A stretch of DNA of 64,000 bases from Collinsella tanakaei (GTDB lineage Bacteria; Actinomycetota; Coriobacteriia; Coriobacteriales; Coriobacteriaceae), in the NCBI RefSeq assembly GCF_016902615.1, contig NZ_JACJMB010000012.1, positions 1 through 64,000 of the forward strand, given 5' to 3'. This document shows, one piece after another, positions 1 through 64,000 of this stretch (the first letter of the stretch is position 1; every line of letters begins with the position of its first letter). Position numbers and translations under genes: made by a program. Under the pieces are notes generated by a model. The model was not told where the DNA came from and searched no databases. It saw nothing but the letters and a program-made list of their open reading frames with translations.

Positions 1-23
1 GCCCGGACGGGCGCCGCGTGGCA

Positions 24-51
24 CCAAACTACCCCGTCCCCGATGAGGACA
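24..51. repeat. 28-bp copy of a palindrome arm
   Basis: This 28-bp stretch is identical to the right outer arm of the large palindrome at 25492-25581. The bases before it (1-23) do not match that palindrome's interior. It may be the right end of a related palindrome whose left arm lies before the window. It sits about 100 bp upstream of murC. Confidence 0.8.
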
Positions 52-149
52 CCGCCATCTGGCGGAAACGCCCCCTCGACGTTTCGGTACCGATTGCGCT
101 AGAGTTAAGGGCTGCTGCATAACGTTGCCATCTCAAAGGAGAGGCTGAC

Positions 150-1577
150 ATGACCCAGAATTCGACCGCTTCTGCGGCGCCCGCGTTCAAGAGCGCCCAT
201 TTCGTCGGTATCGGCGGCGCCGGTATGAGCGCCATCGCGCTCATCATGCACGAGCGCGGCTACACCATCACCGGCTCCGACCTCAAGACCTCGCGCTATA
301 TCCGCCAGCTCACCCGCGCCGGCATCGATGTGCGCATCGGTCATGACCCGAAGACCATCGACGAGCTCAAGCCCGATGTCGTCGTGGTCTCCACCGCCAT
401 CCCCGACACGAACCCCGAGGTGATTCGCGCGCGCGAGCTCGGTATCCCCGTGTGGCCGCGCGCCCGCATGCTGTCGGTGCTCTCCAACGGACACGTGACC
501 GTGGCTGTCGCCGGCACCCATGGCAAGACGACGACTTCGTCCATGTGCGCCACGATGCTCGATCGGATGGGGCTCGACCCGAGTTTTCTGATCGGCGGCA
601 TCGTCGAGGGGTACGACACGAACGGTCGCAACGGCTCGAGCGCCTACTTCGTCTCCGAGGCCGACGAGTCCGACCGCTCCTTTCTCTATCTCGATCCCAA
701 CATCGTCGTCGTGACGAACGTCGAGGCCGATCATCTCGATCACTACGGGAGCCTCGAGGAGATCGAGCAGACGTTCGTGAAGTTCATGGGCCTCGTGGGC
801 GAGGAGGGCACCATCATCGTGTGCGGCGAGTCCGCGCACCTGGTGGACCTGGCGCGCTCGACGGGCCTCACGGTGATCACTTACGGGTTCGACGAGGGCT
901 GCGACGTCGTGTGCACCCCGACCGCCGCGGGCGCGGCGCTCGCCTCCGCCTTCACGGTGACGCTTCCCGACGGCGCGGTCCGCGAGGTCGAGATCAAGTC
1001 CAACCCGGGCCGCCACAACATGCTGAATGCGAGCGCGGCCCTGACGGTCGCTTGGGCGCTCGGCCAGGACACAAAGGCCGCAGCGACCGCGCTCTCCTCG
1101 TTCGAGGGCGTGCGCAGGCGCTTCACCCATGTGGGCGATATACGCGGCGTCACCGTTGTCGACGACTACGGTCATCATCCCACCGAGATCAAGGCGACCC
1201 TGGCTGCCGCCAAGAGCCTCGATTTCGATCACGTCGTCGTGGTGTTCCAACCGCATCGCTACAGCCGCTTGCAGGCCCTGGCCGACGACTTCGCCGACGC
1301 GTTCGCGAACGCTGACGCCTTGATTCTCATCGACGTCTTCTCCGCAGGCGAGATGCCCATCCCGGGCGTGACGAGCAAGATGCTCGCCGACCTGGTCGCC
1401 GAGCGCCATCCGGCAAAGCGCGTCGTCTACGCGCCCGATCGCCCTGCCCTCATGGCTGCGCTCGACGAGCAGGCTGCGGCCGGAGACCTGCTCATCACCA
1501 TGGGTGCTGGCGATGTCACGCAGGTCGGCCCCGAGTACATCGAGCATGTGGCCGAGTCCGAGAAGGGTGTCCGATAG
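150..1577 (+). CDS. murC: UDP-N-acetylmuramate--L-alanine ligase MurC
   Basis: MurC adds L-alanine to UDP-MurNAc using ATP, the first peptide step of peptidoglycan synthesis in the cytoplasm. The 475-residue protein has the N-terminal Rossmann motif GIGGAGMSAIA (about 19-30), the Mur ligase P-loop AGTHGKTTT (121-129) and the EADESD segment near residue 170. Length is normal for the family. The ATG at 150 follows an AAAGGAG ribosome site at 135-141. The stop codon is joined to the murB ribosome site, so murC, murB, ftsQ and ftsZ read as one division and wall cluster. Identity is secure. Confidence 0.97.
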   Translation: MTQNSTASAAPAFKSAHFVGIGGAGMSAIALIMHERGYTITGSDLKTSRYIRQLTRAGIDVRIGHDPKTIDELKPDVVVVSTAIPDTNPEVIRARELGIPVWPRARMLSVLSNGHVTVAVAGTHGKTTTSSMCATMLDRMGLDPSFLIGGIVEGYDTNGRNGSSAYFVSEADESDRSFLYLDPNIVVVTNVEADHLDHYGSLEEIEQTFVKFMGLVGEEGTIIVCGESAHLVDLARSTGLTVITYGFDEGCDVVCTPTAAGAALASAFTVTLPDGAVREVEIKSNPGRHNMLNASAALTVAWALGQDTKAAATALSSFEGVRRRFTHVGDIRGVTVVDDYGHHPTEIKATLAAAKSLDFDHVVVVFQPHRYSRLQALADDFADAFANADALILIDVFSAGEMPIPGVTSKMLADLVAERHPAKRVVYAPDRPALMAALDEQAAAGDLLITMGAGDVTQVGPEYIEHVAESEKGVR

Positions 1578-1580
1578 GAG

Positions 1581-2492
1581 ATGGGGCTGTTCAATGCGGT
1601 CCTGTCCCTTTCGGGAGCCATCGACACCGACGTCGTAGAGGACGAGCGCCTGGCGCGCCATACGAGCTACCGCATCGGCGGGCGCGCGGCGCTGTTCATC
1701 ACCTGCCATAGCTACCACGCCCTGCGCCGTGCCGTGGAGGCGCTCGTGCGCGAGCAGGTCCCTTGGGTCATCATCGGCAAGGGGTCGAACCTGCTCGTGT
1801 CCGATGCGGGGTACAACGGCGCCGTCGTCACGCTCGGCAGGGAGTTCCAGCGCTCTGTGCTCGCCGAGGACGGCGTCACGCTCACGGTGGGGGCTGGCGC
1901 CATGCTCGCGCGCGTCGTGAACGCCGCGCTGTCCCGCAGCCTCTCGGGCCTGGAGTTCGCCGTGGGCATCCCTGGCACCATCGGCGGCGCGGTGTCCATG
2001 AACGCCGGCACCCGCGACGAGTGGATCGGGTCGCTCGTGGAGGATATCGTGACGTACAAGCCGGGCGAGGGCCTGCGCCACTACGGGCACGACGATGTCT
2101 TCTGGGCGTACCGTGAGACGGGCATCCCGCGCGACGAGATCATCCTCGAGGTCACGCTCAAGCTGCACCCGGGCGATAAGTCGGAGATCCGCTCCAGCAT
2201 GGAGCGCTCGCTGGTGCGCCGGCGCCGCACCCAGCCCATCGGGTCCGCCTCGTGCGGCTCGGTATTCCGCAATCCGCCCGACAGAAGTGTGGGAGCTATG
2301 ATCGAGGAATGCGGATTGAAGGGTTTTTCGATCGGCGGGGCCGAGGTCTCGCCCCTTCACGCTAACTTTATTGTGAACAACGGCACGGCGACCGCGAGCG
2401 ATGTGGTCGCGGTCATCCAACACGTGTACGAGAAGGTTAAGGAAACGTATGGCGTCGCGCTCAAGCCGGAAGTCAAATTCCTCGGCTTCTAA
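1581..2492 (+). CDS. murB: UDP-N-acetylenolpyruvoylglucosamine reductase MurB
   Basis: MurB reduces UDP-GlcNAc-enolpyruvate to UDP-MurNAc with NADPH and FAD. The 303-residue protein shows the FAD-domain motifs GKGSNLLVSD (about 66-75) and GIPGTIGGAVSMNAG (129-143). It also has the catalytic serine in CGSVFRNPP (Ser227) and the C-terminal HANFIVN segment, which fits the shorter type II enzymes. Its ribosome site TAGGAG overlaps the murC stop, which indicates translational coupling. Its last 44 bases overlap the start of ftsQ. Confidence 0.96.
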   Translation: MGLFNAVLSLSGAIDTDVVEDERLARHTSYRIGGRAALFITCHSYHALRRAVEALVREQVPWVIIGKGSNLLVSDAGYNGAVVTLGREFQRSVLAEDGVTLTVGAGAMLARVVNAALSRSLSGLEFAVGIPGTIGGAVSMNAGTRDEWIGSLVEDIVTYKPGEGLRHYGHDDVFWAYRETGIPRDEIILEVTLKLHPGDKSEIRSSMERSLVRRRRTQPIGSASCGSVFRNPPDRSVGAMIEECGLKGFSIGGAEVSPLHANFIVNNGTATASDVVAVIQHVYEKVKETYGVALKPEVKFLGF

Positions 2493-3921
2493 GCAGAAGC
2501 CCACGTTCCGTCGTTCGAGCGGCGGGGCTTCTGCACGCACGTCATCGACAAAGGCGACCCCCGTGGCACCGGCGGCGCGCGTGCGCACCGCGCCGGTGCG
2601 CACCTACGTCGCGCCGACGAAGAAGGCCGCCTCGGATCTCGTCTCGTCCTCCCGGCGCGTCCAGAAGAAGAACGTCGCGCGCGCGGGCGCTCCGCATCGC
2701 CGTTCCGCTGCGCCGACGGTGTCGGCCCGAAGCGCCGGCGCGGCGGCAGCGCGCTCTTCGCGTAAGGTCGCGGCTCCCTCGCAGGCAGCCGGACGCACGC
2801 AGGTGCTTCCCGCGATGAACCAGAAGGCGGCCAAGCAAAAGCCTACGAAGCTCAAGCCGGCAAAGCAGAAGCGCGCCGTGACGCGTCCCGCCGCTGCGGC
2901 GCAACCCTCCCTCAAGAAGGTGCCGGCCGCCAAGCAGGGCGGGCTCAAGCTGCCTGTTTCCCTGGGTGCCAAGAGGCTCGCGGGCAACACCGCGCGCGGC
3001 GTCGAGCGACCGCGTTCGGGCGCCGCCCCCTCGCTGTCCTTCCTCCATATCGCCGTCGCGGCGGTGCTTGCGGGCATCGTCGTCATCGGCATCGGCGCCG
3101 CCATCCTCGTGAACTCCGGCTTCTTCGCCATCACGGAAGTCGTGGTGAACGGTTCGGCGCACGTGCCCCAGGCGACCGCGAGCCAGCTGGTCGACGTACC
3201 GGAGGGCGCGACGCTGTTCAACGTGAATGACAGCGAGGTGACGGAGGCCCTGGAGCAGAATCCCTGGGTGGAAAGCGTGCATGTGGAGCGGCGTTTCCCG
3301 CACACGCTCGTCATCACGCCGCAGGAGCGCACGGTCGCGGCCATCGCCTACATCGTGTCCGACGACGTCGCCTGGGCAATCAGCTCCGAGAAGACCTGGA
3401 TCGCGCCGCTCTCGCTGTCCGTCGCGGCGGACGACGCATCCTCTCAGGCAGACGATGCCGCTGCTGATGCCGCGGAGGGTGCCGACGCGGACGATGCGGA
3501 CGACGCCGCGGATGGGACGGACCAGGCGGATACGGCCTCCTCGTCGCAGGACCTTACGGGACTCGATGCCGCCATCGCCTTGGCGCGCGCGTCGAACGCT
3601 GTGCTCCTCACGGATGTCGGCACGGACGTCGACCCCTCGAGCGGCAAAGAGGTCACCTCCGAGGTGGTGCTCGCGGGCCTCGCGTACGCGATGGGGTTCA
3701 GCCCGGAGTTCAGGGCCCAAATCAAGGACATCTCCATCCCGTCCGTGGAGGCGATCTCGGCGAACCTCGAGAACGGCGTTGAGGTCTCGCTCGGCAAACC
3801 GGAAGATATCCAGCAAAAAGAGCAGGTCGTCAAGCGTCTGCTCGAGCAGGAGCAGGGGGTTACCTATATCAACGTGCGCGTGGCGGATGCCTATTCGTTC
3901 CGCAGCGTACCGGTAAGCTAG
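2449..3921 (+). CDS. ftsQ: cell division protein FtsQ (POTRA domain)
   Basis: FtsQ is a single-pass membrane protein of the divisome that links early and late division proteins. The chosen ATG at 2449 lies inside the murB 3' end and follows AAGGAA with 5-nt spacing, giving 490 residues. Residues 1-198 are a very basic Ala/Lys/Arg/Ser-rich cytoplasmic tail. A membrane segment spans about 199-223, and the POTRA domain (about 224-292) contains NPWVESVHVERRFPHT. Residues about 326-367 form an acidic Asp/Ala/Ser insertion. Both tail and insertion are longer than in typical FtsQ and are probably disordered. An upstream ATG at 2401 is possible but has no good ribosome site. Confidence 0.9.
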   Translation: MASRSSRKSNSSASKQKPTFRRSSGGASARTSSTKATPVAPAARVRTAPVRTYVAPTKKAASDLVSSSRRVQKKNVARAGAPHRRSAAPTVSARSAGAAAARSSRKVAAPSQAAGRTQVLPAMNQKAAKQKPTKLKPAKQKRAVTRPAAAAQPSLKKVPAAKQGGLKLPVSLGAKRLAGNTARGVERPRSGAAPSLSFLHIAVAAVLAGIVVIGIGAAILVNSGFFAITEVVVNGSAHVPQATASQLVDVPEGATLFNVNDSEVTEALEQNPWVESVHVERRFPHTLVITPQERTVAAIAYIVSDDVAWAISSEKTWIAPLSLSVAADDASSQADDAAADAAEGADADDADDAADGTDQADTASSSQDLTGLDAAIALARASNAVLLTDVGTDVDPSSGKEVTSEVVLAGLAYAMGFSPEFRAQIKDISIPSVEAISANLENGVEVSLGKPEDIQQKEQVVKRLLEQEQGVTYINVRVADAYSFRSVPVS

Positions 3922-4131
3922 ATGTCCCTTTGTGTTCGATTCGGCCGTTTGCCTGCCGTGAACGGTTTGCTGCTCTACCTGCGGATTTCATAAAGCTTGC
4001 GCGCTGACGTTGACTTTCTCCCTGATTCTGTGCAAGGATATAGCGGTTTACCTCGACATTTAATCTGTACTTGAGGGTTATAGTCGATAAGGCCGCCAAG
4101 CGCTTACACCGGATGTTCGGAGGACCGTAAC

Positions 4132-5268
4132 ATGCACGAGAACGAGATCAACAACTACCTTGCCGTCATCAAGGTTGTCGGTGTGGGCGGCGGCGGCACG
4201 AACGCTGTCAACCGCATGATCGAGGAGGGCATCCGCGGCGTCGAGTTCGTGGCTATCAACACCGATGCCCAGGCGCTTGCTATCTCCGATGCTGACATCA
4301 AGGTGCATATCGGCACCGACCTGACGCGCGGCCTGGGTGCCGGCGCGAACCCCGAGGTCGGCCGCAAGGCCGCCGACGAGTCGCGCGATGACATCGCCGA
4401 GGCGCTCGCAGGTGCCGACATGGTCTTCATCACCGCCGGCGAGGGCGGCGGCACCGGCACGGGCGCCGCGCCGATTGTCGCCGACATCGCCATGAACGAC
4501 GTGGGCGCGCTGACCGTCGCCGTCGTCACGAAGCCCTTCACCTTCGAGGGCCGCAAGCGCAAGGCGAGCGCGGAGGAGGGCATCCAGACCCTGTCCGAGT
4601 GCGTCGACACCATGATCGTCATCCCGAATGACAAGCTGCTCGATATCGCCGAGAAGAAGACCACGATGCTCGAGGCCTTCGCCATGGCCGACGCCGTGCT
4701 GTCGCAGGGCACCCAGGGCATCACGGATCTCATCACCGTCCCCGGTATCATCAACCTCGACTTCGCTGACGTGAAGACCATCATGAAGCAGGCCGGCACG
4801 GCCATGATGGGTATCGGCACCGCCTCGGGCGACACCCGCGCGGTCGACGCCGCCCAGCAGGCCATCTCCAGCCCGCTGCTCGAGAGCTCCATCGACGGTG
4901 CCACCCGCGTGCTGCTCTCCATCGCCGGCTCCAAGGACCTCGGCATCCAGGAGATCAACGACGCCGCCGACCTCGTGGCCAACGCCGTCGACCCCGAGGC
5001 GAACATCATCTTCGGTACCGTTGTCGACGAGTCGCTGGGCGATCAGGTCCGCATCACGGTCATCGCCACCGGCTTCTCCGATGCGAACGTGAACCGTCAG
5101 GACCAGCTGTTCGGCCAGTCCAGCGCAAGCCGCGCGCCCGAGCCGCAGCGCCAGGCGCAGTCGAGCTCCCAGAGCGCGCCCACGCGCAACATCGGCGGCA
5201 CGGAGCTGCCGAACTTCGGCAACGACCAGTTCGAGCTGCCCGACTTCCTGAAGCGCGGCAACTTCTAA
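4132..5268 (+). CDS. ftsZ: cell division GTPase FtsZ
   Basis: FtsZ is the tubulin-like GTPase that forms the division ring. The 378-residue protein has the tubulin signature GGGTGTG (105-111), the catalytic T7 loop NLDFAD (208-213), a flexible Gln/Ser-rich linker and a conserved C-terminal peptide (ELPDFLKRG) that binds membrane tethers. The ATG follows GGAGG at 4119-4123. There is no ftsA between ftsQ and ftsZ, as usual in Actinobacteria, so SepF (8240-8962) is the likely tether. The 210-bp leader probably carries its own promoter, which I could not place with confidence. A terminator follows at 5290-5325. Confidence 0.98.
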
Positions 5269-5289
5269 GGCGACATCCATACGCGCTGA

Positions 5290-5325
5290 CGCGGCCCGGG
5301 GCATCCGTCCCGAGCCGCGTTTTTC
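5290..5325 (+). terminator. intrinsic terminator after ftsZ
   Basis: An 11-bp stem with one G-T pair (arms 5290-5300 and 5309-5319) is followed by a run of T at 5320-5325. It lies just after the ftsZ stop and before pgeF. Confidence 0.85.
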
Positions 5326-5409
5326 TTATGCGTCCACGCGGCGGCGCATGGGGTAAGAATAGGATCAGCAAGACGACGTGGCCGCCGGTCGGCCGGATAG
5401 GGGGAAGCG

Positions 5410-6201
5410 ATGGAGCTCAGGCGCGCACAGCACGATACGGTCACGCTGGTCGAGGGGAAGCGCGGTCCCATCCGCTTCGCCTTCACGGAGCGCACGGGCG
5501 GCGTGTCGAAGGCGCCGTACGCCTCGTTGAATCTCGGCACGCACGTGGGGGATGACCCGGAGGCGGTCGCCGAGAATCGCCGGCGCGTCCTGGCGGCACT
5601 CGGGGCCGAAGAGGATCGAGCGCACCTCATCGTGCCGAACCAGGTGCATGGCGACACGGTGGTAGCGATCGATAGCGACACCGATGAGAAGCTCGCCTGG
5701 GTGCGCGACCGCGCACTCGAGGGCGCCGACGCCATCGTGTGCACGGCGCCGGGCGTGCCGGTGCTGCTCTGCTTTGCCGACTGCGTCCCCGTTGTCCTCA
5801 CCGCGCCCGGCGGCTTTGCCGTCATCCACTCGGGATGGAAGGGGACCTTTTCTGGGATCGCCGGCGCGGCGGTGCGCGTGCTCGCCGAGGCTGCGGGCTG
5901 CGCGGCGCATGAGATCGATGCCGTTATCGGCCCGCATATCCTCGGTGATGAGTACGAGGTTTCCGTCGAGCTGATGGAGCGCTTCGCCTCGCGCTTTCCC
6001 GGCATCGACGCGGGCGCGGGGCGCCTGCTCGACCTGTCGTACGCGATTCGCGCCTCGCTGGTCGATGCAGGGGTCGAGGCGCGCCGCATCGTGGACCCGC
6101 AGCTATCCACGATGCGCGAGAACGACCGCTTCTTCAGCTACCGCGCCGAGGGCGGCGTGTGCGGTCGGCACGGTGCCGTCGCCTACATGGCGCGGGGCTA
6201 G
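5410..6201 (+). CDS. pgeF: peptidoglycan editing factor PgeF (YfiH, laccase domain)
   Basis: PgeF/YfiH proteins are zinc enzymes of the multicopper-polyphenol-oxidase-like (CNF1/YfiH) fold. E. coli PgeF removes cytoplasmic muropeptide precursors with a wrong amino acid, and other members act on purine nucleosides. The 263-residue protein carries the metal-site motifs NQVHG (His80), FADCVP (Cys125) and HSGWKG (His140), plus IGPHI where the family usually has IGPCI. The ATG follows GGGGAAG. Its place after ftsZ and before yggS-sepF is the classical order in Gram-positive division clusters. Substrate cannot be told from the sequence. Confidence 0.9.
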   Translation: MELRRAQHDTVTLVEGKRGPIRFAFTERTGGVSKAPYASLNLGTHVGDDPEAVAENRRRVLAALGAEEDRAHLIVPNQVHGDTVVAIDSDTDEKLAWVRDRALEGADAIVCTAPGVPVLLCFADCVPVVLTAPGGFAVIHSGWKGTFSGIAGAAVRVLAEAAGCAAHEIDAVIGPHILGDEYEVSVELMERFASRFPGIDAGAGRLLDLSYAIRASLVDAGVEARRIVDPQLSTMRENDRFFSYRAEGGVCGRHGAVAYMARG

Positions 6202-6252
6202 CGCGCCCTTAGCACCGCCTCGCGTCGATGTAATCAGTTTCCTGCGCTTCCT

Positions 6253-6283
6253 TTACAAGCTCCTGACACAGGCTCGCTACACT
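6253..6283 (+). promoter_or_regulatory. Pho-box-like direct repeat and -10 before the PhoU-like gene
   Basis: Two 7-bp units, TTACAAG (6253-6259) and TGACACA (6264-6270), are 11 bp apart, the spacing of PhoB/PhoP boxes. A -10-like TACACT follows at 6278-6283, about one turn after the box. A similar repeat precedes the phosphate transporter at 11240. No regulator gene is in the window, so the binding protein is inferred. Confidence 0.4.
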
Positions 6284-6338
6284 GAGTTGGGTTACCGCGG
6301 GTCCTGGTTCCCATAAGGGGCAACGGGGGCGGTTTTCC

Positions 6339-6400
6339 GCTGCAGGTGCGCACCTGCAGCCATGAGCCCGCTCGAGCGCCCGGGTGGTCGGGCGCCTGTT
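6339..6400 (+). promoter_or_regulatory. leader hairpins before the PhoU-like gene
   Basis: The transcribed leader contains a perfect 22-bp palindrome (6339-6360) followed by a second hairpin (arms 6376-6382 and 6389-6395) ending in CTGTTT. The pair sits 20-80 bp before the start codon and could act as a leaky terminator or attenuator. Its function is inferred only from shape. Confidence 0.35.
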
Positions 6401-6421
6401 TCGACTGATTGGAGATATGCA

Positions 6422-7276
6422 ATGCGCAAGATGTTCTCACGCCAGCTCGTCGAGGCGCGCCATGAGATGCTTTCCATCTACGAGGCGGTCGACCTCACGA
6501 TGCATGACGCGGTGCGCGCGTTCGTGACCGACGATAAGAAGCTTGCGGCGAAGGCCCAGACCAAGACCCTGCAGATCGATGCCCGCTGCGCCAACCTCGA
6601 GGCCGTCTGCTACAACCTCATCGCCACGCAGGGTCCCGTCGCGTCCGACTTCCGCCTGCTGCAGACCATCATCAACATCGAGTTCAACCTCCAGCGCATG
6701 TGCGACAAGGTCCGTCGCATCGCCCGCGCCGCCAAGCACAAGGTGAGCTCCGATATCGAGCTGCCCGTCGAGCTCGTCGAGATCATCGAGCAGGAGGCCT
6801 CCTACGTCTACCGCATCATGGGCACGTGCATCTCCGTGCTCGTGTGCAACGACCTGACCGTCATGCGCGGCCTGCTCATCCAAGACGACAGCGTCCACGA
6901 GCTGTACGAGGAGTTCTTCCGCGCCTACAACCGCATGGCGACCATGGAGCTTGCCGACGACAAGACCTACGACGACCTGCGCCGCGCCATCATGGTGTCG
7001 CGCTACCTGGACCGCATCGCCTCCATCTCCATCGACGCCACGAGCGCCCTGTCGTTCCTTCTGACCGGCCAGCGCCTGTCCGTGGCGGATATCGCCGACA
7101 TCGACGATGACGAGCTCGAGGCCATGCGCGTGCCGTCCGGCGAGGGCGTCATCCTGAAGCCGGTGTCCGACGCGCGCTACGTGGCCCAGCTTCCTGCCGA
7201 CGAGATCAGCGAGGAGCTTCGTTCCCTCATCGAGCGCTCCAAGCTCGACGAGGACGTCTCCGAGGATGAGGAGTAG
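6422..7276 (+). CDS. PhoU-family phosphate signalling regulator
   Basis: PhoU proteins are helical bundles that tie phosphate uptake to the PhoR/PhoB-type two-component system. This 284-residue protein has two PhoU repeats (about 15-100 and 120-215) and a C-terminal acidic extension rich in Asp/Glu. The ATG at 6422 follows GGAG at 6411-6414 with 7-nt spacing; an in-frame ATG at 6362 lacks a good site. It stands alone between pgeF and yggS, not beside pst genes, which is unusual. A Pho-box-like promoter upstream fits phosphate control. The family call is good; the exact partner is unknown. Confidence 0.8.
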   Translation: MRKMFSRQLVEARHEMLSIYEAVDLTMHDAVRAFVTDDKKLAAKAQTKTLQIDARCANLEAVCYNLIATQGPVASDFRLLQTIINIEFNLQRMCDKVRRIARAAKHKVSSDIELPVELVEIIEQEASYVYRIMGTCISVLVCNDLTVMRGLLIQDDSVHELYEEFFRAYNRMATMELADDKTYDDLRRAIMVSRYLDRIASISIDATSALSFLLTGQRLSVADIADIDDDELEAMRVPSGEGVILKPVSDARYVAQLPADEISEELRSLIERSKLDEDVSEDEE

Positions 7277-7320
7277 CATCGGCGCGCATCCATGCGGCAA
7301 ATGTGAATGACCGTTTTCCG

Positions 7321-7353
7321 AGCGCGGTCCCGTCTGAGCGGGGCCGCGCTTTC
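7321..7353 (+). terminator. probable terminator after the PhoU-like gene
   Basis: A 12-bp stem with one G-T pair (arms 7321-7332 and 7339-7350) lies between the PhoU-like gene and yggS. The T tail is short, so termination may be partial. Confidence 0.5.
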
Positions 7354-7434
7354 GCGTTACCATGGAGGGGGCCGGTGTGCGGCGCGTCCGCGCACGGGTC
7401 TCTTTCGCAGCATGGTAGAAGAGGGCCGATTCAT

Positions 7435-8169
7435 ATGGAAAGCTATTCGGATCTGATTGCCGAGCGTCGCGCGGAGATCGTCGAGCGCATCGACGCCGCG
7501 CTCGCGCGCGCCGGGCGCGCAGACGAGCAGGTGACGCTCGTGGCGGTCTCCAAGACCGTCGGGGTGGACGAGGTCGTCGCCGCGCTCGGTGCCGGCTATC
7601 GCGTGTTCGGCGAGAACCGCCCGCAGGAGCTCGTGCGCAAGCTCGAGGGGCTCGCGCAGATGGGGGACGTTTCCGCGTACCGGTTCGATATGATCGGCAA
7701 CCTGCAGACGAACAAGATCAACACGGTGCTGGGGCGCGTCGCGCTCATCCACTCCATCGGCTCTGCGCACCTGGCTGACGCCGTGTCCTCGCGCGCCGAG
7801 CGCCGCATCGCCGAGGGCAGCCTCGCCGCGCCGGCGCATGTGCTGCTCGAGGTCAACGTGAGCGGCGAGGCCTCCAAGTCGGGCTTTGCCCCCGATGAGG
7901 TTCGCGCCTGCATGCCGCACCTTATGGAGCTTTCTGGCATTCATATCGACGGCCTTATGACGATGGCCCCACGCGGGGATAAAGATGCAGCGCGCCGAAC
8001 CTTCAGCGGGCTGCGTGAACTGCGTGATGAGCTACGGGAGCGCTGGGGCCTGGAGCTGCCTGAGCTCTCCTGCGGCATGAGCGAGGATTTCGAGATCGCG
8101 CTCGAGGAGGGTTCGACCATCGTCCGCCTGGGCAGGGTGGTGTTCAACCCGTCCTTTGCACTACAATAA
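7435..8169 (+). CDS. yggS: PLP homeostasis protein YggS/YlmE
   Basis: YggS-family proteins bind pyridoxal 5'-phosphate on an alanine-racemase-like TIM barrel and keep cellular PLP and amino-acid pools in balance; no catalytic reaction is established. The 244-residue protein has the PLP lysine in LVAVSK (Lys40), the FGENRPQEL segment, HSIGS and the C-terminal SCGMSEDFE and VRLG phosphate-binding motifs. The start at 7435 is the first ATG that matches the family N-terminus; its ribosome site (GAAGAGGG) is moderate. It heads the yggS-sepF-yggT-divIVA group common in Gram-positive division clusters. Confidence 0.93.
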   Translation: MESYSDLIAERRAEIVERIDAALARAGRADEQVTLVAVSKTVGVDEVVAALGAGYRVFGENRPQELVRKLEGLAQMGDVSAYRFDMIGNLQTNKINTVLGRVALIHSIGSAHLADAVSSRAERRIAEGSLAAPAHVLLEVNVSGEASKSGFAPDEVRACMPHLMELSGIHIDGLMTMAPRGDKDAARRTFSGLRELRDELRERWGLELPELSCGMSEDFEIALEEGSTIVRLGRVVFNPSFALQ

Positions 8170-8239
8170 GGGGGTCTGAGCATTTGCTCGACCTGCACCA
8201 TACAGACGATAGACGCACCACGGGCAGAGAGGAGCCATC

Positions 8240-8962
8240 GTGAGCTTCCTAGACGAGATCAAAAGCAGACTGTCGGCGCATACGGGCCAGGGGGGCTACG
8301 GTGCCGGTTCCTATGGGGACGAAGAGGGCTACGGCGACGGCTACTACGACGAGGATGAGGGCGGCTACGACGACCGCTCCTACGACTCGTCGGACTACGG
8401 CTACGACAACCGCGAGACGAGCCACGGCGTGCTCGGCCAGACGCATCGCGGCGAGGCCGAGTCGGTCGCGGTCTACACCCGCAGCGGCCAGCTCGTCGGC
8501 GATGCCGACCGCCATGCCACGACGTTCAACCCGCCTGCCCGCAGCACGGACGCCGCGGCCTACCGCCCCGGCGCCTACGACACCCCCTCGAGCTATGCCG
8601 AGGCGCGCAGACAGACGCCGGCGCACGCCGCCCCCGCGGCCCCGTCGGCCACGGCTGCCCATATCAACGAGGTGGTGAACGGGACGCCCCAGCTTCCCGC
8701 CTACGTTTTGCGTCCCGAAAGCTACGACGACGTCGAGACGGTCGTGCGCCGCGTGCGCACCCGCCAGCCCGTCGCCCTGGTGTTCGTGGGCGTCCGCACC
8801 GAGATCGCCAAGCGCGTGCTCGACTTCAGCTACGGCTTCGCATGCGGCTTGGGCGCCACGGTTCGCGAGCTCGGCGATCGCGTCTTCATCGTGCTGCCGC
8901 AGGGGTGCGAGGTTAAAGATTCCGATGTGGCCAAGCTGCGCGCCGACGGCTACCTCAAGTAA
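8240..8962 (+). CDS. sepF: cell division protein SepF
   Basis: SepF binds the membrane through an N-terminal helix and FtsZ through its C-terminal domain, replacing FtsA in Actinobacteria. The 240-residue protein starts with a GTG at 8240 after GAGAGGAG. Residues 1-12 are the amphipathic membrane helix. Residues about 18-60 are strikingly rich in Gly, Tyr and Asp, followed by a Pro/Ala linker. The SepF domain covers about 153-240 and contains the beta-strand pair VALVFVGV and RVFIVLP. It is longer than typical SepF (about 150 residues) because of the linker. It is followed by yggT and divIVA. Confidence 0.93.
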   Translation: MSFLDEIKSRLSAHTGQGGYGAGSYGDEEGYGDGYYDEDEGGYDDRSYDSSDYGYDNRETSHGVLGQTHRGEAESVAVYTRSGQLVGDADRHATTFNPPARSTDAAAYRPGAYDTPSSYAEARRQTPAHAAPAAPSATAAHINEVVNGTPQLPAYVLRPESYDDVETVVRRVRTRQPVALVFVGVRTEIAKRVLDFSYGFACGLGATVRELGDRVFIVLPQGCEVKDSDVAKLRADGYLK

Positions 8963-8980
8963 CCGAGGAGTTCGATCACC

Positions 8981-9244
8981 ATTATCACCATCGTACAGGT
9001 CATCTCCACGCTCGTTCAGTTCTACGAGCTGCTGATCGTCATCTACTGCCTGCTCACTTGGTTCCCGATGCGCCAGGGCGGCCTGCTGCATGATTTCGCA
9101 GCCGTTCTGGACAGCATCTGCGGTCCCTATCTCAGCGTCTTCAGGCGCATCATCCCACCGCTGGGGGGCATCGACTTCTCGCCGGTAGTTGCGCTTCTTG
9201 CGTTGAGCCTCGGAGAGCGCCTGCTCTTTAACATTTTGCTGTAA
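8981..9244 (+). CDS. YggT family membrane protein with a probable ATT start
   Basis: This frame encodes an 87-residue hydrophobic protein of the YggT family (two membrane segments, about residues 8-30 and 60-85). It contains the family-like LLTWFPM and SVFRRIIPPLGGIDFSP motifs. YggT proteins of unknown mechanism normally sit between sepF and divIVA, exactly as here. The frame follows the sepF stop with no ATG, GTG or TTG before the conserved region. The ATT at 8981 lies 10 nt after GAGGAG and is the best start. A sequencing error or a downstream CTG start is the alternative. The gene is easily missed by standard gene callers. Confidence 0.75.
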   Translation: MITIVQVISTLVQFYELLIVIYCLLTWFPMRQGGLLHDFAAVLDSICGPYLSVFRRIIPPLGGIDFSPVVALLALSLGERLLFNILL

Positions 9245-9301
9245 GATGGCACGAAGCGGCCCCGAGCGGGGTTCGCCCACGTGATGAAAAGGAGTATCCA
9301 C

Positions 9302-9943
9302 ATGGCTATCACACCTGCCGACATCCAGGCCCAGACCTTCTCCGAGGCTAAGCGCGGTTACGATCCCGGCGAGGTCGATGTGTTCCTCGAGCAGGTTTCC
9401 GCTGAGGTCGACGCCATGCTCAACAAGATCGTTGACCTGAAGAACCGCCTGACCGCGACCGAGCAGCAACTCGCTGACGCCCAGGCTGCCCTTGCGGCCA
9501 AGCCCGAGCCCGCGCCCGCACCTGCACCGGCTCCCGCACCCGAGTACAGCGCGAGCGAGCGCCAGATCTCCGCGGCGCTCATCGCGGCCCAGCAGACCGC
9601 CGACAACATCGTCGCCGAGGCGCGCGAGAACGCCGAGCGGATTCGCAACGAGGCCGACGCGAAGGCGCGCGAGGTTATCCGCCAGGCGCTCGCCGAGAAA
9701 CAGAACGAGATCGAGGAGATCGACCGCCTGAAGGCTTCTCGCGAGGAGTTCAAGAGCGAGTACTTGAAGCTCATCCAGCACTTCATGGACGATGCGCAGA
9801 ATTCGTTCCCGAACGACCTGCTGAGCTCCACCCCGAGCGGCTCTGCTGCCGCCCCCGCCGTCGACCCGGCGCCCGTGGCCGCCGCCCCCGTTGCCGACCC
9901 GTTCGCCCCGGTGGACGATTTCGGTATGGACGACCTCGACTAA
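9302..9943 (+). CDS. divIVA: DivIVA-domain cell division/polar growth protein
   Basis: DivIVA-type coiled-coil proteins gather at curved membrane, at poles and septa, and recruit wall-growth or division proteins. The 213-residue protein has the conserved N-terminal lipid-binding domain (MAITPADIQ...FSEAKRGYDPGEVDVFL). A coiled coil runs to about residue 60, followed by a Pro/Ala repeat linker at about 67-80. A second coiled coil covers about 85-160, and an Ala/Pro/Asp-rich tail ends in DDFGMDDLD. The ATG at 9302 follows AAAAGGAG with 7-nt spacing. It ends the division cluster and is followed by a terminator at 10002-10040. Confidence 0.92.
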   Translation: MAITPADIQAQTFSEAKRGYDPGEVDVFLEQVSAEVDAMLNKIVDLKNRLTATEQQLADAQAALAAKPEPAPAPAPAPAPEYSASERQISAALIAAQQTADNIVAEARENAERIRNEADAKAREVIRQALAEKQNEIEEIDRLKASREEFKSEYLKLIQHFMDDAQNSFPNDLLSSTPSGSAAAPAVDPAPVAAAPVADPFAPVDDFGMDDLD

Positions 9944-10001
9944 CGAGGACCGTAGCACATCCTGCCGAGATGGCGCGCACATATTGCCATAGTGCATGCT
10001 T

Positions 10002-10040
10002 GACCCCGGTGTCGCTCGGCGGCATCGGGGTTGTCTTTTT
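10002..10040 (+). terminator. intrinsic terminator after divIVA
   Basis: A short stem (ACCCCG at 10003-10008 with CGGGGT at 10026-10031) and a large loop precede GTCTTTTT. It closes the division cluster on the plus strand. Confidence 0.6.
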
Positions 10041-10089
10041 GAAGACCGCTATCGCGGAGGCTGTGTGCCGACCCGCTGCTTATTATTAT

Positions 10090-10215
10090 CGCTATTAGGT
10101 TCCCAGTGTGCATACCCTCTCTAAGACTCTCGGGTCCAGGCAGGTTCATCTGGGCTTTTGTTTCAAGTTCCTGGAGCGCTGAGCCGGATCTGTCGGGGTT
10201 GCAACCTAAGAGCGG
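10090..10215 (+). repeat. 126-bp inverted-end element, copy A
   Basis: This is one of three copies of a 126-bp element (others at 16378-16503 and 38335-38460, both reversed). It begins CGCTATTAGGTT and ends AACCTAAGAGCGG, so its ends pair. CTGGGCTTTT begins 60 bp from its left end; the matching block in the other copies is CAGGG-TTTT. Interiors otherwise differ. It lies between divIVA and rnpB in non-coding DNA. It could be a small mobile (MITE-like) element or a structured RNA; see findings. Confidence 0.7.
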
Positions 10216-10389
10216 AAATGGGGAGCGTTGCTGCCCGGGCACACGGCCGCTCGGAGCGGCTGGCAGCCGGGGAGGGGAGCGTATGCGTCCTGCAGCCCTC
10301 GAGATTGCTGCACGTGCGGCGGTTGGGGGAGGGAGCTCGGGGGCTTCGCGTCCTGGTGGTGCACCCGGATTGCTTTGTCTATGCATGAT

Positions 10390-10750
10390 GCGAAGCGGGC
10401 CCGATAAGCCGGGTTCTGTCGTGAGCGATCATTTATCTTGGCGCACGCGTTGCCGCGCGGCTCTTCGCACGCTACCCGAGCGCGGACCGGGCCGGCCCAT
10501 CGCGCTCCTATTCGCGCTTGCTCCGGATGGGGTTTACCCAGCCACCATGTCGCCACGGTGCTGGTGGTCTCTTACACCACCGTTTCAGCTTTTCCCTTTA
10601 CGCTTGCGCGCAGGTGGGAGTCTTCTTTTCTGCGGCACTTTCCGTCGGGTCGCCCCGCCTGGCCGTTAGCCAGCATCCTGCCCTGTGGAGCCCGGACTTT
10701 CCTCACGCCGGGGTTGCCCCCGGTCGCGCGATCGCCTGGGCCCGCTTCGC
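10390..10750 (-). ncRNA. rnpB: RNase P RNA, bacterial type A
   Basis: This 361-nt RNA is the catalytic subunit of RNase P, which matures tRNA 5' ends. On the minus strand it has the conserved block GAGGAAAGTCCGGGCTC (complement of 10688-10704) and the 3' block ACAGAACCCGGCTTATC (complement of 10403-10419). The 13-bp terminal P1 helix is perfect (GCGAAGCGGGCCC pairing across 10738-10750 and 10390-10402), which sets both ends. A TACAAT -10 with an upstream TG lies 8 nt before the predicted first base. Confidence 0.95.
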
Positions 10751-10758
10751 AAGCAGGC

Positions 10759-10767
10759 ATTGTAGCA
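10759..10767 (-). promoter_or_regulatory. extended -10 promoter of rnpB
   Basis: Reading the minus strand, TGC-TACAAT (TACAAT at 10764-10759) ends 8 nt before the predicted RNA start at 10750. The -35 region is weak, which fits an extended -10 promoter. Confidence 0.6.
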
Positions 10768-11030
10768 CGCTCGGGGCACGGCGGATAGCGGAGCGGCTGC
10801 GGGGCCCCGTCGACCATGCGGTCTTCAAGAGCTGACGGGCGCAGGCAGGCAGCCGTATCCGCGCGCATGATGGGGGTGAGCTCCCGGGTCGCGTCGCTGT
10901 TCGAGGTGTCCCTGGGCGGTCGTGACGAAACATCATGATGTCCCGTCGATGCCTGTGGGGGGCGAGGATTTGCGTATCGCCCATGATGGGCTAGAATGGC
11001 CTAGGCGGGCACACGAAGAGGCCGCGTAGC
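10768..11030. other. intergenic region, no gene seen
   Basis: No frame here has a credible protein or ribosome site. Apart from the rnpB promoter on one side and the phosphate promoter on the other, I see only GC-rich DNA with short imperfect hairpins. Confidence 0.5.
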
Positions 11031-11096
11031 TTACAAAACCATTACAAACCGAACTGAATGTAATCTGTTGGCTAAGAAACAGTAAAGTGATACCCT
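11031..11096 (+). promoter_or_regulatory. Pho-box-like repeat and promoter of the phosphate transporter
   Basis: A direct repeat TTACAAA (11031-11037) and TTACAAA (11042-11048) has the 11-bp period of Pho boxes. It is followed by a promoter TTGGCT (11068-11073), 17-bp spacer, TACCCT (11091-11096). The region is AT-rich in a GC-rich genome. Phosphate-starvation control is inferred from the downstream transporter and the similar repeat before the PhoU-like gene. Confidence 0.5.
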
Positions 11097-11239
11097 TTAT
11101 GCGCGCATACGCGCAGGAATTCGGGCTGTTCGTCATACGACGCCCGCCACACGGTGCGCCCTTGGCGTGCCGTCGGCGCTTGGTTGCCGCCGGCATGTAC
11201 GACAAGGCTCGCACACGTCACGACGGAGGAGTGGGCGTC

Positions 11240-12292
11240 TTGGAAGTTTCCCTAACCCAATTCATCGAGCAGGTTACGACCAACCCGATCATGGCGATAT
11301 CGGTCCTTTTGACCTTGGGCGTCATTTTCGTCAACGGCTGGACCGATGCGCCGAACGCGATCGCGACCTGCATTTCCACGCGCTGCATGAACGTGCGTCC
11401 AGCCATCATCATGAGCGCCATCTTCAACTTCCTCGGCGTCTTCATCATGACGCAGGTGAACTCATCGGTCGCCTCGACGATTTCGAACATGGTCGATTTC
11501 GGCGGTGACACCCACGAGGCGCTCATCGCGCTGTGCGCGGCGCTGTTCTCGATCGTGGTCTACAGCGTGGGCGCCTCGTTTTTCGGCATTCCGACCAGCG
11601 AGAGCCATAGCCTGATCGCCGGCCTCACGGGTGCGGCGCTTGCCATCCAAAACGGTCTGGATGGCGTCAATGGCCAGGAATGGGTCAAGGTCCTCTACGG
11701 TCTCGTGCTGAGCCTGGCGCTCGGCTTCGCGCTCGGTTGGCTCATCTGCAAGGGGCTCTCGATACTATGCGCGGGCGTGGATCGAAGACAGGCGAACGGA
11801 GTCTTCAAGTACGCCCAGATCGTCGCCGCGGCGTCCATGAGCTTTATGCACGGCGCGCAGGACGGCCAGAAGTTCATCGGCGTGCTGCTGCTCGGCGTGG
11901 CCTTCTGCAACGGCCAGTCCGACGTCTCGGGTGCCATCATCCCGGTGTGGCTCATGCTGCTGTGCTCGACCGTCATGGGCGTCGGCACGAGCGTGGGCGG
12001 CGAGAAGATCATCAAGTCCGTCGGCATGGATATGGTCAAGCTCGAGAAGTACCAGGGATTCTCCGCCGACCTCGCCGGCGCCTTCTGCATCCTGCTGTCG
12101 ACCGTGTTCGGCATCCCCGTGTCCACGACGCACACCAAGACGAGCGCCATCATGGGCGTCGGCGCCGTCAAGCGCCTCTCCGCCATCAACTTCTCGGTGG
12201 TGAAGGACATGCTCCTCACGTGGGTCTTCACGTTCCCGGGATGCGGTGCCATCAGCTTCGTCATGGCGAAGCTCTTCATGATGCTGTTCTAA
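11240..12292 (+). CDS. PiT-family inorganic phosphate permease
   Basis: PiT transporters move metal-phosphate with protons across the cytoplasmic membrane. The protein has the duplicated PiT signatures: GWTDAPNAIATCISTR near the N-terminus and the second-half GIPVSTTHTKTSAIMG. Around ten membrane segments can be seen in 350 residues. The best start is the TTG at 11240, 9 nt after GGAGGA; earlier ATGs at 11087 or 11195 would add a tail that does not look like the family. It is followed by a terminator and a DUF47 PhoU-like gene, the usual partner of PiT permeases. Confidence 0.9.
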   Translation: MEVSLTQFIEQVTTNPIMAISVLLTLGVIFVNGWTDAPNAIATCISTRCMNVRPAIIMSAIFNFLGVFIMTQVNSSVASTISNMVDFGGDTHEALIALCAALFSIVVYSVGASFFGIPTSESHSLIAGLTGAALAIQNGLDGVNGQEWVKVLYGLVLSLALGFALGWLICKGLSILCAGVDRRQANGVFKYAQIVAAASMSFMHGAQDGQKFIGVLLLGVAFCNGQSDVSGAIIPVWLMLLCSTVMGVGTSVGGEKIIKSVGMDMVKLEKYQGFSADLAGAFCILLSTVFGIPVSTTHTKTSAIMGVGAVKRLSAINFSVVKDMLLTWVFTFPGCGAISFVMAKLFMMLF

Positions 12293-12308
12293 CTCAATCG
12301 CTCTGTAT

Positions 12309-12343
12309 CGGTGCCGCGAGGCAAGAGGCGCGGCACCGTTTTT
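12309..12343 (+). terminator. intrinsic terminator between the permease and its PhoU-like partner
   Basis: A perfect 10-bp stem (12309-12318 with 12329-12338) is followed by TTTTT. As it lies within an apparent two-gene operon, it may lower expression of the downstream gene. Confidence 0.8.
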
Positions 12344-12382
12344 CGTACCGCTAGGCAACAACCTTTTTGGGGGGATCATCCA

Positions 12383-13006
12383 GTGGCCAGGAAAAACGAT
12401 GCATTCTACTTCGATTCGTTCATCGCGTGCGCGGAGCTGTCGAGTCAGGCGGCGCGCCTGCTCGCCGACATCATGCGCTCTTTCGACCCCGATAAGATCG
12501 CTGAGCGCATCGACGAGATGCACGCCATCGAGCAGGCTGCCGATGAGCGCAAGCACGAGGTGCTCGATGCGCTCGTGACCGCGTTCGTCACGCCGATCGA
12601 GCGCGAGGACATCGCCGTGCTCTCCGACTACCTTGACACGGTGGTCGATCGGATCGAGGGCGTACTGCTTCGGCTGTACTTCGACAACATCCGCGAGATT
12701 CGTCCCGACGCGCTGAAGATGGTCGAGATGATCGAGCGCGCCTGCGACGAGATGGGCAAGCTGCTCGGCGAGCTGCCGCAGTTCAAGCGCTCGAAGGCTC
12801 TGCGCGAGCACGTGATCAACATCAACTCCATCGAGGAGGAGGCCGACCACGTCTACATCGCCTCCATGCGTGAGCTGCACACCGGCTGTGACGATCCGCT
12901 GCAGGTGTTCACGTGGCACGAGGTGTACACGTTTTTGGAGTACTGCGTCGACTCCGTCGAGCATGTGGCCGATACGGTCGACAGCATCGTGATGAAGAAC
13001 AGCTAA
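12383..13006 (+). CDS. DUF47 (PhoU-like) protein, partner of the phosphate permease
   Basis: DUF47 proteins are all-helical, PhoU-related, and usually encoded beside PiT permeases, whose activity they are thought to control. This 207-residue protein starts at a GTG (12383) 7 nt after GGGGGA. It has the family pattern of long amphipathic helices, with conserved DYLDTVVDRIEG and the C-terminal VDSVEHVADTVDSIV helix. Its length matches the family. It follows the permease by 90 bp, separated by a terminator. The same organism has a second, classical PhoU-like protein at 6422-7276. Confidence 0.88.
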   Translation: MARKNDAFYFDSFIACAELSSQAARLLADIMRSFDPDKIAERIDEMHAIEQAADERKHEVLDALVTAFVTPIEREDIAVLSDYLDTVVDRIEGVLLRLYFDNIREIRPDALKMVEMIERACDEMGKLLGELPQFKRSKALREHVININSIEEEADHVYIASMRELHTGCDDPLQVFTWHEVYTFLEYCVDSVEHVADTVDSIVMKNS

Positions 13007-13030
13007 GCGCATCTGATCGATCGTGCAGAG

Positions 13031-13139
13031 CGGCTCTTCCCCTGTAAGGGCCCATGGGTATGCCCCGCGCGCGTCCTCGGCTGTTGGCCTGCGGAATGCG
13101 CGCGGGGCATACCCATGGGCCCTTACAGGGGAAGAGCCG
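13031..13139. repeat. long perfect palindrome, 42-bp arms
   Basis: Arms at 13031-13072 and 13098-13139 are perfectly complementary over 42 bp, with a 25-nt loop. It lies 25 bp after the DUF47 stop. There is no T run, and it is far longer than a terminator. It could stop transcription or be a dispersed palindromic repeat. Nothing else was found in 13007-13294. Confidence 0.9.
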
Positions 13140-13294
13140 TGCGCTATCGGTCAGAAAGATGCGGGAGCGAGATTCGGGTGGGGGCGATGTTGCCGTTCGG
13201 CCTGTTGGGGCGACGTGGTCCTCGCGGTTTTTGTGGGCCGGTGCTTTTGCGTAGAATGGTGCGCATGTCGTTCTTGGAAGGATGGGGCTGTTAG

Positions 13295-13930
13295 GTGGAG
13301 AGCTATATCACGATGCGGGCGGGTGTTGAGGCGACTGGGGAGTTCGAGGACCGCAAGAGCCGCTTTATCGCTCAGCTCGTGCATGTGGAGACCGAGGAGG
13401 AGGCGTCGGCTCATCAGGCGGCGGTGCGCGCGCGCCACTATGATGCGCGCCACAATGTACCGGCGTGGATTCTGGTGGACGGGCGCGAGCGGGCGAGCGA
13501 TGACGGCGAGCCGCAGCGGACGAGCGGATTGCCGACGCTTGAGGTGCTGCGCGGGGCGGGGCTGAAGGATGTCTGCTGCGTCACGACGCGCTATTTCGGC
13601 GGCACGCTGCTCGGCCCCGGCGGCCTCGTGCGGGCCTATACCGCGGCGGCCCAGGCGGCGGTCGAGGCGGCGCGCGCGGCGGGGCAGCTCGTCGAGATGA
13701 CGAGCGTGGTACCCGTCGACGTTCAGGTCGCCTATCCCTCCTACGAGCAGGTGCTGCGCTTGGCCCAGGGGCGCGGGGCTCATGTGGCGTCGACCGATTT
13801 CACCGACGAGGTGTGCCTGCATCTCGTCTTTCGCGCGGGCGAGCAGGACGCTTTCGCCGCGGCCCTGACTGAGCTGCTTTGCGGCCGTGAGCGCCTGCAA
13901 GAGGGAAAGGTGCGCTTCGCGGAGTTCTAG
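13295..13930 (+). CDS. YigZ/IMPACT family protein
   Basis: YigZ/IMPACT proteins have an N-terminal ribosomal-S5-like fold domain and often a C-terminal ferredoxin-like (DUF1949) domain; eukaryotic IMPACT regulates GCN2, while the bacterial role is unclear. The 211-residue protein has the hallmark SDDGEPQRTSGLP segment (about 67-79) and RYFGGTLLGPGGLVRAY (about 99-115). It starts with a GTG at 13295; the nearest ribosome site GGAAGG is 12 nt upstream, somewhat far. It appears to be a single-gene unit. Confidence 0.85.
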   Translation: MESYITMRAGVEATGEFEDRKSRFIAQLVHVETEEEASAHQAAVRARHYDARHNVPAWILVDGRERASDDGEPQRTSGLPTLEVLRGAGLKDVCCVTTRYFGGTLLGPGGLVRAYTAAAQAAVEAARAAGQLVEMTSVVPVDVQVAYPSYEQVLRLAQGRGAHVASTDFTDEVCLHLVFRAGEQDAFAAALTELLCGRERLQEGKVRFAEF

Positions 13931-14094
13931 GGGAGCGCGGATGCAAGGCTTTTTGCGGTTCGGCACCCGCGGGCGGGGCGCCTACGGGTTCCGAGCGCTC
14001 TGGGCGTTTGTAACAAGCGGTGCCGTCTTGGTGTCCCTCCGGCCGCATTGCAGTATCCTGTTCTGTGCACCTACGACCGAAAAGGAGCTCGCGT

Positions 14095-15375
14095 ATGACA
14101 GAGCATATCGGGACCACCTGCGTCCAGGGCGGCTACCGCCCTGGCGATGCCGAACCCCGCCAGATCCCCATCTACCAGTCGACCACGTGGAAATACGACA
14201 CGTCCGAGCATATGGGCAAGCTGTTCGACCTCGATGAGGCCGGCTACTTCTACACCCGTCTGCAGAATCCCACCAACGACTACGTGGCTGCCAAGATCGC
14301 CGAGCTCGAGGGCGGTACGGCCGGCATGCTGACGAGCTCCGGCCAGGCGGCGAACTTCTTCGCCGTCTTCAACATTGCCGGTGCCGGCGACCACGTGGTG
14401 GCGAGCTCCGCCATCTACGGCGGCTCCTACAACCTGCTTGCGCACACCATGCGCCGCATGGGCCTCGAATGCACGTTCGTTTCGCCCGACTGCACCGATG
14501 AGGAGCTGGAGCGCGCATTCCGTCCCAACACGAAGTGCGTGTTCGGCGAGACCATCGCGAACCCCGCGCTCGACGTGCTCGACATCGAGCGCTTCGCCGC
14601 CGCTGCCCACGCCCACGGCGTGCCGCTGATCGTGGACAACACGTTCCCGACGCCCGTGATGTGCCGTCCGATCGAGTGGGGCGCCGATATCGTCACGCAC
14701 TCCACCACCAAGTACATGGACGGCCACGGCACGGCGGTGGGCGGCGCTATCGTCGACTCGGGCAACTTTGACTGGGATGCCCATGCCGACAAGTTCCCGG
14801 GTCTCACGACGCCCGACGAGACCTACCACGGCGTGGTCTACACTGAGAAGTTCGGCCAGGCGGGCGCCTACATCACGAAGGCGACCTCGCAGCTCATGCG
14901 CGACCTGGGTTCCATCCAGTCTCCGCAGCACGCCTTCTATCTGAACCTCGGCCTGGAGAGCCTGCACGTGCGCATGCCGCAGCACGTGAAGAACGGCCAG
15001 GCCGTGGCCGAGTACCTGTCTCAGCACCCGAAGATCCGCTTCGTGAAGTATCCGGGCCTTGAGGGCGATCCGTGGCACGAGCTCGCCCAGAAGTACATGC
15101 CGAACGGTACCTGTGGTGTCGTGAGCTTCGGCTTCAACGGCGGGCGCGCGGCGGCCGAGCAGTTCATGAAGAGCCTGAAGCTCGCGCAGATCGCCACGCA
15201 CGTCGCCGATGCGCGCACCTGCGTGCTGCACCCGGCCAACGCCACGCATCGCCAGATGAACGATGCGGAGCTCGAGGCCGCCGGCATCGCGCCCGACATG
15301 GTGCGCCTGTCCTGCGGCATCGAGACCACCGAGGACCTGATCGCCGACATCGAGCAGGCGCTCGAGACGGTGTAG
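14095..15375 (+). CDS. metY: O-acetylhomoserine aminocarboxypropyltransferase (sulfhydrylase)
   Basis: This PLP enzyme of the Cys/Met-metabolism family makes homocysteine from O-acetylhomoserine and sulfide, the direct sulfhydrylation route to methionine. The 426-residue protein has the PLP-binding lysine in HSTTKYMDGHG (Lys206), the TSSGQAANFF loop that stacks on PLP, and the C-terminal SCGIETTEDLIADI common to the family. The ATG at 14095 follows AAGGAG with 7-nt spacing. No SAM riboswitch was recognised in the 164-bp leader. A related gamma-lyase cannot be fully excluded. Confidence 0.9.
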   Translation: MTEHIGTTCVQGGYRPGDAEPRQIPIYQSTTWKYDTSEHMGKLFDLDEAGYFYTRLQNPTNDYVAAKIAELEGGTAGMLTSSGQAANFFAVFNIAGAGDHVVASSAIYGGSYNLLAHTMRRMGLECTFVSPDCTDEELERAFRPNTKCVFGETIANPALDVLDIERFAAAAHAHGVPLIVDNTFPTPVMCRPIEWGADIVTHSTTKYMDGHGTAVGGAIVDSGNFDWDAHADKFPGLTTPDETYHGVVYTEKFGQAGAYITKATSQLMRDLGSIQSPQHAFYLNLGLESLHVRMPQHVKNGQAVAEYLSQHPKIRFVKYPGLEGDPWHELAQKYMPNGTCGVVSFGFNGGRAAAEQFMKSLKLAQIATHVADARTCVLHPANATHRQMNDAELEAAGIAPDMVRLSCGIETTEDLIADIEQALETV

Positions 15376-15406
15376 CGCTGCCCTGTGCTGACAGGCCTCA
15401 TTGCAG

Positions 15407-15443
15407 CGAAGCCCCGTGCGGATCGGTTCCGCACGGGGCTTCG
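15407..15443. terminator. hairpin terminator after metY
   Basis: A perfect 15-bp stem (15407-15421 with 15429-15443) lies between metY and the oppositely oriented oxidase-fold gene. It has no long T run; it could serve both strands. Confidence 0.65.
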
Positions 15444-15559
15444 TCTATACGGGTTCGAGGACGCACCGGCGCGCGTCATGGGAGGGATGAGCCGGCTTGA
15501 GGGCGGTGCGGCATATCGCTGTCCGCGGGCGCGCGCCATGGGGAGGGGCGCGAGGGCCG

Positions 15560-16132
15560 CTAGCCGCGGGCGCGCGTAAGCTCGATGGCCTCCTTGCCGC
15601 TGAGCCGCACGACGGCGAGCTCGATCATGGCCGTCTTCGCGAACTGGTCGGCGATTTCGGCAGCGCGCCCCTCGGGCAGCTTCGGCGAGTACTTCTCGGC
15701 AAGCGCTTCGAGGGCGCGCAGGCGCTCGGTGTCGTGTTCCATCATGCGGGCGTAGCCGAAGGCCATGGCACTGCGGAAATAGGTCGTGTACTCCTCGGGG
15801 ACGATGAGGTCCTGGTCGATGACGGTAAAGGATGCGCGGCCATCGGCTGCGATGGCGTCGAGCTTCGTGCCCGAGCGGGCGCCGTGGAAGAAGATGCGGC
15901 CCACGACCGGCTCGTCAGCTGAGGGGAGCCATGGGGAGAGGCCGTCTGCCCCGAGCGTGCGGCCCCATGCCGCATCGTCCAGGTACACATAGCTCAGCGG
16001 GATCCCGTAGGCGAAACCCCCGGTCGCATCGCAGCCCGACAGGGCGAGTACGCCGGCCGTGCCGTGCTCCATGATGGCGTGCGTATCCTGTTCGTCCAGC
16101 TCCTGTCGGGAACGGCGCATTTTGGTGTACAT
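15560..16132 (-). CDS. pyridoxamine 5'-phosphate oxidase-fold flavoprotein (NimA-like)
   Basis: The 190-residue protein belongs to the split-beta-barrel flavoproteins of the Pyridox_ox_2/NimA type, which bind FMN and reduce small molecules; some members inactivate nitroimidazoles. Visible motifs are the N-terminal MRRSRQELDE, PLSYVYL, RIFFHGARSGTKLDAI and ASFTVIDQD segments. The start at 16132 follows GAGGAG; longer upstream readings give low-complexity sequence. It is transcribed alone. The physiological substrate cannot be deduced. Confidence 0.8.
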   Translation of the reverse strand: MYTKMRRSRQELDEQDTHAIMEHGTAGVLALSGCDATGGFAYGIPLSYVYLDDAAWGRTLGADGLSPWLPSADEPVVGRIFFHGARSGTKLDAIAADGRASFTVIDQDLIVPEEYTTYFRSAMAFGYARMMEHDTERLRALEALAEKYSPKLPEGRAAEIADQFAKTAMIELAVVRLSGKEAIELTRARG

Positions 16133-16377
16133 GGCTCTCCTCTGGTGGGTGCGCGCTTGCGCGACATCGGTTGCTGCGGGTGGGTGGTCGGTTTTCGGCC
16201 CTGTCGATTGTACCGTGTTTCGGCGCGGGGCTATCGTGCAGCAGGGCTCAGGGCACTTTCTGCGCCATTGTCCTACGTCGCCGGCGGGCGGCGGGCGCGC
16301 GCGATGCCTGGGGCCGCACGGTGCCGCCTCCACCTGTTCCGAGCGGTTGGCTGGCATCACCGAGTTGCTCCCTATGT

Positions 16378-16503
16378 CCGGTATTAGGCGCGTTTACGGG
16401 CGGGTCCCGATCCGAGGCACCTCCTCGATGACAAAAAGCCCTGATGGGTGCCGCTTATTCGGTTCGCTTCTGAGGGCGGCGGCCGTATGGGAACCTAATA
16501 TCG
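16378..16503 (-). repeat. 126-bp inverted-end element, copy B
   Basis: Read on the minus strand it begins CGATATTAGGTTCCC and ends CCTAATACCGG. The CAGGGCTTTTT block starts at element position 61, as in copy A. The inverted ends pair over about 10 bp. Inner segments GGCACC and GGTGCC (element positions 52-57 and 83-88) can form a second stem. Confidence 0.7.
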
Positions 16504-16676
16504 GCGAGAGCAAGCAACAAGCGGGTTCGGACCCTCCGCGCCCGATGTGCCGCCTGCACAGCGAACGCTGCAGACGGGCGTCTCTCTTGGACGGCGACAA
16601 CGTTTCGCGCGGATGGGCGGCACATCGTCTTCTGTGGCGGCTTGGTGGGGATGCGGCTGCTCGAACGCGCCTGTAT

Positions 16677-16714
16677 GGTGCGCCCTGCCGGTTGCCGATA
16701 CGGCAGGGCGCACC
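16677..16714. repeat. 14-bp perfect hairpin
   Basis: Arms 16677-16690 and 16701-16714 are exact complements around a 10-nt loop, 60 bp upstream of the lipase gene. No T run follows, so a terminator role is uncertain. Confidence 0.6.
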
Positions 16715-16772
16715 GTGCGGGGCACGCTAGGATGTGGGGAAGCGAGAGATGCCATCTGTATGAGGAGCCCGC

Positions 16773-17726
16773 ATGAGAACCTGTGCCCTGTCATATCCGA
16801 GTGCCGACGGCGCGTCGACCGTGCGCGCGTGGCTGTGGGAGCCGGACGAGAGGGAGCTGAACGGCCGCAGCCGCCCTCGCGCACTCGTTCAGATCGTGCA
16901 CGGCATGTCGGAGCACGCGGGACGCTACCTGCCGTTTGTCGAGTTCCTCTGCGCTCAGGGCTTCGCGGTGTGCGCGCATGACCATGTGGGGCATGGGCGC
17001 ACCGCTGCCGGTGCAAACGACCTGGGGCACATGCCGCTGCGCGACGGCGAGGACATTCTCGTGAACGATGTGCAGGCGCTTCGCATGCAGGCCATCGGGC
17101 GGCTGGGCATAAAGATGCCCTATGTGCTGTTCGGCCATTCCATGGGCAGCTTCATCGCGCGTGTGTACCTCACACGCTACGCGTTCGGGGTGCGCGCCGC
17201 CATCATCTGCGGAACCGGTCAGCAGCCCCTCATCATGACGGGGGCGGGGAGGTTTCTCTGCTGCGTGATGGCGCGCCTGCACGGTGAGCGCCGTCACAGC
17301 AAGCTCGCCCATGCGCTCGGGGCCGGCGCGTTCGCCCGCTCGGTGAAGGACGCCCGCACCGATGCCGACTGGATCTCGACCGACGCGGACGTTGTCGATG
17401 CCTATCTGGCAGACCCCTTGTCCGGCCAGATGTTCACGGTGGGCGCGTACGGCACGCTGGCGCAGCTTGCGACCGATGCCCAGCGCCGCCGGCTCGCCGC
17501 GCGCATTCCGCACGGCCTGCCGATGCTCTTCGTGGCGGGCGCCGACGATCCGGTCGGCGAATACGGGCGCGGCGTGCACCGGGCGGTCGAGGAGTACCGC
17601 GCTGCGGGCGTCGAGACCGTCGACGAGATCATCTATCCCGGCGCGCGCCATGAGATCCTCAACGAACCGATCGCGGCCGACGTGCAGCGCGACATCCTCA
17701 ACTGGCTCGAGCGGCGCGGGCTGTAG
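16773..17726 (+). CDS. alpha/beta hydrolase (monoacylglycerol lipase/S33 type)
   Basis: This 317-residue hydrolase has the 'serine aminopeptidase S33' fold found in lysophospholipases and monoacylglycerol lipases. It shows the oxyanion motif VHGMSEHAGRY (42-52), DHVGHGRT, the nucleophile elbow GHSMGS (Ser123), the acid in AGADDP (about 256-260) and the histidine in GARHEILNE (His293). The ATG follows GAGGAG at 16761-16766. No signal peptide is seen, so it acts in the cytoplasm. It converges with mscL. The exact lipid substrate is unknown. Confidence 0.85.
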   Translation: MRTCALSYPSADGASTVRAWLWEPDERELNGRSRPRALVQIVHGMSEHAGRYLPFVEFLCAQGFAVCAHDHVGHGRTAAGANDLGHMPLRDGEDILVNDVQALRMQAIGRLGIKMPYVLFGHSMGSFIARVYLTRYAFGVRAAIICGTGQQPLIMTGAGRFLCCVMARLHGERRHSKLAHALGAGAFARSVKDARTDADWISTDADVVDAYLADPLSGQMFTVGAYGTLAQLATDAQRRRLAARIPHGLPMLFVAGADDPVGEYGRGVHRAVEEYRAAGVETVDEIIYPGARHEILNEPIAADVQRDILNWLERRGL

Positions 17727-17782
17727 GGCGTCGCATGCGGCCGTGAGGGAAGCGGCTGCCCGGCTTGCGTCCGACGCGTCGC

Positions 17783-18259
17783 TTACGCATCGAGCGCGTT
17801 TTCGTATCCCGTGAGCTTCGAGGTGCAGTGCGGGCAGCGCGTGGCGTCCTCGGCGATCTCCTGCTTGCAGTAGGGGCACGTTCGCGGCTCGGGTGCGGCG
17901 TTGTCTTCTGCCGCGCCGGCAAGCCCCGCCTTCTTCACGGCAAGCTCCTTCAGGTCGTTCATCTTGTTCACGGCCTTCACGATGGCGAACACGGCGATAG
18001 CGGTGATCAGGAAACTGATGGCCGCGGAGATGAACGCGCCGAAGTCGATGGTCTGGCCGTTCAGCACGACCGAGAGCCCCTTCACCTTGGGGCTGCCGCC
18101 GATGGCGGAGATGAGCGGCTGGATGATGGAAGAGACGAGCGAGTTCACGACCGAGGTGAACGCGCCGCCGATGATGACGCCGACCGCGAGGTCGACGACG
18201 TTGCCGCGGTTGATGAACTCGACGAACTGCTCGACGATGCCCTTCTTGCCCTGTGCCAT
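17783..18259 (-). CDS. mscL: large-conductance mechanosensitive channel MscL with C-terminal zinc ribbon
   Basis: MscL opens under membrane tension to release solutes during osmotic downshock. Residues 1-105 match MscL: the N-terminal FINRGNVVDLAVGVIIGGAF helix region and a second membrane segment at about 75-98. Residues 128-145 form an added CPYC...CPHC zinc-ribbon-like tail, which is not part of E. coli MscL. Total length is 158. The start follows AAGGAGGAG. It lies downstream of the phosphofructokinase gene on the same strand, beyond a terminator. Confidence 0.92.
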   Translation of the reverse strand: MAQGKKGIVEQFVEFINRGNVVDLAVGVIIGGAFTSVVNSLVSSIIQPLISAIGGSPKVKGLSVVLNGQTIDFGAFISAAISFLITAIAVFAIVKAVNKMNDLKELAVKKAGLAGAAEDNAAPEPRTCPYCKQEIAEDATRCPHCTSKLTGYENALDA

Positions 18260-18321
18260 GGGCTCCTCCTTGTGTTGCGACAGCTATGCGGCGGTCTGCG
18301 TTTCGCGCCCCGCCGCGATGC

Positions 18322-18350
18322 AAAAACGGCGGCCCCGCTGAGGGCCGCCG
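18322..18350 (-). terminator. intrinsic terminator after phosphofructokinase
   Basis: On the minus strand a perfect 9-bp stem (18350-18342 with 18335-18327) is followed by TTTTT. It ends the pfk transcript before mscL. Confidence 0.85.
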
Positions 18351-18380
18351 ATGAGGTACAGCTCTTGTCCGTGGTCTCGA

Positions 18381-19463
18381 CTACTCGTCGCCGAAGCTGA
18401 TGCCGAGCGCCTTGGCCTCGCGGATAAGGTCGCAGTCGGGGTCGACGTACTTGAGCTTGCCGGCGACCTCGGACAGCGGCGTGCGGGTCATCTTGCCGCC
18501 GACCTGGGCGATCATGTAGCCGAACTCACCTTCCAGGCAGCCGAGCGCCGCCTCGGCGCCGCACTGCGTGGCGAACACGCGGTCCTGGGCGTCGGGCTCG
18601 CCGCCGCGCTGGGTGTGGCCGGGGATGGCGACGCGGGTCTCGCGCCCCGTCTCCTCCTCGATCTTGCGGGCGATGTCGTAGACGATGGAGGGGGAGGTGC
18701 GGGCGGCGACCTTCTTCTTGTATTCCTTCTTGGAGAGCTTCGCGTCCTCCTTCGTGATGGCGCCCTCGGCCACGGCGACGATGGTGAAGCGGCTACCGCG
18801 CTCCATGCGGCGCTCGATGGTGGCGATGACGTTTTTCATCTCGAAGGGGATCTCGGGAATGAGGATGACGTCGGCGCCGCCCGCGACGCCCGCGTACAGC
18901 GGGATCCAGCCGACCTTGTGGCCCATGATCTCGATGACGAAGACGCGGCCATGGCTGGAGGCCGTGGTGTGGATGTCGTCGATGCACTTCGTGGCGATGT
19001 CGACGGCGCTCGTGAACCCGAAGGTGCGCTCGGTGCCCCACGTGTCGTTGTCGATGGTCTTCGGCAGGGCGATGACGTTCAGGCCCTCCTGCGACAGGCG
19101 GTTGGCGGTCTTGGTGGAGCCATTGCCGCCGAGCATGAACAGGCAGTCGAGCTGGAGCTTATGGTAGGTCTGGATCATGGCCGGGACCTTCTCGACGCCG
19201 TCGGCCTCGGGGGTGTCGAGCATCTTGAACGGCGTGCGGCTCGTGCCCAGGATCGTGCCGCCGCGCGTGAGGATGCCGCTGAAGTCGCGCGGCGTCATGA
19301 CGCGGAAGCGGCTGTAGATGAGGCCCTGGTAGCCGTCCTCGAAGCCGTAGATCTCCAGATCGTTGGCGCCGACCTTGTTCTCGAGCGTCTTGACGATGCC
19401 GCGCATGGTGGCGTTCAGCGCCTGGCAGTCGCCGCCGCTGGTGAGAAGACCGATCCTCAGCAT
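18381..19463 (-). CDS. pfkA: 6-phosphofructokinase (mixed-substrate PFK group)
   Basis: This glycolytic enzyme phosphorylates fructose 6-phosphate. The 360-residue protein has the N-terminal LTSGGDCQALNA, the catalytic PKTIDND (134-140) and the hexose-phosphate motifs MGHKVGWI and GHTQRGG. At the donor site it has GGNGS (112-116): Gly at the position that is Gly in ATP enzymes and Asp in PPi enzymes. It also has Lys135, which is Gly in ATP-PFKs. That hybrid pattern is typical of actinobacterial group III enzymes, so donor choice (ATP or PPi) needs assay. The start follows AAAGGGGG. Confidence 0.88.
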   Translation of the reverse strand: MLRIGLLTSGGDCQALNATMRGIVKTLENKVGANDLEIYGFEDGYQGLIYSRFRVMTPRDFSGILTRGGTILGTSRTPFKMLDTPEADGVEKVPAMIQTYHKLQLDCLFMLGGNGSTKTANRLSQEGLNVIALPKTIDNDTWGTERTFGFTSAVDIATKCIDDIHTTASSHGRVFVIEIMGHKVGWIPLYAGVAGGADVILIPEIPFEMKNVIATIERRMERGSRFTIVAVAEGAITKEDAKLSKKEYKKKVAARTSPSIVYDIARKIEEETGRETRVAIPGHTQRGGEPDAQDRVFATQCGAEAALGCLEGEFGYMIAQVGGKMTRTPLSEVAGKLKYVDPDCDLIREAKALGISFGDE

Positions 19464-19761
19464 TGAATCCCCCTTTGTGAGATGGCCAGAGTGATAGTGC
19501 GAGTGTAGCGCACTTGCGGTCCGTCCGACGCGTCGCGGAAGATGAAATATAAGGTGCCTTGGCGATTGGGCGGCATCGCGGTATGTCTCATGCCCCCGGC
19601 CGATGTGCCGGCGCCAAGGTGCCCCGTGGGGGGATATTCCCCCAAGACGTGCGGAATTTGCTGCCGGCGCAGCGCGTATGCGCGCAGGACGCATCGGTCG
19701 TGGTATCCTGCATGCAATAAGTTGGGCACGAGAGGCTGTGTTGCTGCTGAGGGGGCATACC

Positions 19762-20340
19762 ATGAAGGAACTTGAGGATCGCATCCGCCGGGACGGCATC
19801 GTGAAGGCCGGCAACGTACTCAAGGTGGACGCTTTTCTCAACCACCAATGCGATGTCGAGCTGTTCGACCACATGGGCGCCGAGTGGGCCCGCCTGTTCG
19901 AGGGCACACCCATCACGAAGATCTTGACGATCGAGGCGTCGGGCATCGGCATCGCCTGCGTGGCGGCGCGCCATTTCGGCAACGTGCCGGTGGTGTTCGC
20001 CAAGAAGGCGCAGTCCATCAACCTCGATGGAGAGCAGTACTCGACGACCATCTACTCGTTCACCAAGAAGCGCGAGTTCCCGGTCATCGTCGGCCGCAGG
20101 TTCCTCTCTCCGGGCGATCACGTGCTCATCATCGATGACTTTCTGGCCAACGGCTGCGCGCTGGAGGGCCTTATCTCCATCGTGGAGAGCGCGGGCGGCA
20201 CGGTCGAGGGTATCGGCATCGCCATCGAGAAGGGTTTCCAGGGCGGCGGCGACCGCCTGCGCGAGCGCGGCTACCGCGTGGAGAGCCTCGCGCGCCTCGT
20301 GAGCATGGACGATCAGACCGGGGAGCTTACGTTTGCCTAG
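19762..20340 (+). CDS. xpt: xanthine phosphoribosyltransferase
   Basis: Xpt converts xanthine and PRPP to XMP in purine salvage. The 192-residue protein matches the Bacillus-type enzyme: [20 protein letters not shown] at the N-terminus and the PRPP-binding motif [11 protein letters not shown] (121-131). The ATG at 19762 is preceded by GAGGGGG. In Firmicutes xpt often follows a purine riboswitch; the 298-bp leader here has no recognisable one. Xanthine salvage is functionally related to the xanthine-dehydrogenase-like operon at 45-49 kb, but the genes are not linked. Confidence 0.92.
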
Positions 20341-20559
20341 GGACGACATCGCATTGAGGATTTCTCTGCCTGGCCGTCATGCCGTGGCGCACGTGCGCGA
20401 GGAGCGAGGAGGGCGTAGCGCCGCTGCGCCGTCGCTGCCCGAGCGCGCAGGCGCGTAAGGTGCGGCGGCTTTCAGCCGTGCTGTGTTGCATCGGTGTCCC
20501 CTGAGGCGCGTGCCGTCTGCGCTGCCCGCACCGAGCTGGAGTATTCACAGGAGGGCGCC

Positions 20560-20940
20560 ATGGGGAATAGCAACCTGACACCAGATGCATATGCCGCCTT
20601 CGCGCGGCTATCCGACGATGAGATCGCACGCGCCTGCGAGGTGCAGACCTTCCATGCGCATGGTCCGGGCGGCCAGGGTGTGAACACGGCGGACTCGGCC
20701 GTGCGGATGCGCCATGTGCCGACGGGTATCGTGGTGGTCTCGCGCGAGAGCAGAAGCCAGCTGCGCAACCGTGCGCTCTGCGTGGCCAAGCTGCGGGCCA
20801 TCTTCGAGCGCCGTGCGCGCCCGCGGCGGGCGCGGAAGAAGACGAAGGTTCCCGCCGCGGCCAAACGCAGGCGCCTGGCCGACAAGCGCCTGCACGCCCA
20901 GAAGAAGGCTGCCCGCCGGCGCGTGACGGGCGAGGGGTAG
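20560..20940 (+). CDS. peptide-chain-release-factor-like protein with GGQ motif
   Basis: This 126-residue protein has the class I release-factor catalytic domain with the GGQ motif (37-39, in [12 protein letters not shown]) and [14 protein letters not shown]. It has no codon-recognition domain. Residues about 84-123 are a highly basic tail. That layout resembles ArfB/ICT1-type peptidyl-tRNA hydrolases, which rescue stalled ribosomes by entering the empty mRNA channel with a basic tail. The ATG follows AGGAG with 6-nt spacing. Rescue function is inferred from domain layout. Confidence 0.8.
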
Positions 20941-21082
20941 GCGCTGCGGCGCCCGTCCCCGTTGCGACCTTGGTGAGGGTGACCGCGGCGTTCGGATCGG
21001 CCAAGCGCCTTCCGAACATCCTGGTGGCCGAAACGTCCGCATCGTGCGCGGGACATCCAGAGAGAGAGGTCCGCGGCGCGCG

Positions 21083-22072
21083 CTAGCGTTCCTTCTTAGG
21101 CACGAGCACCGTGAGCGCGCCGGGCAGGATGCCCACCGCGACGCGTACGGCCTCGATGCGCTCGCCGTCCGCTTGCGCGGGGTAGGGCTCGTCTCCCTCG
21201 AGCGTGAGCGTCACGGACCGGGCACGCAGAAGGTGCGCGTGCGCGTCGTGCACGTGCTGGCCGACCTTCGCCGAGAGCAGCAGGGGCAGGGCGTGCGCCC
21301 GCGCCAGCGGTCCGCTCACGTAGCAGATGTCGAGCATGCCGTCTGTCGGGTCGGCGTTCGGGCAGATCTTGAACCCCGAGCCGTAGGTCGGTCCGATCTG
21401 GATGGCGAAGGTGACCGCGCGCATGCGCTCGGACGGCGCGGCGTCGATCGAGGCCATGAGCGGGAAGTCGCGGTAAGCCCTCGTCAGCGCACGCGCGCCG
21501 CTGAGCAGATAGAGAGCGTCCCCTTTGAGGCCGGTGGCGCGGCGCACCTCGTAGGTGCCGAGCGCGATCTCGGCGTCCATGCCGACCGAGAACGTCTGGA
21601 CGAAATGCTCGAGGGCGACGGAGCCGTCGGCGCGCGTGAGCTCGAGACGGCCGATGTCGAGCGGCGTGCGCACGCACGTGAGCAGGCGCGCCATGTCGGC
21701 GTCGCGGGACACCTCGGGCATGCCGAGGGTACGCGCGTAGTCGTTGCCCGATCCCACGGGCACGATGCCGAGCGCCGGGCGCGCCAGGGGGCGGATGCCC
21801 ATGAGGCCGTTGGCGACCTCGTGGATGATGCCATCGCCGCCGACGGCGAGCACCGTGTCGTAGCCGGTGGCGCCCCGGGCGAGGGCGGTCGCGTGGCGCG
21901 GGTACGCGGTCAGCGCGAGGTCGAACGATGCGGGGCCGTGCAGGTAGAGGCGCAAGAAGCGCTGCAGGCGCTCGCCGATCTCCGCCGCGGCGCCGGATTG
22001 GGCCGCCGGGTTCACGATGATGAGAGTGCGCCCGAGGGGATTTTCTGCAGGAGCGCTTTCGAACCGCTTCAT
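21083..22072 (-). CDS. diacylglycerol/lipid kinase family protein (DagK/YegS type)
   Basis: These kinases phosphorylate diacylglycerol or related lipids at the membrane surface. The 329-residue protein has the family motifs LIIVNPAAQSG (17-27), the nucleotide loop VGGDGIIHEVANG (77-89) and GIVPVGSGNDYART. The start overlaps the ClC channel stop as ATGA, so the two are translationally coupled. Substrate (diacylglycerol, undecaprenol or another lipid) cannot be told from sequence. Confidence 0.85.
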   Translation of the reverse strand: MKRFESAPAENPLGRTLIIVNPAAQSGAAAEIGERLQRFLRLYLHGPASFDLALTAYPRHATALARGATGYDTVLAVGGDGIIHEVANGLMGIRPLARPALGIVPVGSGNDYARTLGMPEVSRDADMARLLTCVRTPLDIGRLELTRADGSVALEHFVQTFSVGMDAEIALGTYEVRRATGLKGDALYLLSGARALTRAYRDFPLMASIDAAPSERMRAVTFAIQIGPTYGSGFKICPNADPTDGMLDICYVSGPLARAHALPLLLSAKVGQHVHDAHAHLLRARSVTLTLEGDEPYPAQADGERIEAVRVAVGILPGALTVLVPKKER

Positions 22073-23469
22073 GCGCCATCGCCCCCGTCCGCCTCTTCGC
22101 GATGGCGCTCGATGGCGCGCTCGACGGTGATGCCCTCGTCGTCCTCGAGCGAGCGGCGCTTCGGGGTGACGATGCGCTGGGCGGGGTAGACGCCGCGGTG
22201 TCCGGCGACCAGGTAGCTGATGAACGCGACGATGACGAAGTAACCCGCGGCCTCGCCGCCGAACATGTCGACCGACAGCATGATGGTGGTGATGGGGACG
22301 TTCAGCGCGGCCCCGAAGACCCCGATCATGCCGAGGGCGGCCATGAAGCTCGGCTCCATGGCGGTAAGGTTCGCGATCCAGCCGCCGAGCGCGGCGCCGA
22401 TGCCGAACAGGGGCGTGACCTCGCCGCCCTGGTAGCCCGCGCCCAGCGTAAGCGCGGTGCAGACGAGCTTGGCCACGACGTCGAAGGGGCCGACGTCGCC
22501 CGCGAAGCCGGCGGAAACGAGCCATTCGGACAGGCCGCCGTAGCGGAACAGGTCGAAGACGACGTAGACGCCGAGCAGGACGAGCGAGCTCACGAGGGCC
22601 GCCACGAGGTAGTTTTTGATGCGCATGCTGTAGAAGCGCTTGACCGTGCGGATGGAAAGCGAGAACAGGCGCGCGGCCAGGCCGAAGGCGACGGCGGCGG
22701 CGACCACGATGGCCACGGTCGCAGGTTCCATGACGGGCACGCTCTCGATCGCGTTGAACGCATGGGTGCAACCGAGGGCGCGCGCGGTGAGGTCTCCGGT
22801 GAATGAGGCCACGAGGCAGTAGAGGCCCGCGCTGTAGTTCAGCTTGCCGATGGTGCACATCTCCATGCCGAAGAACGCGCCGGCGAGCGGCGTGCCGAAC
22901 ACGGCACCGAAGGCCGCGGAGATGCCGGCGAGCATGAGGTCTTGCCGGTCGCGTCCGGACAGGTGGAAGAGGCCGGCGACGTTGCTCGCGATGGTGCCGC
23001 CGATCTGGACCGCCGTGCCCTCGCGGCCGGCCGACCCGCCGGCCAGGTGCGTGGCGACAGAGCACACGAAGGTCAGGGCCGCCATGCGGGCGTGGATGGG
23101 GATGCCGGTGAGCGAGCTGTCGATGACCAGATTGTTGCCGCGCGCCGCGTGCAGGCCGTGGTTGCGGTAGATCCAGGCGGTGGCGAGGTTGACGACCGGC
23201 AGCAGGGAAAACAGCCACAGATGGGCCTCGCGCGCACCGGTCACGATGGAAAGCGAAGTCAGAAACGCCCAGGCCGCCACGCCCATGAGGACGCTCACGA
23301 CGAGGGTGAGGGCGAGCGTGCGCAGGCTGGCGCGCATGTTGCCGAGGTCGCGGGCGGTGTCGCCGGCGAGCATGTGCTCGGCATGGGCGAGCTCGAGCCC
23401 CAGCGTGCTCAGGAAGCCCGTGCCGTGCCGGCGAATTCGGCGAAGACGGTCAGGTGAAATGCCGGGCAT
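22069..23469 (-). CDS. ClC-family chloride channel/antiporter
   Basis: ClC proteins are anion channels or proton-anion exchangers. The 466-residue protein has about ten hydrophobic segments and the selectivity motif GSAGREGTAVQ with the gating glutamate (Glu150, GREGT where GREGP is usual). It also has GAVFGTPLAGAFFGMEM and GAGYQGGEVTPLFGIG. The ATG at 23469 follows GAGGAG; upstream readings give low-complexity sequence. It is the first gene of a two-gene unit with the lipid kinase. Confidence 0.87.
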   Translation of the reverse strand: MPGISPDRLRRIRRHGTGFLSTLGLELAHAEHMLAGDTARDLGNMRASLRTLALTLVVSVLMGVAAWAFLTSLSIVTGAREAHLWLFSLLPVVNLATAWIYRNHGLHAARGNNLVIDSSLTGIPIHARMAALTFVCSVATHLAGGSAGREGTAVQIGGTIASNVAGLFHLSGRDRQDLMLAGISAAFGAVFGTPLAGAFFGMEMCTIGKLNYSAGLYCLVASFTGDLTARALGCTHAFNAIESVPVMEPATVAIVVAAAVAFGLAARLFSLSIRTVKRFYSMRIKNYLVAALVSSLVLLGVYVVFDLFRYGGLSEWLVSAGFAGDVGPFDVVAKLVCTALTLGAGYQGGEVTPLFGIGAALGGWIANLTAMEPSFMAALGMIGVFGAALNVPITTIMLSVDMFGGEAAGYFVIVAFISYLVAGHRGVYPAQRIVTPKRRSLEDDEGITVERAIERHREEADGGDGA

Positions 23470-23506
23470 GGGTCTCCTCGCTGCACAGATGGGATGGTAC
23501 GGGTGC

Positions 23507-23512
23507 ATTATA
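23507..23512 (-). promoter_or_regulatory. -10 element for the ClC/lipid-kinase operon
   Basis: A perfect TATAAT on the minus strand lies 38 bp before the ClC start in a rare AT-rich patch. The -35 is not clear. Confidence 0.4.
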
Positions 23513-23658
23513 CGAGTTTTGCTATCGGGCCGGTCGCAGTGTCTTATTGCTCCACGAATGTGGAAGGTGCAGGTGGGCGCCGGTATTATACTTTTGTCAG
23601 AATATTTACGTGCATGGTCGCCGGGCCCGCTGCGGACTCGGCGTGCGAGGAGGACCCC

Positions 23659-24921
23659 ATGGCAGAGAACATGATCGCGCTCGAGACCGCGCGCTCGATC
23701 GTGCTGGAGCACGTCGAGCCGACCGAGGTCGAGACGGTGGAGGCGTGGCGCGCGGTGGGGCTGCCGCTGGCCGAGGACGCGGTGACCGACATCGATCTGT
23801 CGCCGTTCGCGAACAGCGCCATGGACGGCTATGCGGTCCGCTCGGCCGACCTTGCGGGCGCGGGGCCCGAGAGCCCTGTCGCGCTCGAGGTCATCGGGCA
23901 CGAGGCCGCCGGCCACGTGTTCTCCGAGACAGTGGGGGCGGGTCAGGCCGTGCGCATCATGACCGGCGCACCCGTGCCGGCGGGTGCCGATGCGGTCGTG
24001 AAGTACGAGATCGTCGAGGTTGAGGGTGGCGATGGCAACGAGGGGTCGCGCGCGGTGTTCCGCGCGCCCGCGCCCGCAGGCGACAACGTGCGCGCCGCCG
24101 GTCTTGAGGCGCATGCGGGCGAGGCCGTCATGCGCGCCGGCGAGGTCGTGAGCGCGGCGGGCGCCGGCCTGCTCGCGTCTGCCGGCTGCAGCACGGTTGC
24201 GGTGCGCCGCGCGCCGCGGGTGGGCATCATCTCGCTCGGCACCGAGATCGTCTCGCCTGACACCGTGCCCGCCTTCGGCCAGATCCGCGACGCGAACGCC
24301 TCGGCCCTCATGGCCTCTGCGCTCGCCGCCGGCGCGGAACCGCGCTTTCTCGGCATCGCTCCCGATGACGAGGAGTCCATCTGCAAGCTGGTGCTCGAGG
24401 CGGTGGCGTCGTGCGATTTCGTTATCACGAGCGGCGGCGCGTCGGCGGGCGACTACGACTACGTGGGCGCGCTCGTGCGCCGCGAGGGCGAGATGCTGTT
24501 CGATCGCATCTCGCTGCGCCCGGGCAAGGCCATCACGTTCGGGATGCTGCGCGGCGTGCCGTTTTTGGGCCTGTCGGGCAACCCCGCTGCCGCCTACGTG
24601 GGCTTCGAGATGCTTGCGCGCCCGGCCATCCGTGCGATGCGCGGCTATAGCGACCTGGCACGGCCGGTCCAGATGGTCCGCGTGGAGCACGATGTGCCGA
24701 AGCGCCAGGAGCGCCGCTTCTACAACCGCGCGCGCGTCGAGCGCGACGAGGCGACCGGCGAGCTCGCGGTGCGCGAGGCCCACTCGCAGAACTCGGCGCT
24801 CTTGGGGACGCTCCATCACGCGAACTGCCTGCTCATGGTGCCCGAGGGTCTCACGGGCTATACGGCGGGCGACGAGGTGCCCTGCGTGCGCATCGACATC
24901 GACGAGGGCACCGTTCTGTAG
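23659..24921 (+). CDS. moeA: molybdopterin molybdenumtransferase MoeA
   Basis: MoeA inserts molybdate into adenylylated molybdopterin to form the molybdenum cofactor. The 420-residue protein has the N-terminal SPFANSAMDGYAVR, the GAPVPAGADAVV segment, the MogA-like domain with TSGGASAGDYDYV and the GLSGNPAAAYVGF loop. The ATG at 23659 follows GAGGAGG. With mog and modABC downstream it makes a molybdenum uptake and insertion block. The likely client in the window is the hydroxylase at 45127-48941. Confidence 0.95.
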   Translation: MAENMIALETARSIVLEHVEPTEVETVEAWRAVGLPLAEDAVTDIDLSPFANSAMDGYAVRSADLAGAGPESPVALEVIGHEAAGHVFSETVGAGQAVRIMTGAPVPAGADAVVKYEIVEVEGGDGNEGSRAVFRAPAPAGDNVRAAGLEAHAGEAVMRAGEVVSAAGAGLLASAGCSTVAVRRAPRVGIISLGTEIVSPDTVPAFGQIRDANASALMASALAAGAEPRFLGIAPDDEESICKLVLEAVASCDFVITSGGASAGDYDYVGALVRREGEMLFDRISLRPGKAITFGMLRGVPFLGLSGNPAAAYVGFEMLARPAIRAMRGYSDLARPVQMVRVEHDVPKRQERRFYNRARVERDEATGELAVREAHSQNSALLGTLHHANCLLMVPEGLTGYTAGDEVPCVRIDIDEGTVL

Positions 24922-25000
24922 CATCGCGGCCGACCCCGTTCGCACACGCGGCGGACGTGGTTCGCTTTTTCGCGCATCGGCATTTCTCAGGAGGTAGCAC

Positions 25001-25474
25001 ATGGATATCCGCATCGCGATCGTGACCTGCTCGGACACCCGTGACATGACGGCGGACGAGGCGGGCGCGGCGCTCGAGGAGCTCATCGCGCAGGCGGGTT
25101 GGACCCGCGCGGGGCGCGTGGTCGTACACGACGACGTCGACGAGATCGCCGCGGCGATCGTCGATGCGGCCGAGGGGGCGCGGGCGGATATCGTCATCAC
25201 CTGCGGCGGCACGGGCCTGTCGCTGCGCGACGTGACGCCCGAGGCGACGCGCGCGGTGTGCGACCGCGATGTTCCCGGTATCGCCGAGGCCATGCGCGCC
25301 TATTCCATGACCAAGACGCGTCGCGCGATGCTCTCGCGAGCCGTCTGCATGCAGCGCGGCGGCACGCTCGTCGTGAACTTCCCGGGATCCACGAAGGCTG
25401 CGCGCGAGTGCTGGGAGGGCATCGCCGACCAGTTCGAGCACGCCGTGAAGATGACGGCGGGCGGCGGTCACTGA
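25001..25474 (+). CDS. mog: molybdopterin adenylyltransferase (MogA/MoaB family)
   Basis: The enzyme adenylylates molybdopterin before MoeA inserts molybdenum. The 157-residue protein has the family motifs VTCSDTRD (8-15), the MPT loop ITCGGTGLSLRDVTPEA (66-82), and GGTLVVNFPGS near the C-terminus. The ATG follows AGGAGGT. It lies 79 bp after moeA in the same direction. Whether it is closer to MogA or MoaB cannot be settled by eye; both carry out the same step. Confidence 0.92.
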   Translation: MDIRIAIVTCSDTRDMTADEAGAALEELIAQAGWTRAGRVVVHDDVDEIAAAIVDAAEGARADIVITCGGTGLSLRDVTPEATRAVCDRDVPGIAEAMRAYSMTKTRRAMLSRAVCMQRGGTLVVNFPGSTKAARECWEGIADQFEHAVKMTAGGGH

Positions 25475-25491
25475 CGTTTTTCGTACGGGGC

Positions 25492-25581
25492 TGTCCTCAT
25501 CGGGGACGGGGTAGTTTGGAGACATCCCGCGGCCGACCGGCCGCGGGATGTCTCCAAACTACCCCGTCCCCGATGAGGACA
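25492..25581. repeat. 90-bp perfect palindrome, 43-bp arms
   Basis: The arms (25492-25534 and 25539-25581) are perfect complements with a 4-nt loop, between mog and modA. The outer 28 bp of the right arm recur exactly at 24-51. The element starts 17 bp after the mog stop. It could act as a very stable terminator or be a member of a dispersed palindromic repeat family. Confidence 0.92.
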
Positions 25582-25630
25582 TGCATCCCGATTCCGCTCA
25601 ATATTATTCTGAGCTGTAAATAATACGACG

Positions 25631-25655
25631 TGAATATATTCCCAAAAGAGTATAA
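25631..25655 (+). promoter_or_regulatory. promoter region of modA with a GAATATATTC palindrome
   Basis: A perfect TATAAT (25650-25655) lies 72 bp before modA in an AT-rich patch. A 10-bp palindrome GAATATATTC (25631-25640) overlaps the -35/spacer region and could be an operator. It does not match the E. coli ModE site. Confidence 0.45.
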
Positions 25656-25726
25656 TGATGACCTGCAGACATGGGTTATATCCCGTGACGTGCTTTGCAT
25701 GATGCATATGAGGAAGGATGTGCGAA

Positions 25727-26602
25727 ATGGTACGCATGGAAATGAGCAGACGTGTCTTCACGGCGATGGGGGCCTCGCTCATGCTCGCGGCTGCCCTGGG
25801 CGGCTGCAGCGGCGGGACGGATGCTGCAACCGGATCCACGCCGGCTGGCAGCGGCGAGACGAGCGCGGCGACCGAGCAGGTCGAGCTCCAGATCTTCGCC
25901 GCGAATTCCCTCGAGAAGGCCATGCCCGAGGTCGAGGCGCTCTACACCGAGCAGACCGGCGTCACGTTCGCCGACACCCAGTACAAGGGTTCCGGTGACC
26001 TCGTCGAGCAGATGCGCGGCGGCGCCCCGGTCGACATCCTCATCACCGCGTCGTCGGGCACCATGGACGATGCCGTCGAGGCCGACCTGGTGGATGAGTC
26101 CACGCGCCAGGACATGTTCGTGAACGATCTCGTGATCGTGCGGGGCGTGGGTTCCGACATCCAGATCGATTCCCTTGAGGATGTGGCAAGCGTCGAGGGC
26201 AACATCGCCATCGGCGAGCCGGGTGCGGTGCCCGCGGGCAAGTACGCCAACCAGTCGCTCGCGAGCGTCGGCCTCTACACGAACGCCGACGGCGGGGGCG
26301 GCGAGTACGCGCCCGAGATTGCCGATAAGGTGAGCCTGGCCGACAAGGTCGGCACCGCTGCGCAGTACGTGTCGACCGGCGACTGCGCCATCGGGTTCGT
26401 CTACACCTCCGACGTGTACCGCTATGATGGCATCGAGGTCGCCTACACCTGCCCGGACGACTCGCACAAGCCGATCGTCTATCCCGGTGCCGTCTCCGCG
26501 AGCTCGAAGAACGCTGACGCTGCCGCCGACTTCCTCGAGTTCTGCATGACGGACGAGGACGCGCTCGCCATCTGGGCGGAGTACGGCTTCGAGCTGGCGT
26601 AG
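25727..26602 (+). CDS. modA: molybdate-binding lipoprotein ModA
   Basis: ModA captures molybdate (or tungstate) outside the membrane for the ModBC transporter. The 291-residue protein has a lipoprotein signal ending LGGC (Cys27). The binding-protein fold follows, with the family segments AANSLEKAMPEVE, VDILITASSGTMDDAV and NDLVIVRG. The ATG at 25727 is 9 nt after AGGAAGG; neighbouring in-frame ATGs at 25718 and 25736 are possible. It is the first gene of modABC. Confidence 0.92.
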   Translation: MVRMEMSRRVFTAMGASLMLAAALGGCSGGTDAATGSTPAGSGETSAATEQVELQIFAANSLEKAMPEVEALYTEQTGVTFADTQYKGSGDLVEQMRGGAPVDILITASSGTMDDAVEADLVDESTRQDMFVNDLVIVRGVGSDIQIDSLEDVASVEGNIAIGEPGAVPAGKYANQSLASVGLYTNADGGGGEYAPEIADKVSLADKVGTAAQYVSTGDCAIGFVYTSDVYRYDGIEVAYTCPDDSHKPIVYPGAVSASSKNADAAADFLEFCMTDEDALAIWAEYGFELA

Positions 26603-26681
26603 CGCACATCGCGTCAGGTGCGGTGCGCCGGGTTGCTATACTCGATGCGCATCCCGATGATGCGGGAAGATCCGTATGGGA

Positions 26682-26714
26682 GCGGCCCGGGACCTGTTCG
26701 TTCCGGGCCGCGTT
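26682..26714 (+). terminator. hairpin between modA and modB
   Basis: A 9-bp GC-rich stem (26682-26690 with 26703-26711) is followed by GTTT. Its position inside the operon suggests partial termination that makes the binding protein more abundant than the permease. Confidence 0.5.
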
Positions 26715-26778
26715 TGCGATAGCGGGCGGGCGCGGGTCCGGATCGGGCCCGCGCCCCGGCACGAGGGAGGTGGCCGCG

Positions 26779-28287
26779 ATGGTCGAGAGCGCTCGGCGCC
26801 GCGTGGTGATATGCGCGCTGCTTTTGTTCGCGTGCGCACTCGGACTCGCTTGCGTCCCGCGGGCGGCGCTGGCGGCGGACGAGACCGCGCAGGCGCAGGC
26901 GGACTCCGCCGTCGACGAGCAGGCGGGTTTCGGCCTGAACGGGTTCACCCGCTACATGCGCGGGGCCCAGCGCGCGGTTGACGGCGTGGACATCGGCTAT
27001 CGCTTTCCGGTGCCCGAGGGCGCCACGGTCACGGTCATCAACACGCCGCAGAGCATCTGGGTGCACGTTGAGGCCCAGGCAGCCGCTGCGGCGGGGTTCG
27101 ATGCGGACGACGCGAAGGACACGAATGCGTTGATCGCGCTCATCAAGCAGCTCGACGAGACGCATTCCCGCGGCGGGACGGTGCTTGCCGACGAGGACAA
27201 GCCGTGGCATGTCACCACGGACGCCGACGTCATCGAGGGCGCCTGCCGCTATGTCTTCGCCCTTGAGATGGGGGAGAGCCGCTACACCGCCGTGCAACCC
27301 GCCGAGATCCCGGCGGGATCGACGCCCGCGGAGGCGGCGGAGGCGGCCGGGCTCGACCTGGGGGACGCGGTCCTGTGGGTGGATGACGCCGAGCTCGTGG
27401 CGGCAGATGAGGTCGTCCGCGAGGCGGCTCCCACCTGGATGGACCGGCTGTACGAGTTCTTCTGCGGCATGGACTACCGCCCGTTTTGGGTCTCGCTCAA
27501 GACGAGCGCCGTCGCGCTCGCCGTGACGTTCGTACTCGGCCTTGTGGCCGCATGGAAGACCATGGGGACCTCGAGTCGCCTGAAGGGCCTGCTCGATTCG
27601 GTGTTCACCATCCCGATGGTGCTGCCGCCCACGGTCTGCGGCTTTCTGCTGCTGCTCGTGTTCGGCCAGTCGACGCCCGTGGGGCGCTGGCTGATCGATC
27701 ACGGCATCGCGCTCGTGTTCACGTGGCCCGCTGCCGTGATCAGCGCCATCGTGGTGAGCTTCCCGCTCATGTACCGTACCGCACTCGGCGCCTTCGAGGG
27801 GCTCGACGCGCAGATGCTCGATGCGGCGCGCACGCTCGGATGGTCTGAGGGACGGATCTTCCGCCAGCTCATGCTGCCGCTTGCGTGGCCCTCGATCGCG
27901 GCGGGCACCGTGCTCGCGTTCGCGCGCGCCATGGGCGAGTTCGGCTGCACCCTGTTTTTCGCCGGCAACTACGCGGGCGAGACGCAGACGATCCCCATCG
28001 CCATCTATTTCCAATGGATGAGCGGCAACACCGACGTCGCGCTGTTCTGGGTCATCGTCGTCATCCTGTTCAGCTTCCTCGTCATCCTGTTCATCAACAT
28101 CTACACGGCCCGCTCGCAGCGCTACCGCACCCGCGGCATGGCGGGCGCGTCCGCACGCGTCCGCACGCGCGAGGCGGCCTCTGCGCACGGTGACGGGCTG
28201 GAGGAGCACGGCGGCGACGCGCTGCGCATCGACCGCGAGGCGCTCGCGGAGCTTCTGCTCGGCGACGAGGACGCGGGAAGGGGGTAG
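26779..28287 (+). CDS. modB: molybdate ABC permease ModB with a large N-terminal extracytoplasmic domain
   Basis: The C-terminal part (about 235-445) is a normal ModB permease with five or six membrane segments and the ATPase-contact EAA loop (DAARTLGWSEG, about 348-358). Residues 1-33 form a signal-like segment (LLLFACALGLACVP), and about 34-230 are a soluble extracytoplasmic region. The family does not usually have this region and I do not recognise it. After the last helix an Arg/Ala/Glu-rich cytoplasmic tail of about 55 residues follows. At 502 residues it is twice the usual ModB length. The ATG at 26779 follows GAGGGAGG with 8-nt spacing. Confidence 0.87.
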   Translation: MVESARRRVVICALLLFACALGLACVPRAALAADETAQAQADSAVDEQAGFGLNGFTRYMRGAQRAVDGVDIGYRFPVPEGATVTVINTPQSIWVHVEAQAAAAAGFDADDAKDTNALIALIKQLDETHSRGGTVLADEDKPWHVTTDADVIEGACRYVFALEMGESRYTAVQPAEIPAGSTPAEAAEAAGLDLGDAVLWVDDAELVAADEVVREAAPTWMDRLYEFFCGMDYRPFWVSLKTSAVALAVTFVLGLVAAWKTMGTSSRLKGLLDSVFTIPMVLPPTVCGFLLLLVFGQSTPVGRWLIDHGIALVFTWPAAVISAIVVSFPLMYRTALGAFEGLDAQMLDAARTLGWSEGRIFRQLMLPLAWPSIAAGTVLAFARAMGEFGCTLFFAGNYAGETQTIPIAIYFQWMSGNTDVALFWVIVVILFSFLVILFINIYTARSQRYRTRGMAGASARVRTREAASAHGDGLEEHGGDALRIDREALAELLLGDEDAGRG

Positions 28288-28290
28288 GTC

Positions 28291-29370
28291 ATGTCGCTTT
28301 CGATCGATATCCAGAAGCGCTATCCGGCCTTCGAGCTTTCGGTTGCCCTCGAGGCGGGCGAGGAGCGCATCGGGCTGCTCGGCGCCTCGGGGTGCGGCAA
28401 GAGTTGCACGCTGCGCTGCATCGCGGGGGTGGAGACGCCGGATGCGGGCAAGATCGTCGTGAACGGCGTGACGTTTTTCGACTCCGCCGCGGGTATCAAC
28501 CTGTCGCCCCAGCAGCGCAAGTGCGCCCTGCTCTTCCAGAACTACCGGCTCTTCCCGAACCTTTCGGTCATCGATAACGTGCGCGCCGGCATGGGGGACA
28601 CGCATGATGCGGCCCGCCAGCGCGAGGACGCCCTGCGCTTTCTGCAGATCTTCGGCATGGCGGACTTTGCAGACCGCTATCCGGCGAACCTGTCCGGCGG
28701 TCAGCAGCAGCGCGTGGCGCTCGCCCGCATGCTCGCGGCCCGCCCGGGGATCCTCATGTTCGACGAGCCGTTCTCCGCGCTCGACTCCTATCTGAAAAGC
28801 GCGCTCGAGCAGAACCTACTCGACGTGTTCTCCGTCGTGCGGCGCACGGTCCTCTACGTGAGCCACGACATCGACGAGGCGTGCTGCCTGTGTGAGCGCA
28901 TCGCCGTCATGCACGACGGGCGCGTGGAGGAGGTCGGCACCGTCTCCGACCTCATGGAGCGCCCCGCCACGCTCGCGGCGCTGCGCCTCACGGGCTGCAA
29001 GAACACGAGCCCGGCGCGCAAGGTTGCTTCTTCGGTCGTCGAGGCGCTCGACTGGGGCATGACGTTCGACGTGGGCCACGAGGTGTCCGACGATGTCGCC
29101 TATCTGGGCGTGCGTGCGAGCTATTTCCACTTGGATCGCGAGCGCGCCGAAGGGGAGCGCGGCCGCAACAGCTATGAGCTGAAGGTCGCGCGCGTGAGCG
29201 ATACGCGCTTCGAGCGCTTGGTGCTGCTCGACGTCCCGCGCGCCGATGCGCCGAGCCGCCTGCAATGGCGCGTGAACAAGGTCGGCAAGACCGAGGCCGA
29301 GCTGCCGCACGAGGGGGATGTCCTGCGCATGCATTTCGACGCGCGGCGCATCCACCTGGTATCCCGCTGA
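28291..29370 (+). CDS. modC: molybdate ABC transporter ATPase ModC
   Basis: ModC powers molybdate import by ATP hydrolysis. The 359-residue protein has Walker A GASGCGKS (31-38), the ABC signature LSGGQQQ (134-140), Walker B LMFDEP (155-160) and a switch histidine in VSHDIDEA. The C-terminal 120 residues resemble a TOBE/MOP-type regulatory domain. It begins 3 nt after the modB stop, so it is co-transcribed and probably translationally coupled. Confidence 0.93.
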   Translation: MSLSIDIQKRYPAFELSVALEAGEERIGLLGASGCGKSCTLRCIAGVETPDAGKIVVNGVTFFDSAAGINLSPQQRKCALLFQNYRLFPNLSVIDNVRAGMGDTHDAARQREDALRFLQIFGMADFADRYPANLSGGQQQRVALARMLAARPGILMFDEPFSALDSYLKSALEQNLLDVFSVVRRTVLYVSHDIDEACCLCERIAVMHDGRVEEVGTVSDLMERPATLAALRLTGCKNTSPARKVASSVVEALDWGMTFDVGHEVSDDVAYLGVRASYFHLDRERAEGERGRNSYELKVARVSDTRFERLVLLDVPRADAPSRLQWRVNKVGKTEAELPHEGDVLRMHFDARRIHLVSR

Positions 29371-29466
29371 GGGGGTCCGCCCCCGGCATCGCGCACTCGA
29401 CCCGTCCCGTTCGGGGTGGCCGCGGCTGCGGGCCTTCAGGCGACCGTGCGCCGGGCGCCGTCGCAT

Positions 29467-30855
29467 CTAGCTGATGTAGACCGGCGTCCCGTTCGGGAGG
29501 TTGTCGTAGAGCCATCGGGCGTCGGAGACGGTCAGGCGCACGCAGCCGTGCGACGCGGGGTGCCCGAGCCGCCTGCCCTCGGCTGCCAGATAGGCCCCGC
29601 TCGAGTCGATCGGCACGCTGTGGAACAGGTAGTCGCCCCAGAACTGCACGTAGTAGCGCGCGCCCATGCCGTAGCTGTTCAGAAACGACGCCCCGCGGCC
29701 GGTGACGCGGAAGATGCCGCGCGGGGTGCTGTCGTTCAGGCCCGTCGAGCAGATCATGGCGTAGAGCACCGTCTCGCCGTCGCGCACGAGCACGACCTGG
29801 TTGGCGATGTCGACGCGCACGTTGAGGGCGCCCCGCCCGGCGAGCGAGGGGTAGGCGCCCCCGCTCGCGCCCATCCAGTCGGACATGGGCATGGTGGCGC
29901 TCCAGCGCCCGCCCACGCGGTCGAAGTAGCGCCAGGTGCCCCATTCGGGCACGTAGGTCATGCCGTAGCTCACCCCGCCGTCCGTGGCGTCCAGGTAGTA
30001 CCATGCGCCGTCGATGTAGGCGAGGCCGTGCACCATGATGCCGGTGTGTTCGTCGTAGTAGACCCAGCGCGCGGCATCGCCTGCGCCCACGACGGCGAAG
30101 CCGTACTGCATCGCGCCGGTATGGGCGTCGAACAGGTACCAGCCGGTATGCTCCGCGTCGTAGTCGACGTAGCGCTCGCCGTGGGCCATCTTCCCGTCGA
30201 TCCAGTCGTAGTACACCCATTTGGGGCCATCCGCGCCCTCGAGGTAGGTCATGCCCTTCGACATCGCCCCGGTCACCTCGTCGAAGTGGTACCACGCGCC
30301 GTGGCGGAAGTCCTCTCCCTTGACCATGCGCGCCTGCTCGTCGAAGCGCACCCACTTCCCGCCGGCCTCGCGGTCGTTCTCGTCGACGGGGATGTAGACG
30401 TCCTTGTCGCGCGCGATCGTGCCGTCGGCGTCAGCCCAGTACCATGCGTCTGCTTCCGGGTCGTAGAACGCGTGGTCGCGCACCATCTCGCCGTTCTCGT
30501 ACCAGTGCTCGCGCGCTGCGTCCCAGCCGGACTCGGGTGTCTGTTCAGGCTGCGTGTCGGTGTCGGGGTCGGAGCCGGCATCGGGGTCGGGGACGGCGTC
30601 GGTGTCGGAGCCGGCGTCGGGGTCGGCGTCGGCGTCGGGCTGCGGGTCGCTCTGGGGTTCGGGCACATCAGCCGCTGCGGGTTCGGCGTCGGGGGCGGTG
30701 GCTGCCGCGATCCCCGCGCGTCCCTCCTGAACCGGCTTCGACCATGCGCGCGCAGGCAGGGCCATCGTGACGGCGAGCGCGTACGCGGCGAGGAGGACGA
30801 GGAGGCGCCGCTTGGGCGGGGCAGGCGGCGCGAAGGGGGTATGGTGGCGTGTCAT
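29467..30855 (-). CDS. L,D-transpeptidase with choline-binding-type wall repeats
   Basis: YkuD-type L,D-transpeptidases cross-link peptidoglycan or anchor proteins to it, outside the membrane. The 462-residue protein has a signal/anchor segment ([20 protein letters not shown], about 17-36) and an Asp/Pro/Ala-rich linker made of short repeats. About eight Trp/Tyr-rich wall-binding repeats (for example [12 protein letters not shown]) follow, then the catalytic HPASHGC (432-438). The start at 30855 follows GGGAG; 30867 is an alternative. It converges with modC. Confidence 0.88.
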
Positions 30856-31078
30856 CGGGTCTCCCATCGTCGAGGCGGGCCGGCGCTGCCGGCGAGGCGC
30901 GCGGCGGGTGCCGTCCGCAGAGGTATCGCGGGCGCCGGGAAGGCTGCTGCTATCCAGTGTAGGCCGGCTCCCGGCGCGCATGGGCGCACAATCGGGGAGC
31001 GACGCCGCGCGCGGCGCTGACAGGTGGTCGGTGCCGCCGGTTTCCGCGCGACTGCCGTTTGCCGACCGATGGGGCGAA

Positions 31079-31133
31079 TTGCCGACAGCGCGAGAATAAT
31101 TTACTATCATTATCCTCACATTGAGGATAATGA
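31079..31133 (+). promoter_or_regulatory. promoter and palindromic operator of the double-cubane reductase operon
   Basis: The promoter is TTGCCG (31079-31084), 17-bp spacer, TACTAT (31102-31107). A 27-bp palindrome (12-bp arms 31107-31118 and 31122-31133) starts at the -10 and covers the transcription start. Its core ATTATCCT-N7-AGGATAAT recurs before yedF (37556-37582 region). The position suggests repression. Confidence 0.65.
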
Positions 31134-31238
31134 AGGGCCGATGGGGTCCGGCCCGCGCTGCGTGGCGCCACGGCGCTGTCCTGCGCGCCCGCCCCTACGC
31201 TTCCGTCCTCCCGTATCACCACGACGAAAGGTTCGACC

Positions 31239-32402
31239 ATGACAGATCACGACCGCTACCCGCTTCCCCGCACCTTCGAGGAGTTCAACGAGCAGCGCCG
31301 CGCGAGCTTCGTCCGCGTGAAGGACTTCAAGCAGGCGGGCGGCCGCCTGGTGGGCTATCTGTGCAGCTACACGCCGCTCGAGGTCATCGACGCCGCCGGC
31401 GCGTCGGGCGTGGCGCTGTGCGGCACCTCCGATGAGGTGATTCCCACAGCCGAGCTCACGCTCCCGGCGAACCTCTGCCCGCTCATCAAATCGACCTTCG
31501 GGTTCGCATCCTCGGAGAAGTGCCCCTTCACCTACTTCTCCGACATCATCGTGGGCGAGACCACCTGCGACGGCAAGAAGAAGATGTACGAGCTTCTGGG
31601 CGAGCTCAAGCCCACGCATATCCTGCACCTGCCGCAGGGCCGCGACCGCGTCTGGGAGCGCGACGCCTGGTACGGTGAGGTGCGGCTGCTGAAGGAGCGC
31701 CTCGAGGAGCTCTACGACATCGTCATCACCGATGACGACCTACGGGCTGCGGCCCGTCGGCGCAACCGCATGCGCCGGGCCATGTGCGAGCTGTACGACC
31801 TGCAGACCAGTGCGCCCCCCGCCATGAGCGGCGTGGAGCTCATGAGCACGATGTTCGCCGCCACCTTCAGCTTCGATGTGGAGGAGTTCACCGGAAAGCT
31901 CGAGGCGCTGGCGGCGAAGCGCCGTCAGGAATTCGAGGCGGGGGAGCGCCCGGTCCCCGCGGATGCGAAGCGCATCCTCGTGACGGGCTGCCCCATCGGC
32001 GGCGTGATCAACAAGATCGGCAGGACGGTGGAGCGGATGGGCGGCGTGGTCGTGTGCGTCGACGACTGCTCGGGCGAGCGCACGCAGGCGAGCCTCGTCG
32101 ATGAGGATGCCGATGACATCCTGCGCGCCATCGCCGACCGCTATCTGGATATCAACTGCTCGGTCATGACGCCGAACGCGGCGCGGATGGACAACACGCT
32201 CGCCATGGTGGAGAAGTACCGGGTCGACGGCGTGATCGAGAGCGTGCTCACGGCCTGCCACACCTTCAACGTCGAGTCGACGCTCATGGAGCGCGCCGTC
32301 GAGGGGGCGGGCATCCCCTACATGAAGGTGGAGACCGATTACAGCGCGGGCGACCAGGGGCAGATCGACACACGCGTCGCCGCATTCATCGAGACGCTTT
32401 GA
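31239..32402 (+). CDS. double-cubane-cluster anaerobic reductase (HgdB/2-hydroxyacyl-CoA dehydratase family)
   Basis: This family binds unusual iron-sulfur clusters and is reduced by an ATP-driven activase. Single-subunit members with a double-cubane [8Fe-9S] cluster reduce small molecules; their natural substrate is unknown. The 387-residue protein has conserved cysteines in NLCPLIKS (Cys80), TTCDGKKK (Cys110) and TACHTF (Cys340), plus a central TGCPIGG. It lacks the separate alpha subunit of true hydroxyacyl-CoA dehydratases. The ATG follows GAAAGG. The activase follows 74 bp later. Confidence 0.87.
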
Positions 32403-32476
32403 TATCGGTCGGGACGGGTTCCGTCGCGCGCGGGGCGCGGCGGGTGCGCGGGCCTCAAGGGAGGAGGATGCCTCAC

Positions 32477-33250
32477 ATGGCGGGGATTTTCGGAGTGGGC
32501 GTCGACATCGGCTCGACGGCCACCAAGGTCGCAGTTCTCGACGGGGAGGGCGCGCTCGTCCATACCGCGCTCATGCCGACGGGGTTTTCCAGCGTCGATG
32601 CGGCACGCCGTGTCGAAGAGGAGCTTGCGGGCGCGGGCTTCGCGCCGGACGCCCCCGGCACGCGCGTCGTGGCGACGGGCTACGGTCGCGTCGCCGTCCC
32701 GTATGCCGACAAGGTGGTGACCGAGATCACCTGCCACGGCATCGGCGCGACGCGCCTGTTCGGGCAGGCGGGCACCGTGATCGACGTCGGCGGGCAGGAC
32801 ACGAAGGTGATTCAGCTCAAGGGCGGCCGCGTGGTGAAGTTCGCCATGAACGATAAGTGCGCCGCCGGCACGGGGCGGTTCCTAGAGATCATGGCGGACA
32901 GGCTCGGCGTGTCGCAGGAGGAGCTCTCGGCCCTTGCGCGCACGGGTGCCGAGACGAAGATCTCGAGCATGTGCACCGTGTTCGCGGAGTCCGAGGTCAT
33001 CTCGCTGATTGGGCGCGGGGTCGCGCGCGAGGACATCGCGCGGGGCGTGATCGACTCGGTGGTCTCCCGCGTGGCGGCGCTCGCGGGCCAAGCGCCGGGC
33101 GGCCCGTTCTTCCTCACGGGGGGCCTGTGCGAGAACGGCTACGTCATCGAGCGGCTCGGAGTTGCGCTGGGCACCCCGGTGCGGACCTGCCCCAAGGCTC
33201 GCTACGCCGGCGCCCTCGGGGCCGCCGAACGCGCTCGGGCCCTTGCATAG
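32477..33250 (+). CDS. ATP-dependent activase of the double-cubane reductase (HgdC family)
   Basis: The activase is a homodimeric ASKHA ATPase bridged by one [4Fe-4S] cluster; ATP hydrolysis drives electron transfer to its partner. The 257-residue protein has phosphate-1 GVDIGSTATK (8-17) and phosphate-2 VIDVGGQDTK (101-110). The cluster cysteines are in NDKCAAGTG (Cys128) and SSMCTVFAE (Cys166). Two ATGs, 32468 and 32477, share the AGGGAGGAGG site; the later has better spacing. It is co-directional with the reductase and probably shares its promoter. Confidence 0.88.
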   Translation: MAGIFGVGVDIGSTATKVAVLDGEGALVHTALMPTGFSSVDAARRVEEELAGAGFAPDAPGTRVVATGYGRVAVPYADKVVTEITCHGIGATRLFGQAGTVIDVGGQDTKVIQLKGGRVVKFAMNDKCAAGTGRFLEIMADRLGVSQEELSALARTGAETKISSMCTVFAESEVISLIGRGVAREDIARGVIDSVVSRVAALAGQAPGGPFFLTGGLCENGYVIERLGVALGTPVRTCPKARYAGALGAAERARALA

Positions 33251-33281
33251 CGCCTGCATCCGGTATGTGGGATTGTTCCCA

Positions 33282-33295
33282 CATGTTCGAACATG
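33282..33295 (+). promoter_or_regulatory. 14-bp palindrome before the MFS permease gene
   Basis: CATGTTCGAACATG is a perfect palindrome 53 bp upstream of the permease start and 32 bp after the activase stop. It could be a repressor site. No clear -10/-35 pair was placed around it. Confidence 0.4.
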
Positions 33296-33347
33296 ATGTG
33301 ATAGGATATCCCGCGTGTGAAATGTCTCGCATCGCATGAGGGGGGCC

Positions 33348-34535
33348 ATGCCAGCAGGATTGCTGCCGATCATCTACCTTGCGTTCATCAGCCTCGGGCT
33401 TCCTGATTCGGCGCTGGGGTCCGCGTGGCCCGTCATGGGCCCCTCGCTCGGCGCGGGCCTGTCGTGGGTCGGCATCGTCACCATGATCATCTCGGCGGGC
33501 ACCATCGTGTCGAGCCTCATGTCCGTGCGGGTGGTCGACCGCTTCGGCACGGGCAGGGTGACCGCGGTGAGCGTCGCGCTCACCGCGCTGGCGATGCTCG
33601 GCTTCTCGCTCGCCCGGGAGTTCTGGCAGATCCTGTTGCTGGCCATACCCTACGGCCTCGGCGCGGGCGCGGTCGACGCGGCCCTCAACGCGTTTGTGGC
33701 CGTGCATTACAAAAGCCAGCACATGAGCTGGCTGCACTGCATGTGGGGCGTCGGTGCGAGCGGCGGGCCCATGATCATGGGCGCCTGCCTGGGCTTCGGC
33801 ACCTGGGGCGACGGCTTCCGCGCGCTCGGGTTTTTGCAGCTTGCCGTCGTGGTCGTGCTGACCCTGTCGCTTCCGCTGTGGCGCGACCGCACGCTGCCGA
33901 AGGGGGCGGATGCGGCCGGTGAAGGGGGCGCCTCCGCCCGCCATTCCCGCCGCGAGCTTCTGCGCACCGACGGCGTCGTGGCCGTCCTCATCTCCTTCTT
34001 CTGCTACTGCGCGCTCGAGAGCACCTGCGGCAACTGGGCGTCATCGTATTGCACGCTCGCGGCGGGCGTCTCCGCCGAGACCGCGGCGATGTGGGCGTCG
34101 CTGTTCTACATCGGCATCACGGTGGGGCGCCTGGTGAGCGGTTTCCTTTCGTTCAAGATCTCCGACGCCGGCATGATCCGCCTGGGCCAGGTGCTGGTCG
34201 CGGCAGGTATCGCGCTGATAGTTCTGCCATGGGACGGTACCGTCCTTATAGCCGGCCTCGTGCTGGTCGGTCTCGGCTGCGCGCCGATCTACCCCTCGAT
34301 CATCCACGCCACGCCCGCGCGCTTCGGCGCCGACGTCGCTCTCGAGCTCACCGGCATGCAGATGGCGTTCGCCTACGTGGGATCGCTCGCCATGTCGCCG
34401 CTGTTCGGGCTTATCGCGCAGACGATCGATATCTCGCTGTATCCGGCTTATCTCGCCGTGCTGCTGGTGGTGATGGTCATCGCGGCGGAGAAGGTGAACC
34501 GCGCGACACGCGCTCGCGTGAGGTGCGCCCATTAG
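33348..34535 (+). CDS. MFS permease (fucose-permease-like)
   Basis: This 395-residue protein has twelve predicted membrane segments. It fits the FucP-like major facilitator group: an early LPDSALGSAWP, a central loop of about 30 hydrophilic residues (about 187-215), and the second-half GLGCAPIYPSIIHATPARFG. The ATG at 33348 follows GAGGGG; 33336 is possible. It may be sugar-specific, or export/import something used by the reductase; the substrate is unknown. It follows the reductase-activase pair by 97 bp with its own palindrome upstream. Confidence 0.8.
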   Translation: MPAGLLPIIYLAFISLGLPDSALGSAWPVMGPSLGAGLSWVGIVTMIISAGTIVSSLMSVRVVDRFGTGRVTAVSVALTALAMLGFSLAREFWQILLLAIPYGLGAGAVDAALNAFVAVHYKSQHMSWLHCMWGVGASGGPMIMGACLGFGTWGDGFRALGFLQLAVVVVLTLSLPLWRDRTLPKGADAAGEGGASARHSRRELLRTDGVVAVLISFFCYCALESTCGNWASSYCTLAAGVSAETAAMWASLFYIGITVGRLVSGFLSFKISDAGMIRLGQVLVAAGIALIVLPWDGTVLIAGLVLVGLGCAPIYPSIIHATPARFGADVALELTGMQMAFAYVGSLAMSPLFGLIAQTIDISLYPAYLAVLLVVMVIAAEKVNRATRARVRCAH

Positions 34536-34558
34536 CTGTGGTGGAAGGATGGCTGCAG

Positions 34559-34783
34559 CTAGGGGCGCGAATACGCCGAGGTGCGGTGTGGTAAACTTTG
34601 AGTATGGCGCAGGGCGTCCCGTTTCCGTGTTTGGGCCGACTCCTGTTCCAACTTTTGAGGCTGGGAAGTGGCCTCGTTCGACGGCAGTCGGGTGGGGCTT
34701 TTTCCCCTTCTACCGATGTGGTAGCCGAGGGCTATAGCCGAGATTACAAGAGCAAGAAGGTTTATGGCCGTGTCTACGCTCAT
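34559..34783 (-). CDS. small single-pass membrane protein, possible type I toxin
   Basis: This 74-residue frame starts at 34783, 7 nt after GGAG. Residues 5-20 are a hydrophobic helix (AINLLALVISAIALGY) followed at once by HIGRRGK and a long polar tail. A short hydrophobic peptide followed by positive charges resembles holin-like and type I toxins, although such toxins are usually 20-50 residues. The gene lies alone in a locally AT-rich patch beside a decayed uidA copy. Function is not established; the frame may also be chance. Confidence 0.4.
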   Translation of the reverse strand: MSVDTAINLLALVISAIALGYHIGRRGKSPTRLPSNEATSQPQKLEQESAQTRKRDALRHTQSLPHRTSAYSRP

Positions 34784-35080
34784 GTCGTAACTCCGTTCTC
34801 TTCGATCGGAGTCGGTACCCTGCGTCATTATCAGAATATCACTGAGTGAATATTGAACAATGTAAAACATACTGAATTACGGAATAGCTGATTGTTCGGG
34901 TGATCTTGAGGGATCCTCACCCCGTCTGGGTGTGCGCAGTTGCGTCGTTTTCGGTGGAGCCGAAGCCCCAGACTTGGATGCCCCGCCTGGCTCGCCTTGC
35001 TTCGCCTGAAGGCGCGCCTACAATCGCTGAGGTCATCCTCCTCGTCCACGCTGTTCACGATGATGACCGTGGCGTGCAAT
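34784..35080. other. AT-rich then hairpin-rich intergenic stretch
   Basis: Bases 34820-34900 are AT-rich and hold promoter-like TTTACA and TTGTTC/TATTCT on the minus strand, upstream of the small membrane protein. Bases 34910-35080 contain several small hairpins but no credible gene. An antisense or antitoxin RNA could lie here; none could be defined. Confidence 0.3.
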
Positions 35081-35113
35081 AAAAAACGGCGGCGAGCGCT
35101 GTGCTCGCCGCCG
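35081..35113 (-). terminator. intrinsic terminator after the uidA remnant
   Basis: On the minus strand a perfect 11-bp stem (35113-35103 with 35097-35087) is followed by TTTTTT. It ends the glucuronidase frame. Confidence 0.9.
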
Positions 35114-35124
35114 CCGGGGATTCG

Positions 35125-36006
35125 CTACTTCCCGTCCTTGAAGTCGGGGACCTCGTGCCAGCGCTGGCGGAAGTAGTGAGCTGCCAGCTTGGGCTTGCGA
35201 TCGCGCGTGAACAGGCCCTTCTTGTTGCCCTGGACGCGCAGCAGGCCGGGCACGGTGATGAAGTCGGCGAAGTTCCAGACCTGCTCGCCGCAGACGAAGT
35301 CGTGCGCATCGAGCACGGCGTTATTCTCCTTGTAGTACTTCACCTGGTACTCCTCGGTGTAGAGGCTGGGGTTCGAGGAGGTGTCGTGCAACCCTATGAC
35401 GGTATCGGCGCCGTACTCGGTCATCATGACCGGCTTGCCCAGTTTGCCCCACTCCTCGAGTTCCGCCGCGAAGGCCTGGCTGGCGCAGTCGAGTTCGTTG
35501 CCCATGGTGTACCAGCCGTAGTAGCGGTTCAGGCGGATGACGTCTGAAAGCTTGGAGGCCACATCCTGGTCGACCGGCTTGCCGCTCTGGACGTCTACGA
35601 GCGTGCAGGGACGGCTCTGCGGGTCGAGCTCGTGCGCCAGGTCGAAGAGCGGCTTGAAGTGCTCATAGGCGCCCTCGCTCGTGGAATCGGGCTCGTTGGC
35701 GATGGACCACATGACCACGCAGGCATGGTTCTTGTCGCGCGCGATGAGGTCGCGGATGATGTCCTTGTGGTGCTCTTGGGTCTTGATGCCGTTCACCGGA
35801 TCGTAGGTGGACACGCCCTGTCCGGAGAAGTTCGCGCCGCCGCCGAAGCTCGCGTTGATGCCCACGGCCGTGGTCTCGTCGATGACGACGATACCCTCGG
35901 CGTCGCACAGGCGCATCATCTCCTCGGAGTAGGGGTAGTGGCTCGTGCGGAAGGAGTTCGCGCCCTGCCAGTGCATGAGGGAGATGTCCTTCGCGTACGT
36001 GGGCAC
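35125..36006 (-). pseudogene. uidA: 5'-truncated beta-glucuronidase (GH2 catalytic half)
   Basis: The frame encodes about the last 294 residues of a glycoside hydrolase family 2 beta-glucuronidase (full length about 600). It starts near the GANSFRTSHYPYSEEMM segment. Both catalytic glutamates are present, in IANEPDS (acid/base) and MTEYGAD (nucleophile). The N-terminal sugar-binding and immunoglobulin-like domains are absent. Upstream of 36006 the reading turns to unrelated Arg/Pro-rich sequence and then tRNA genes, so the break is real and not a frameshift. It is probably a deletion remnant without activity. Confidence 0.85.
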
Positions 36007-36168
36007 GTTCTGCCCGCGTCCCGCCGCTCGTGTACCGGTGCGGGGCTTTCTGCCATTGCGGGGTCTTGCGGGGGGCACGGGCCCTGCGGTGCGCGCCCTG
36101 TCGGCGGGGCGCTGCGCGCATACGAAAACGATCCCGGAAGCCTGCGGCTACCGGGATCGCGAATCTCC

Positions 36169-36242
36169 TGGAGCGGGCGACGGGAATCGAACCCGCGTCA
36201 TCAGCTTGGAAGGCTGGGGTTCTACCATTGAACTACGCCCGC
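36169..36242 (-). tRNA. tRNA-Gly(TCC)
   Basis: The minus strand folds as a tRNA with acceptor GCGGGCG/CGCCCGC, anticodon loop CTTCCAA (anticodon TCC), T-loop GGTTCGATTCC and an encoded CCA end. It lies next to the uidA break and a tRNA-Pro gene. Confidence 0.95.
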
Positions 36243-36247
36243 GTGTA

Positions 36248-36324
36248 TGGTCGGGACGACAGGATTCGAACCTGCGACATCCTGCTCCCAAAGCAGGCGC
36301 GCTACCAAACTGCGCCACGTCCCG
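36248..36324 (-). tRNA. tRNA-Pro(TGG)
   Basis: The minus strand folds with acceptor CGGGACG/CGTCCCG, anticodon loop TTTGGGA (anticodon TGG), T-loop GGTTCGAATCC and encoded CCA. It is 5 bp from tRNA-Gly and probably co-transcribed with it. Confidence 0.96.
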
Positions 36325-36518
36325 AAGGTGCTGAGCAGCTAGGGGTTGCATCTCACCCTGCTTGTCCCAAGGCGGAACAGATTATAGGGGATGCGGGACT
36401 CCTCCGCAACACGGCCCACATTTCCTCCGGGGAAAACCGCGTCGCGTCGATTGCCAGGGGGATTGCCGGGGCGCTAAAGTAGCCGGTGTCTTGCTATGGG
36501 CATGGGAGAAAGGTTTAT

Positions 36519-37328
36519 ATGTCAACAGAGGTTTTGTCGCCGGCTCAGGTGGAGGAGAAGGTCGAGGCGGTCGCCCAGACGAAGGCGACCATGCCGCTCG
36601 CCAAGATGTTCGTGCTCGCGATGCTCGCGGGCGCGTTCATCTCGTTCGGTGCCCTCTACTTCACGGTGTTTCTGTCCGACACGACGCTTTCCTGGGGTCC
36701 CCAGCGCGTCGTGGGCGGTCTGGTGTTCTGCTTGGGCCTCGTGCTCGTGCTGCTGTGCGGCGCGGAGCTCTTCACGGGCAACTCGCTCATGGTCTGCGCG
36801 CTCGCGTCGCGCAAGATCAGCCTTCGCGGGATGCTGCGCAACTGGGTGACGGTGTGGCTCGGCAACCTCGCCGGCGCGCTGGTGGTCGTGGCGATCGTGT
36901 TCTTCGCGGGCATCTACCAGATGAATGGCGAGTCGGTCGCGGCGACGATGGTCTCCATCGCCGCCGGCAAGGTGACGCCCGATGCCGTGACGCTGTTCTT
37001 CCGCGGCATCCTGTGCAACATCTTCGTGTGCCTGGCGGTGTGGATCGGTTTCGCGGGTAAGACGGCCGTCGACAAGGTCGTCGGCATCCTACTACCCATC
37101 TCCGGGTTCGTCGCCTGCGGCTTCGAGCACTGCGTGGCCAACATGTACTTTCTGCCCATGGGCGCGGTCATGGTGGCCAACGGCTACGGCGCCGATGTCG
37201 CCGGTGAGGCGTCGCTGAACATGTCGGGCATCGTCTACAACCTGTCCGTCGTGACGCTCGGCAACATCGTGGGCGGCGCGGTGCTCGTGGCGCTCGCGTA
37301 CTGGTTCGTGTACCACCGCGACAACTAG
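36519..37328 (+). CDS. formate/nitrite channel (FNT family)
   Basis: FNT proteins are pentameric channels for formate, nitrite or hydrosulfide. The 269-residue protein has six membrane segments, the pore motif around GAELFTGNSLM, and the conserved histidine in GFEHCVANMYFLP. The ATG at 36519 follows GGGAGAAAGG. In an anaerobe formate export is likely, but hydrosulfide transport is also possible given the sulfur/selenium genes next door. Confidence 0.88.
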   Translation: MSTEVLSPAQVEEKVEAVAQTKATMPLAKMFVLAMLAGAFISFGALYFTVFLSDTTLSWGPQRVVGGLVFCLGLVLVLLCGAELFTGNSLMVCALASRKISLRGMLRNWVTVWLGNLAGALVVVAIVFFAGIYQMNGESVAATMVSIAAGKVTPDAVTLFFRGILCNIFVCLAVWIGFAGKTAVDKVVGILLPISGFVACGFEHCVANMYFLPMGAVMVANGYGADVAGEASLNMSGIVYNLSVVTLGNIVGGAVLVALAYWFVYHRDN

Positions 37329-37351
37329 CGCGCGGGCGCCTGCGCGCCGCG

Positions 37352-37385
37352 GCGCATCCGGCGGCATGCGAGCCGCCGGATGCGC
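37352..37385 (+). terminator. hairpin after the FNT channel gene
   Basis: A perfect 14-bp stem (37352-37365 with 37372-37385) lies 23 bp after the stop. It is followed by a short T-containing tail only. Confidence 0.6.
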
Positions 37386-37521
37386 TTCCTATGTCAAACG
37401 TGAACGGCCAAGCGGGTCGGGGTACAGCTGCGCCCCGGCCCGCGTGCGTAAGGAGGCCTTCGGGGGCGGCCGCCCTTGCCGCATCGGAACCTCATGCGAC
37501 CTTCTACCGATAAACTGGTCG

Positions 37522-37584
37522 TTGACGGGTTCCATGTAAGGGAAATTTATTATTATGATTATCCTCAGAATAAGGATAATCATA
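37522..37584 (+). promoter_or_regulatory. promoter and palindromic operator of yedF
   Basis: TTGACG (37522-37527) is followed after 18-20 bp by TTTATT/TATTAT (37546-37553). A perfect 12-bp-arm palindrome (37554-37565 and 37573-37584) begins right after the -10. Its core ATTATCCT-N7-AGGATAAT is the same as at 31109-31131 before the double-cubane reductase. Repression by a shared regulator is inferred. Confidence 0.65.
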
Positions 37585-37625
37585 CTCGCCGTAGGCGGGT
37601 GTGCGCTGTTGGCGAAAGGATTCTC

Positions 37626-38261
37626 ATGGTCGAGCTCAACTGCTTCGGGGAGACATGCCCCAAGCCCGTCATCCGTGCCATGAAGGCACTCCAGGAACCG
37701 GGATCCGCCGGTGCGGTGCGCGTGCTCGTGGACAACACGGTCGCCGTCGAGAACCTGAAGCGCCTCGCGGCGAGCAAGCAGGGCGCGGTGTCCGTCGCCG
37801 AGGTGCAGGGCGGATGGGCCGTCGAGATCTCCGGCGTCAGCGAGGCGGATGCCGAGTGGCCCTCCGGTGAGGAGGCTGCGCTCGCCGAGGCGGGCATCGC
37901 GTGCCCGGCGCCCGAGGCGGCCCGTCAGCAGGTGACGGTGTTCGTCGGGTCGCGCGCGCTCGGTCAGGGATCTCCCGAGCTCGGTGACATACTCCTGAAG
38001 GGCCTCGTCTACGCCATGGCGCAAGCCGAGGAGCCCCCACACCGCATCGTCTTCTTCAACGACGGCGCCGCGCTCACCTGCGAGGGCTCCCCGCTCGTCG
38101 ACGACGTCCGCGAGCTCGAGCGCCGCGGCTGCGAGGTGCTGACCTGCGGGACGTGCCTGGATTTCCACGGCCTGCGCGACCGGCTCGCCGTGGGCGGCGT
38201 GACGAACCTGTACGCCATCTCCGAGTTCGTGCTCGGCACCGACAAGGTCGTCACGCTCTAG
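37626..38261 (+). CDS. yedF: selenium-metabolism protein YedF (TusA/SirA-like plus DsrE-like)
   Basis: YedF proteins accompany SelD and are thought to carry or deliver reduced sulfur or selenium. The 211-residue protein has an N-terminal TusA-like domain with CPKP (11-14) and a C-terminal DsrE-like domain with LTCEGS and LTCGTCLDF cysteines. The ATG at 37626 follows AAAGGA with 5-nt spacing; earlier in-frame starts would place the operator inside the gene. It is the first gene before the desulfurase, DUF3343 carrier and selD. Confidence 0.9.
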   Translation: MVELNCFGETCPKPVIRAMKALQEPGSAGAVRVLVDNTVAVENLKRLAASKQGAVSVAEVQGGWAVEISGVSEADAEWPSGEEAALAEAGIACPAPEAARQQVTVFVGSRALGQGSPELGDILLKGLVYAMAQAEEPPHRIVFFNDGAALTCEGSPLVDDVRELERRGCEVLTCGTCLDFHGLRDRLAVGGVTNLYAISEFVLGTDKVVTL

Positions 38262-38334
38262 GGGAGCCTCGCGGGCTTCGGGTTCGGTTCGCCGCCCGAG
38301 CGGCTGCCCCGCGCCGCCTCGATGCTCCTCATTT

Positions 38335-38460
38335 CCGCTATTAGGTCCTTCGCGGGGTGAGGCCGCTGAAGCCGCTGTCCGCCAGCCCGAAAATCCCTGG
38401 TGAACTCTCGGGTCTCAGGTGCCCGCTCGGGCGCCGGCGCACGGGAGGACCTAAAAATCG
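38335..38460 (-). repeat. 126-bp inverted-end element, copy C
   Basis: Read on the minus strand it begins CGATTTTTAGGTCC and ends GGACCTAATAGCGG. The CAGGGATTTT block begins at element position 62, one base off the other copies. It lies between yedF and the desulfurase gene, so transcripts of a yedF-selD operon would pass through it. Confidence 0.7.
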
Positions 38461-38574
38461 GAAATACGGGGCAACAAGCGGGCGTGCGCCCTCCTCTTGG
38501 CGGCGGGTCCGGCCGCTGCGTCCCCGACTCGCCGTGTCTGCCGACGTTTTGCATCTGAAAGGGCGAAAGACGCC

Positions 38575-39720
38575 ATGATCTACCTGAACAACGCCGCCAC
38601 CACCATCCAGAAACCGCCCGAGGTCGCCCAGGCGGTCGTCGCGGCCATGGCGGGCGCGGGCAGCAGCGCGCGCGGGGCGTCTGCCGACGACCTCGCCGCG
38701 GCGCGCTCGGTCGCCGGTGCGCGCGTGCACCTGGCGCGCCTGTTCGGGTTTTCGCACCCCGAGCGCGTCATCTTCACCATGAACGCGACGATGGCTCTGA
38801 ACATCGCCCTGTTCGGCCTGCTCAAGCCGGGCGACCACGTGATTACGACGGATTTCGAGCACAACTCCGTGCTGCGCCCGCTGCACGAGCTCGAACGCCG
38901 CGGGGTGATCGGGCTCGACTACGTGAGGGCCGATGCCGCAGGGCGCCTGCACACCGAGGAGCTCGAGGGGCTGTTTCGCCCGAACACCGCCGCCGTCGTG
39001 GCGACGCACGCCTCGAACCTCACCGGCGCGCTCACCGACGCGGCGGCGCTCGCCGCGTCCGCCCATGCCCACGGTGCCCGTTTCATCCTCGATGCGGCGC
39101 AGACGGCGGGCGCGCTTCCGGTGGATGCGGCCGCGCTCGGGGCGGATATCATCTGCTTCACCGGGCACAAGGCCCTGATGGGGCCCCAGGGCACCGGCGG
39201 CCTGCTCGTGGCGCCCGATGTGGAGCTCGCCCCGCTCATCCTGGGCGGCACCGGGGTGAAGAGCGCCGATCCCTTCCAGCCTGCGAGCTGGCCCGAGCAC
39301 CTGGAGGCGGGCACCCTGAACAGCCAGGGCATCGCGGGCCTCGACGCGGCGGTGGGCGTTCTGCTCGATGTGGGCGTCGAGCACGTGGCCGCCTATGAGG
39401 CGAGGCTCCGCGAGCGCTTCTGCGCGGGCGTGGGGGATATCCCCGGCATCACGGTCTATGGCGCGCATGACGGGCAGGCGCACACCGGCGTCGTGGCGCT
39501 GAACCTCGCCGGTATGGATTCGTCGACGCTGGCGGACCGGCTGGCGCAGGACTTCGGCATCGCCACGCGCGCGGGCCTGCACTGCGCCCCGCGCATGCAC
39601 GCGGCGCTCGGCACCCTCGAGCAGGGGGCGGTGCGCTTCTCGTTTTGCTGGTACACCAGCGCGTCCGACATCGATGCGGCCGTCAGCGCGCTGCGCGAGA
39701 TCGCGCGCGCACGGCGCTAG
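38575..39720 (+). CDS. cysteine desulfurase-like class V aminotransferase (selenium-associated)
   Basis: This PLP enzyme removes sulfur (or selenium) from cysteine (selenocysteine) as a persulfide/perselenide. The 381-residue protein has the N-terminal YLNNAATT, the PLP lysine in TGHKALMG (Lys199) and the catalytic cysteine in GLHCAPRMH (Cys337). It resembles the desulfurase family encoded beside selD and yedF in anaerobes, not IscS of the ISC pathway. The ATG follows a weak GGGCGAAAG site. The DUF3343 gene begins 18 bp after its stop. Confidence 0.88.
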   Translation: MIYLNNAATTIQKPPEVAQAVVAAMAGAGSSARGASADDLAAARSVAGARVHLARLFGFSHPERVIFTMNATMALNIALFGLLKPGDHVITTDFEHNSVLRPLHELERRGVIGLDYVRADAAGRLHTEELEGLFRPNTAAVVATHASNLTGALTDAAALAASAHAHGARFILDAAQTAGALPVDAAALGADIICFTGHKALMGPQGTGGLLVAPDVELAPLILGGTGVKSADPFQPASWPEHLEAGTLNSQGIAGLDAAVGVLLDVGVEHVAAYEARLRERFCAGVGDIPGITVYGAHDGQAHTGVVALNLAGMDSSTLADRLAQDFGIATRAGLHCAPRMHAALGTLEQGAVRFSFCWYTSASDIDAAVSALREIARARR

Positions 39721-39738
39721 GAAGAAGGGGAGGTAGGG

Positions 39739-39981
39739 ATGCCTCGAGCAACCGAGCCTCGCATCGTCGTCTCGTTCGCGAGCACGTTCGACGCCATGGA
39801 GGCCGAGCGGCTCTGCCAGCAGGCCGGTGTCGCCGGGCGCATCATCCCGCTGCCCGTGGAGATCGATGCGGAGTGCGGCCTCGCGTGGGCCATGCCCGCG
39901 ACCGAGGCGGCGCTCGCCGCCTTCAACGATGCGGTCGCGGGACATCTCGTACCCGAGGGCATCTACCGACTCATGCTGTAG
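39739..39981 (+). CDS. DUF3343 putative Se/S carrier protein
   Basis: DUF3343 proteins are small partners of YedF, SelD and desulfurases, suggested to carry selenium or sulfur on a cysteine. The 80-residue protein has FASTFDAMEAERLC at the N-terminus and the conserved cysteine in DAECGLAW (about residue 46). The ATG at 39739 follows a GAGGTAGGG site. It sits between the desulfurase (18 bp before) and selD (64 bp after), which fits a relay from desulfurase to SelD. The family function is predicted only. Confidence 0.82.
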   Translation: MPRATEPRIVVSFASTFDAMEAERLCQQAGVAGRIIPLPVEIDAECGLAWAMPATEAALAAFNDAVAGHLVPEGIYRLML

Positions 39982-40045
39982 CAAACCAGGCGCCCGCAGC
40001 CCGAGGCGGAGCGGGCGGGCGCGCGTCCGAAAGAAGGATGAGCCC

Positions 40046-41086
40046 ATGGAGACCACCGTCAAGCTCACGAAGCTCGCCGATTGCGCCGGGTGCGGCGCGA
40101 AGGTGGGGGCAGGGGAGCTCGCGAGCCTGTTCGAGGGCTTTCCCGACGTGCGCGACCCCAACCTGCTCGTGGGCTTCGACCATGCCGACGACGCCGCGGT
40201 CTACAGGCTGCGTGACGACCTCGCCATCGTGCAGACGCTCGACTTCTTCCCGCCCATCGCGGACGACCCGTACACGTTCGGCCAGATCGCGGCGGCCAAC
40301 GCCCTGTCCGACATCTACGCCATGGGCGCCCGTCCCATCACGGCGCTGAACATCATGGCGGTGCCGGAGGACATGCCGAAGGAGGCCGTGCGCGAGATCC
40401 TGCGCGGCGGCGCGTGCAAGGTCGCCGAGGCGGGGGCCGTCGTGGCGGGCGGCCACAGCATCTACGACGACGAGCCGAAATACGGCCTGTCGGTCACGGG
40501 CGTCATCGACCCGGCGCGGCTGCTCAGAAACGACACGGCGCGCCCCGGCGACGTTCTCATCTACACCAAGCCCGTGGGCATCGGCGTCATGACGACGGCG
40601 CTCAAAGGCGGCCTGGCCGACGAGGAGGCGCGTTCGCGCGTCGAGGGGATCATGTGCACGCTGAACCGCGCCGCGGCCGAGGCGGCACGCCCCTTCGCCG
40701 TCCACGCCTGCACCGACATCACGGGGTTTGCCGTGCTCGGGCACGCGCTCGAGCTCGCTCAGGGCTCGAACACCCAGGTCGTGCTCGATGCCGACGCGTT
40801 CGCGTTCTTACCGGGCGCCCTCGATTTCGCCGCCATGGGCATCCTGCCGGCGGGTGTCTACCGCAACCGCCGCTACGCGGAGTCCGAGGTGGATATCGAC
40901 GCGCGCGTCCCGCTTGCGGTGGCGGACCTGCTGTTCGACCCGCAGACCTCGGGCGGCCTGCTGTTCTCGGTCGACGCCGCCGACGCGGATGCCCTCATGG
41001 CGGCCCTTGCCGGCGCGGTCCCCGCGGCGCAGCGCATCGGGCGCGTCGGGGCCTACACCGGCGGCGCGCGCGTGCGCGTGCGGTGA
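40046..41086 (+). CDS. selD: selenide, water dikinase SelD
   Basis: SelD makes selenophosphate from selenide and ATP. The 346-residue protein aligns with E. coli SelD through DCAGCGAK. Cys16 and Lys19 match the essential Cys17 and Lys20, and the following Cys is Ala. The selenium site is Cys, not Sec, and the DDAAVY metal site and DPQTSGGLL motif are present. The ATG at 40046 follows AAGAAGGATG-like sequence. No selA, selB, tRNA-Sec, yqeB or yqeC is in the window, so use for labile-selenium hydroxylases or selenouridine is open. Confidence 0.93.
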   Translation: METTVKLTKLADCAGCGAKVGAGELASLFEGFPDVRDPNLLVGFDHADDAAVYRLRDDLAIVQTLDFFPPIADDPYTFGQIAAANALSDIYAMGARPITALNIMAVPEDMPKEAVREILRGGACKVAEAGAVVAGGHSIYDDEPKYGLSVTGVIDPARLLRNDTARPGDVLIYTKPVGIGVMTTALKGGLADEEARSRVEGIMCTLNRAAAEAARPFAVHACTDITGFAVLGHALELAQGSNTQVVLDADAFAFLPGALDFAAMGILPAGVYRNRRYAESEVDIDARVPLAVADLLFDPQTSGGLLFSVDAADADALMAALAGAVPAAQRIGRVGAYTGGARVRVR

Positions 41087-41266
41087 GGCGCGCCTGCTCA
41101 CAACCTGCTCGGACGCGAAACACGTGTGAAACGTATTCGCAACACGCAGTACACAGTGGGGTCGTTGAACTGGGAAAAGGTATCGGATGCCTGCGTTTGC
41201 ACACCATTTTGCATATAGGTGCTGCACCGCGCCGTAGTACCATGGGTCCCGTTTTTCGGGAGTTAA

Positions 41267-42643
<1,377 letters not shown>

Positions 42644-42824
42644 GTCGCTGCGGTTTTTCCTGACATAGGTGCCTGATTTCCGGGCGTCCCGCTGCATCCG
42701 CGCGGGGCGCCCGGTTTCATGGCAGGGTCGATGTGCCCCCGGTAGAGTGGCAAAGGAGGCGCCTCGGGGAACAGGCGCGTTGCCGTGTCCCGAGGCGCCG
42801 CCTGGAAAGGGGCCGTTGCGGTCG

Positions 42825-43163
42825 CTACAGCGCCTCGGCGCCGCGCTCGCCCGTGCGAATGCGGACGACTTCCTCGACGGGGGAGACGAAGATCTTGCCG
42901 TCACCCACCTCGCCGGTGCGCGCCGCACGACAGATGACCTCGATGACGTCTTCGACCTGGGTGTCGCTGACCACGAGGTCGAACTGCACCTTCGGGATGG
43001 TGTTCAGCAGCACCTCGGTGCCGCGTACATACTCCTTCCAGCCGTGCTGGTTGCCGCAGCCCATCACCTGGACGATGGTCATGCCGCGCACATCGGCGGC
43101 GTACAGCGCGTCCTTGAGCGCCTCGAGCTTCTCGGCGCGCACGATCGCGGTGATCCGTTTCAT
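42825..43163 (-). CDS. glnB: PII nitrogen-regulatory protein lacking the uridylylation tyrosine
   Basis: PII proteins sense ATP/ADP and 2-oxoglutarate and control ammonium channels and other targets through the T-loop. The 112-residue protein aligns residue by residue with E. coli GlnB over the first 60 positions. The modified Tyr51 is Val here (GTEVLL), so uridylylation at that site is not possible. The start follows AAAGGAAG. It is downstream of amt on the same strand with a 301-bp gap that holds no recognisable gene. Confidence 0.93.
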   Translation of the reverse strand: MKRITAIVRAEKLEALKDALYAADVRGMTIVQVMGCGNQHGWKEYVRGTEVLLNTIPKVQFDLVVSDTQVEDVIEVICRAARTGEVGDGKIFVSPVEEVVRIRTGERGAEAL

Positions 43164-43464
43164 ATCGCTTCCTTTCCGAATCGATTCTCAGCGTGCGGCG
43201 CCTGCTTCGTACAGAGACGCCGCATCGCATGCGGTTGCTATCCGCTTCAGCCTCGCGCGGCGCCTGCGCACGCGGCCCCATCTGCAGAGCAGGCGGACAG
43301 CAGCGCTGAGCATTGGAGGTACGCGACGAGCATCGAGGGCTGCTCTGCGCGCATACCCGTGCCGTGCTCCGACGTCGACGCGCGCTTTGCGGCGTGCGGG
43401 ACCGCATGGGGTGTGAGAGAGGTTGCAGTGGGAAGGGTTTGCAAGTCGGTGCGTTTCATGATTA

Positions 43465-44739
43465 TCAGTCCAATCCACTGAATGCCGGATAGGCGCTCTC
43501 GCCGTGCTCGGAGATGTCGAGGCCCAGCGCCTCGTCTGCCTCGTCGACGCGGATCTTGCCGCCCATGATCGCGCGCACGGCAAACGCGATGAGAAGGTCG
43601 AGCACGATGACGATGGCAAGGGTCACCACGATGCCGAGGACCTGGTCGATGAGCAGCGCGGGGTCGCCGGTGTACAGCAGGCCGCCGTGATCGGTCCAGG
43701 AGAGCTCCGGCACGCAGAACAGGCCGGTGAGCACGCCGCCCAGGATGCCGCCCACGCCGTGGCAGCCGAACGCGTCGAGCGCGTCGTCGTAGCCGATGCG
43801 GGCCTTCAGGTGGGAGATGGCCAGATAGCACACGGGGGAGACCATCGCCCCCATGACGAGGGCGGCCCAGGGCTCGACGAAGCCGGCGCCCGGCGTCACG
43901 ACCACGAGGCCCGCCACAAGTCCGGTGCTCGCGCCCACGAGCGTGGGCTTGCCGGTGCGCACGCGCTCGACCACGAGCCACGAGACGAGCCCTGCGGCGC
44001 TCGCGGTCACCGTGTTGAGCACCGCCAGCGCCGCGATGCCGTCGGCGGCGAAGGCCGAGCCGCCGTTGAAGCCGAACCATCCGAACCACAGAAGGCCGGC
44101 GCCGAGCGCCACGAACGGCACGTTGTGCGGCCGGTAGCTCATGACGCCGAAGCCGCGGCGGCTGCCCACCATGAGGCAGAGGATGAGGCCGGTGACGCCC
44201 GAGGAGATGTGCACGACGTCGCCGCCGGCGAAGTCGAGCGCGCCGATGATGCCGCCGATGAGCGAGCCCTCGCCGCCCCACACCATGTGGGCGAGCGGCG
44301 CGTAGACCACGAGCACCCAGATGCCCATGAACAGCGCGAGGGCGCCGAAGCGCACGCGCCCCGCGAGCGAGCCGGTGACGATCGCCGCGGTGATCATGGC
44401 GAAGGCCATCTGGAAGGCGATGTCCACGATGCCAGGATAGGTCGCATCGGCGGGCGGGTTGGCGGTCTGGGCCAGAAGGGCCGAGACCGTCGGCAGCGCG
44501 AGCAGCTGGTCGAAGCCGCCGAAGAACGGAAGCGAGCCGTCGCCGCCGTAGGCGAACGACCAGCCGGCGACGATCCACAGCGCGCCGACGAGTCCGATGA
44601 TGCCGAAGCACATGAGCATCGTGTTCACGACGTTCTTGCGACGTGCGAGGCCGCCGTAGAAGAACGCGAGGCCCGGTGTCATGAGGAACACGAGCATGGT
44701 GCAGACGAGCATGAAGGCGGTGGAGCCGCTGTCGTACAT
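43465..44739 (-). CDS. amt: ammonium transporter Amt
   Basis: Amt trimers conduct ammonium into the cell and are blocked by PII. The 424-residue protein has eleven membrane segments, the N-terminal MTPGLAFFYGGLARRKN, and the twin pore histidines in DVVHISSG (His177) and FGCHGVGG (His327). The C-terminal cytoplasmic tail ends in SEHGESAYPAF, the PII-contact type tail. The ATG at 44739 follows AGGAG; an upstream frame lacks membrane character. Confidence 0.94.
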   Translation of the reverse strand: MYDSGSTAFMLVCTMLVFLMTPGLAFFYGGLARRKNVVNTMLMCFGIIGLVGALWIVAGWSFAYGGDGSLPFFGGFDQLLALPTVSALLAQTANPPADATYPGIVDIAFQMAFAMITAAIVTGSLAGRVRFGALALFMGIWVLVVYAPLAHMVWGGEGSLIGGIIGALDFAGGDVVHISSGVTGLILCLMVGSRRGFGVMSYRPHNVPFVALGAGLLWFGWFGFNGGSAFAADGIAALAVLNTVTASAAGLVSWLVVERVRTGKPTLVGASTGLVAGLVVVTPGAGFVEPWAALVMGAMVSPVCYLAISHLKARIGYDDALDAFGCHGVGGILGGVLTGLFCVPELSWTDHGGLLYTGDPALLIDQVLGIVVTLAIVIVLDLLIAFAVRAIMGGKIRVDEADEALGLDISEHGESAYPAFSGLD

Positions 44740-45126
44740 GGTCACTCCTATCGGTCGTGGGATGCAGGACGCGGCCATGATGGCACGCCGGGCGAGCAGT
44801 GTTTCAGGCCTGTCGCGAAAAGCCGAATCGTAACGAGCGCGAATTCGTCTCTCATCGGAATCGAAATCGAACCGCAACGTTGGAAACGAGAAATTTATCG
44901 CGTTGCTGCATGTCGGGTGGCTGCGGGCGGCGGGCGCGGCACGGCGGGCGGGGGTTGTCCGCTGCGGGTTCGCTTTCGTGCCGTCGGCGGGCCATCATGG
45001 GCTGCCGCGTGCGGCCAGGCGCGCATTTTGTGCTCGCACCGACGCTTGAGCGCACATGTTGTGCCGCTCCGGTACACTTAACGAGTTCTGCCAAGGAATC
45101 GACCTATCTTGAGAGATGGGGGAGGA
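44740..45126. other. 387-bp divergent intergenic region
   Basis: It separates amt (minus) from the hydroxylase operon (plus). It contains repeated GAATCG/GAAATCG motifs at 44823-44875, also seen once before glnB (43174-43181 region), and ends in the hydroxylase leader. No gene was found; promoters are not certain. Confidence 0.4.
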
Positions 45127-45978
45127 ATGCTCAGATTCGGAAGATATGTCCGAGCAGCCAATGTCGAGGACGCGCTGGAGGTGCTCCGGTTTCGCAAAGG
45201 GGCGCAGATCCTGGGCGGCGGCATGTGGATGCGCCTGTCCGACCGCACGATACCCTGCGTGATCGACCTGTCGGACTGCGGCCTCGACAAGATCGAGGAG
45301 ACTGAGGACGAGTACCGCATCGGCGCTTACGTGACGCTGCGCGACCTCGAGTGCGCGGGCGTGCTGAACGACGCCTGCGACGGTGTGCTCGCCGCAGCGG
45401 TCCGCGACATCGTGGGCGTGCAGTTCCGTCGCTCGGCGACCGTCGGCGGCAGCGTCTTCGGGCGCTTCGGCTTCTCCGACGTGATCTGCGCGCTGCTCGC
45501 GCTCGACACCGAGGTCGAGCTCGTCGAGGCCGGCCGCGTGCCGCTCGCCACCTTCATCGACATGCCCTACGAGCTTGACGTCCTCACCCATATCATCGTG
45601 AAGAAGCACGACTATCAGGCCTCCTACCAGTGCCTGCGCAAGGCCGCAACCGATTTTGCGACCGTCAACGCCTGCGCCGCGCGCTGGGACGGCGCCTGGC
45701 ACCTTGCCGTGGGCGCCCGTCCGGCCAAGGCGCGCCTGCTTTCGGGCGCCGAGGCGGGCGTCGTCTCCGCGGAGCCTTCCTGCGACGAGCTCGCGCACGC
45801 CATCGAGGCCGTGCGCGGCCTGACCTATAGCTCCAACCTGTGGGGCTCCGAGCGCTATCGCCGCCATCTGGCCGGCGTGCTCGCGGCGCGCGCCCTTGTC
45901 GAGGCCGCCCGCTACACCTCGCCCGAAGGCTTGGAGGCGGCCCGCGCCGCATGCGCCCGTGAGGAGGCTATCCGATGA
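45127..45978 (+). CDS. molybdenum hydroxylase FAD subunit (xanthine-dehydrogenase family)
   Basis: This subunit passes electrons from the Fe-S clusters to NAD+ or another acceptor. The 283-residue protein has the FAD-binding segments AQILGGGMW and the ATVGGSVFGRFGFSDV loop of the CO-dehydrogenase/XDH medium-subunit fold. The family N-terminus fits the ATG at 45127, but its GGAGG is only 1 nt away. A TTG at 45109 with AAGGA upstream is an alternative start. It overlaps the next gene as ATGA. Confidence 0.86.
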   Translation: MLRFGRYVRAANVEDALEVLRFRKGAQILGGGMWMRLSDRTIPCVIDLSDCGLDKIEETEDEYRIGAYVTLRDLECAGVLNDACDGVLAAAVRDIVGVQFRRSATVGGSVFGRFGFSDVICALLALDTEVELVEAGRVPLATFIDMPYELDVLTHIIVKKHDYQASYQCLRKAATDFATVNACAARWDGAWHLAVGARPAKARLLSGAEAGVVSAEPSCDELAHAIEAVRGLTYSSNLWGSERYRRHLAGVLAARALVEAARYTSPEGLEAARAACAREEAIR

Positions 45979-46514
45979 GCGGAAAGACGATGGACATCTC
46001 GATCAACCTGAACGGCAAGCGGGTCGCCGCGAGCGTATCCCCCGACCTGTCGCTGCTCGCCTTCGTGCGCGCCCAGGGCTGCAAGTCCGTGAAGTGCGCC
46101 TGCGAGACCACGAACTGCGGCCTGTGCACGGTGTGGCTCGATGGCCAGGCCGTGCTCTCGTGCGCCGTGCCCATGGCGCGCGCGAACGGCCACGCGGTCA
46201 TGACGCTCGAGGGCCTGCAGGCGGAGTCCGCCGACTTCGCGCGCTGCATGGCCGAGGAGGGCGCCGAGCAGTGCGGATTCTGCTCGCCCGGCCTCATCAT
46301 GAACGTGCTCTCCATGGAGCGCGAGATCCGCGAGCGCGCCGCGGCGGCGGGCGAGGAGCCGCAGATGCCCTCCGACGAGGAGATGGACTCCTATCTGGCG
46401 GGCAACCTGTGCCGCTGTACGGGCTATACAAGCCAGCGCCGCGCCATCCGCCGCTATATGGCGAGCCGCTTCGCCGCGTGCGCGCAAGCCGTCGTCGCCG
46501 GACAGGAGGAGTAA
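45975..46514 (+). CDS. molybdenum hydroxylase [2Fe-2S] subunit
   Basis: This subunit carries two [2Fe-2S] clusters between the molybdenum site and FAD. The 179-residue protein has the plant-ferredoxin-type cluster in KCACETTNCGLCTVW with LSC, and the helical cluster in QCGFCSPGLIM and NLCRCTGY. A loop of about 20 residues rich in Glu/Ala separates the last two motifs, longer than usual. It starts inside the FAD gene (ATGA overlap) and ends 3 nt before the large subunit. Confidence 0.92.
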   Translation: MSGKTMDISINLNGKRVAASVSPDLSLLAFVRAQGCKSVKCACETTNCGLCTVWLDGQAVLSCAVPMARANGHAVMTLEGLQAESADFARCMAEEGAEQCGFCSPGLIMNVLSMEREIRERAAAAGEEPQMPSDEEMDSYLAGNLCRCTGYTSQRRAIRRYMASRFAACAQAVVAGQEE

Positions 46515-46517
46515 CCC

Positions 46518-48941
46518 ATGAGCATGATCGTGACGCGCGAGAGCGAGCGCGCAAACCTCTCCTGCGTGGGCGCCCCCGTCGTGAAGCGCGACGCCGCGGC
46601 GCTGCTGTCCGGCAAACCGGTCTTCACGAACGACCTGGCGCCCGCAGACGCCCTTATCGTGAAGATCCTGCACAGTCCGCACGCCTTCGCCCGCATCCGC
46701 GACATCGACACGTCGCGCGCGCTGAAGGTGCCGGGGGTCGTCGCCGTCTACACCTATAAGGATGTGCCGAACAAGCGCTTCACCCTCGCCGGCCAGAGCT
46801 ATCCCGAGGCGAGCCCATACGACCGCCTGATCCTCGACCAGGTCGTGCGCTACGTGGGCGACGAGGTCGCCATCGTGGCCGCCGAGACCGAGGACGCCGC
46901 CCGCAGCGCCTTGAAGCTCATCAAGGTCGACTACGAGGTCATGGAGCCCGTGCTCGACTTCACGCGCGCCAAGGGCAACCCGGTCGTCATCCACACCGAG
47001 GACAACTACCATGTCAACGGGGCGTGGATCAACAACGACCGCGCCCGCAACGTCGTGGCCTCGGGCCTGTCGGCCCATGGCGACCTCGAGGCGGCCTTCG
47101 CCGAATGCGACATCGTCGTCGACGAGACCTACCACACGCTTGCCGACAACCAGGGCATGATGGAGACGTTCCGCTCCTTCGCCGAGATCGACGCGTACGG
47201 CCGCATCACCGTGACCGCCTCCACCCAGGTGCCCTTCCACGTGCGCCGCATGGTCGCCAACGCCCTCGACATCCCGCAGTCGCGCGTGCGCGTGGTGAAG
47301 CCGCGCATCGGCGGCGGCTTCGGCGCCAAGCAGAGCGGCTGCAACGAGATCTTCTGCGCGTTCGTCACGGCCAAGACCGGTCGTCCGTCGAAGGTCGTCT
47401 ACACGCGCGAGGAGACGCTCGCGTCCTCGAACTCGCGCCATGAGATGCAGATGCACGTGCGCCTGGGCGCGAAAAACGACGGCACGATCGTGGCCATCGA
47501 CCTGTACACGCTCTCCAACCAGGGCGCCTACGGCGAGCACGGCCCCACGACCGTGGGCCTATCCGGCCACAAGAGCCTGCCGCTGTACAACCACGCGAAG
47601 GCGACCCGCTTCGCATTCGACGTCGTCTACACGAACACGATGCCGGCCGGCGCCTATCGCGGCTACGGTGCGACGCAGGGCCTGTTCGCTGTCGAGTCCG
47701 CCGTGAACGAACTCGCCGACCGCCTGGGCATGGACCCCTGCGAGATCCGCTTCAAGAACCTCGTGACGCCGGGCGAGCGCCTGGCGCAGTACGACGACAA
47801 CGAGCTGTACTCCTGCAACGTCTCGGCGTGCCTGCGCCGCGCGATGGAGATGATCGGCTGGGACGACAAGCCGCTCGCGCGCGATCTGGGCGACCGGGTG
47901 CGCGGCCTGGGCGTCGCGCTCTCCATGCAGGGCTCGGCTATCGCCAAGATTGACATCGGTTCGGTCGATCTGCGTTTGGAGGAGACCGGCTTCTATACGC
48001 TCTCCGTCGGCGCGACCGACATGGGCACCGGCTCCGACACGATCCTTGCGCAGTTTGCCGCCGAGGCGCTGCGCTGCGACACCGATCGCATCGTCGTGCA
48101 CGGCGTCGATACCGACGTGTCGCCCTTCGACACCGGCTCCTATGCGAGCGCATCGACCTATCTGACCGGCATGGCGACTATCAAGGCCTCAGAGCGCCTC
48201 ATCGCCGAGCTGCGCCAGCGCGCCGCCGGCTTCATGGGCGTCGATGCCGACGACGTGCTGTTCGACGGTGAGCGCCTGCTTGCGTTCGCCCCCGGCACGC
48301 TGGCTGAAGGGGGCGCCGACATCCCCGAGTTCTCCGGCATCTACGACGACGTCGAGGCCATCGCGCGCAGCTACCGGTTGGCCGAGCGCGCCCCGGAGGC
48401 TGAGCCTGTGGCCGAGATGACGCTTGCCGAGCTCGCGAACAGGCTCGTCGCGGGCGGCGACGGCGACTGCCTGACCGCGCACGCCGCGGCGAGCTCGCCC
48501 ACGAGCCCCCCGCCGTTCATGAGCGGTATCGCCGAGGTTGACGTCGACAAGGCCACCGGCAAGGTCACGGTGGTCGACTACGTGAGCGTTGTCGACTGCG
48601 GCACCGTCGTGAACGAGAACCTCGCGCGCGTGCAGGCCGAGGGCGGCATCGCCCAGGGCATCGGCATGGCGCTCACCGAGGACGTGCAGTACAGCGGCCG
48701 CGGCCGCATGCGCACCCGCTCGCTCATGACCTACAAGATGCCGACGCGTCTCGATGTGCCGGACATCCGCGTCGAGTTCGCCCCGAGCTACGAGCCCACG
48801 GGCCCGTTCGGTGCGAAGTCGATTGGCGAGGTCGTCATCAACACCCCGTCGCCGGCCATTGCGAGCGCCGTTGCCCACGCGACGGGCCACTACGTTCGGA
48901 CGCTGCCCATCACGCCGGAGAAGGCGCTGTTCGGCGAGTAG
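46518..48941 (+). CDS. molybdenum hydroxylase large (molybdopterin) subunit, xanthine-dehydrogenase-like
   Basis: The 807-residue subunit binds the molybdenum cofactor and hydroxylates an N-heterocycle or related substrate. It has RIGGGFGAKQ, the substrate-channel arginine in GAYRGYGATQG, the cofactor-contact QGSAIAKID region, and GTGSDTILAQF. The catalytic glutamate is Glu771 in KSIGEVVIN. Xanthine is a reasonable guess, but purine, nicotinate or other substrates are possible. A selenium-dependent form is possible because selD and yedF are nearby. The FAD, Fe-S, Mo order is one tight operon. Confidence 0.88.
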   Translation: MSMIVTRESERANLSCVGAPVVKRDAAALLSGKPVFTNDLAPADALIVKILHSPHAFARIRDIDTSRALKVPGVVAVYTYKDVPNKRFTLAGQSYPEASPYDRLILDQVVRYVGDEVAIVAAETEDAARSALKLIKVDYEVMEPVLDFTRAKGNPVVIHTEDNYHVNGAWINNDRARNVVASGLSAHGDLEAAFAECDIVVDETYHTLADNQGMMETFRSFAEIDAYGRITVTASTQVPFHVRRMVANALDIPQSRVRVVKPRIGGGFGAKQSGCNEIFCAFVTAKTGRPSKVVYTREETLASSNSRHEMQMHVRLGAKNDGTIVAIDLYTLSNQGAYGEHGPTTVGLSGHKSLPLYNHAKATRFAFDVVYTNTMPAGAYRGYGATQGLFAVESAVNELADRLGMDPCEIRFKNLVTPGERLAQYDDNELYSCNVSACLRRAMEMIGWDDKPLARDLGDRVRGLGVALSMQGSAIAKIDIGSVDLRLEETGFYTLSVGATDMGTGSDTILAQFAAEALRCDTDRIVVHGVDTDVSPFDTGSYASASTYLTGMATIKASERLIAELRQRAAGFMGVDADDVLFDGERLLAFAPGTLAEGGADIPEFSGIYDDVEAIARSYRLAERAPEAEPVAEMTLAELANRLVAGGDGDCLTAHAAASSPTSPPPFMSGIAEVDVDKATGKVTVVDYVSVVDCGTVVNENLARVQAEGGIAQGIGMALTEDVQYSGRGRMRTRSLMTYKMPTRLDVPDIRVEFAPSYEPTGPFGAKSIGEVVINTPSPAIASAVAHATGHYVRTLPITPEKALFGE

Positions 48942-48956
48942 GATCCACATCGTCTT

Positions 48957-48989
48957 AAGGCGGCCTTCCCGCGCAAGGAAGGCCGCCTT
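48957..48989 (+). terminator. hairpin terminator after the hydroxylase operon
   Basis: A perfect 13-bp stem (48957-48969 with 48977-48989) lies 16 bp after the stop codon. The T tail is short. Confidence 0.7.
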
Positions 48990-49068
48990 GCGTTGCGCCA
49001 GGGCCGTGCAGCCGCCGGGCGCCCGCTACCCTTACGGCGAACCGAGGTGCGCCATAGCCGAGCCGGCG

Positions 49069-49137
49069 CTTCATTGTCTTCGTGCGAAAGGCACACGAGG
49101 GGCGGCTACGTGTGCCTTTCGCACGAAGACAATGAAG
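49069..49137. repeat. long perfect palindrome, 29-bp arms
   Basis: Arms at 49069-49097 and 49109-49137 are exact complements around an 11-nt loop. It is between the hydroxylase terminator and tRNA-Leu, with no T run. Its sequence is unrelated to the palindromes at 13031 and 25492. Confidence 0.9.
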
Positions 49138-49303
49138 GGGGCTGTCGGGGCCCCGCTCTCGGACGGGGTGGGGGCGGCTCGCAGCCGGGGTTGCGGGTGC
49201 GTATCGCATCATGTGCGCGGGGTGTGAGCGCGCGGGCCGCGCTCGAGCTTCATCGTCCGCATGCTGGTCGTATCTGCTATCATTCAGAAACTGTGCGTAA
49301 AAT

Positions 49304-49387
<84 letters not shown>

Positions 49388-49458
49388 TAGCGCCATCAAG
49401 TGTTACCCAAGGGTCATCGGCACCCACGATATGCCGACGTACTGTAAGAGGAGGAACG

Positions 49459-50751
49459 TTGAACATCACTTCAGACGTGAAGGACGCCAAGCTCACCGCG
49501 ACGGTCACCATTCCGGCCGCCGACGTCGATGCTGCCATCAAGAAGGCCTACAAGGATGCCGCCAAGAGGTACCGCTTCCCGGGCTTCCGTGCTGGTCATG
49601 CTCCCCGTCCCGTTATCGACAACATGCTCGGCGCCGGCGCCGTGCTCGCCCAGGCCACCAATGACATCATCGGTGCCAACGAGTCCGCCGTGCTGAACGA
49701 GCTCGACATCGTCCCGGTCAAGCCCGCCGACTACGGCACCATCGACTCCATGGTCGCCGACCACGAGGACTACACTTACACCATCGAGCTCCAGCTCCGC
49801 CCGAGCTACGAGCTCAGCTCCTACGATCCCGTCGAGATCGAGATGCCTCCCGCGGAGGTCACCGAGGGCGAGATCGACGCGCAGATCGAGCAGCTCATGG
49901 GCTATCACGCCACCTTCAAGGACGCCGAGCGTCCCGTCGCCGACGGCGATTACGTCACGGTCGACATCGAGAACGTCAAGAACGCTGAGGCGCTCGCCGG
50001 CGAGGGCCGCATGATCGTGGTCGGCTCCGGCAACCTGCCCAAGGAGTTCGACGAGGGCATGGTCGGCATGAACGTCGACGAGACCAAGGAGATCTCCTGG
50101 ACCCCCGAGGTCGAGGGTGCCGAGGAGGCCGCCGTCAAGGTGACCGTCAAGAACATCAAGGAGCGCATCCTGCCCGAGCTCACCGACGAGTTCGCCAAGA
50201 CCTCCTTTGGCTTCGACGACATCGCCGCGATGCGCGACGCCGTCAAGATCGAGCTCGATGCCGACAAGACCTCCAAGCTCCCCGGCATCAAGGAGAACCG
50301 CGCCGTCGCCAAGCTCGCCGAGCGCCTCGAGGCCGAGACCATCGACGAGGACTACGAGCAGTCCGTCTTCTCCGAGCTGGGTCAGAACTTCCTGCAGAGC
50401 CTCTCCGGCCGCGGCATGACGCTCGACTCCTGGCTGAAGATGTCCAACCTCTCCACCGAGGCCTTCCTCGCCGACCTGCACCACCAGGCCGACGACGTCG
50501 CCCGCGAGTCCCTCGCGCTCGACGCCCTCGCGCGCAAGCTCGAGATCGAGGTCACCGATGAGGACGTCGACGCCGAGTTCGAGCGCGCCGGCATCCAGGA
50601 CGTCGAGGCCTCCAAGGCCCAGTTCATCGCCGAGGGCCGCATGCCGGCCGTGCGCGACTCCATCCGTCGCTCCAAGGCGGTCGACTGGCTGGTCGACAAC
50701 GCCGTCGTGACCGAGGTCGACGAGTTCGCCAAGGCTGACGACGCCGAGTAA
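49459..50751 (+). CDS. tig: trigger factor
   Basis: Trigger factor is the ribosome-bound chaperone and prolyl isomerase that meets nascent chains. The 430-residue protein has the ribosome-docking signature GFRAGHAPRPVI (about 39-50), a degenerate FKBP-type domain around 150-235 and the helical C-terminal domain. The start is a TTG at 49459, 4-5 nt after GGAGG; no better ATG fits the conserved N-terminus. It is followed by clpP and clpX in the classical order. Confidence 0.95.
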   Translation: MNITSDVKDAKLTATVTIPAADVDAAIKKAYKDAAKRYRFPGFRAGHAPRPVIDNMLGAGAVLAQATNDIIGANESAVLNELDIVPVKPADYGTIDSMVADHEDYTYTIELQLRPSYELSSYDPVEIEMPPAEVTEGEIDAQIEQLMGYHATFKDAERPVADGDYVTVDIENVKNAEALAGEGRMIVVGSGNLPKEFDEGMVGMNVDETKEISWTPEVEGAEEAAVKVTVKNIKERILPELTDEFAKTSFGFDDIAAMRDAVKIELDADKTSKLPGIKENRAVAKLAERLEAETIDEDYEQSVFSELGQNFLQSLSGRGMTLDSWLKMSNLSTEAFLADLHHQADDVARESLALDALARKLEIEVTDEDVDAEFERAGIQDVEASKAQFIAEGRMPAVRDSIRRSKAVDWLVDNAVVTEVDEFAKADDAE

Positions 50752-50886
50752 ATCTGTCCCCGCGAGGGGGTACCATACCGGGAGACCGGACCTGACGTTA
50801 CGGTGCATCGACTCTGCGCGCGTATCCGCGCCGAGCGGGCACCGTACGTCATATGTAACGATGAGAATGCGAAAGGGGAATGCGTC

Positions 50887-51507
50887 ATGTACCGGATTGA
50901 TTCCGCGCTCGTGCCCTATGTCATCGAGCAGACGCCGCGCGGCGAGCGCAGCTACGACATCTATTCTCGCCTGCTGAACGACCGCATCATCTTCCTGGGC
51001 GAGGAGATCAACTCCACGACCGCGAACCTCGTTATCGCGCAGCTGCTCCACCTCGAGAGCCAGGATGCCGAGAAGGACATCTCGCTCTACATCAACTCGC
51101 CGGGCGGCGAGGTGTACTCGGGCCTTGCCATTCTCGACACGATGAACTTCATCAAGCCCGATGTCTCCACCATCTGCGTGGGCATGGCGGCGAGCATGGC
51201 CGCGGTGCTCCTCGCGAGCGGCGCGCGCGGCAAGCGCTTCTGCCTGCCGAACTCCATGATCATGATCCATCAGCCGAGCGGCGGCGCCCAGGGCCAGCAG
51301 ACCGAGATCGAGATCGCCGCGCGCGAGATCAAGGAGACCCGCAGGAACCTCAACCAGATCCTCTCCGACGCGACGGGCCAGCCGTTCGAGAAGGTCGAGG
51401 CCGATACCGAGCGCGACCACTATATGCGTGCCCAGGCAGCCCTGGAGTACGGTCTTGTCGACCGCATCGTGACGTCGCGCGCCGCGACGCAGGGAAGCGA
51501 GCAGTAA
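50887..51507 (+). CDS. clpP: ATP-dependent Clp protease proteolytic subunit ClpP
   Basis: ClpP forms the double-ring serine protease that degrades proteins unfolded by ClpX or ClpC. The 206-residue protein has the catalytic triad Ser103 (GMAASMAAV), His128 (MIHQPSGG) and an Asp near 177 (TERDHY). The [14 protein letters not shown] motif is intact. The ATG follows AAAGGGG with 8-nt spacing. The clpX start codon directly follows its stop. Confidence 0.97.
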
Positions 51508-52893
51508 ATGGCCAGCAACGATACCCGTGACCAGATGGGCTTCGGCCCGATCCATTGCTCGTTTTGCGGCAAGACCCAAGACCAGGTGCGCAAGCTCGTG
51601 AAGGGCCCGAGCAACATCTTCATCTGCGACGAGTGCGTCGCGGCGTGCTCGGAGATCCTCGAGGAGTCGCTTGCCCAGGACTTCCTGGAGCAGCAGCGCA
51701 ACATGCCGTTCCCGCCGGAGGGCATGGGCTACATGTCCGAGCCCGAGGCCGTCGAGGACCTCGACGACGAGCATATCGCCACGAGCCTCATCAAGCGCGT
51801 GCCCACGCCGCATGAGATCTACCGCGAGCTCTCGGAGTACGTGATGGGCCAGGAGGACGCGAAGCGCGCCATGTCCGTCGCGGTCTACAACCACTACCGC
51901 CGCGTGCTCGAGCGCGAAGCGGCCGACAGCGGCGAGGGTGCCGCCGCAAGCGATTCCGATCTCGAGGACGTCGAGCTCGCCAAGAGTAACATCTTGCTGC
52001 TCGGCCCCACGGGCACCGGCAAGACCCTGCTCGCCCAGACGCTCGCGCGCATCCTCGAGGTGCCGTTCGCCATCGCCGACGCCACGGCGCTCACCGAGGC
52101 GGGCTATGTGGGCGAGGACGTGGAGAACATCCTGCTCAAGCTTATCAACGCTGCGGACGGCGATGTGGCCCGCGCGCAGATCGGCATCATCTACGTCGAC
52201 GAGATCGACAAGATCGCGCGCAAGGCGGAGAACCTCTCCATTACGCGCGACGTGTCGGGCGAGGGCGTGCAGCAGGCGCTCCTGAAGATCCTCGAGGGCA
52301 CCGTGGCGAGCGTGCCGCCCACCGGCGGCCGCAAGCACCCGCAGCAGGAGCTCATCCAGATCGACACGACGAACATCCTGTTCATCTGCGGCGGCGCCTT
52401 CGTGGGGCTCGACAAGATTGTCTCCGACCGCGTGGGCAACAAGGGTGTGGGCTTCAACTCCGAGATCGCCGGCCCCACGTCGGCCGACGAGAACGACCTG
52501 CTCAAGCAGGTGCTCCCGCAGGACCTGAACGCCTTCGGCATGATTCCGGAGTTCGTGGGTAGGACGCCGGTCATCACGCAGACGAACGCGCTGACCGAAG
52601 ACGATCTCGTGTCCATCCTGACCGAGCCCAAAAACGCTATCGTGCGCCAGTACCGTCGCATGTTCCAGCTCGAGAACTGCGACCTGGAGTTCGAGGACGA
52701 GGCGCTCCACGAGATCGCCCGCCTCGCGCTCGCCCGCAAGACCGGCGCGCGCGGCCTGCGCTCCATCTGCGAGAACTTGCTGCAGCAGACGATGTTCGAC
52801 CTGCCTTCCGAGGAGGGCGTGGCCAAGGTCATCGTCACCGCGGCCTCGGTGCGCGGCGAGGAGGAGCCCCGGCGCGTGCCCGTCGCGGCATAG
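51508..52893 (+). CDS. clpX: ATP-dependent Clp protease ATPase ClpX
   Basis: ClpX unfolds tagged substrates and feeds them to ClpP. The 461-residue AAA+ protein has the N-terminal zinc finger (Cys17, Cys20, Cys40, Cys43), Walker A GPTGTGKT (166-173), Walker [11 protein letters not shown] and the ClpP-binding IGF-type loop region. A Glu/Ser/Ala-rich insertion near 135-155 lengthens the linker. The ATG abuts the clpP stop, so the two are coupled. A terminator follows at 52940. Confidence 0.97.
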
Positions 52894-52939
52894 GAGGGAG
52901 GCTCGCGGTTCGCACGCGAAGCCCTCTTCGTGTTTCTTG

Positions 52940-52982
52940 CGCGCCCAGCGGATGCCGAGTCCGGCGGCCGCTGGGCGCGTTT
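52940..52982 (+). terminator. terminator after clpX
   Basis: A perfect 12-bp stem (52940-52951 with 52968-52979) is followed by TTT. Confidence 0.75.
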
Positions 52983-53032
52983 GCCTGTTAGTATGGATAC
53001 GTCAAGGCATCCGAATCCAAAGGAGCTGAGGT

Positions 53033-53935
53033 ATGAAGGGCATCATCCTCGCGGGCGGCAGCGGGACGCGTCTCTATCCGCTGACCCTCGTGACGAGTAA
53101 GCAGCTGCTGCCCGTCTACGATAAGCCGATGATCTACTACCCGCTGTCGGTGCTCATGATGGCGGGCATCCGCGACATCCTGATCATCTCGACGCCCACG
53201 GATCTGCCGAATTTCGAGCGGCTGCTGAAAGACGGCTCGGACTTCGGCGTGAACCTGTCCTATGCCGAGCAGCCGAGCCCCGACGGCCTGGCGCAGGCCT
53301 TCCTGATCGGCCGCACGTGGATCGCCGGCGAGCCCTGCGCCCTCGTGCTCGGCGACAACATCTTCTTCGGCAACGGGCTGTCGCGCCACCTGCGCCGCGC
53401 CGTCGAGCGCGCCGAGCGGCGCGGGGGCGCCACGGTGTTCGGCTACCACGTGGACGATCCCGAGCGCTTCGGCGTCGTCGAGTTCGATCGGGAGGGCCGC
53501 GCGCTCTCGATCGAGGAGAAACCCGAGCACCCCAAGAGCTCGTATGCGGTGACGGGCCTGTATTTCTACGACGGCCGCGTATGCGACATGGCCGAGCAGG
53601 TGCGCCCCTCGGCGCGCGGCGAGCTCGAGATCACCGATCTCAACCGGATGTACCTGGAGGACGGCAGCCTCGATGTCGTGACGCTCGGGCGCGGCTACGC
53701 GTGGCTCGACACCGGCACGATGGAGAGCCTGTACGAGGCGGGCGAGTTCGTGCGGGCCGTCGAGCGCGCCCAGGACCAGCCGGTCTCGGTGCTCGAGGAG
53801 ATCGCCTTCGAGAACGGGTGGATCGACCGCGCCACGCTGCTCGCCTGCGCGGAGCGCTACGGCAAAAGCGTCTACGGGCAGCATCTGCGCAAGGTCGCCG
53901 AGGGTGCCTACGTGACGTTTAGGCGCGAGGAATAG
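53033..53935 (+). CDS. rfbA: glucose-1-phosphate thymidylyltransferase
   Basis: RfbA makes dTDP-glucose from glucose 1-phosphate and dTTP, the first step to dTDP-L-rhamnose. The 300-residue protein has the pyrophosphorylase signature [11 protein letters not shown] (6-16), [12 protein letters not shown] and the active-site VLGDNIFFG. The ATG follows AAAGGAG. It heads a run of rhamnose and glycan genes that continues to 63369. Confidence 0.96.
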
Positions 53936-53991
53936 GAGCGGGCCCGGCGATCGATCCCGGAAACCACGGGTGTTTTCGGGTCGTGATATGA

Positions 53992-55089
<1,098 letters not shown>

Positions 55090-55103
55090 AGGGGGTTTGA
55101 TCG

Positions 55104-56009
55104 ATGCGGATTCTCATCACCGGGTGCAACGGGCAGCTGGGACACGAGCTGCAGCGCCTGCTCGCAAGCGGCACGGCCGAGATCGGCCCCATCCCGGAGG
55201 CGTATGCGGATGCCGACATCACGGCGGTCGACGTCGCCGACCTGGACATCACCGATGCGGCGGCCGTCGATGCGCTGTTCGCGCGCGAGGCCTTCGACAT
55301 CGTCTTCAACGGGGCGGCCTATACGAACGTCGACGGCTGCGAGGCCCATGAGGACCTCGCCTACGCGGTCAACGCGACGGGCGCTGAGAACCTCGCGCGC
55401 GCGTGCGCAGCCACGGGCGCGAAGCTCGTGCACGTCTCCACCGACTACGTGTTCTCCGGCGCGGAGCCGGGCGAGCGCACCGAACTCGACGAGCCGGACC
55501 CTATCTCCGCGTACGGCCGAACGAAGCTTGCGGGGGAGCGGGCGGTGCGCGCTGCCTGCGACCGCTCGTTCGTCGTGCGCACGGCGTGGCTCTACGGGTA
55601 CGTGGGCAAGAACTTCGTGAAGACGATGCTGCGCCTGGCGGACAGCCTCGGCGCCCTGACCGTGGTCGACGACCAGCTGGGCAACCCCACCTCGGCAAAC
55701 GACCTTGCCTACGAGCTGCTGAAGATCGCGCTGACCGACGACTACGGCATCTACCACTGCACGAACAACGGCATCTGCTCGTGGGCGGCCTTCGCCCGCG
55801 CCATCGTCGAGCGTGCCGGTTACGACCCGGACATCGTGTCTTTGTGCACCTCCGAGGAATATGCGGCGGCCCATCCGGATGCGGCGCGCCGCCCGGCGTA
55901 CTCGGCGCTCGCGAACGCACACCTTGCGCAGACGATCGGTGACGAGATGCGCCCGTGGGACGTGGCGCTCGACAGCTTCATGGCCAACCTCGGAAAGCTC
56001 GGTGCCTGA
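55104..56009 (+). CDS. rfbD: dTDP-4-dehydrorhamnose reductase
   Basis: RfbD reduces dTDP-4-keto-L-rhamnose to dTDP-L-rhamnose. The 301-residue protein has the N-terminal ILITGCNGQLGHEL (3-16), FNGAAYTNVDGCE, VSTDYVFSG and the catalytic YGRTKLAGE. It follows rfbB closely. The next gene starts inside its stop codon (ATG at 56009), so it is coupled to the first glycosyltransferase. The epimerase rfbC is separated and lies at 59119. Confidence 0.95.
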   Translation: MRILITGCNGQLGHELQRLLASGTAEIGPIPEAYADADITAVDVADLDITDAAAVDALFAREAFDIVFNGAAYTNVDGCEAHEDLAYAVNATGAENLARACAATGAKLVHVSTDYVFSGAEPGERTELDEPDPISAYGRTKLAGERAVRAACDRSFVVRTAWLYGYVGKNFVKTMLRLADSLGALTVVDDQLGNPTSANDLAYELLKIALTDDYGIYHCTNNGICSWAAFARAIVERAGYDPDIVSLCTSEEYAAAHPDAARRPAYSALANAHLAQTIGDEMRPWDVALDSFMANLGKLGA

Positions 56010-56812
56010 TGCCGGCAGCGGGGATTACGCACGCGTTCGCGGTCTGCGCCTACGGTGAGAGCCCGTATCTGCCGGAGTGCCTGGACTCGCTCGCCGCGCA
56101 GACCATGGACGGAAGCGAGGTGTTCATCGCGACGTCGACGCCGAGCGCATGGCTCTCCGACGTCGCGGGGTCGTACGGGCTTCCCGTGTACGTGAACACC
56201 GGCGCCTCCGGTATCGGACAGGACTGGAACTTCGCATACCGCCAGGCGCACGCGCGCTTCATCACGATCGCGCACCAGGACGACACCTACGAGCCGGGCT
56301 ATGCCGCGGCGGCGGTCGCTGCGCTCGAGGCCGATCCCGCCTCGATCATCTACTTCAGCGATTACGGCGAGCTGCGCGCCGGCGAGAAGGTGGACGACAA
56401 CCGCCTGCTGTGCGTGAAGCGCACCCTGCTGCGTCCGCTGCGGTGCACGCCCGCGCAGGCGAGCGCACGCTGGCGCAAGCGCGCCGCCCTGCGCTTCGGC
56501 TCCGCGATCTGTTGCCCCGCCGTGACGTTCAACGTCGAGCGCTGCCCGATGCCCCCGTTCGTGGTGGGCATGAAATCGAACCTCGACTGGGCGACGTGGG
56601 AGTCGCTCTCGCGTCTCGAGGGCTCGTTTCTGTACGACCCCGCCGTGCGCATGCACCATCGCATCCACGAGGAGTCGGCCACCTCGGAGCTGATCGCCAA
56701 CCACCAGCGCGATGCCGAGGACCTCGCCATGCTCAAGCGCTTCTGGCCCGCTCCGATCGCCGCGCTCATCGAGCGCTTCTACGCGAAGGGAACCGAGAGC
56801 AATGACCTGTGA
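56009..56812 (+). CDS. glycosyltransferase-like protein
   Basis: The 267-residue protein has the start of a family 2-like GT-A fold (FAVCAYGESPYLPECLDSLAAQ), a nucleotide-sugar region with AHQDDTYEPGY, where a DxD-like pair is seen, and a C-terminal helical part. It lacks a membrane segment. It overlaps the rfbD stop and the next gene overlaps its end by 11 bp. Transfer of a sugar, perhaps rhamnose, to a surface glycan is inferred from context. Confidence 0.75.
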   Translation: MPAAGITHAFAVCAYGESPYLPECLDSLAAQTMDGSEVFIATSTPSAWLSDVAGSYGLPVYVNTGASGIGQDWNFAYRQAHARFITIAHQDDTYEPGYAAAAVAALEADPASIIYFSDYGELRAGEKVDDNRLLCVKRTLLRPLRCTPAQASARWRKRAALRFGSAICCPAVTFNVERCPMPPFVVGMKSNLDWATWESLSRLEGSFLYDPAVRMHHRIHEESATSELIANHQRDAEDLAMLKRFWPAPIAALIERFYAKGTESNDL

Positions 56813-57797
56813 TGCGGCGGCACCGCTCGTATCGGTGCTCATTCCCGTCTACAACGCGGAGCGCTACCTTGCCCGCTGCCTGACGAGCATCTTGTCGCAG
56901 GACTATCCTGCCCTCGAGATCGTGGCGGTCGACGACGGTTCGCGCGACGGCTCTCCCGCCCTGCTCGACAGGTTTGCGGCAGAGTATCCCGGGCGCGTGC
57001 GGGTGGAGCACAAGCCGAACGGCGGTGTCGCGTCGGCGCGCAACCGCGCCATCGAGCTCGCGCGCGGCGCGTATCTGATGTTTGCCGATAACGACGACTT
57101 CTTCGAGCCGGGAGCGGTGCGCACCCTGGTGGATGCCGCGCTCGCAGTCGACGCCGACCTCGTGTGCGCGGGGTTCCAGCGCCCCGATGGCGCCGGCAAG
57201 GTCGTCGACGCGATCGTGCCGGACCCCGCGAGCGCCTGGGCGCCCTATGCCATCGTCGCCGCCTGGGGCAAGCTGTTTCGCACTTCGCTCGTGCGCGACC
57301 ACGGTCTGGCCTTTTTCGACACGAATATCGGCGAGGACCTCGTGTTCACCCTGCCCGCCGTCGAGCTGTCGCGCAAGACGGTCGTGCTCGGTCAGGTGGT
57401 CTACAACTGGTTCTACAACACAGAGAGCGTCTCGTCGACGGCGCACCGCACCTCGGCGGGCCTGAACTTCGAGGGTACGCTCGATGCGCTGCTCGCCGAG
57501 CTCGCCCGCCATGGGCTCGCCGTGTCCGATATGGTGCGCCATTACCTGATCCGCTTCGTGGTGTGGTACCTCATGTACACCTGCGCGGGCGACGGCGCGA
57601 AGGTCGCGCGTGAGCAGCGGGAGCACTACGTCGCCTGGCTCGATGCCAATCTGCCCGGCTGGCGGCGCGATCCCTTGGCGACGCCGACGCGCCCCGTCTC
57701 CGATGCCGTGGCGAACCGCGTGGCGGTGTGGCTGTTCGCGCGCCATCCCCATCTGTTCAGCGTGGCGGAGGGCGCATACCTTTTGGCGAAGCGGTAG
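56802..57797 (+). CDS. family 2 glycosyltransferase
   Basis: The 331-residue protein has a clear GT2 domain: VSVLIPVYNAERYLARCL, VDDGSRDGS, NGGVASARNRAIELARG and the metal-binding MFADNDD. The C-terminal third is helical with a hydrophobic stretch near 245-260. The start at 56802 overlaps the previous gene. It is the last plus-strand gene before a minus-strand pair. Acceptor and sugar cannot be told. Confidence 0.88.
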   Translation: MTCDAAAPLVSVLIPVYNAERYLARCLTSILSQDYPALEIVAVDDGSRDGSPALLDRFAAEYPGRVRVEHKPNGGVASARNRAIELARGAYLMFADNDDFFEPGAVRTLVDAALAVDADLVCAGFQRPDGAGKVVDAIVPDPASAWAPYAIVAAWGKLFRTSLVRDHGLAFFDTNIGEDLVFTLPAVELSRKTVVLGQVVYNWFYNTESVSSTAHRTSAGLNFEGTLDALLAELARHGLAVSDMVRHYLIRFVVWYLMYTCAGDGAKVAREQREHYVAWLDANLPGWRRDPLATPTRPVSDAVANRVAVWLFARHPHLFSVAEGAYLLAKR

Positions 57798-57823
57798 CCG
57801 ATGCGCCCGGCGCATGATCGCCG

Positions 57824-58216
57824 CTATTCGCCGTGCCGTGCGTGCTCGCGCTCCAGGTCGTGCTCCATTTCGCCCAGCCGGTCGCGAAGCGACCGCTCCA
57901 GCAGGGCGTTCTCCTGAGCGAGCTCGTTCACGCGGTGCTTGAGCAGCGAGATCTCGGAGGAGTTCGCGAACATCTTCGCCATGAGGACCACGATGACGAA
58001 CAGGAAGATGAAGTTCGAGGGGCTCGCGATGCCGAACAGCTCGGAGCAGAAGAACGCGATGTCGGGGAAGACCGCCAGGATGATGAGCAGGAGGGCCAGC
58101 GCCACCCAGAAGATGGCGTCGCCCATGAGGACGGTTGACTTGCGGATGCGCTGGGCGACGAAGAGAAACGCGAGAATCGCGCCGACGACCAGCAGGGCTC
58201 TCAGAGCGAGGGACAC
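57824..58216 (-). CDS. DUF2304 membrane protein with coiled-coil tail
   Basis: DUF2304 proteins are small membrane partners of dolichol-phosphate-mannose-synthase-like glycosyltransferases. The 130-residue protein has three membrane segments (about 5-20, 32-50 and 65-82) and a charged coiled-coil tail (about 87-127). It starts 7 bp after the stop of the glycosyltransferase upstream, which supports a functional pair. Its role is unknown. Confidence 0.85.
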   Translation of the reverse strand: MSLALRALLVVGAILAFLFVAQRIRKSTVLMGDAIFWVALALLLIILAVFPDIAFFCSELFGIASPSNFIFLFVIVVLMAKMFANSSEISLLKHRVNELAQENALLERSLRDRLGEMEHDLEREHARHGE

Positions 58217-58223
58217 GGCACAC

Positions 58224-58904
58224 CTACCTTAGCCATTGGAACAACAGGATGGACAGACACGTGCGCCCCATGTAGCTCACAATGTGCGGCAGGTCTAAAT
58301 AGCTCGTGCCGCCCTGGCGCTCCTGCATCTTTGCGGGGATCTCGACGATGGTCTTGCCCTTGCGCGCCATGAGGGCGACGGTGTCGGGTTCCGGCGCGAT
58401 ATCGAAATCCTTGGCGAAGTGCTCGATCATCGAGCGGTTGAACATGCGCATGCCGCTCGTGGGGTCGGTGATCGTCATTCCCGTCGTGAGCTTGATGAGC
58501 GCCGTGATCAGGCGCTGCCCGACGCCGCGCGCGCCCGTCGGCTTCGTGCCGTCGAGGAAGCGCGAGGCGATGACGATGTCGGCGTCGTGCTCCTCCATGG
58601 CGGCCGCGAGCTTGGGGATGTAGGAGGGCAGGTGCTGCCCGTCGGCGTCGAACTGCACGACCGCGTCGAAGCCGTGGCGCCAGGCGTACTTCATGCCGCA
58701 GCGGAAGGCGGAGGTGAGCCGCGTGTTGATGGACAGGGACACGTAGCTGAACCCGTGCGCGCGGCACAGGTCCGCCGTCGCGTCCTTCGAGCCGTCGTTG
58801 ACGACGAGATAGGAGATATCCGGGCATTCGCGACGCAGCCATTCGACCGTGTCGACGATGCAGGCTTCCTCGTTATAGGCCGGTATGACCGCCAGGATCT
58901 TCAT
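58224..58904 (-). CDS. DPM1/GtrB-like family 2 glycosyltransferase
   Basis: Such enzymes transfer a sugar to polyprenyl phosphate or elongate a glycan. The 226-residue protein has ILAVIPAYNEEACIVDTV, VVNDGSKDATADL, the metal-binding QFDADGQH and the DPTSGMRMFNRSM motif of polyprenol-phosphate glycosyltransferases. A short C-terminal hydrophobic segment may reach the membrane. The start at 58904 has only a weak ribosome site. It is the first gene of a two-gene minus-strand unit with the DUF2304 protein, divergent from rfbC. Confidence 0.87.
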   Translation of the reverse strand: MKILAVIPAYNEEACIVDTVEWLRRECPDISYLVVNDGSKDATADLCRAHGFSYVSLSINTRLTSAFRCGMKYAWRHGFDAVVQFDADGQHLPSYIPKLAAAMEEHDADIVIASRFLDGTKPTGARGVGQRLITALIKLTTGMTITDPTSGMRMFNRSMIEHFAKDFDIAPEPDTVALMARKGKTIVEIPAKMQERQGGTSYLDLPHIVSYMGRTCLSILLFQWLR

Positions 58905-59058
58905 CGTGGGGTTGCTTTCTTTCCTCAGATTGCGCTCCGGACTCCGAAGACCTTGCGGGAGCAGGGGGTCGTGCCTATGGCGGGTCCGATGCGAGACGTA
59001 CAGAATCGATGGTAGCACACCTGCGAGAAGGCCGGACGCGCGCGGCGCCGTGCATATC

Positions 59059-59087
59059 TTTTGGAGCGAATCTCCGGCGCGTATACT
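59059..59087 (+). promoter_or_regulatory. promoter of the rfbC operon
   Basis: TTTTGG (59059-59064), 17-bp spacer, TATACT (59082-59087), about 32 bp before the start codon. The divergent glycosyltransferase has an extended -10 TGC-TACCAT on the minus strand (59014-59009). Confidence 0.45.
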
Positions 59088-59118
59088 GTCATAGGTACAT
59101 TCGAGGTGGAGGGACCCT

Positions 59119-59706
59119 ATGGCAGAGTCGGTAACGTCCGGTAATTTCACATTCATCCCGACGAGCATCGAGGGGGTCGTCCTGGTGGACTGCACGTCCT
59201 TTGGCGACCGGCGCGGCTCGTTCATGGAGACCTATAAGCGCTCAGACTTCGTGCGCGGCGGCATCGACGCCGAGTTCGTGCAGGATAACCAGTCGTGCAG
59301 CTCGAAGGGCGTGCTGCGCGGCCTCCACTTCCAGATAAACCATCCGCAGGCGAAGCTCGTGCGCGTCATCTCCGGCGAGGTCTTCGACGTGTGCGTCGAC
59401 CTGCGCCCGGGCAGCCCCACGTTCGGCAAGTGGGAGGGAGCGGTCCTCACCGGCGACAACCATCGCCAGCTCTTCATCCCGCGCGGGTTCGCCCACGGCT
59501 TCTTCGTGCTGAGCGACACCGCGACGTTCGCCTACAAATGCGACGACGAGTACCACCCGAACGACGAGGGCGGCCTTATGTGGGATGACCCCGAGATCGG
59601 CATCGAGTGGCCCATCCCGGCCGACGTCGAGCCGGTGCTGTCCGACAAGGACCGCGTCCACCCGACGTTTTCCGCGTGGCGGGCGGCCGAGGAGGGCACG
59701 CGATGA
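59119..59706 (+). CDS. rfbC: dTDP-4-dehydrorhamnose 3,5-epimerase
   Basis: RfbC epimerises dTDP-4-keto-6-deoxyglucose at C3 and C5 on the way to dTDP-rhamnose. The 195-residue cupin protein has the catalytic histidine in VLRGLHFQ (His70), FIPRGFAHGFFVLSD and the tyrosine in FAYKCDDEYH. The ATG follows GGAGGG. It completes the pathway with rfbA, rfbB and rfbD, though it lies 3 kb away. The next gene begins inside its stop as ATGA. Confidence 0.95.
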   Translation: MAESVTSGNFTFIPTSIEGVVLVDCTSFGDRRGSFMETYKRSDFVRGGIDAEFVQDNQSCSSKGVLRGLHFQINHPQAKLVRVISGEVFDVCVDLRPGSPTFGKWEGAVLTGDNHRQLFIPRGFAHGFFVLSDTATFAYKCDDEYHPNDEGGLMWDDPEIGIEWPIPADVEPVLSDKDRVHPTFSAWRAAEEGTR

Positions 59707-60704
59707 AGGTCATCGAGAACGCCGAGCTGCTCGCGCCCGAACCCGTCATCAGCATCCTGTGCATCACGTTCAACCAGATCGACTACATCGCCGGGGCGCT
59801 CGACAGCTTTTTGGCCCAGGACGTCGACGTGCCCATCGAGATCCTCGTGAACGACGACTGCTCGACCGACGGCACGACCGAGGTGCTGCTCGACTACCAG
59901 CGGCGCCACCCCGATCTGTTCCGCATCGTCACCCATGAGGAGAACCAGTACTCCCGGGGTGTGAGCCCCATGGGGCAGTTCCTGGTCCCGCTGGCGCGCG
60001 GCCGCTTCATCGCCATGTGCGAGGGCGACGACTACTGGACCGACCCCACGAAGCTGCGCCTGCAGCTGCACGTCATGTCCGAGCGTCCCGAGATCGCCGC
60101 GTGCGTGCACGCCAACGAGAACGTCCAGGCTGCCACGAAGCGGCGCATCTCCACGGTGCGCTACGCCGAGGGCGACTGCATGATCGCGCTTGCCGACATC
60201 GTGTCGCGCTCCCAGTGCTACGCGACGAACAGCCTGTTCGTGCGCGCCGAGGCCATGCGGGCCTACCACGGGTCGGCGTTCTTCCCGCTTCCGGCCGACG
60301 GCGACCACAAGATGCTCGTGCACTTCGGCCTTATCGACGGCGGCATCTACTACATCGACCGCGTCATGAGCGCCTACCGCGTGCTGTCGAAGAATTCCGT
60401 GAACCGCACGATGCTTCTCGGGCCGAACACGGCGAAGGTGGCGAAGCGCAAGCACGACAACCGCGTCGAGCTGCTCGAGCTTGCCGATCGGGAGACCGGC
60501 GGCGTCTTCCACGACGACATCGAGCGCGGTATCGACTGCATTCACTACGCGTACTACCGTGACATCCGCGACCTGAAGACGCTGCGTGCGCGCTGGCCCG
60601 AGCGCCTGGAGATGGAGGGGCCGCTCGCTCGCATCGACCTGTTCCTCTACACCTACGCCCGCCCGCTTCACAAGCTCGCACTCAACGTATACTGCAGGCT
60701 CTGA
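59703..60704 (+). CDS. family 2 glycosyltransferase
   Basis: The 333-residue protein has a GT2 domain (ISILCITFNQIDYIAGALDS, VNDDCSTDGT) with the metal-binding CEGDDYW. The C-terminal part holds HANENVQ and basic segments. It overlaps the rfbC stop by ATGA, so it is coupled to rhamnose synthesis. Rhamnosyl transfer is a reasonable inference only. Confidence 0.85.
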   Translation: MKVIENAELLAPEPVISILCITFNQIDYIAGALDSFLAQDVDVPIEILVNDDCSTDGTTEVLLDYQRRHPDLFRIVTHEENQYSRGVSPMGQFLVPLARGRFIAMCEGDDYWTDPTKLRLQLHVMSERPEIAACVHANENVQAATKRRISTVRYAEGDCMIALADIVSRSQCYATNSLFVRAEAMRAYHGSAFFPLPADGDHKMLVHFGLIDGGIYYIDRVMSAYRVLSKNSVNRTMLLGPNTAKVAKRKHDNRVELLELADRETGGVFHDDIERGIDCIHYAYYRDIRDLKTLRARWPERLEMEGPLARIDLFLYTYARPLHKLALNVYCRL

Positions 60705-60753
60705 CGGCGCATCGTCACCCCTGCCAAACGAAAGGGTTTTCGGTTATCGGTCC

Positions 60754-62229
60754 ATGGCTAGCTTGAAGGAAAGAACGATCGGCTCGCTGTTCTGGAAGCT
60801 GTTCGAGCAGGGCGGGTCGGCGGCGATCACGCTCATCGTGCAGATCGTCATGGCGCGCATCCTGGCGCCCGACGAGTTCGGCATGCTCGCCATCATGCTC
60901 GTGTTCGTGAACGTGGGCAACGTGGTGGTCCAGTCGGGACTGAACACCGCCGTCATCCAGGCGCCCGACGTGACCGAGCGCGACTTCTCGACCGTGTTCT
61001 GGATGTCGTTTGCCGTCTCGCTCGTGCTCTATGCGCTCGTGTTCGCCTTTGCCCCGGTCGTCGCGGCGTTCTACGGGATGCCCGGCATCATCGCGCCGCT
61101 GCGCGTGCTCGTGCTCATCTTGATCGTCAACTCCTACAACGCCATCCAGGAGGCGATCGTGGCACGCCGCCTGGAGTTCTACAAGACGTTTCGCTCGACG
61201 GTGAGCGCCGCGGTCGTGTCGGGCTCCATCGGCATCGGGGTGGCGCTCGCCGGCGGCGGCATCTGGGCGCTCGTGATCCAGCAGCTGCTCTACCAGCTCT
61301 GCAAGTGCATCGTGCTCGCCCTGCAGGTGCCCTGGAAGCCGCATCTGGTATTCGAGCGCGACCGCGCGCGGCACCTGTTCCGCTTCGGCTGGAAGCTTCT
61401 GGCCTCGGGCCTGCTCGACCAGCTCTACCAGAGCCTGTCCGACCTCATCATCGGCAAGCTCTTCGACAGCACGCAGCTCGGGTTCGTGTCGCAGGGCAAG
61501 AAGTACCCGCAGGCGCTCGGCACCGTGCTCGACGGCGCGGTGCAGCCCGTGATGCTGTCCGCGGTGGCGCACGTGCAGGACGACCATGCCCGCGTGCGGC
61601 GCCTCGTGCGGCGCGCGCTCAAGACGAGCACGTATTTCATCATGCCCGCCATGACGCTGTTCGCCGTGGCTGCCGACCCCATCGTGCGCCTGCTTCTGGG
61701 CGACAAGTGGGCGGCTTGCGTGCCGTTTCTGCAGGTGTACTGCTTCGTCTACGCGCTGCTGCCCATCCACAGCACGAACCTGCAGGCTTTCAACGGCGTG
61801 GGCCGCAGCGATCTGTTCTTGAAGCTCGAGATCGTGAAGAAGATCATCGGCCTTGCCATCATCTGCTTCACGGCCTTCGTGCTCCACGACCTGACCGCCA
61901 TCGTGTACGGCTACGCCGTGAGCGGCGTCATCTGCACGTTCGTGAACGCGAGCCCGTCCAAGCGCGTGCTTGGCTACGCCTATACCGAACAGCTGCGCGA
62001 TATCGCGCCGGCCTTCATCCTGTCGCTTGTGTGCGGCGCCTGCGTGTACCCGATCATCCTGCTGGGCCTGCCCGCCCCGCTCACCATCTTGGCCCAGTGC
62101 GCGGCCATGATGGCGCTCTACCTTGTGCTCTCCAAGCTCTTCCACGTGGAGGAGCTCTCGTATCTACTCGACACGCTCAAGGGCATGGCGCGCCGCCGTC
62201 GCGGTGCGGACACGTCCGCGGGCGTATGA
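60754..62229 (+). CDS. polysaccharide flippase (Wzx/WzxC-like)
   Basis: The 491-residue protein has about twelve to fourteen membrane segments and belongs to the MOP exporter superfamily of lipid-linked oligosaccharide flippases. It begins LKERTIGSLFWKLFEQGGSA and has ARILAPDEFGMLA, both like WzxC/TuaB proteins. The ribosome site is weak (AAAGGG about 18 nt away). It moves the finished repeat unit across the membrane, downstream of the glycosyltransferases. Confidence 0.88.
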   Translation: MASLKERTIGSLFWKLFEQGGSAAITLIVQIVMARILAPDEFGMLAIMLVFVNVGNVVVQSGLNTAVIQAPDVTERDFSTVFWMSFAVSLVLYALVFAFAPVVAAFYGMPGIIAPLRVLVLILIVNSYNAIQEAIVARRLEFYKTFRSTVSAAVVSGSIGIGVALAGGGIWALVIQQLLYQLCKCIVLALQVPWKPHLVFERDRARHLFRFGWKLLASGLLDQLYQSLSDLIIGKLFDSTQLGFVSQGKKYPQALGTVLDGAVQPVMLSAVAHVQDDHARVRRLVRRALKTSTYFIMPAMTLFAVAADPIVRLLLGDKWAACVPFLQVYCFVYALLPIHSTNLQAFNGVGRSDLFLKLEIVKKIIGLAIICFTAFVLHDLTAIVYGYAVSGVICTFVNASPSKRVLGYAYTEQLRDIAPAFILSLVCGACVYPIILLGLPAPLTILAQCAAMMALYLVLSKLFHVEELSYLLDTLKGMARRRRGADTSAGV

Positions 62230-62259
62230 TGGGGACACCCGAAGCTGACAGGAGACGCT

Positions 62260-63369
62260 ATGTCTGATGAGAGAATCCTCGTTACCCGCTCGTCGATGCC
62301 GTCGTTCGAGGAGTACGTCAACGAAATCGCCCCGCTGTGGGAGACGCATTTCCTCACGAATATGGGGGAGAAGCACCAGCAGCTCGAGCGCGACCTGATC
62401 GACTACCTCGATGTCGACAACATCACGCTGTTCGTGAACGGCCACAACGCGCTTGAGTGCGTGCTCGAGGCGATGGATTTGCATGGCAAGGTCATCACGA
62501 CCCCGTTCACCTTCGCCTCGACGACCCACGCCATCGTGCGCAAGGGGCTCACGCCGGTGTTCGCCGACATCAAGCCCGATGACTACACGCTCGATCCGGC
62601 AAAGATCGAGGAGCTGATCGACGACGAGACCTGCGCGATCCTGCCCGTGCACGTCTACGGGAACCTCTGCGACGTCGACGCCATCGGCGAGATCGCCGCA
62701 CGCCACGGCCTCAAGGTGATCTACGACGCCGCCCATGCGTTCGGGGTGCGCCGCCGCGGCGTATCGTCTGCGATGTTCGGCGACGCCTCCATGTTCTCGT
62801 TCCATGCGACGAAGGTGTTCAACACCATCGAGGGCGGTGCGGTGTGCTATCGCGACCCTGCGCTCAAGGAGAAGCTCGACCATTGGAAGAACTTCGGCAT
62901 CTCCGGCCTCGAGGAGGTCGAGTACGCGGGCGGCAACGCCAAGATGAACGAGTTCTGTGCGGCTATGGGCATCTGCAACCTGCGCCACCTGCCCGACGAG
63001 ATCGAGAAGCGCCGCCATGTTGCCGAACGCTACTGGGATAACCTTGAGAACGTGCCCGGTATTGTCGTTCACCGTCCGGCTGCGGGCATCGAGTCCAACT
63101 ACTGCTACCTGCCCGTGGTGTTCGAGGATTCGTTCGGCGCGACGCGTGACGAGGTCTACGCGGCCCTGCGTGCCCAGGAGATCTACGCGCGCAAGTACTT
63201 CTACCCGCTCACCACGCAGTTCGATTGCTACCGCGGTTTGTTCGACGGCTACGAGACGCCGATCGCCGCGCATGTGTCCACGCATGTGCTGACGCTGCCG
63301 ATGTTTGCCGACCTCGCTCTCGATCAGGTCGACCGCATCTGCTCCATCGTCCGCTCCTGCGCCCGATGA
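62260..63369 (+). CDS. DegT/DnrJ/EryC1-type sugar aminotransferase
   Basis: These PLP enzymes add an amino group to a keto nucleotide sugar. The 369-residue protein has the PLP-binding lysine in SFHATKVFNTIEGG (Lys185), the TTPFTFASTTHAIV loop and VIYDAAHAFG. The ATG follows ACAGGAGA. A likely substrate is dTDP-4-keto-6-deoxyglucose made by rfbB, which would add a dideoxy-amino sugar to the glycan; this is inference. It closes the glycan cluster and is followed by a bidirectional hairpin. Confidence 0.88.
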   Translation: MSDERILVTRSSMPSFEEYVNEIAPLWETHFLTNMGEKHQQLERDLIDYLDVDNITLFVNGHNALECVLEAMDLHGKVITTPFTFASTTHAIVRKGLTPVFADIKPDDYTLDPAKIEELIDDETCAILPVHVYGNLCDVDAIGEIAARHGLKVIYDAAHAFGVRRRGVSSAMFGDASMFSFHATKVFNTIEGGAVCYRDPALKEKLDHWKNFGISGLEEVEYAGGNAKMNEFCAAMGICNLRHLPDEIEKRRHVAERYWDNLENVPGIVVHRPAAGIESNYCYLPVVFEDSFGATRDEVYAALRAQEIYARKYFYPLTTQFDCYRGLFDGYETPIAAHVSTHVLTLPMFADLALDQVDRICSIVRSCAR

Positions 63370-63390
63370 GGACGCCCCGTACCAAACGAA

Positions 63391-63423
63391 AACGCGTGCC
63401 CCGGCAAGACCGAGGCACGCGTT
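63391..63423. terminator. bidirectional terminator between the glycan cluster and the NlpC/P60 gene
   Basis: A perfect 10-bp stem (63391-63400 with 63414-63423) has AAAA on its left side, giving TTTT on the minus strand. It suits the convergent genes on both sides. Confidence 0.7.
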
Positions 63424-63448
63424 GCTGTATGCAGGCTGTCGGCGCTGG

Positions 63449-64000
63449 CTAGTGGATGGGGGAGCCGCCGCCGATGAAGTCGTAGTCGAGCGGGCCGATG
63501 GTGACGCCGATCTTCACGCCGTTGACGATGTGGCCGGCGGAATGGATCATCTCCTGCACGCCGGTCTCCTCGTTCACGCCGAGGTAGATGCCGGCGTGGC
63601 GGAGGTTATCCCACGAGGGGCCGAAGAACAGGATGTCGCCCGGCTTGAGCTCGTCGGTGCTGTACTTCAGCTTGCCGTGTTCGCGCAGCCACTTGGACTG
63701 GGCGACGTAGGACGTATCGGCCATCGACTCCCAGAGCTGATAGCCGGCTTCGTTGTAGACCCAGTAGGTGAAGCCGTCACAGCTGAACTCGTTCGGGCCC
63801 AGCCCGGCGTGCTTGTAGGGGCAGCCGAGCTTGCTCTGCGCGATGGAGAGGATGCGCGCCTCCTCGGCGGTCGCGTCGCCCACCATGCCCAGCTGCAGCG
63901 CGCCCGTGACGGGGTCGAACTCGTACTGGACGCCGTCGATGACCTGCGTGCCGAACAGCATCCAGCCGACGGTCGGCTCGAAGTAGACGGTCTTGGTGCC
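63449..64000 (-). CDS. NlpC/P60 peptidoglycan endopeptidase, cut by the window end
   Basis: NlpC/P60 enzymes cut peptide stems of peptidoglycan outside the cell. The visible 183 residues (C-terminal part) begin with a wall-binding repeat (GTKTVYFEPTVGWMLFG, then YEFDPVTGALQLG). They contain the catalytic cysteine in FSCDGFTYWVY, the histidine in RHAGIYLG and the second polar residue in HSAGH. The frame continues beyond 64000, so the N-terminus and start are not seen. It has the same repeat type as the L,D-transpeptidase at 29467. Confidence 0.88.
   Translation of the reverse strand, partial: GTKTVYFEPTVGWMLFGTQVIDGVQYEFDPVTGALQLGMVGDATAEEARILSIAQSKLGCPYKHAGLGPNEFSCDGFTYWVYNEAGYQLWESMADTSYVAQSKWLREHGKLKYSTDELKPGDILFFGPSWDNLRHAGIYLGVNEETGVQEMIHSAGHIVNGVKIGVTIGPLDYDFIGGGSPIH

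Follow-up and report, generated by a model that had tools for sequence, protein, structure and literature searches.

The window, that is, the whole 64-kb stretch of Collinsella tanakaei DNA analysed here, carries an operon for a double-cubane-cluster anaerobic reductase (DCCP), its activase and an MFS transporter, followed downstream by a second operon, yedF-csd-DUF3343-selD, for selenium handling. Between them lie FocA, tRNAs and what looks like a gene remnant (Table 1). The apparent remnant, a 317-aa frame on the minus strand (35125-36078) between the MFS gene and a tRNA pair (36172-36324), resembles part of a GH2 beta-galactosidase/glucuronidase. The molybdate uptake genes modABC lie shortly before the DCCP operon, together with moeA and mogA (identified by ORF reading), and a xanthine dehydrogenase-type operon lies at 45109-48941. 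Two long perfect inverted repeats were also seen: one of 44 bp with a 2-nt centre (TGTCCTCATCGGGGACGGGGTAGTTTGGAGACATCCCGCGGCCG, 25492-25581) between mogA and modA, and one of 29 bp with an 11-nt loop (49069-49137) downstream of the molybdenum hydroxylase operon and near a tRNA (49304-49384). In a relative (G046, L156), a long perfect hairpin, unlike the 25492-25581 repeat in sequence, lies upstream of yheO. A preliminary description of this DNA had noted no regulator gene nearby, which agrees with the window gene calls (only some ORFs were scanned against the family library).

Table 1 Features of the window discussed in the text
Feature	Position	Strand	Basis and remarks
modA-modB-modC, molybdate uptake genes	25718..29370	+	modB/modC by ORF reading; upstream of DCCP operon
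Possible sigma-70 promoter, DCCP operon	31082..31110	+	CCGACA, 17 nt, TATCAT; alternative -10 TACTAT 31102-31107 (preliminary description)
Degenerate GATAAWTTATTATC, AATAATTTACTATC	31095..31108	+	2 mismatches; overlaps possible -10 of copy 1
Putative operator, copy 1	31107..31133		12-bp arms TCATTATCCTCA/TGAGGATAATGA; core ATTATCCT-N7-AGGATAAT at 31109-31131
DCCP, double-cubane-cluster anaerobic reductase	31239..32402	+	NF040772 479 bits, cut-off 350; PDB 6eno match 2.1e-78
DCCP activase, ATP-dependent, BcrA/BadF type	32399..33250	+	TIGR00241, PF01869
MFS transporter, third gene of DCCP operon	33336..34535	+	PF07690
Degenerate GATAAWTTATTATC, GGAAATTTATTATT	37541..37554	+	3 mismatches; adjoins operator copy 2
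Putative operator, copy 2	37554..37584		12-bp arms TATGATTATCCT/AGGATAATCATA; core at 37558-37580
yedF (TusA + DsrE-type selenium metabolism protein)	37626..38261	+	TIGR03527 173.6 bits, cut-off 110
csd, cysteine desulfurase / selenocysteine lyase-like	38578..39720	+	TIGR01977 401 bits, over cut-off
DUF3343, putative Se/S carrier	39739..39981	+	PF11823
selD, selenide water dikinase	40040..41086	+	TIGR00476

A 23-bp palindrome, ATTATCCT-N7-AGGATAAT, precedes both operons with 0 mismatches, ~105 nt upstream of the DCCP gene and ~40 nt upstream of yedF. When extended, copy 1 reads TCATTATCCTCA-cat-TGAGGATAATGA and copy 2, which grows outwards, reads TATGATTATCCT-cagaata-AGGATAATCATA, so that each has 12-bp perfect arms, around a centre of 3 and 7 nt, respectively. 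The preliminary description was thus right about the shared palindrome and its 12-bp arms, though the arms are staggered between the copies; it was also right that the window holds no third copy, the two being the only matches at ≤3 mismatches (chance expectation 0.01; two matches in 0 of 100 dinucleotide shuffles). The genome-wide search that it had proposed likewise placed the palindrome only before these two operons: at ≤2 mismatches the 2.45 Mb of this genome hold no other copy. At 3 mismatches there were just two further, weak matches (L003 and L004, the former among polysaccharide-type genes), which we took as chance and rejected as a third copy. Both copies had been said to begin at the end of a -10 element: -10-like hexamers do abut them (TACTAT, 31102-31107; TTTATT/TATTAT, 37546-37553), but a consensus scan shifted the -10 of copy 1 to TATCAT (31105-31110; CCGACA 17 nt upstream, a consensus match only) and found no sigma-70 promoter at copy 2.

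To place the palindrome in a wider frame, we compared 67 Coriobacteriaceae genomes (this genome, G000, and 66 relatives). At ≤2 mismatches it occurred in four of them (G000, G020, G026 and G036), with six perfect copies, before DCCP in G000 and G026 and before yedF in all four. Every pair of these copies is identical at 16/16 bases of the core arms, whereas identity of the flanks is mostly 20-45% and only 2-5 of the 7 spacer bases agree. Arms that stay fixed as spacers and flanks vary point to a protein operator; common descent of the whole leader is disfavoured, because the flanks would then have been preserved as well. A relaxed form, TTATCY-N8/9-RGATAA, matched eight times in G000, G020, G026 and G036 (2, 2, 3 and 1), always at the DCCP, yedF or divergent yheO//xdhA promoter (the last in G020 and G026), and its reversed control had no match in these four genomes. 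Less perfect TTATC-N10-GATAA pairs stand upstream of DCCP in G020 and G036. Taken together, the perfect, relaxed and less perfect sites mark both operons in 4/4 genomes and a third locus in two, and the palindrome is almost certainly a true regulatory site common to the DCCP and yedF operons, as judged from these sequence comparisons. Rather than recurring at many unrelated promoters, it has one or two copies per genome, at the same operons. Its conservation upstream of orthologues is partial: it is kept in 4/67 genomes and missing at most orthologues, and what is conserved more widely is a theme of GATAA/TTATC half-sites, chiefly GATAAWTTATTATC.

Three further observations concern palindromes of this kind. 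Upstream of DCCP in G026 (L106:641-694), tandem palindromes, one with 2 mismatches, are spaced by 31 bp, about three helical turns, which suggests cooperative binding. G020 has a 1-mismatch match (C12:111067) between genes read as CRISPR-associated. A different conserved palindrome, TTATCTGTCCTAGACAGATAA, another operator candidate, occurs once per genome in Collinsella G009, G012, G013, G015 and G017.

The genes of the two operons are joined more directly in relatives. Most Collinsella have DCCP-DCCP-activase-selD-yedF-DUF3343-csd in one direction, and G004 has DCCP-activase-yedF-csd-DUF3343-selD-ridA. In a class-wide sample of 40 further loci, counted by hand, DCCP lay within ~9 kb of at least one of yedF, csd, DUF3343 and selD at 24 of the 29 loci belonging to families f2, f3 and f4 of the same order, and at 0 of the 11 loci sampled from other orders of the class. 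This clustering in most relatives gives the selenium link a basis beyond the palindrome. In the window the cluster is split, and the palindrome would re-join its two operons in regulation. The suggestion that the reductase acts in selenium or sulfur chemistry is therefore supported for selenium, from gene cluster and regulon, and gives way for generic sulfur handling, the theme of the predicted regulon being selenium-dependent molybdenum hydroxylases (SDMHs) and uric acid.

The family-wide element GATAAWTTATTATC was derived by eye from yheO, uacT, yedF and DCCP promoters and then searched genome-wide. Across the 67 genomes it had 53 sites at ≤1 mismatch, against 7 for a reversed-pattern control: 23 at yqeB//yqeC, 9 at DCCP, 6 at ridA, 4 at yheO1, 3 at yedF, 1 at modA and 7 elsewhere. 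Thus, 46 of 53 fell at regulon promoters, and the remainder equals the control count. Five of the six perfect matches were at yheO, yedF or ridA promoters. Because promoters of these kinds had suggested the element, its yheO, yedF and part of its DCCP sites are not independent; the independent test consists of the yqeB//yqeC, ridA, modA and C. aerofaciens-type DCCP sites, which were unused in the derivation. Half of the regulon sites (23/46) represent one orthologous promoter, yqeB//yqeC, and count as one event or few (placement was checked directly for 21 and inferred for G039 and G041). As a general feature before yqeB the element had to be rejected: it is absent in G000, G020, G026, G036, G046 and others, and present there only in C. 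aerofaciens-type genomes. The genes behind the sites belong mostly to SDMHs and uric acid breakdown.

Within the window, GATAAWTTATTATC at ≤3 mismatches occurs only at 31092/31095 and 37541, directly upstream of the two palindromes, which ties the palindrome to the family-wide theme. The half-sites run in opposite order, TTATC first and GATAA second across N11 in the palindrome, GATAA first with N4 in GATAAWTTATTATC, so that two factors are possible. Genomes of the C. aerofaciens group carry the palindrome GTCTGATAATTAATTATCAGAC, or one related to it, before the DCCP operon. No operator of either type was found at the window's modABC, and relative G008 has one before modA. A 1-mismatch GATAAWTTATTATC in this genome (L149:12074, C1:189073), beside YheO2 and upstream of an SsnA-like amidohydrolase fragment, was counted as 'other' and may belong to the regulon.

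The third locus links the site to purine metabolism. In G020 it lies between xdhA (NF043082, 1122 bits) and the gene for a YheO-like PAS_6/HTH_22 regulator; on one side follow xdhB, xdhC, a BMP-family protein (by reading), a purine permease, ssnA and ygfK, and on the other a second YheO-like gene and ridA. The reductive uric acid pathway begins with ssnA, ygfK and a xanthine dehydrogenase homologue (PMC12507026), which are also SDMH markers (PMC2276186). In the window species' own uricolytic cluster (L149:8289-9523, contig C1), a different ORF lies between yheO1 and xdhC; xdhA and part of xdhB, which are retained at this place in G020 and G026, seem to have been lost from it. Considering the sites and the genes behind them, a selenium/SDMH regulon very probably holds both window operons.

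Selenium use in this genome fits such a regulon's theme. Neither SelB (TIGR00475) over its cut-off nor selenouridine synthase (TIGR03167) was found in G000, and yqeB scored over cut-off (C1:147477-148241); yqeC was seen in G005. selD without SelB or selenouridine synthase, with yqeB present, defines the orphan-SelD condition, under which the destination of selenium is likely to be the labile cofactor of molybdenum hydroxylases. The C. aerofaciens-type genome G005, unlike the window species, has SelB over cut-off (C1:366963-368069), and selenocysteine use may differ within Collinsella.

Which protein might bind these sites? The candidate is YheO1, encoded outside the window (C1:186731-187396), with PAS_6 (PF08348, 118 bits) and HTH_22 (PF13309, 64 bits) domains over their cut-offs. 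Orthologues with >70% identity were confined to three of the four palindrome genomes (G000, G020 and G026), and in G020 and G026 a palindrome-type site lies upstream of yheO1; the promoter of yheO1 in this genome has GATAA-N7/N10-TTATC pairs without the palindrome. Homologues of ~50% identity lie beside yedF-csd-DUF3343-selD, with ridA between, in G004, G064 and G065 (two other genera), and in 15 of the 16 genomes inspected ridA is next to yheO or one gene away, the contig of G000 ending first. The recognition helix ISEPSVYRYLQK is nearly invariant (16 YheO1 rows), in line with a conserved half-site. Of 34 YheO1-positive loci, 30 had the motif at the Se/DCCP operon, as did 1 of 6 YheO1-negative loci; Fisher's P = 0.001 for this association is only indicative, the loci being phylogenetically related. 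The exception, G042, is an 87% complete genome with the element and no YheO1 found; conversely, G001, G006 and G065 have YheO1 and lack the element at yedF. A close YheO1 subtype as the full explanation of the palindrome is broken by G036, whose YheO1 is only of the 45-48% type.

Searches found no close sequence homologue of YheO1 in the PDB and no operator or selenium or purine regulon for the YheO family in the literature searched; E. coli YheO ChIP-exo is mentioned only in a methods section (PMC6892915). The YheO-like Cj1387c represses the adjacent ridA in C. jejuni (PMC4519771), which makes repression the better guess for YheO1. The single repressor that the preliminary description predicted for both operons is supported, as a single regulator, by the genome-wide specificity of the motif; its repressive action is inferred from the family, and the predicted regulon is larger than two operons.

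We propose that one dimeric transcription factor would switch the DCCP-activase-MFS and yedF-csd-DUF3343-selD operons together through the palindrome, both being part of a wider regulon through which SDMHs for purines and uric acid are made and used. Relatives would add yqeB//yqeC (selenium-molybdenum cofactor maturation), yheO, ridA, xdhA//yheO and, once, modA to this regulon. As the likeliest factor, the YheO-like PAS_6-HTH_22 protein (C1:186731-187396) would bind GATAA/TTATC half-sites around the transcription start, repress when its PAS domain is without a signal, probably a purine- or selenium-related one, and also control its own gene. To this full proposal (palindrome as operator, purine/uric acid SDMH regulon, YheO1 as factor) we assign a probability of about 0.6; YheO1 itself is a probable rather than a secure choice of factor.

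The same selenium/SDMH operator could instead serve another regulator, for example of the LysR_Se, Fur, GntR or TetR type, with GATAAWTTATTATC as the YheO site or a promoter feature. The palindrome and GATAAWTTATTATC do differ in half-site order and spacing, G036 has the palindrome without a close YheO1, and other taxa show a link between a LysR_Se subfamily and Sec genes (PMC5322559). Yet in three relatives no regulator other than YheO1 was seen beside the selenium operon, relaxed palindromes also lie upstream of yheO1 itself, and palindrome and GATAAWTTATTATC both carry GATAA half-sites and adjoin at both window promoters. On balance we consider a different regulator unlikely, if a serious competitor.

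Both palindromes would form hairpins if transcribed whole, and the yedF leader folds better than shuffled sequences (z = -2.5), as might be expected of an RNA element in the 5' leader (a stability element, an attenuator or part of a riboswitch). The DCCP leader, however, folds no better than shuffles (z = -0.9), neither palindrome has an Rfam match, the arms are identical in six copies without compensatory change, and the predicted -10 elements adjoin or overlap the left arm, which would put the start of transcription inside it. We therefore rejected the hairpin reading as very improbable. That the palindrome is a mobile or repeated element, whether REP-like or MITE-like, or a product of chance has next to no probability: the window does hold the other long palindromes at 25492-25581 and 49069-49137, but this one recurs only once or twice per genome, each time at the same operons and with flanks that share no common sequence, and the low expectation given above speaks against chance.

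The proposed YheO1 regulon resembles known systems in part. YheO1 has the domain architecture of the YheO-like PAS_6-HTH_22 repressors C. jejuni Cj1387c/CfiR and E. coli YheO, over Pfam cut-offs, and its homologues share the ridA (L-PSP) neighbour reported as common in the family (PMC4519771). Unlike the genes of these regulators, yheO1 stands with uricolytic, SDMH and selenium genes, and its predicted sites reach selenium supply and DCCP. Genes of the SDMH/orphan-SelD trait (yqeB, ssnA, ygfK, yedF, a csd-type lyase and selD) are present here, as in the consulted parts of Haft & Self 2008 and Zhang et al. 2008, the latter of which lists C. aerofaciens with the third Se trait. These parts deal with gene co-occurrence and contain no operator, regulator or DCCP, whereas we predict an operator and a DCCP link. 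For Slackia heliotrinireducens, a STRING table (PMC5322559, Table 1) lists a '2-hydroxyglutaryl-CoA dehydratase subunit' and a 'CoA-substrate-specific enzyme activase' with YedF, DUF3343 and the Sec lyase; the two look like DCCP and its activase, and in the portion consulted the pair stands without comment, outside the authors' named candidate Se genes. In Clostridioides difficile, DioR/SigL (yqeB, pbuX) is a proposed regulator of SDMH and purine genes too (PMC11448449), although DioR is a sigma-54 enhancer-binding protein unrelated to YheO. Uric acid gene clusters have been reported in Collinsella aerofaciens (PMC12542679).

DCCP keeps the cysteines of PDB 6eno in alignment and is accordingly expected, from its sequence, to be an ATP-activated low-potential reductase. 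We take 6eno to be the double-cubane cluster protein of Carboxydothermus, likewise a reductase paired with an ATP-dependent activase, and we know of no established physiological substrate for the double-cubane reductase. By comparison with the Carboxydothermus protein, the selenium gene context here suggests a substrate area. Gene clustering and predicted regulon membership support a role of DCCP in selenium or SDMH chemistry, where it may act in selenide release, selenium-carrier reduction or cofactor maturation, or in an unrelated electron-accepting step. As a tentative extension, DCCP could be dedicated to SDMH maturation, for example by releasing selenide reductively at low potential or delivering it to the cofactor, and the YheO-family PAS regulator could, in Coriobacteriaceae, act as a master switch that ties molybdate uptake, selenium supply and cofactor maturation to uric acid degradation.

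The analysis offers a testable, sequence-level prediction of a regulon through which common gut bacteria would use selenium without selenocysteine, together with a predicted operator and role for a YheO-type regulator. It would place a double-cubane reductase inside selenium cofactor metabolism. Gut-bacterial uric acid breakdown bears on gout, so that a predicted switch of this pathway would be of practical interest.
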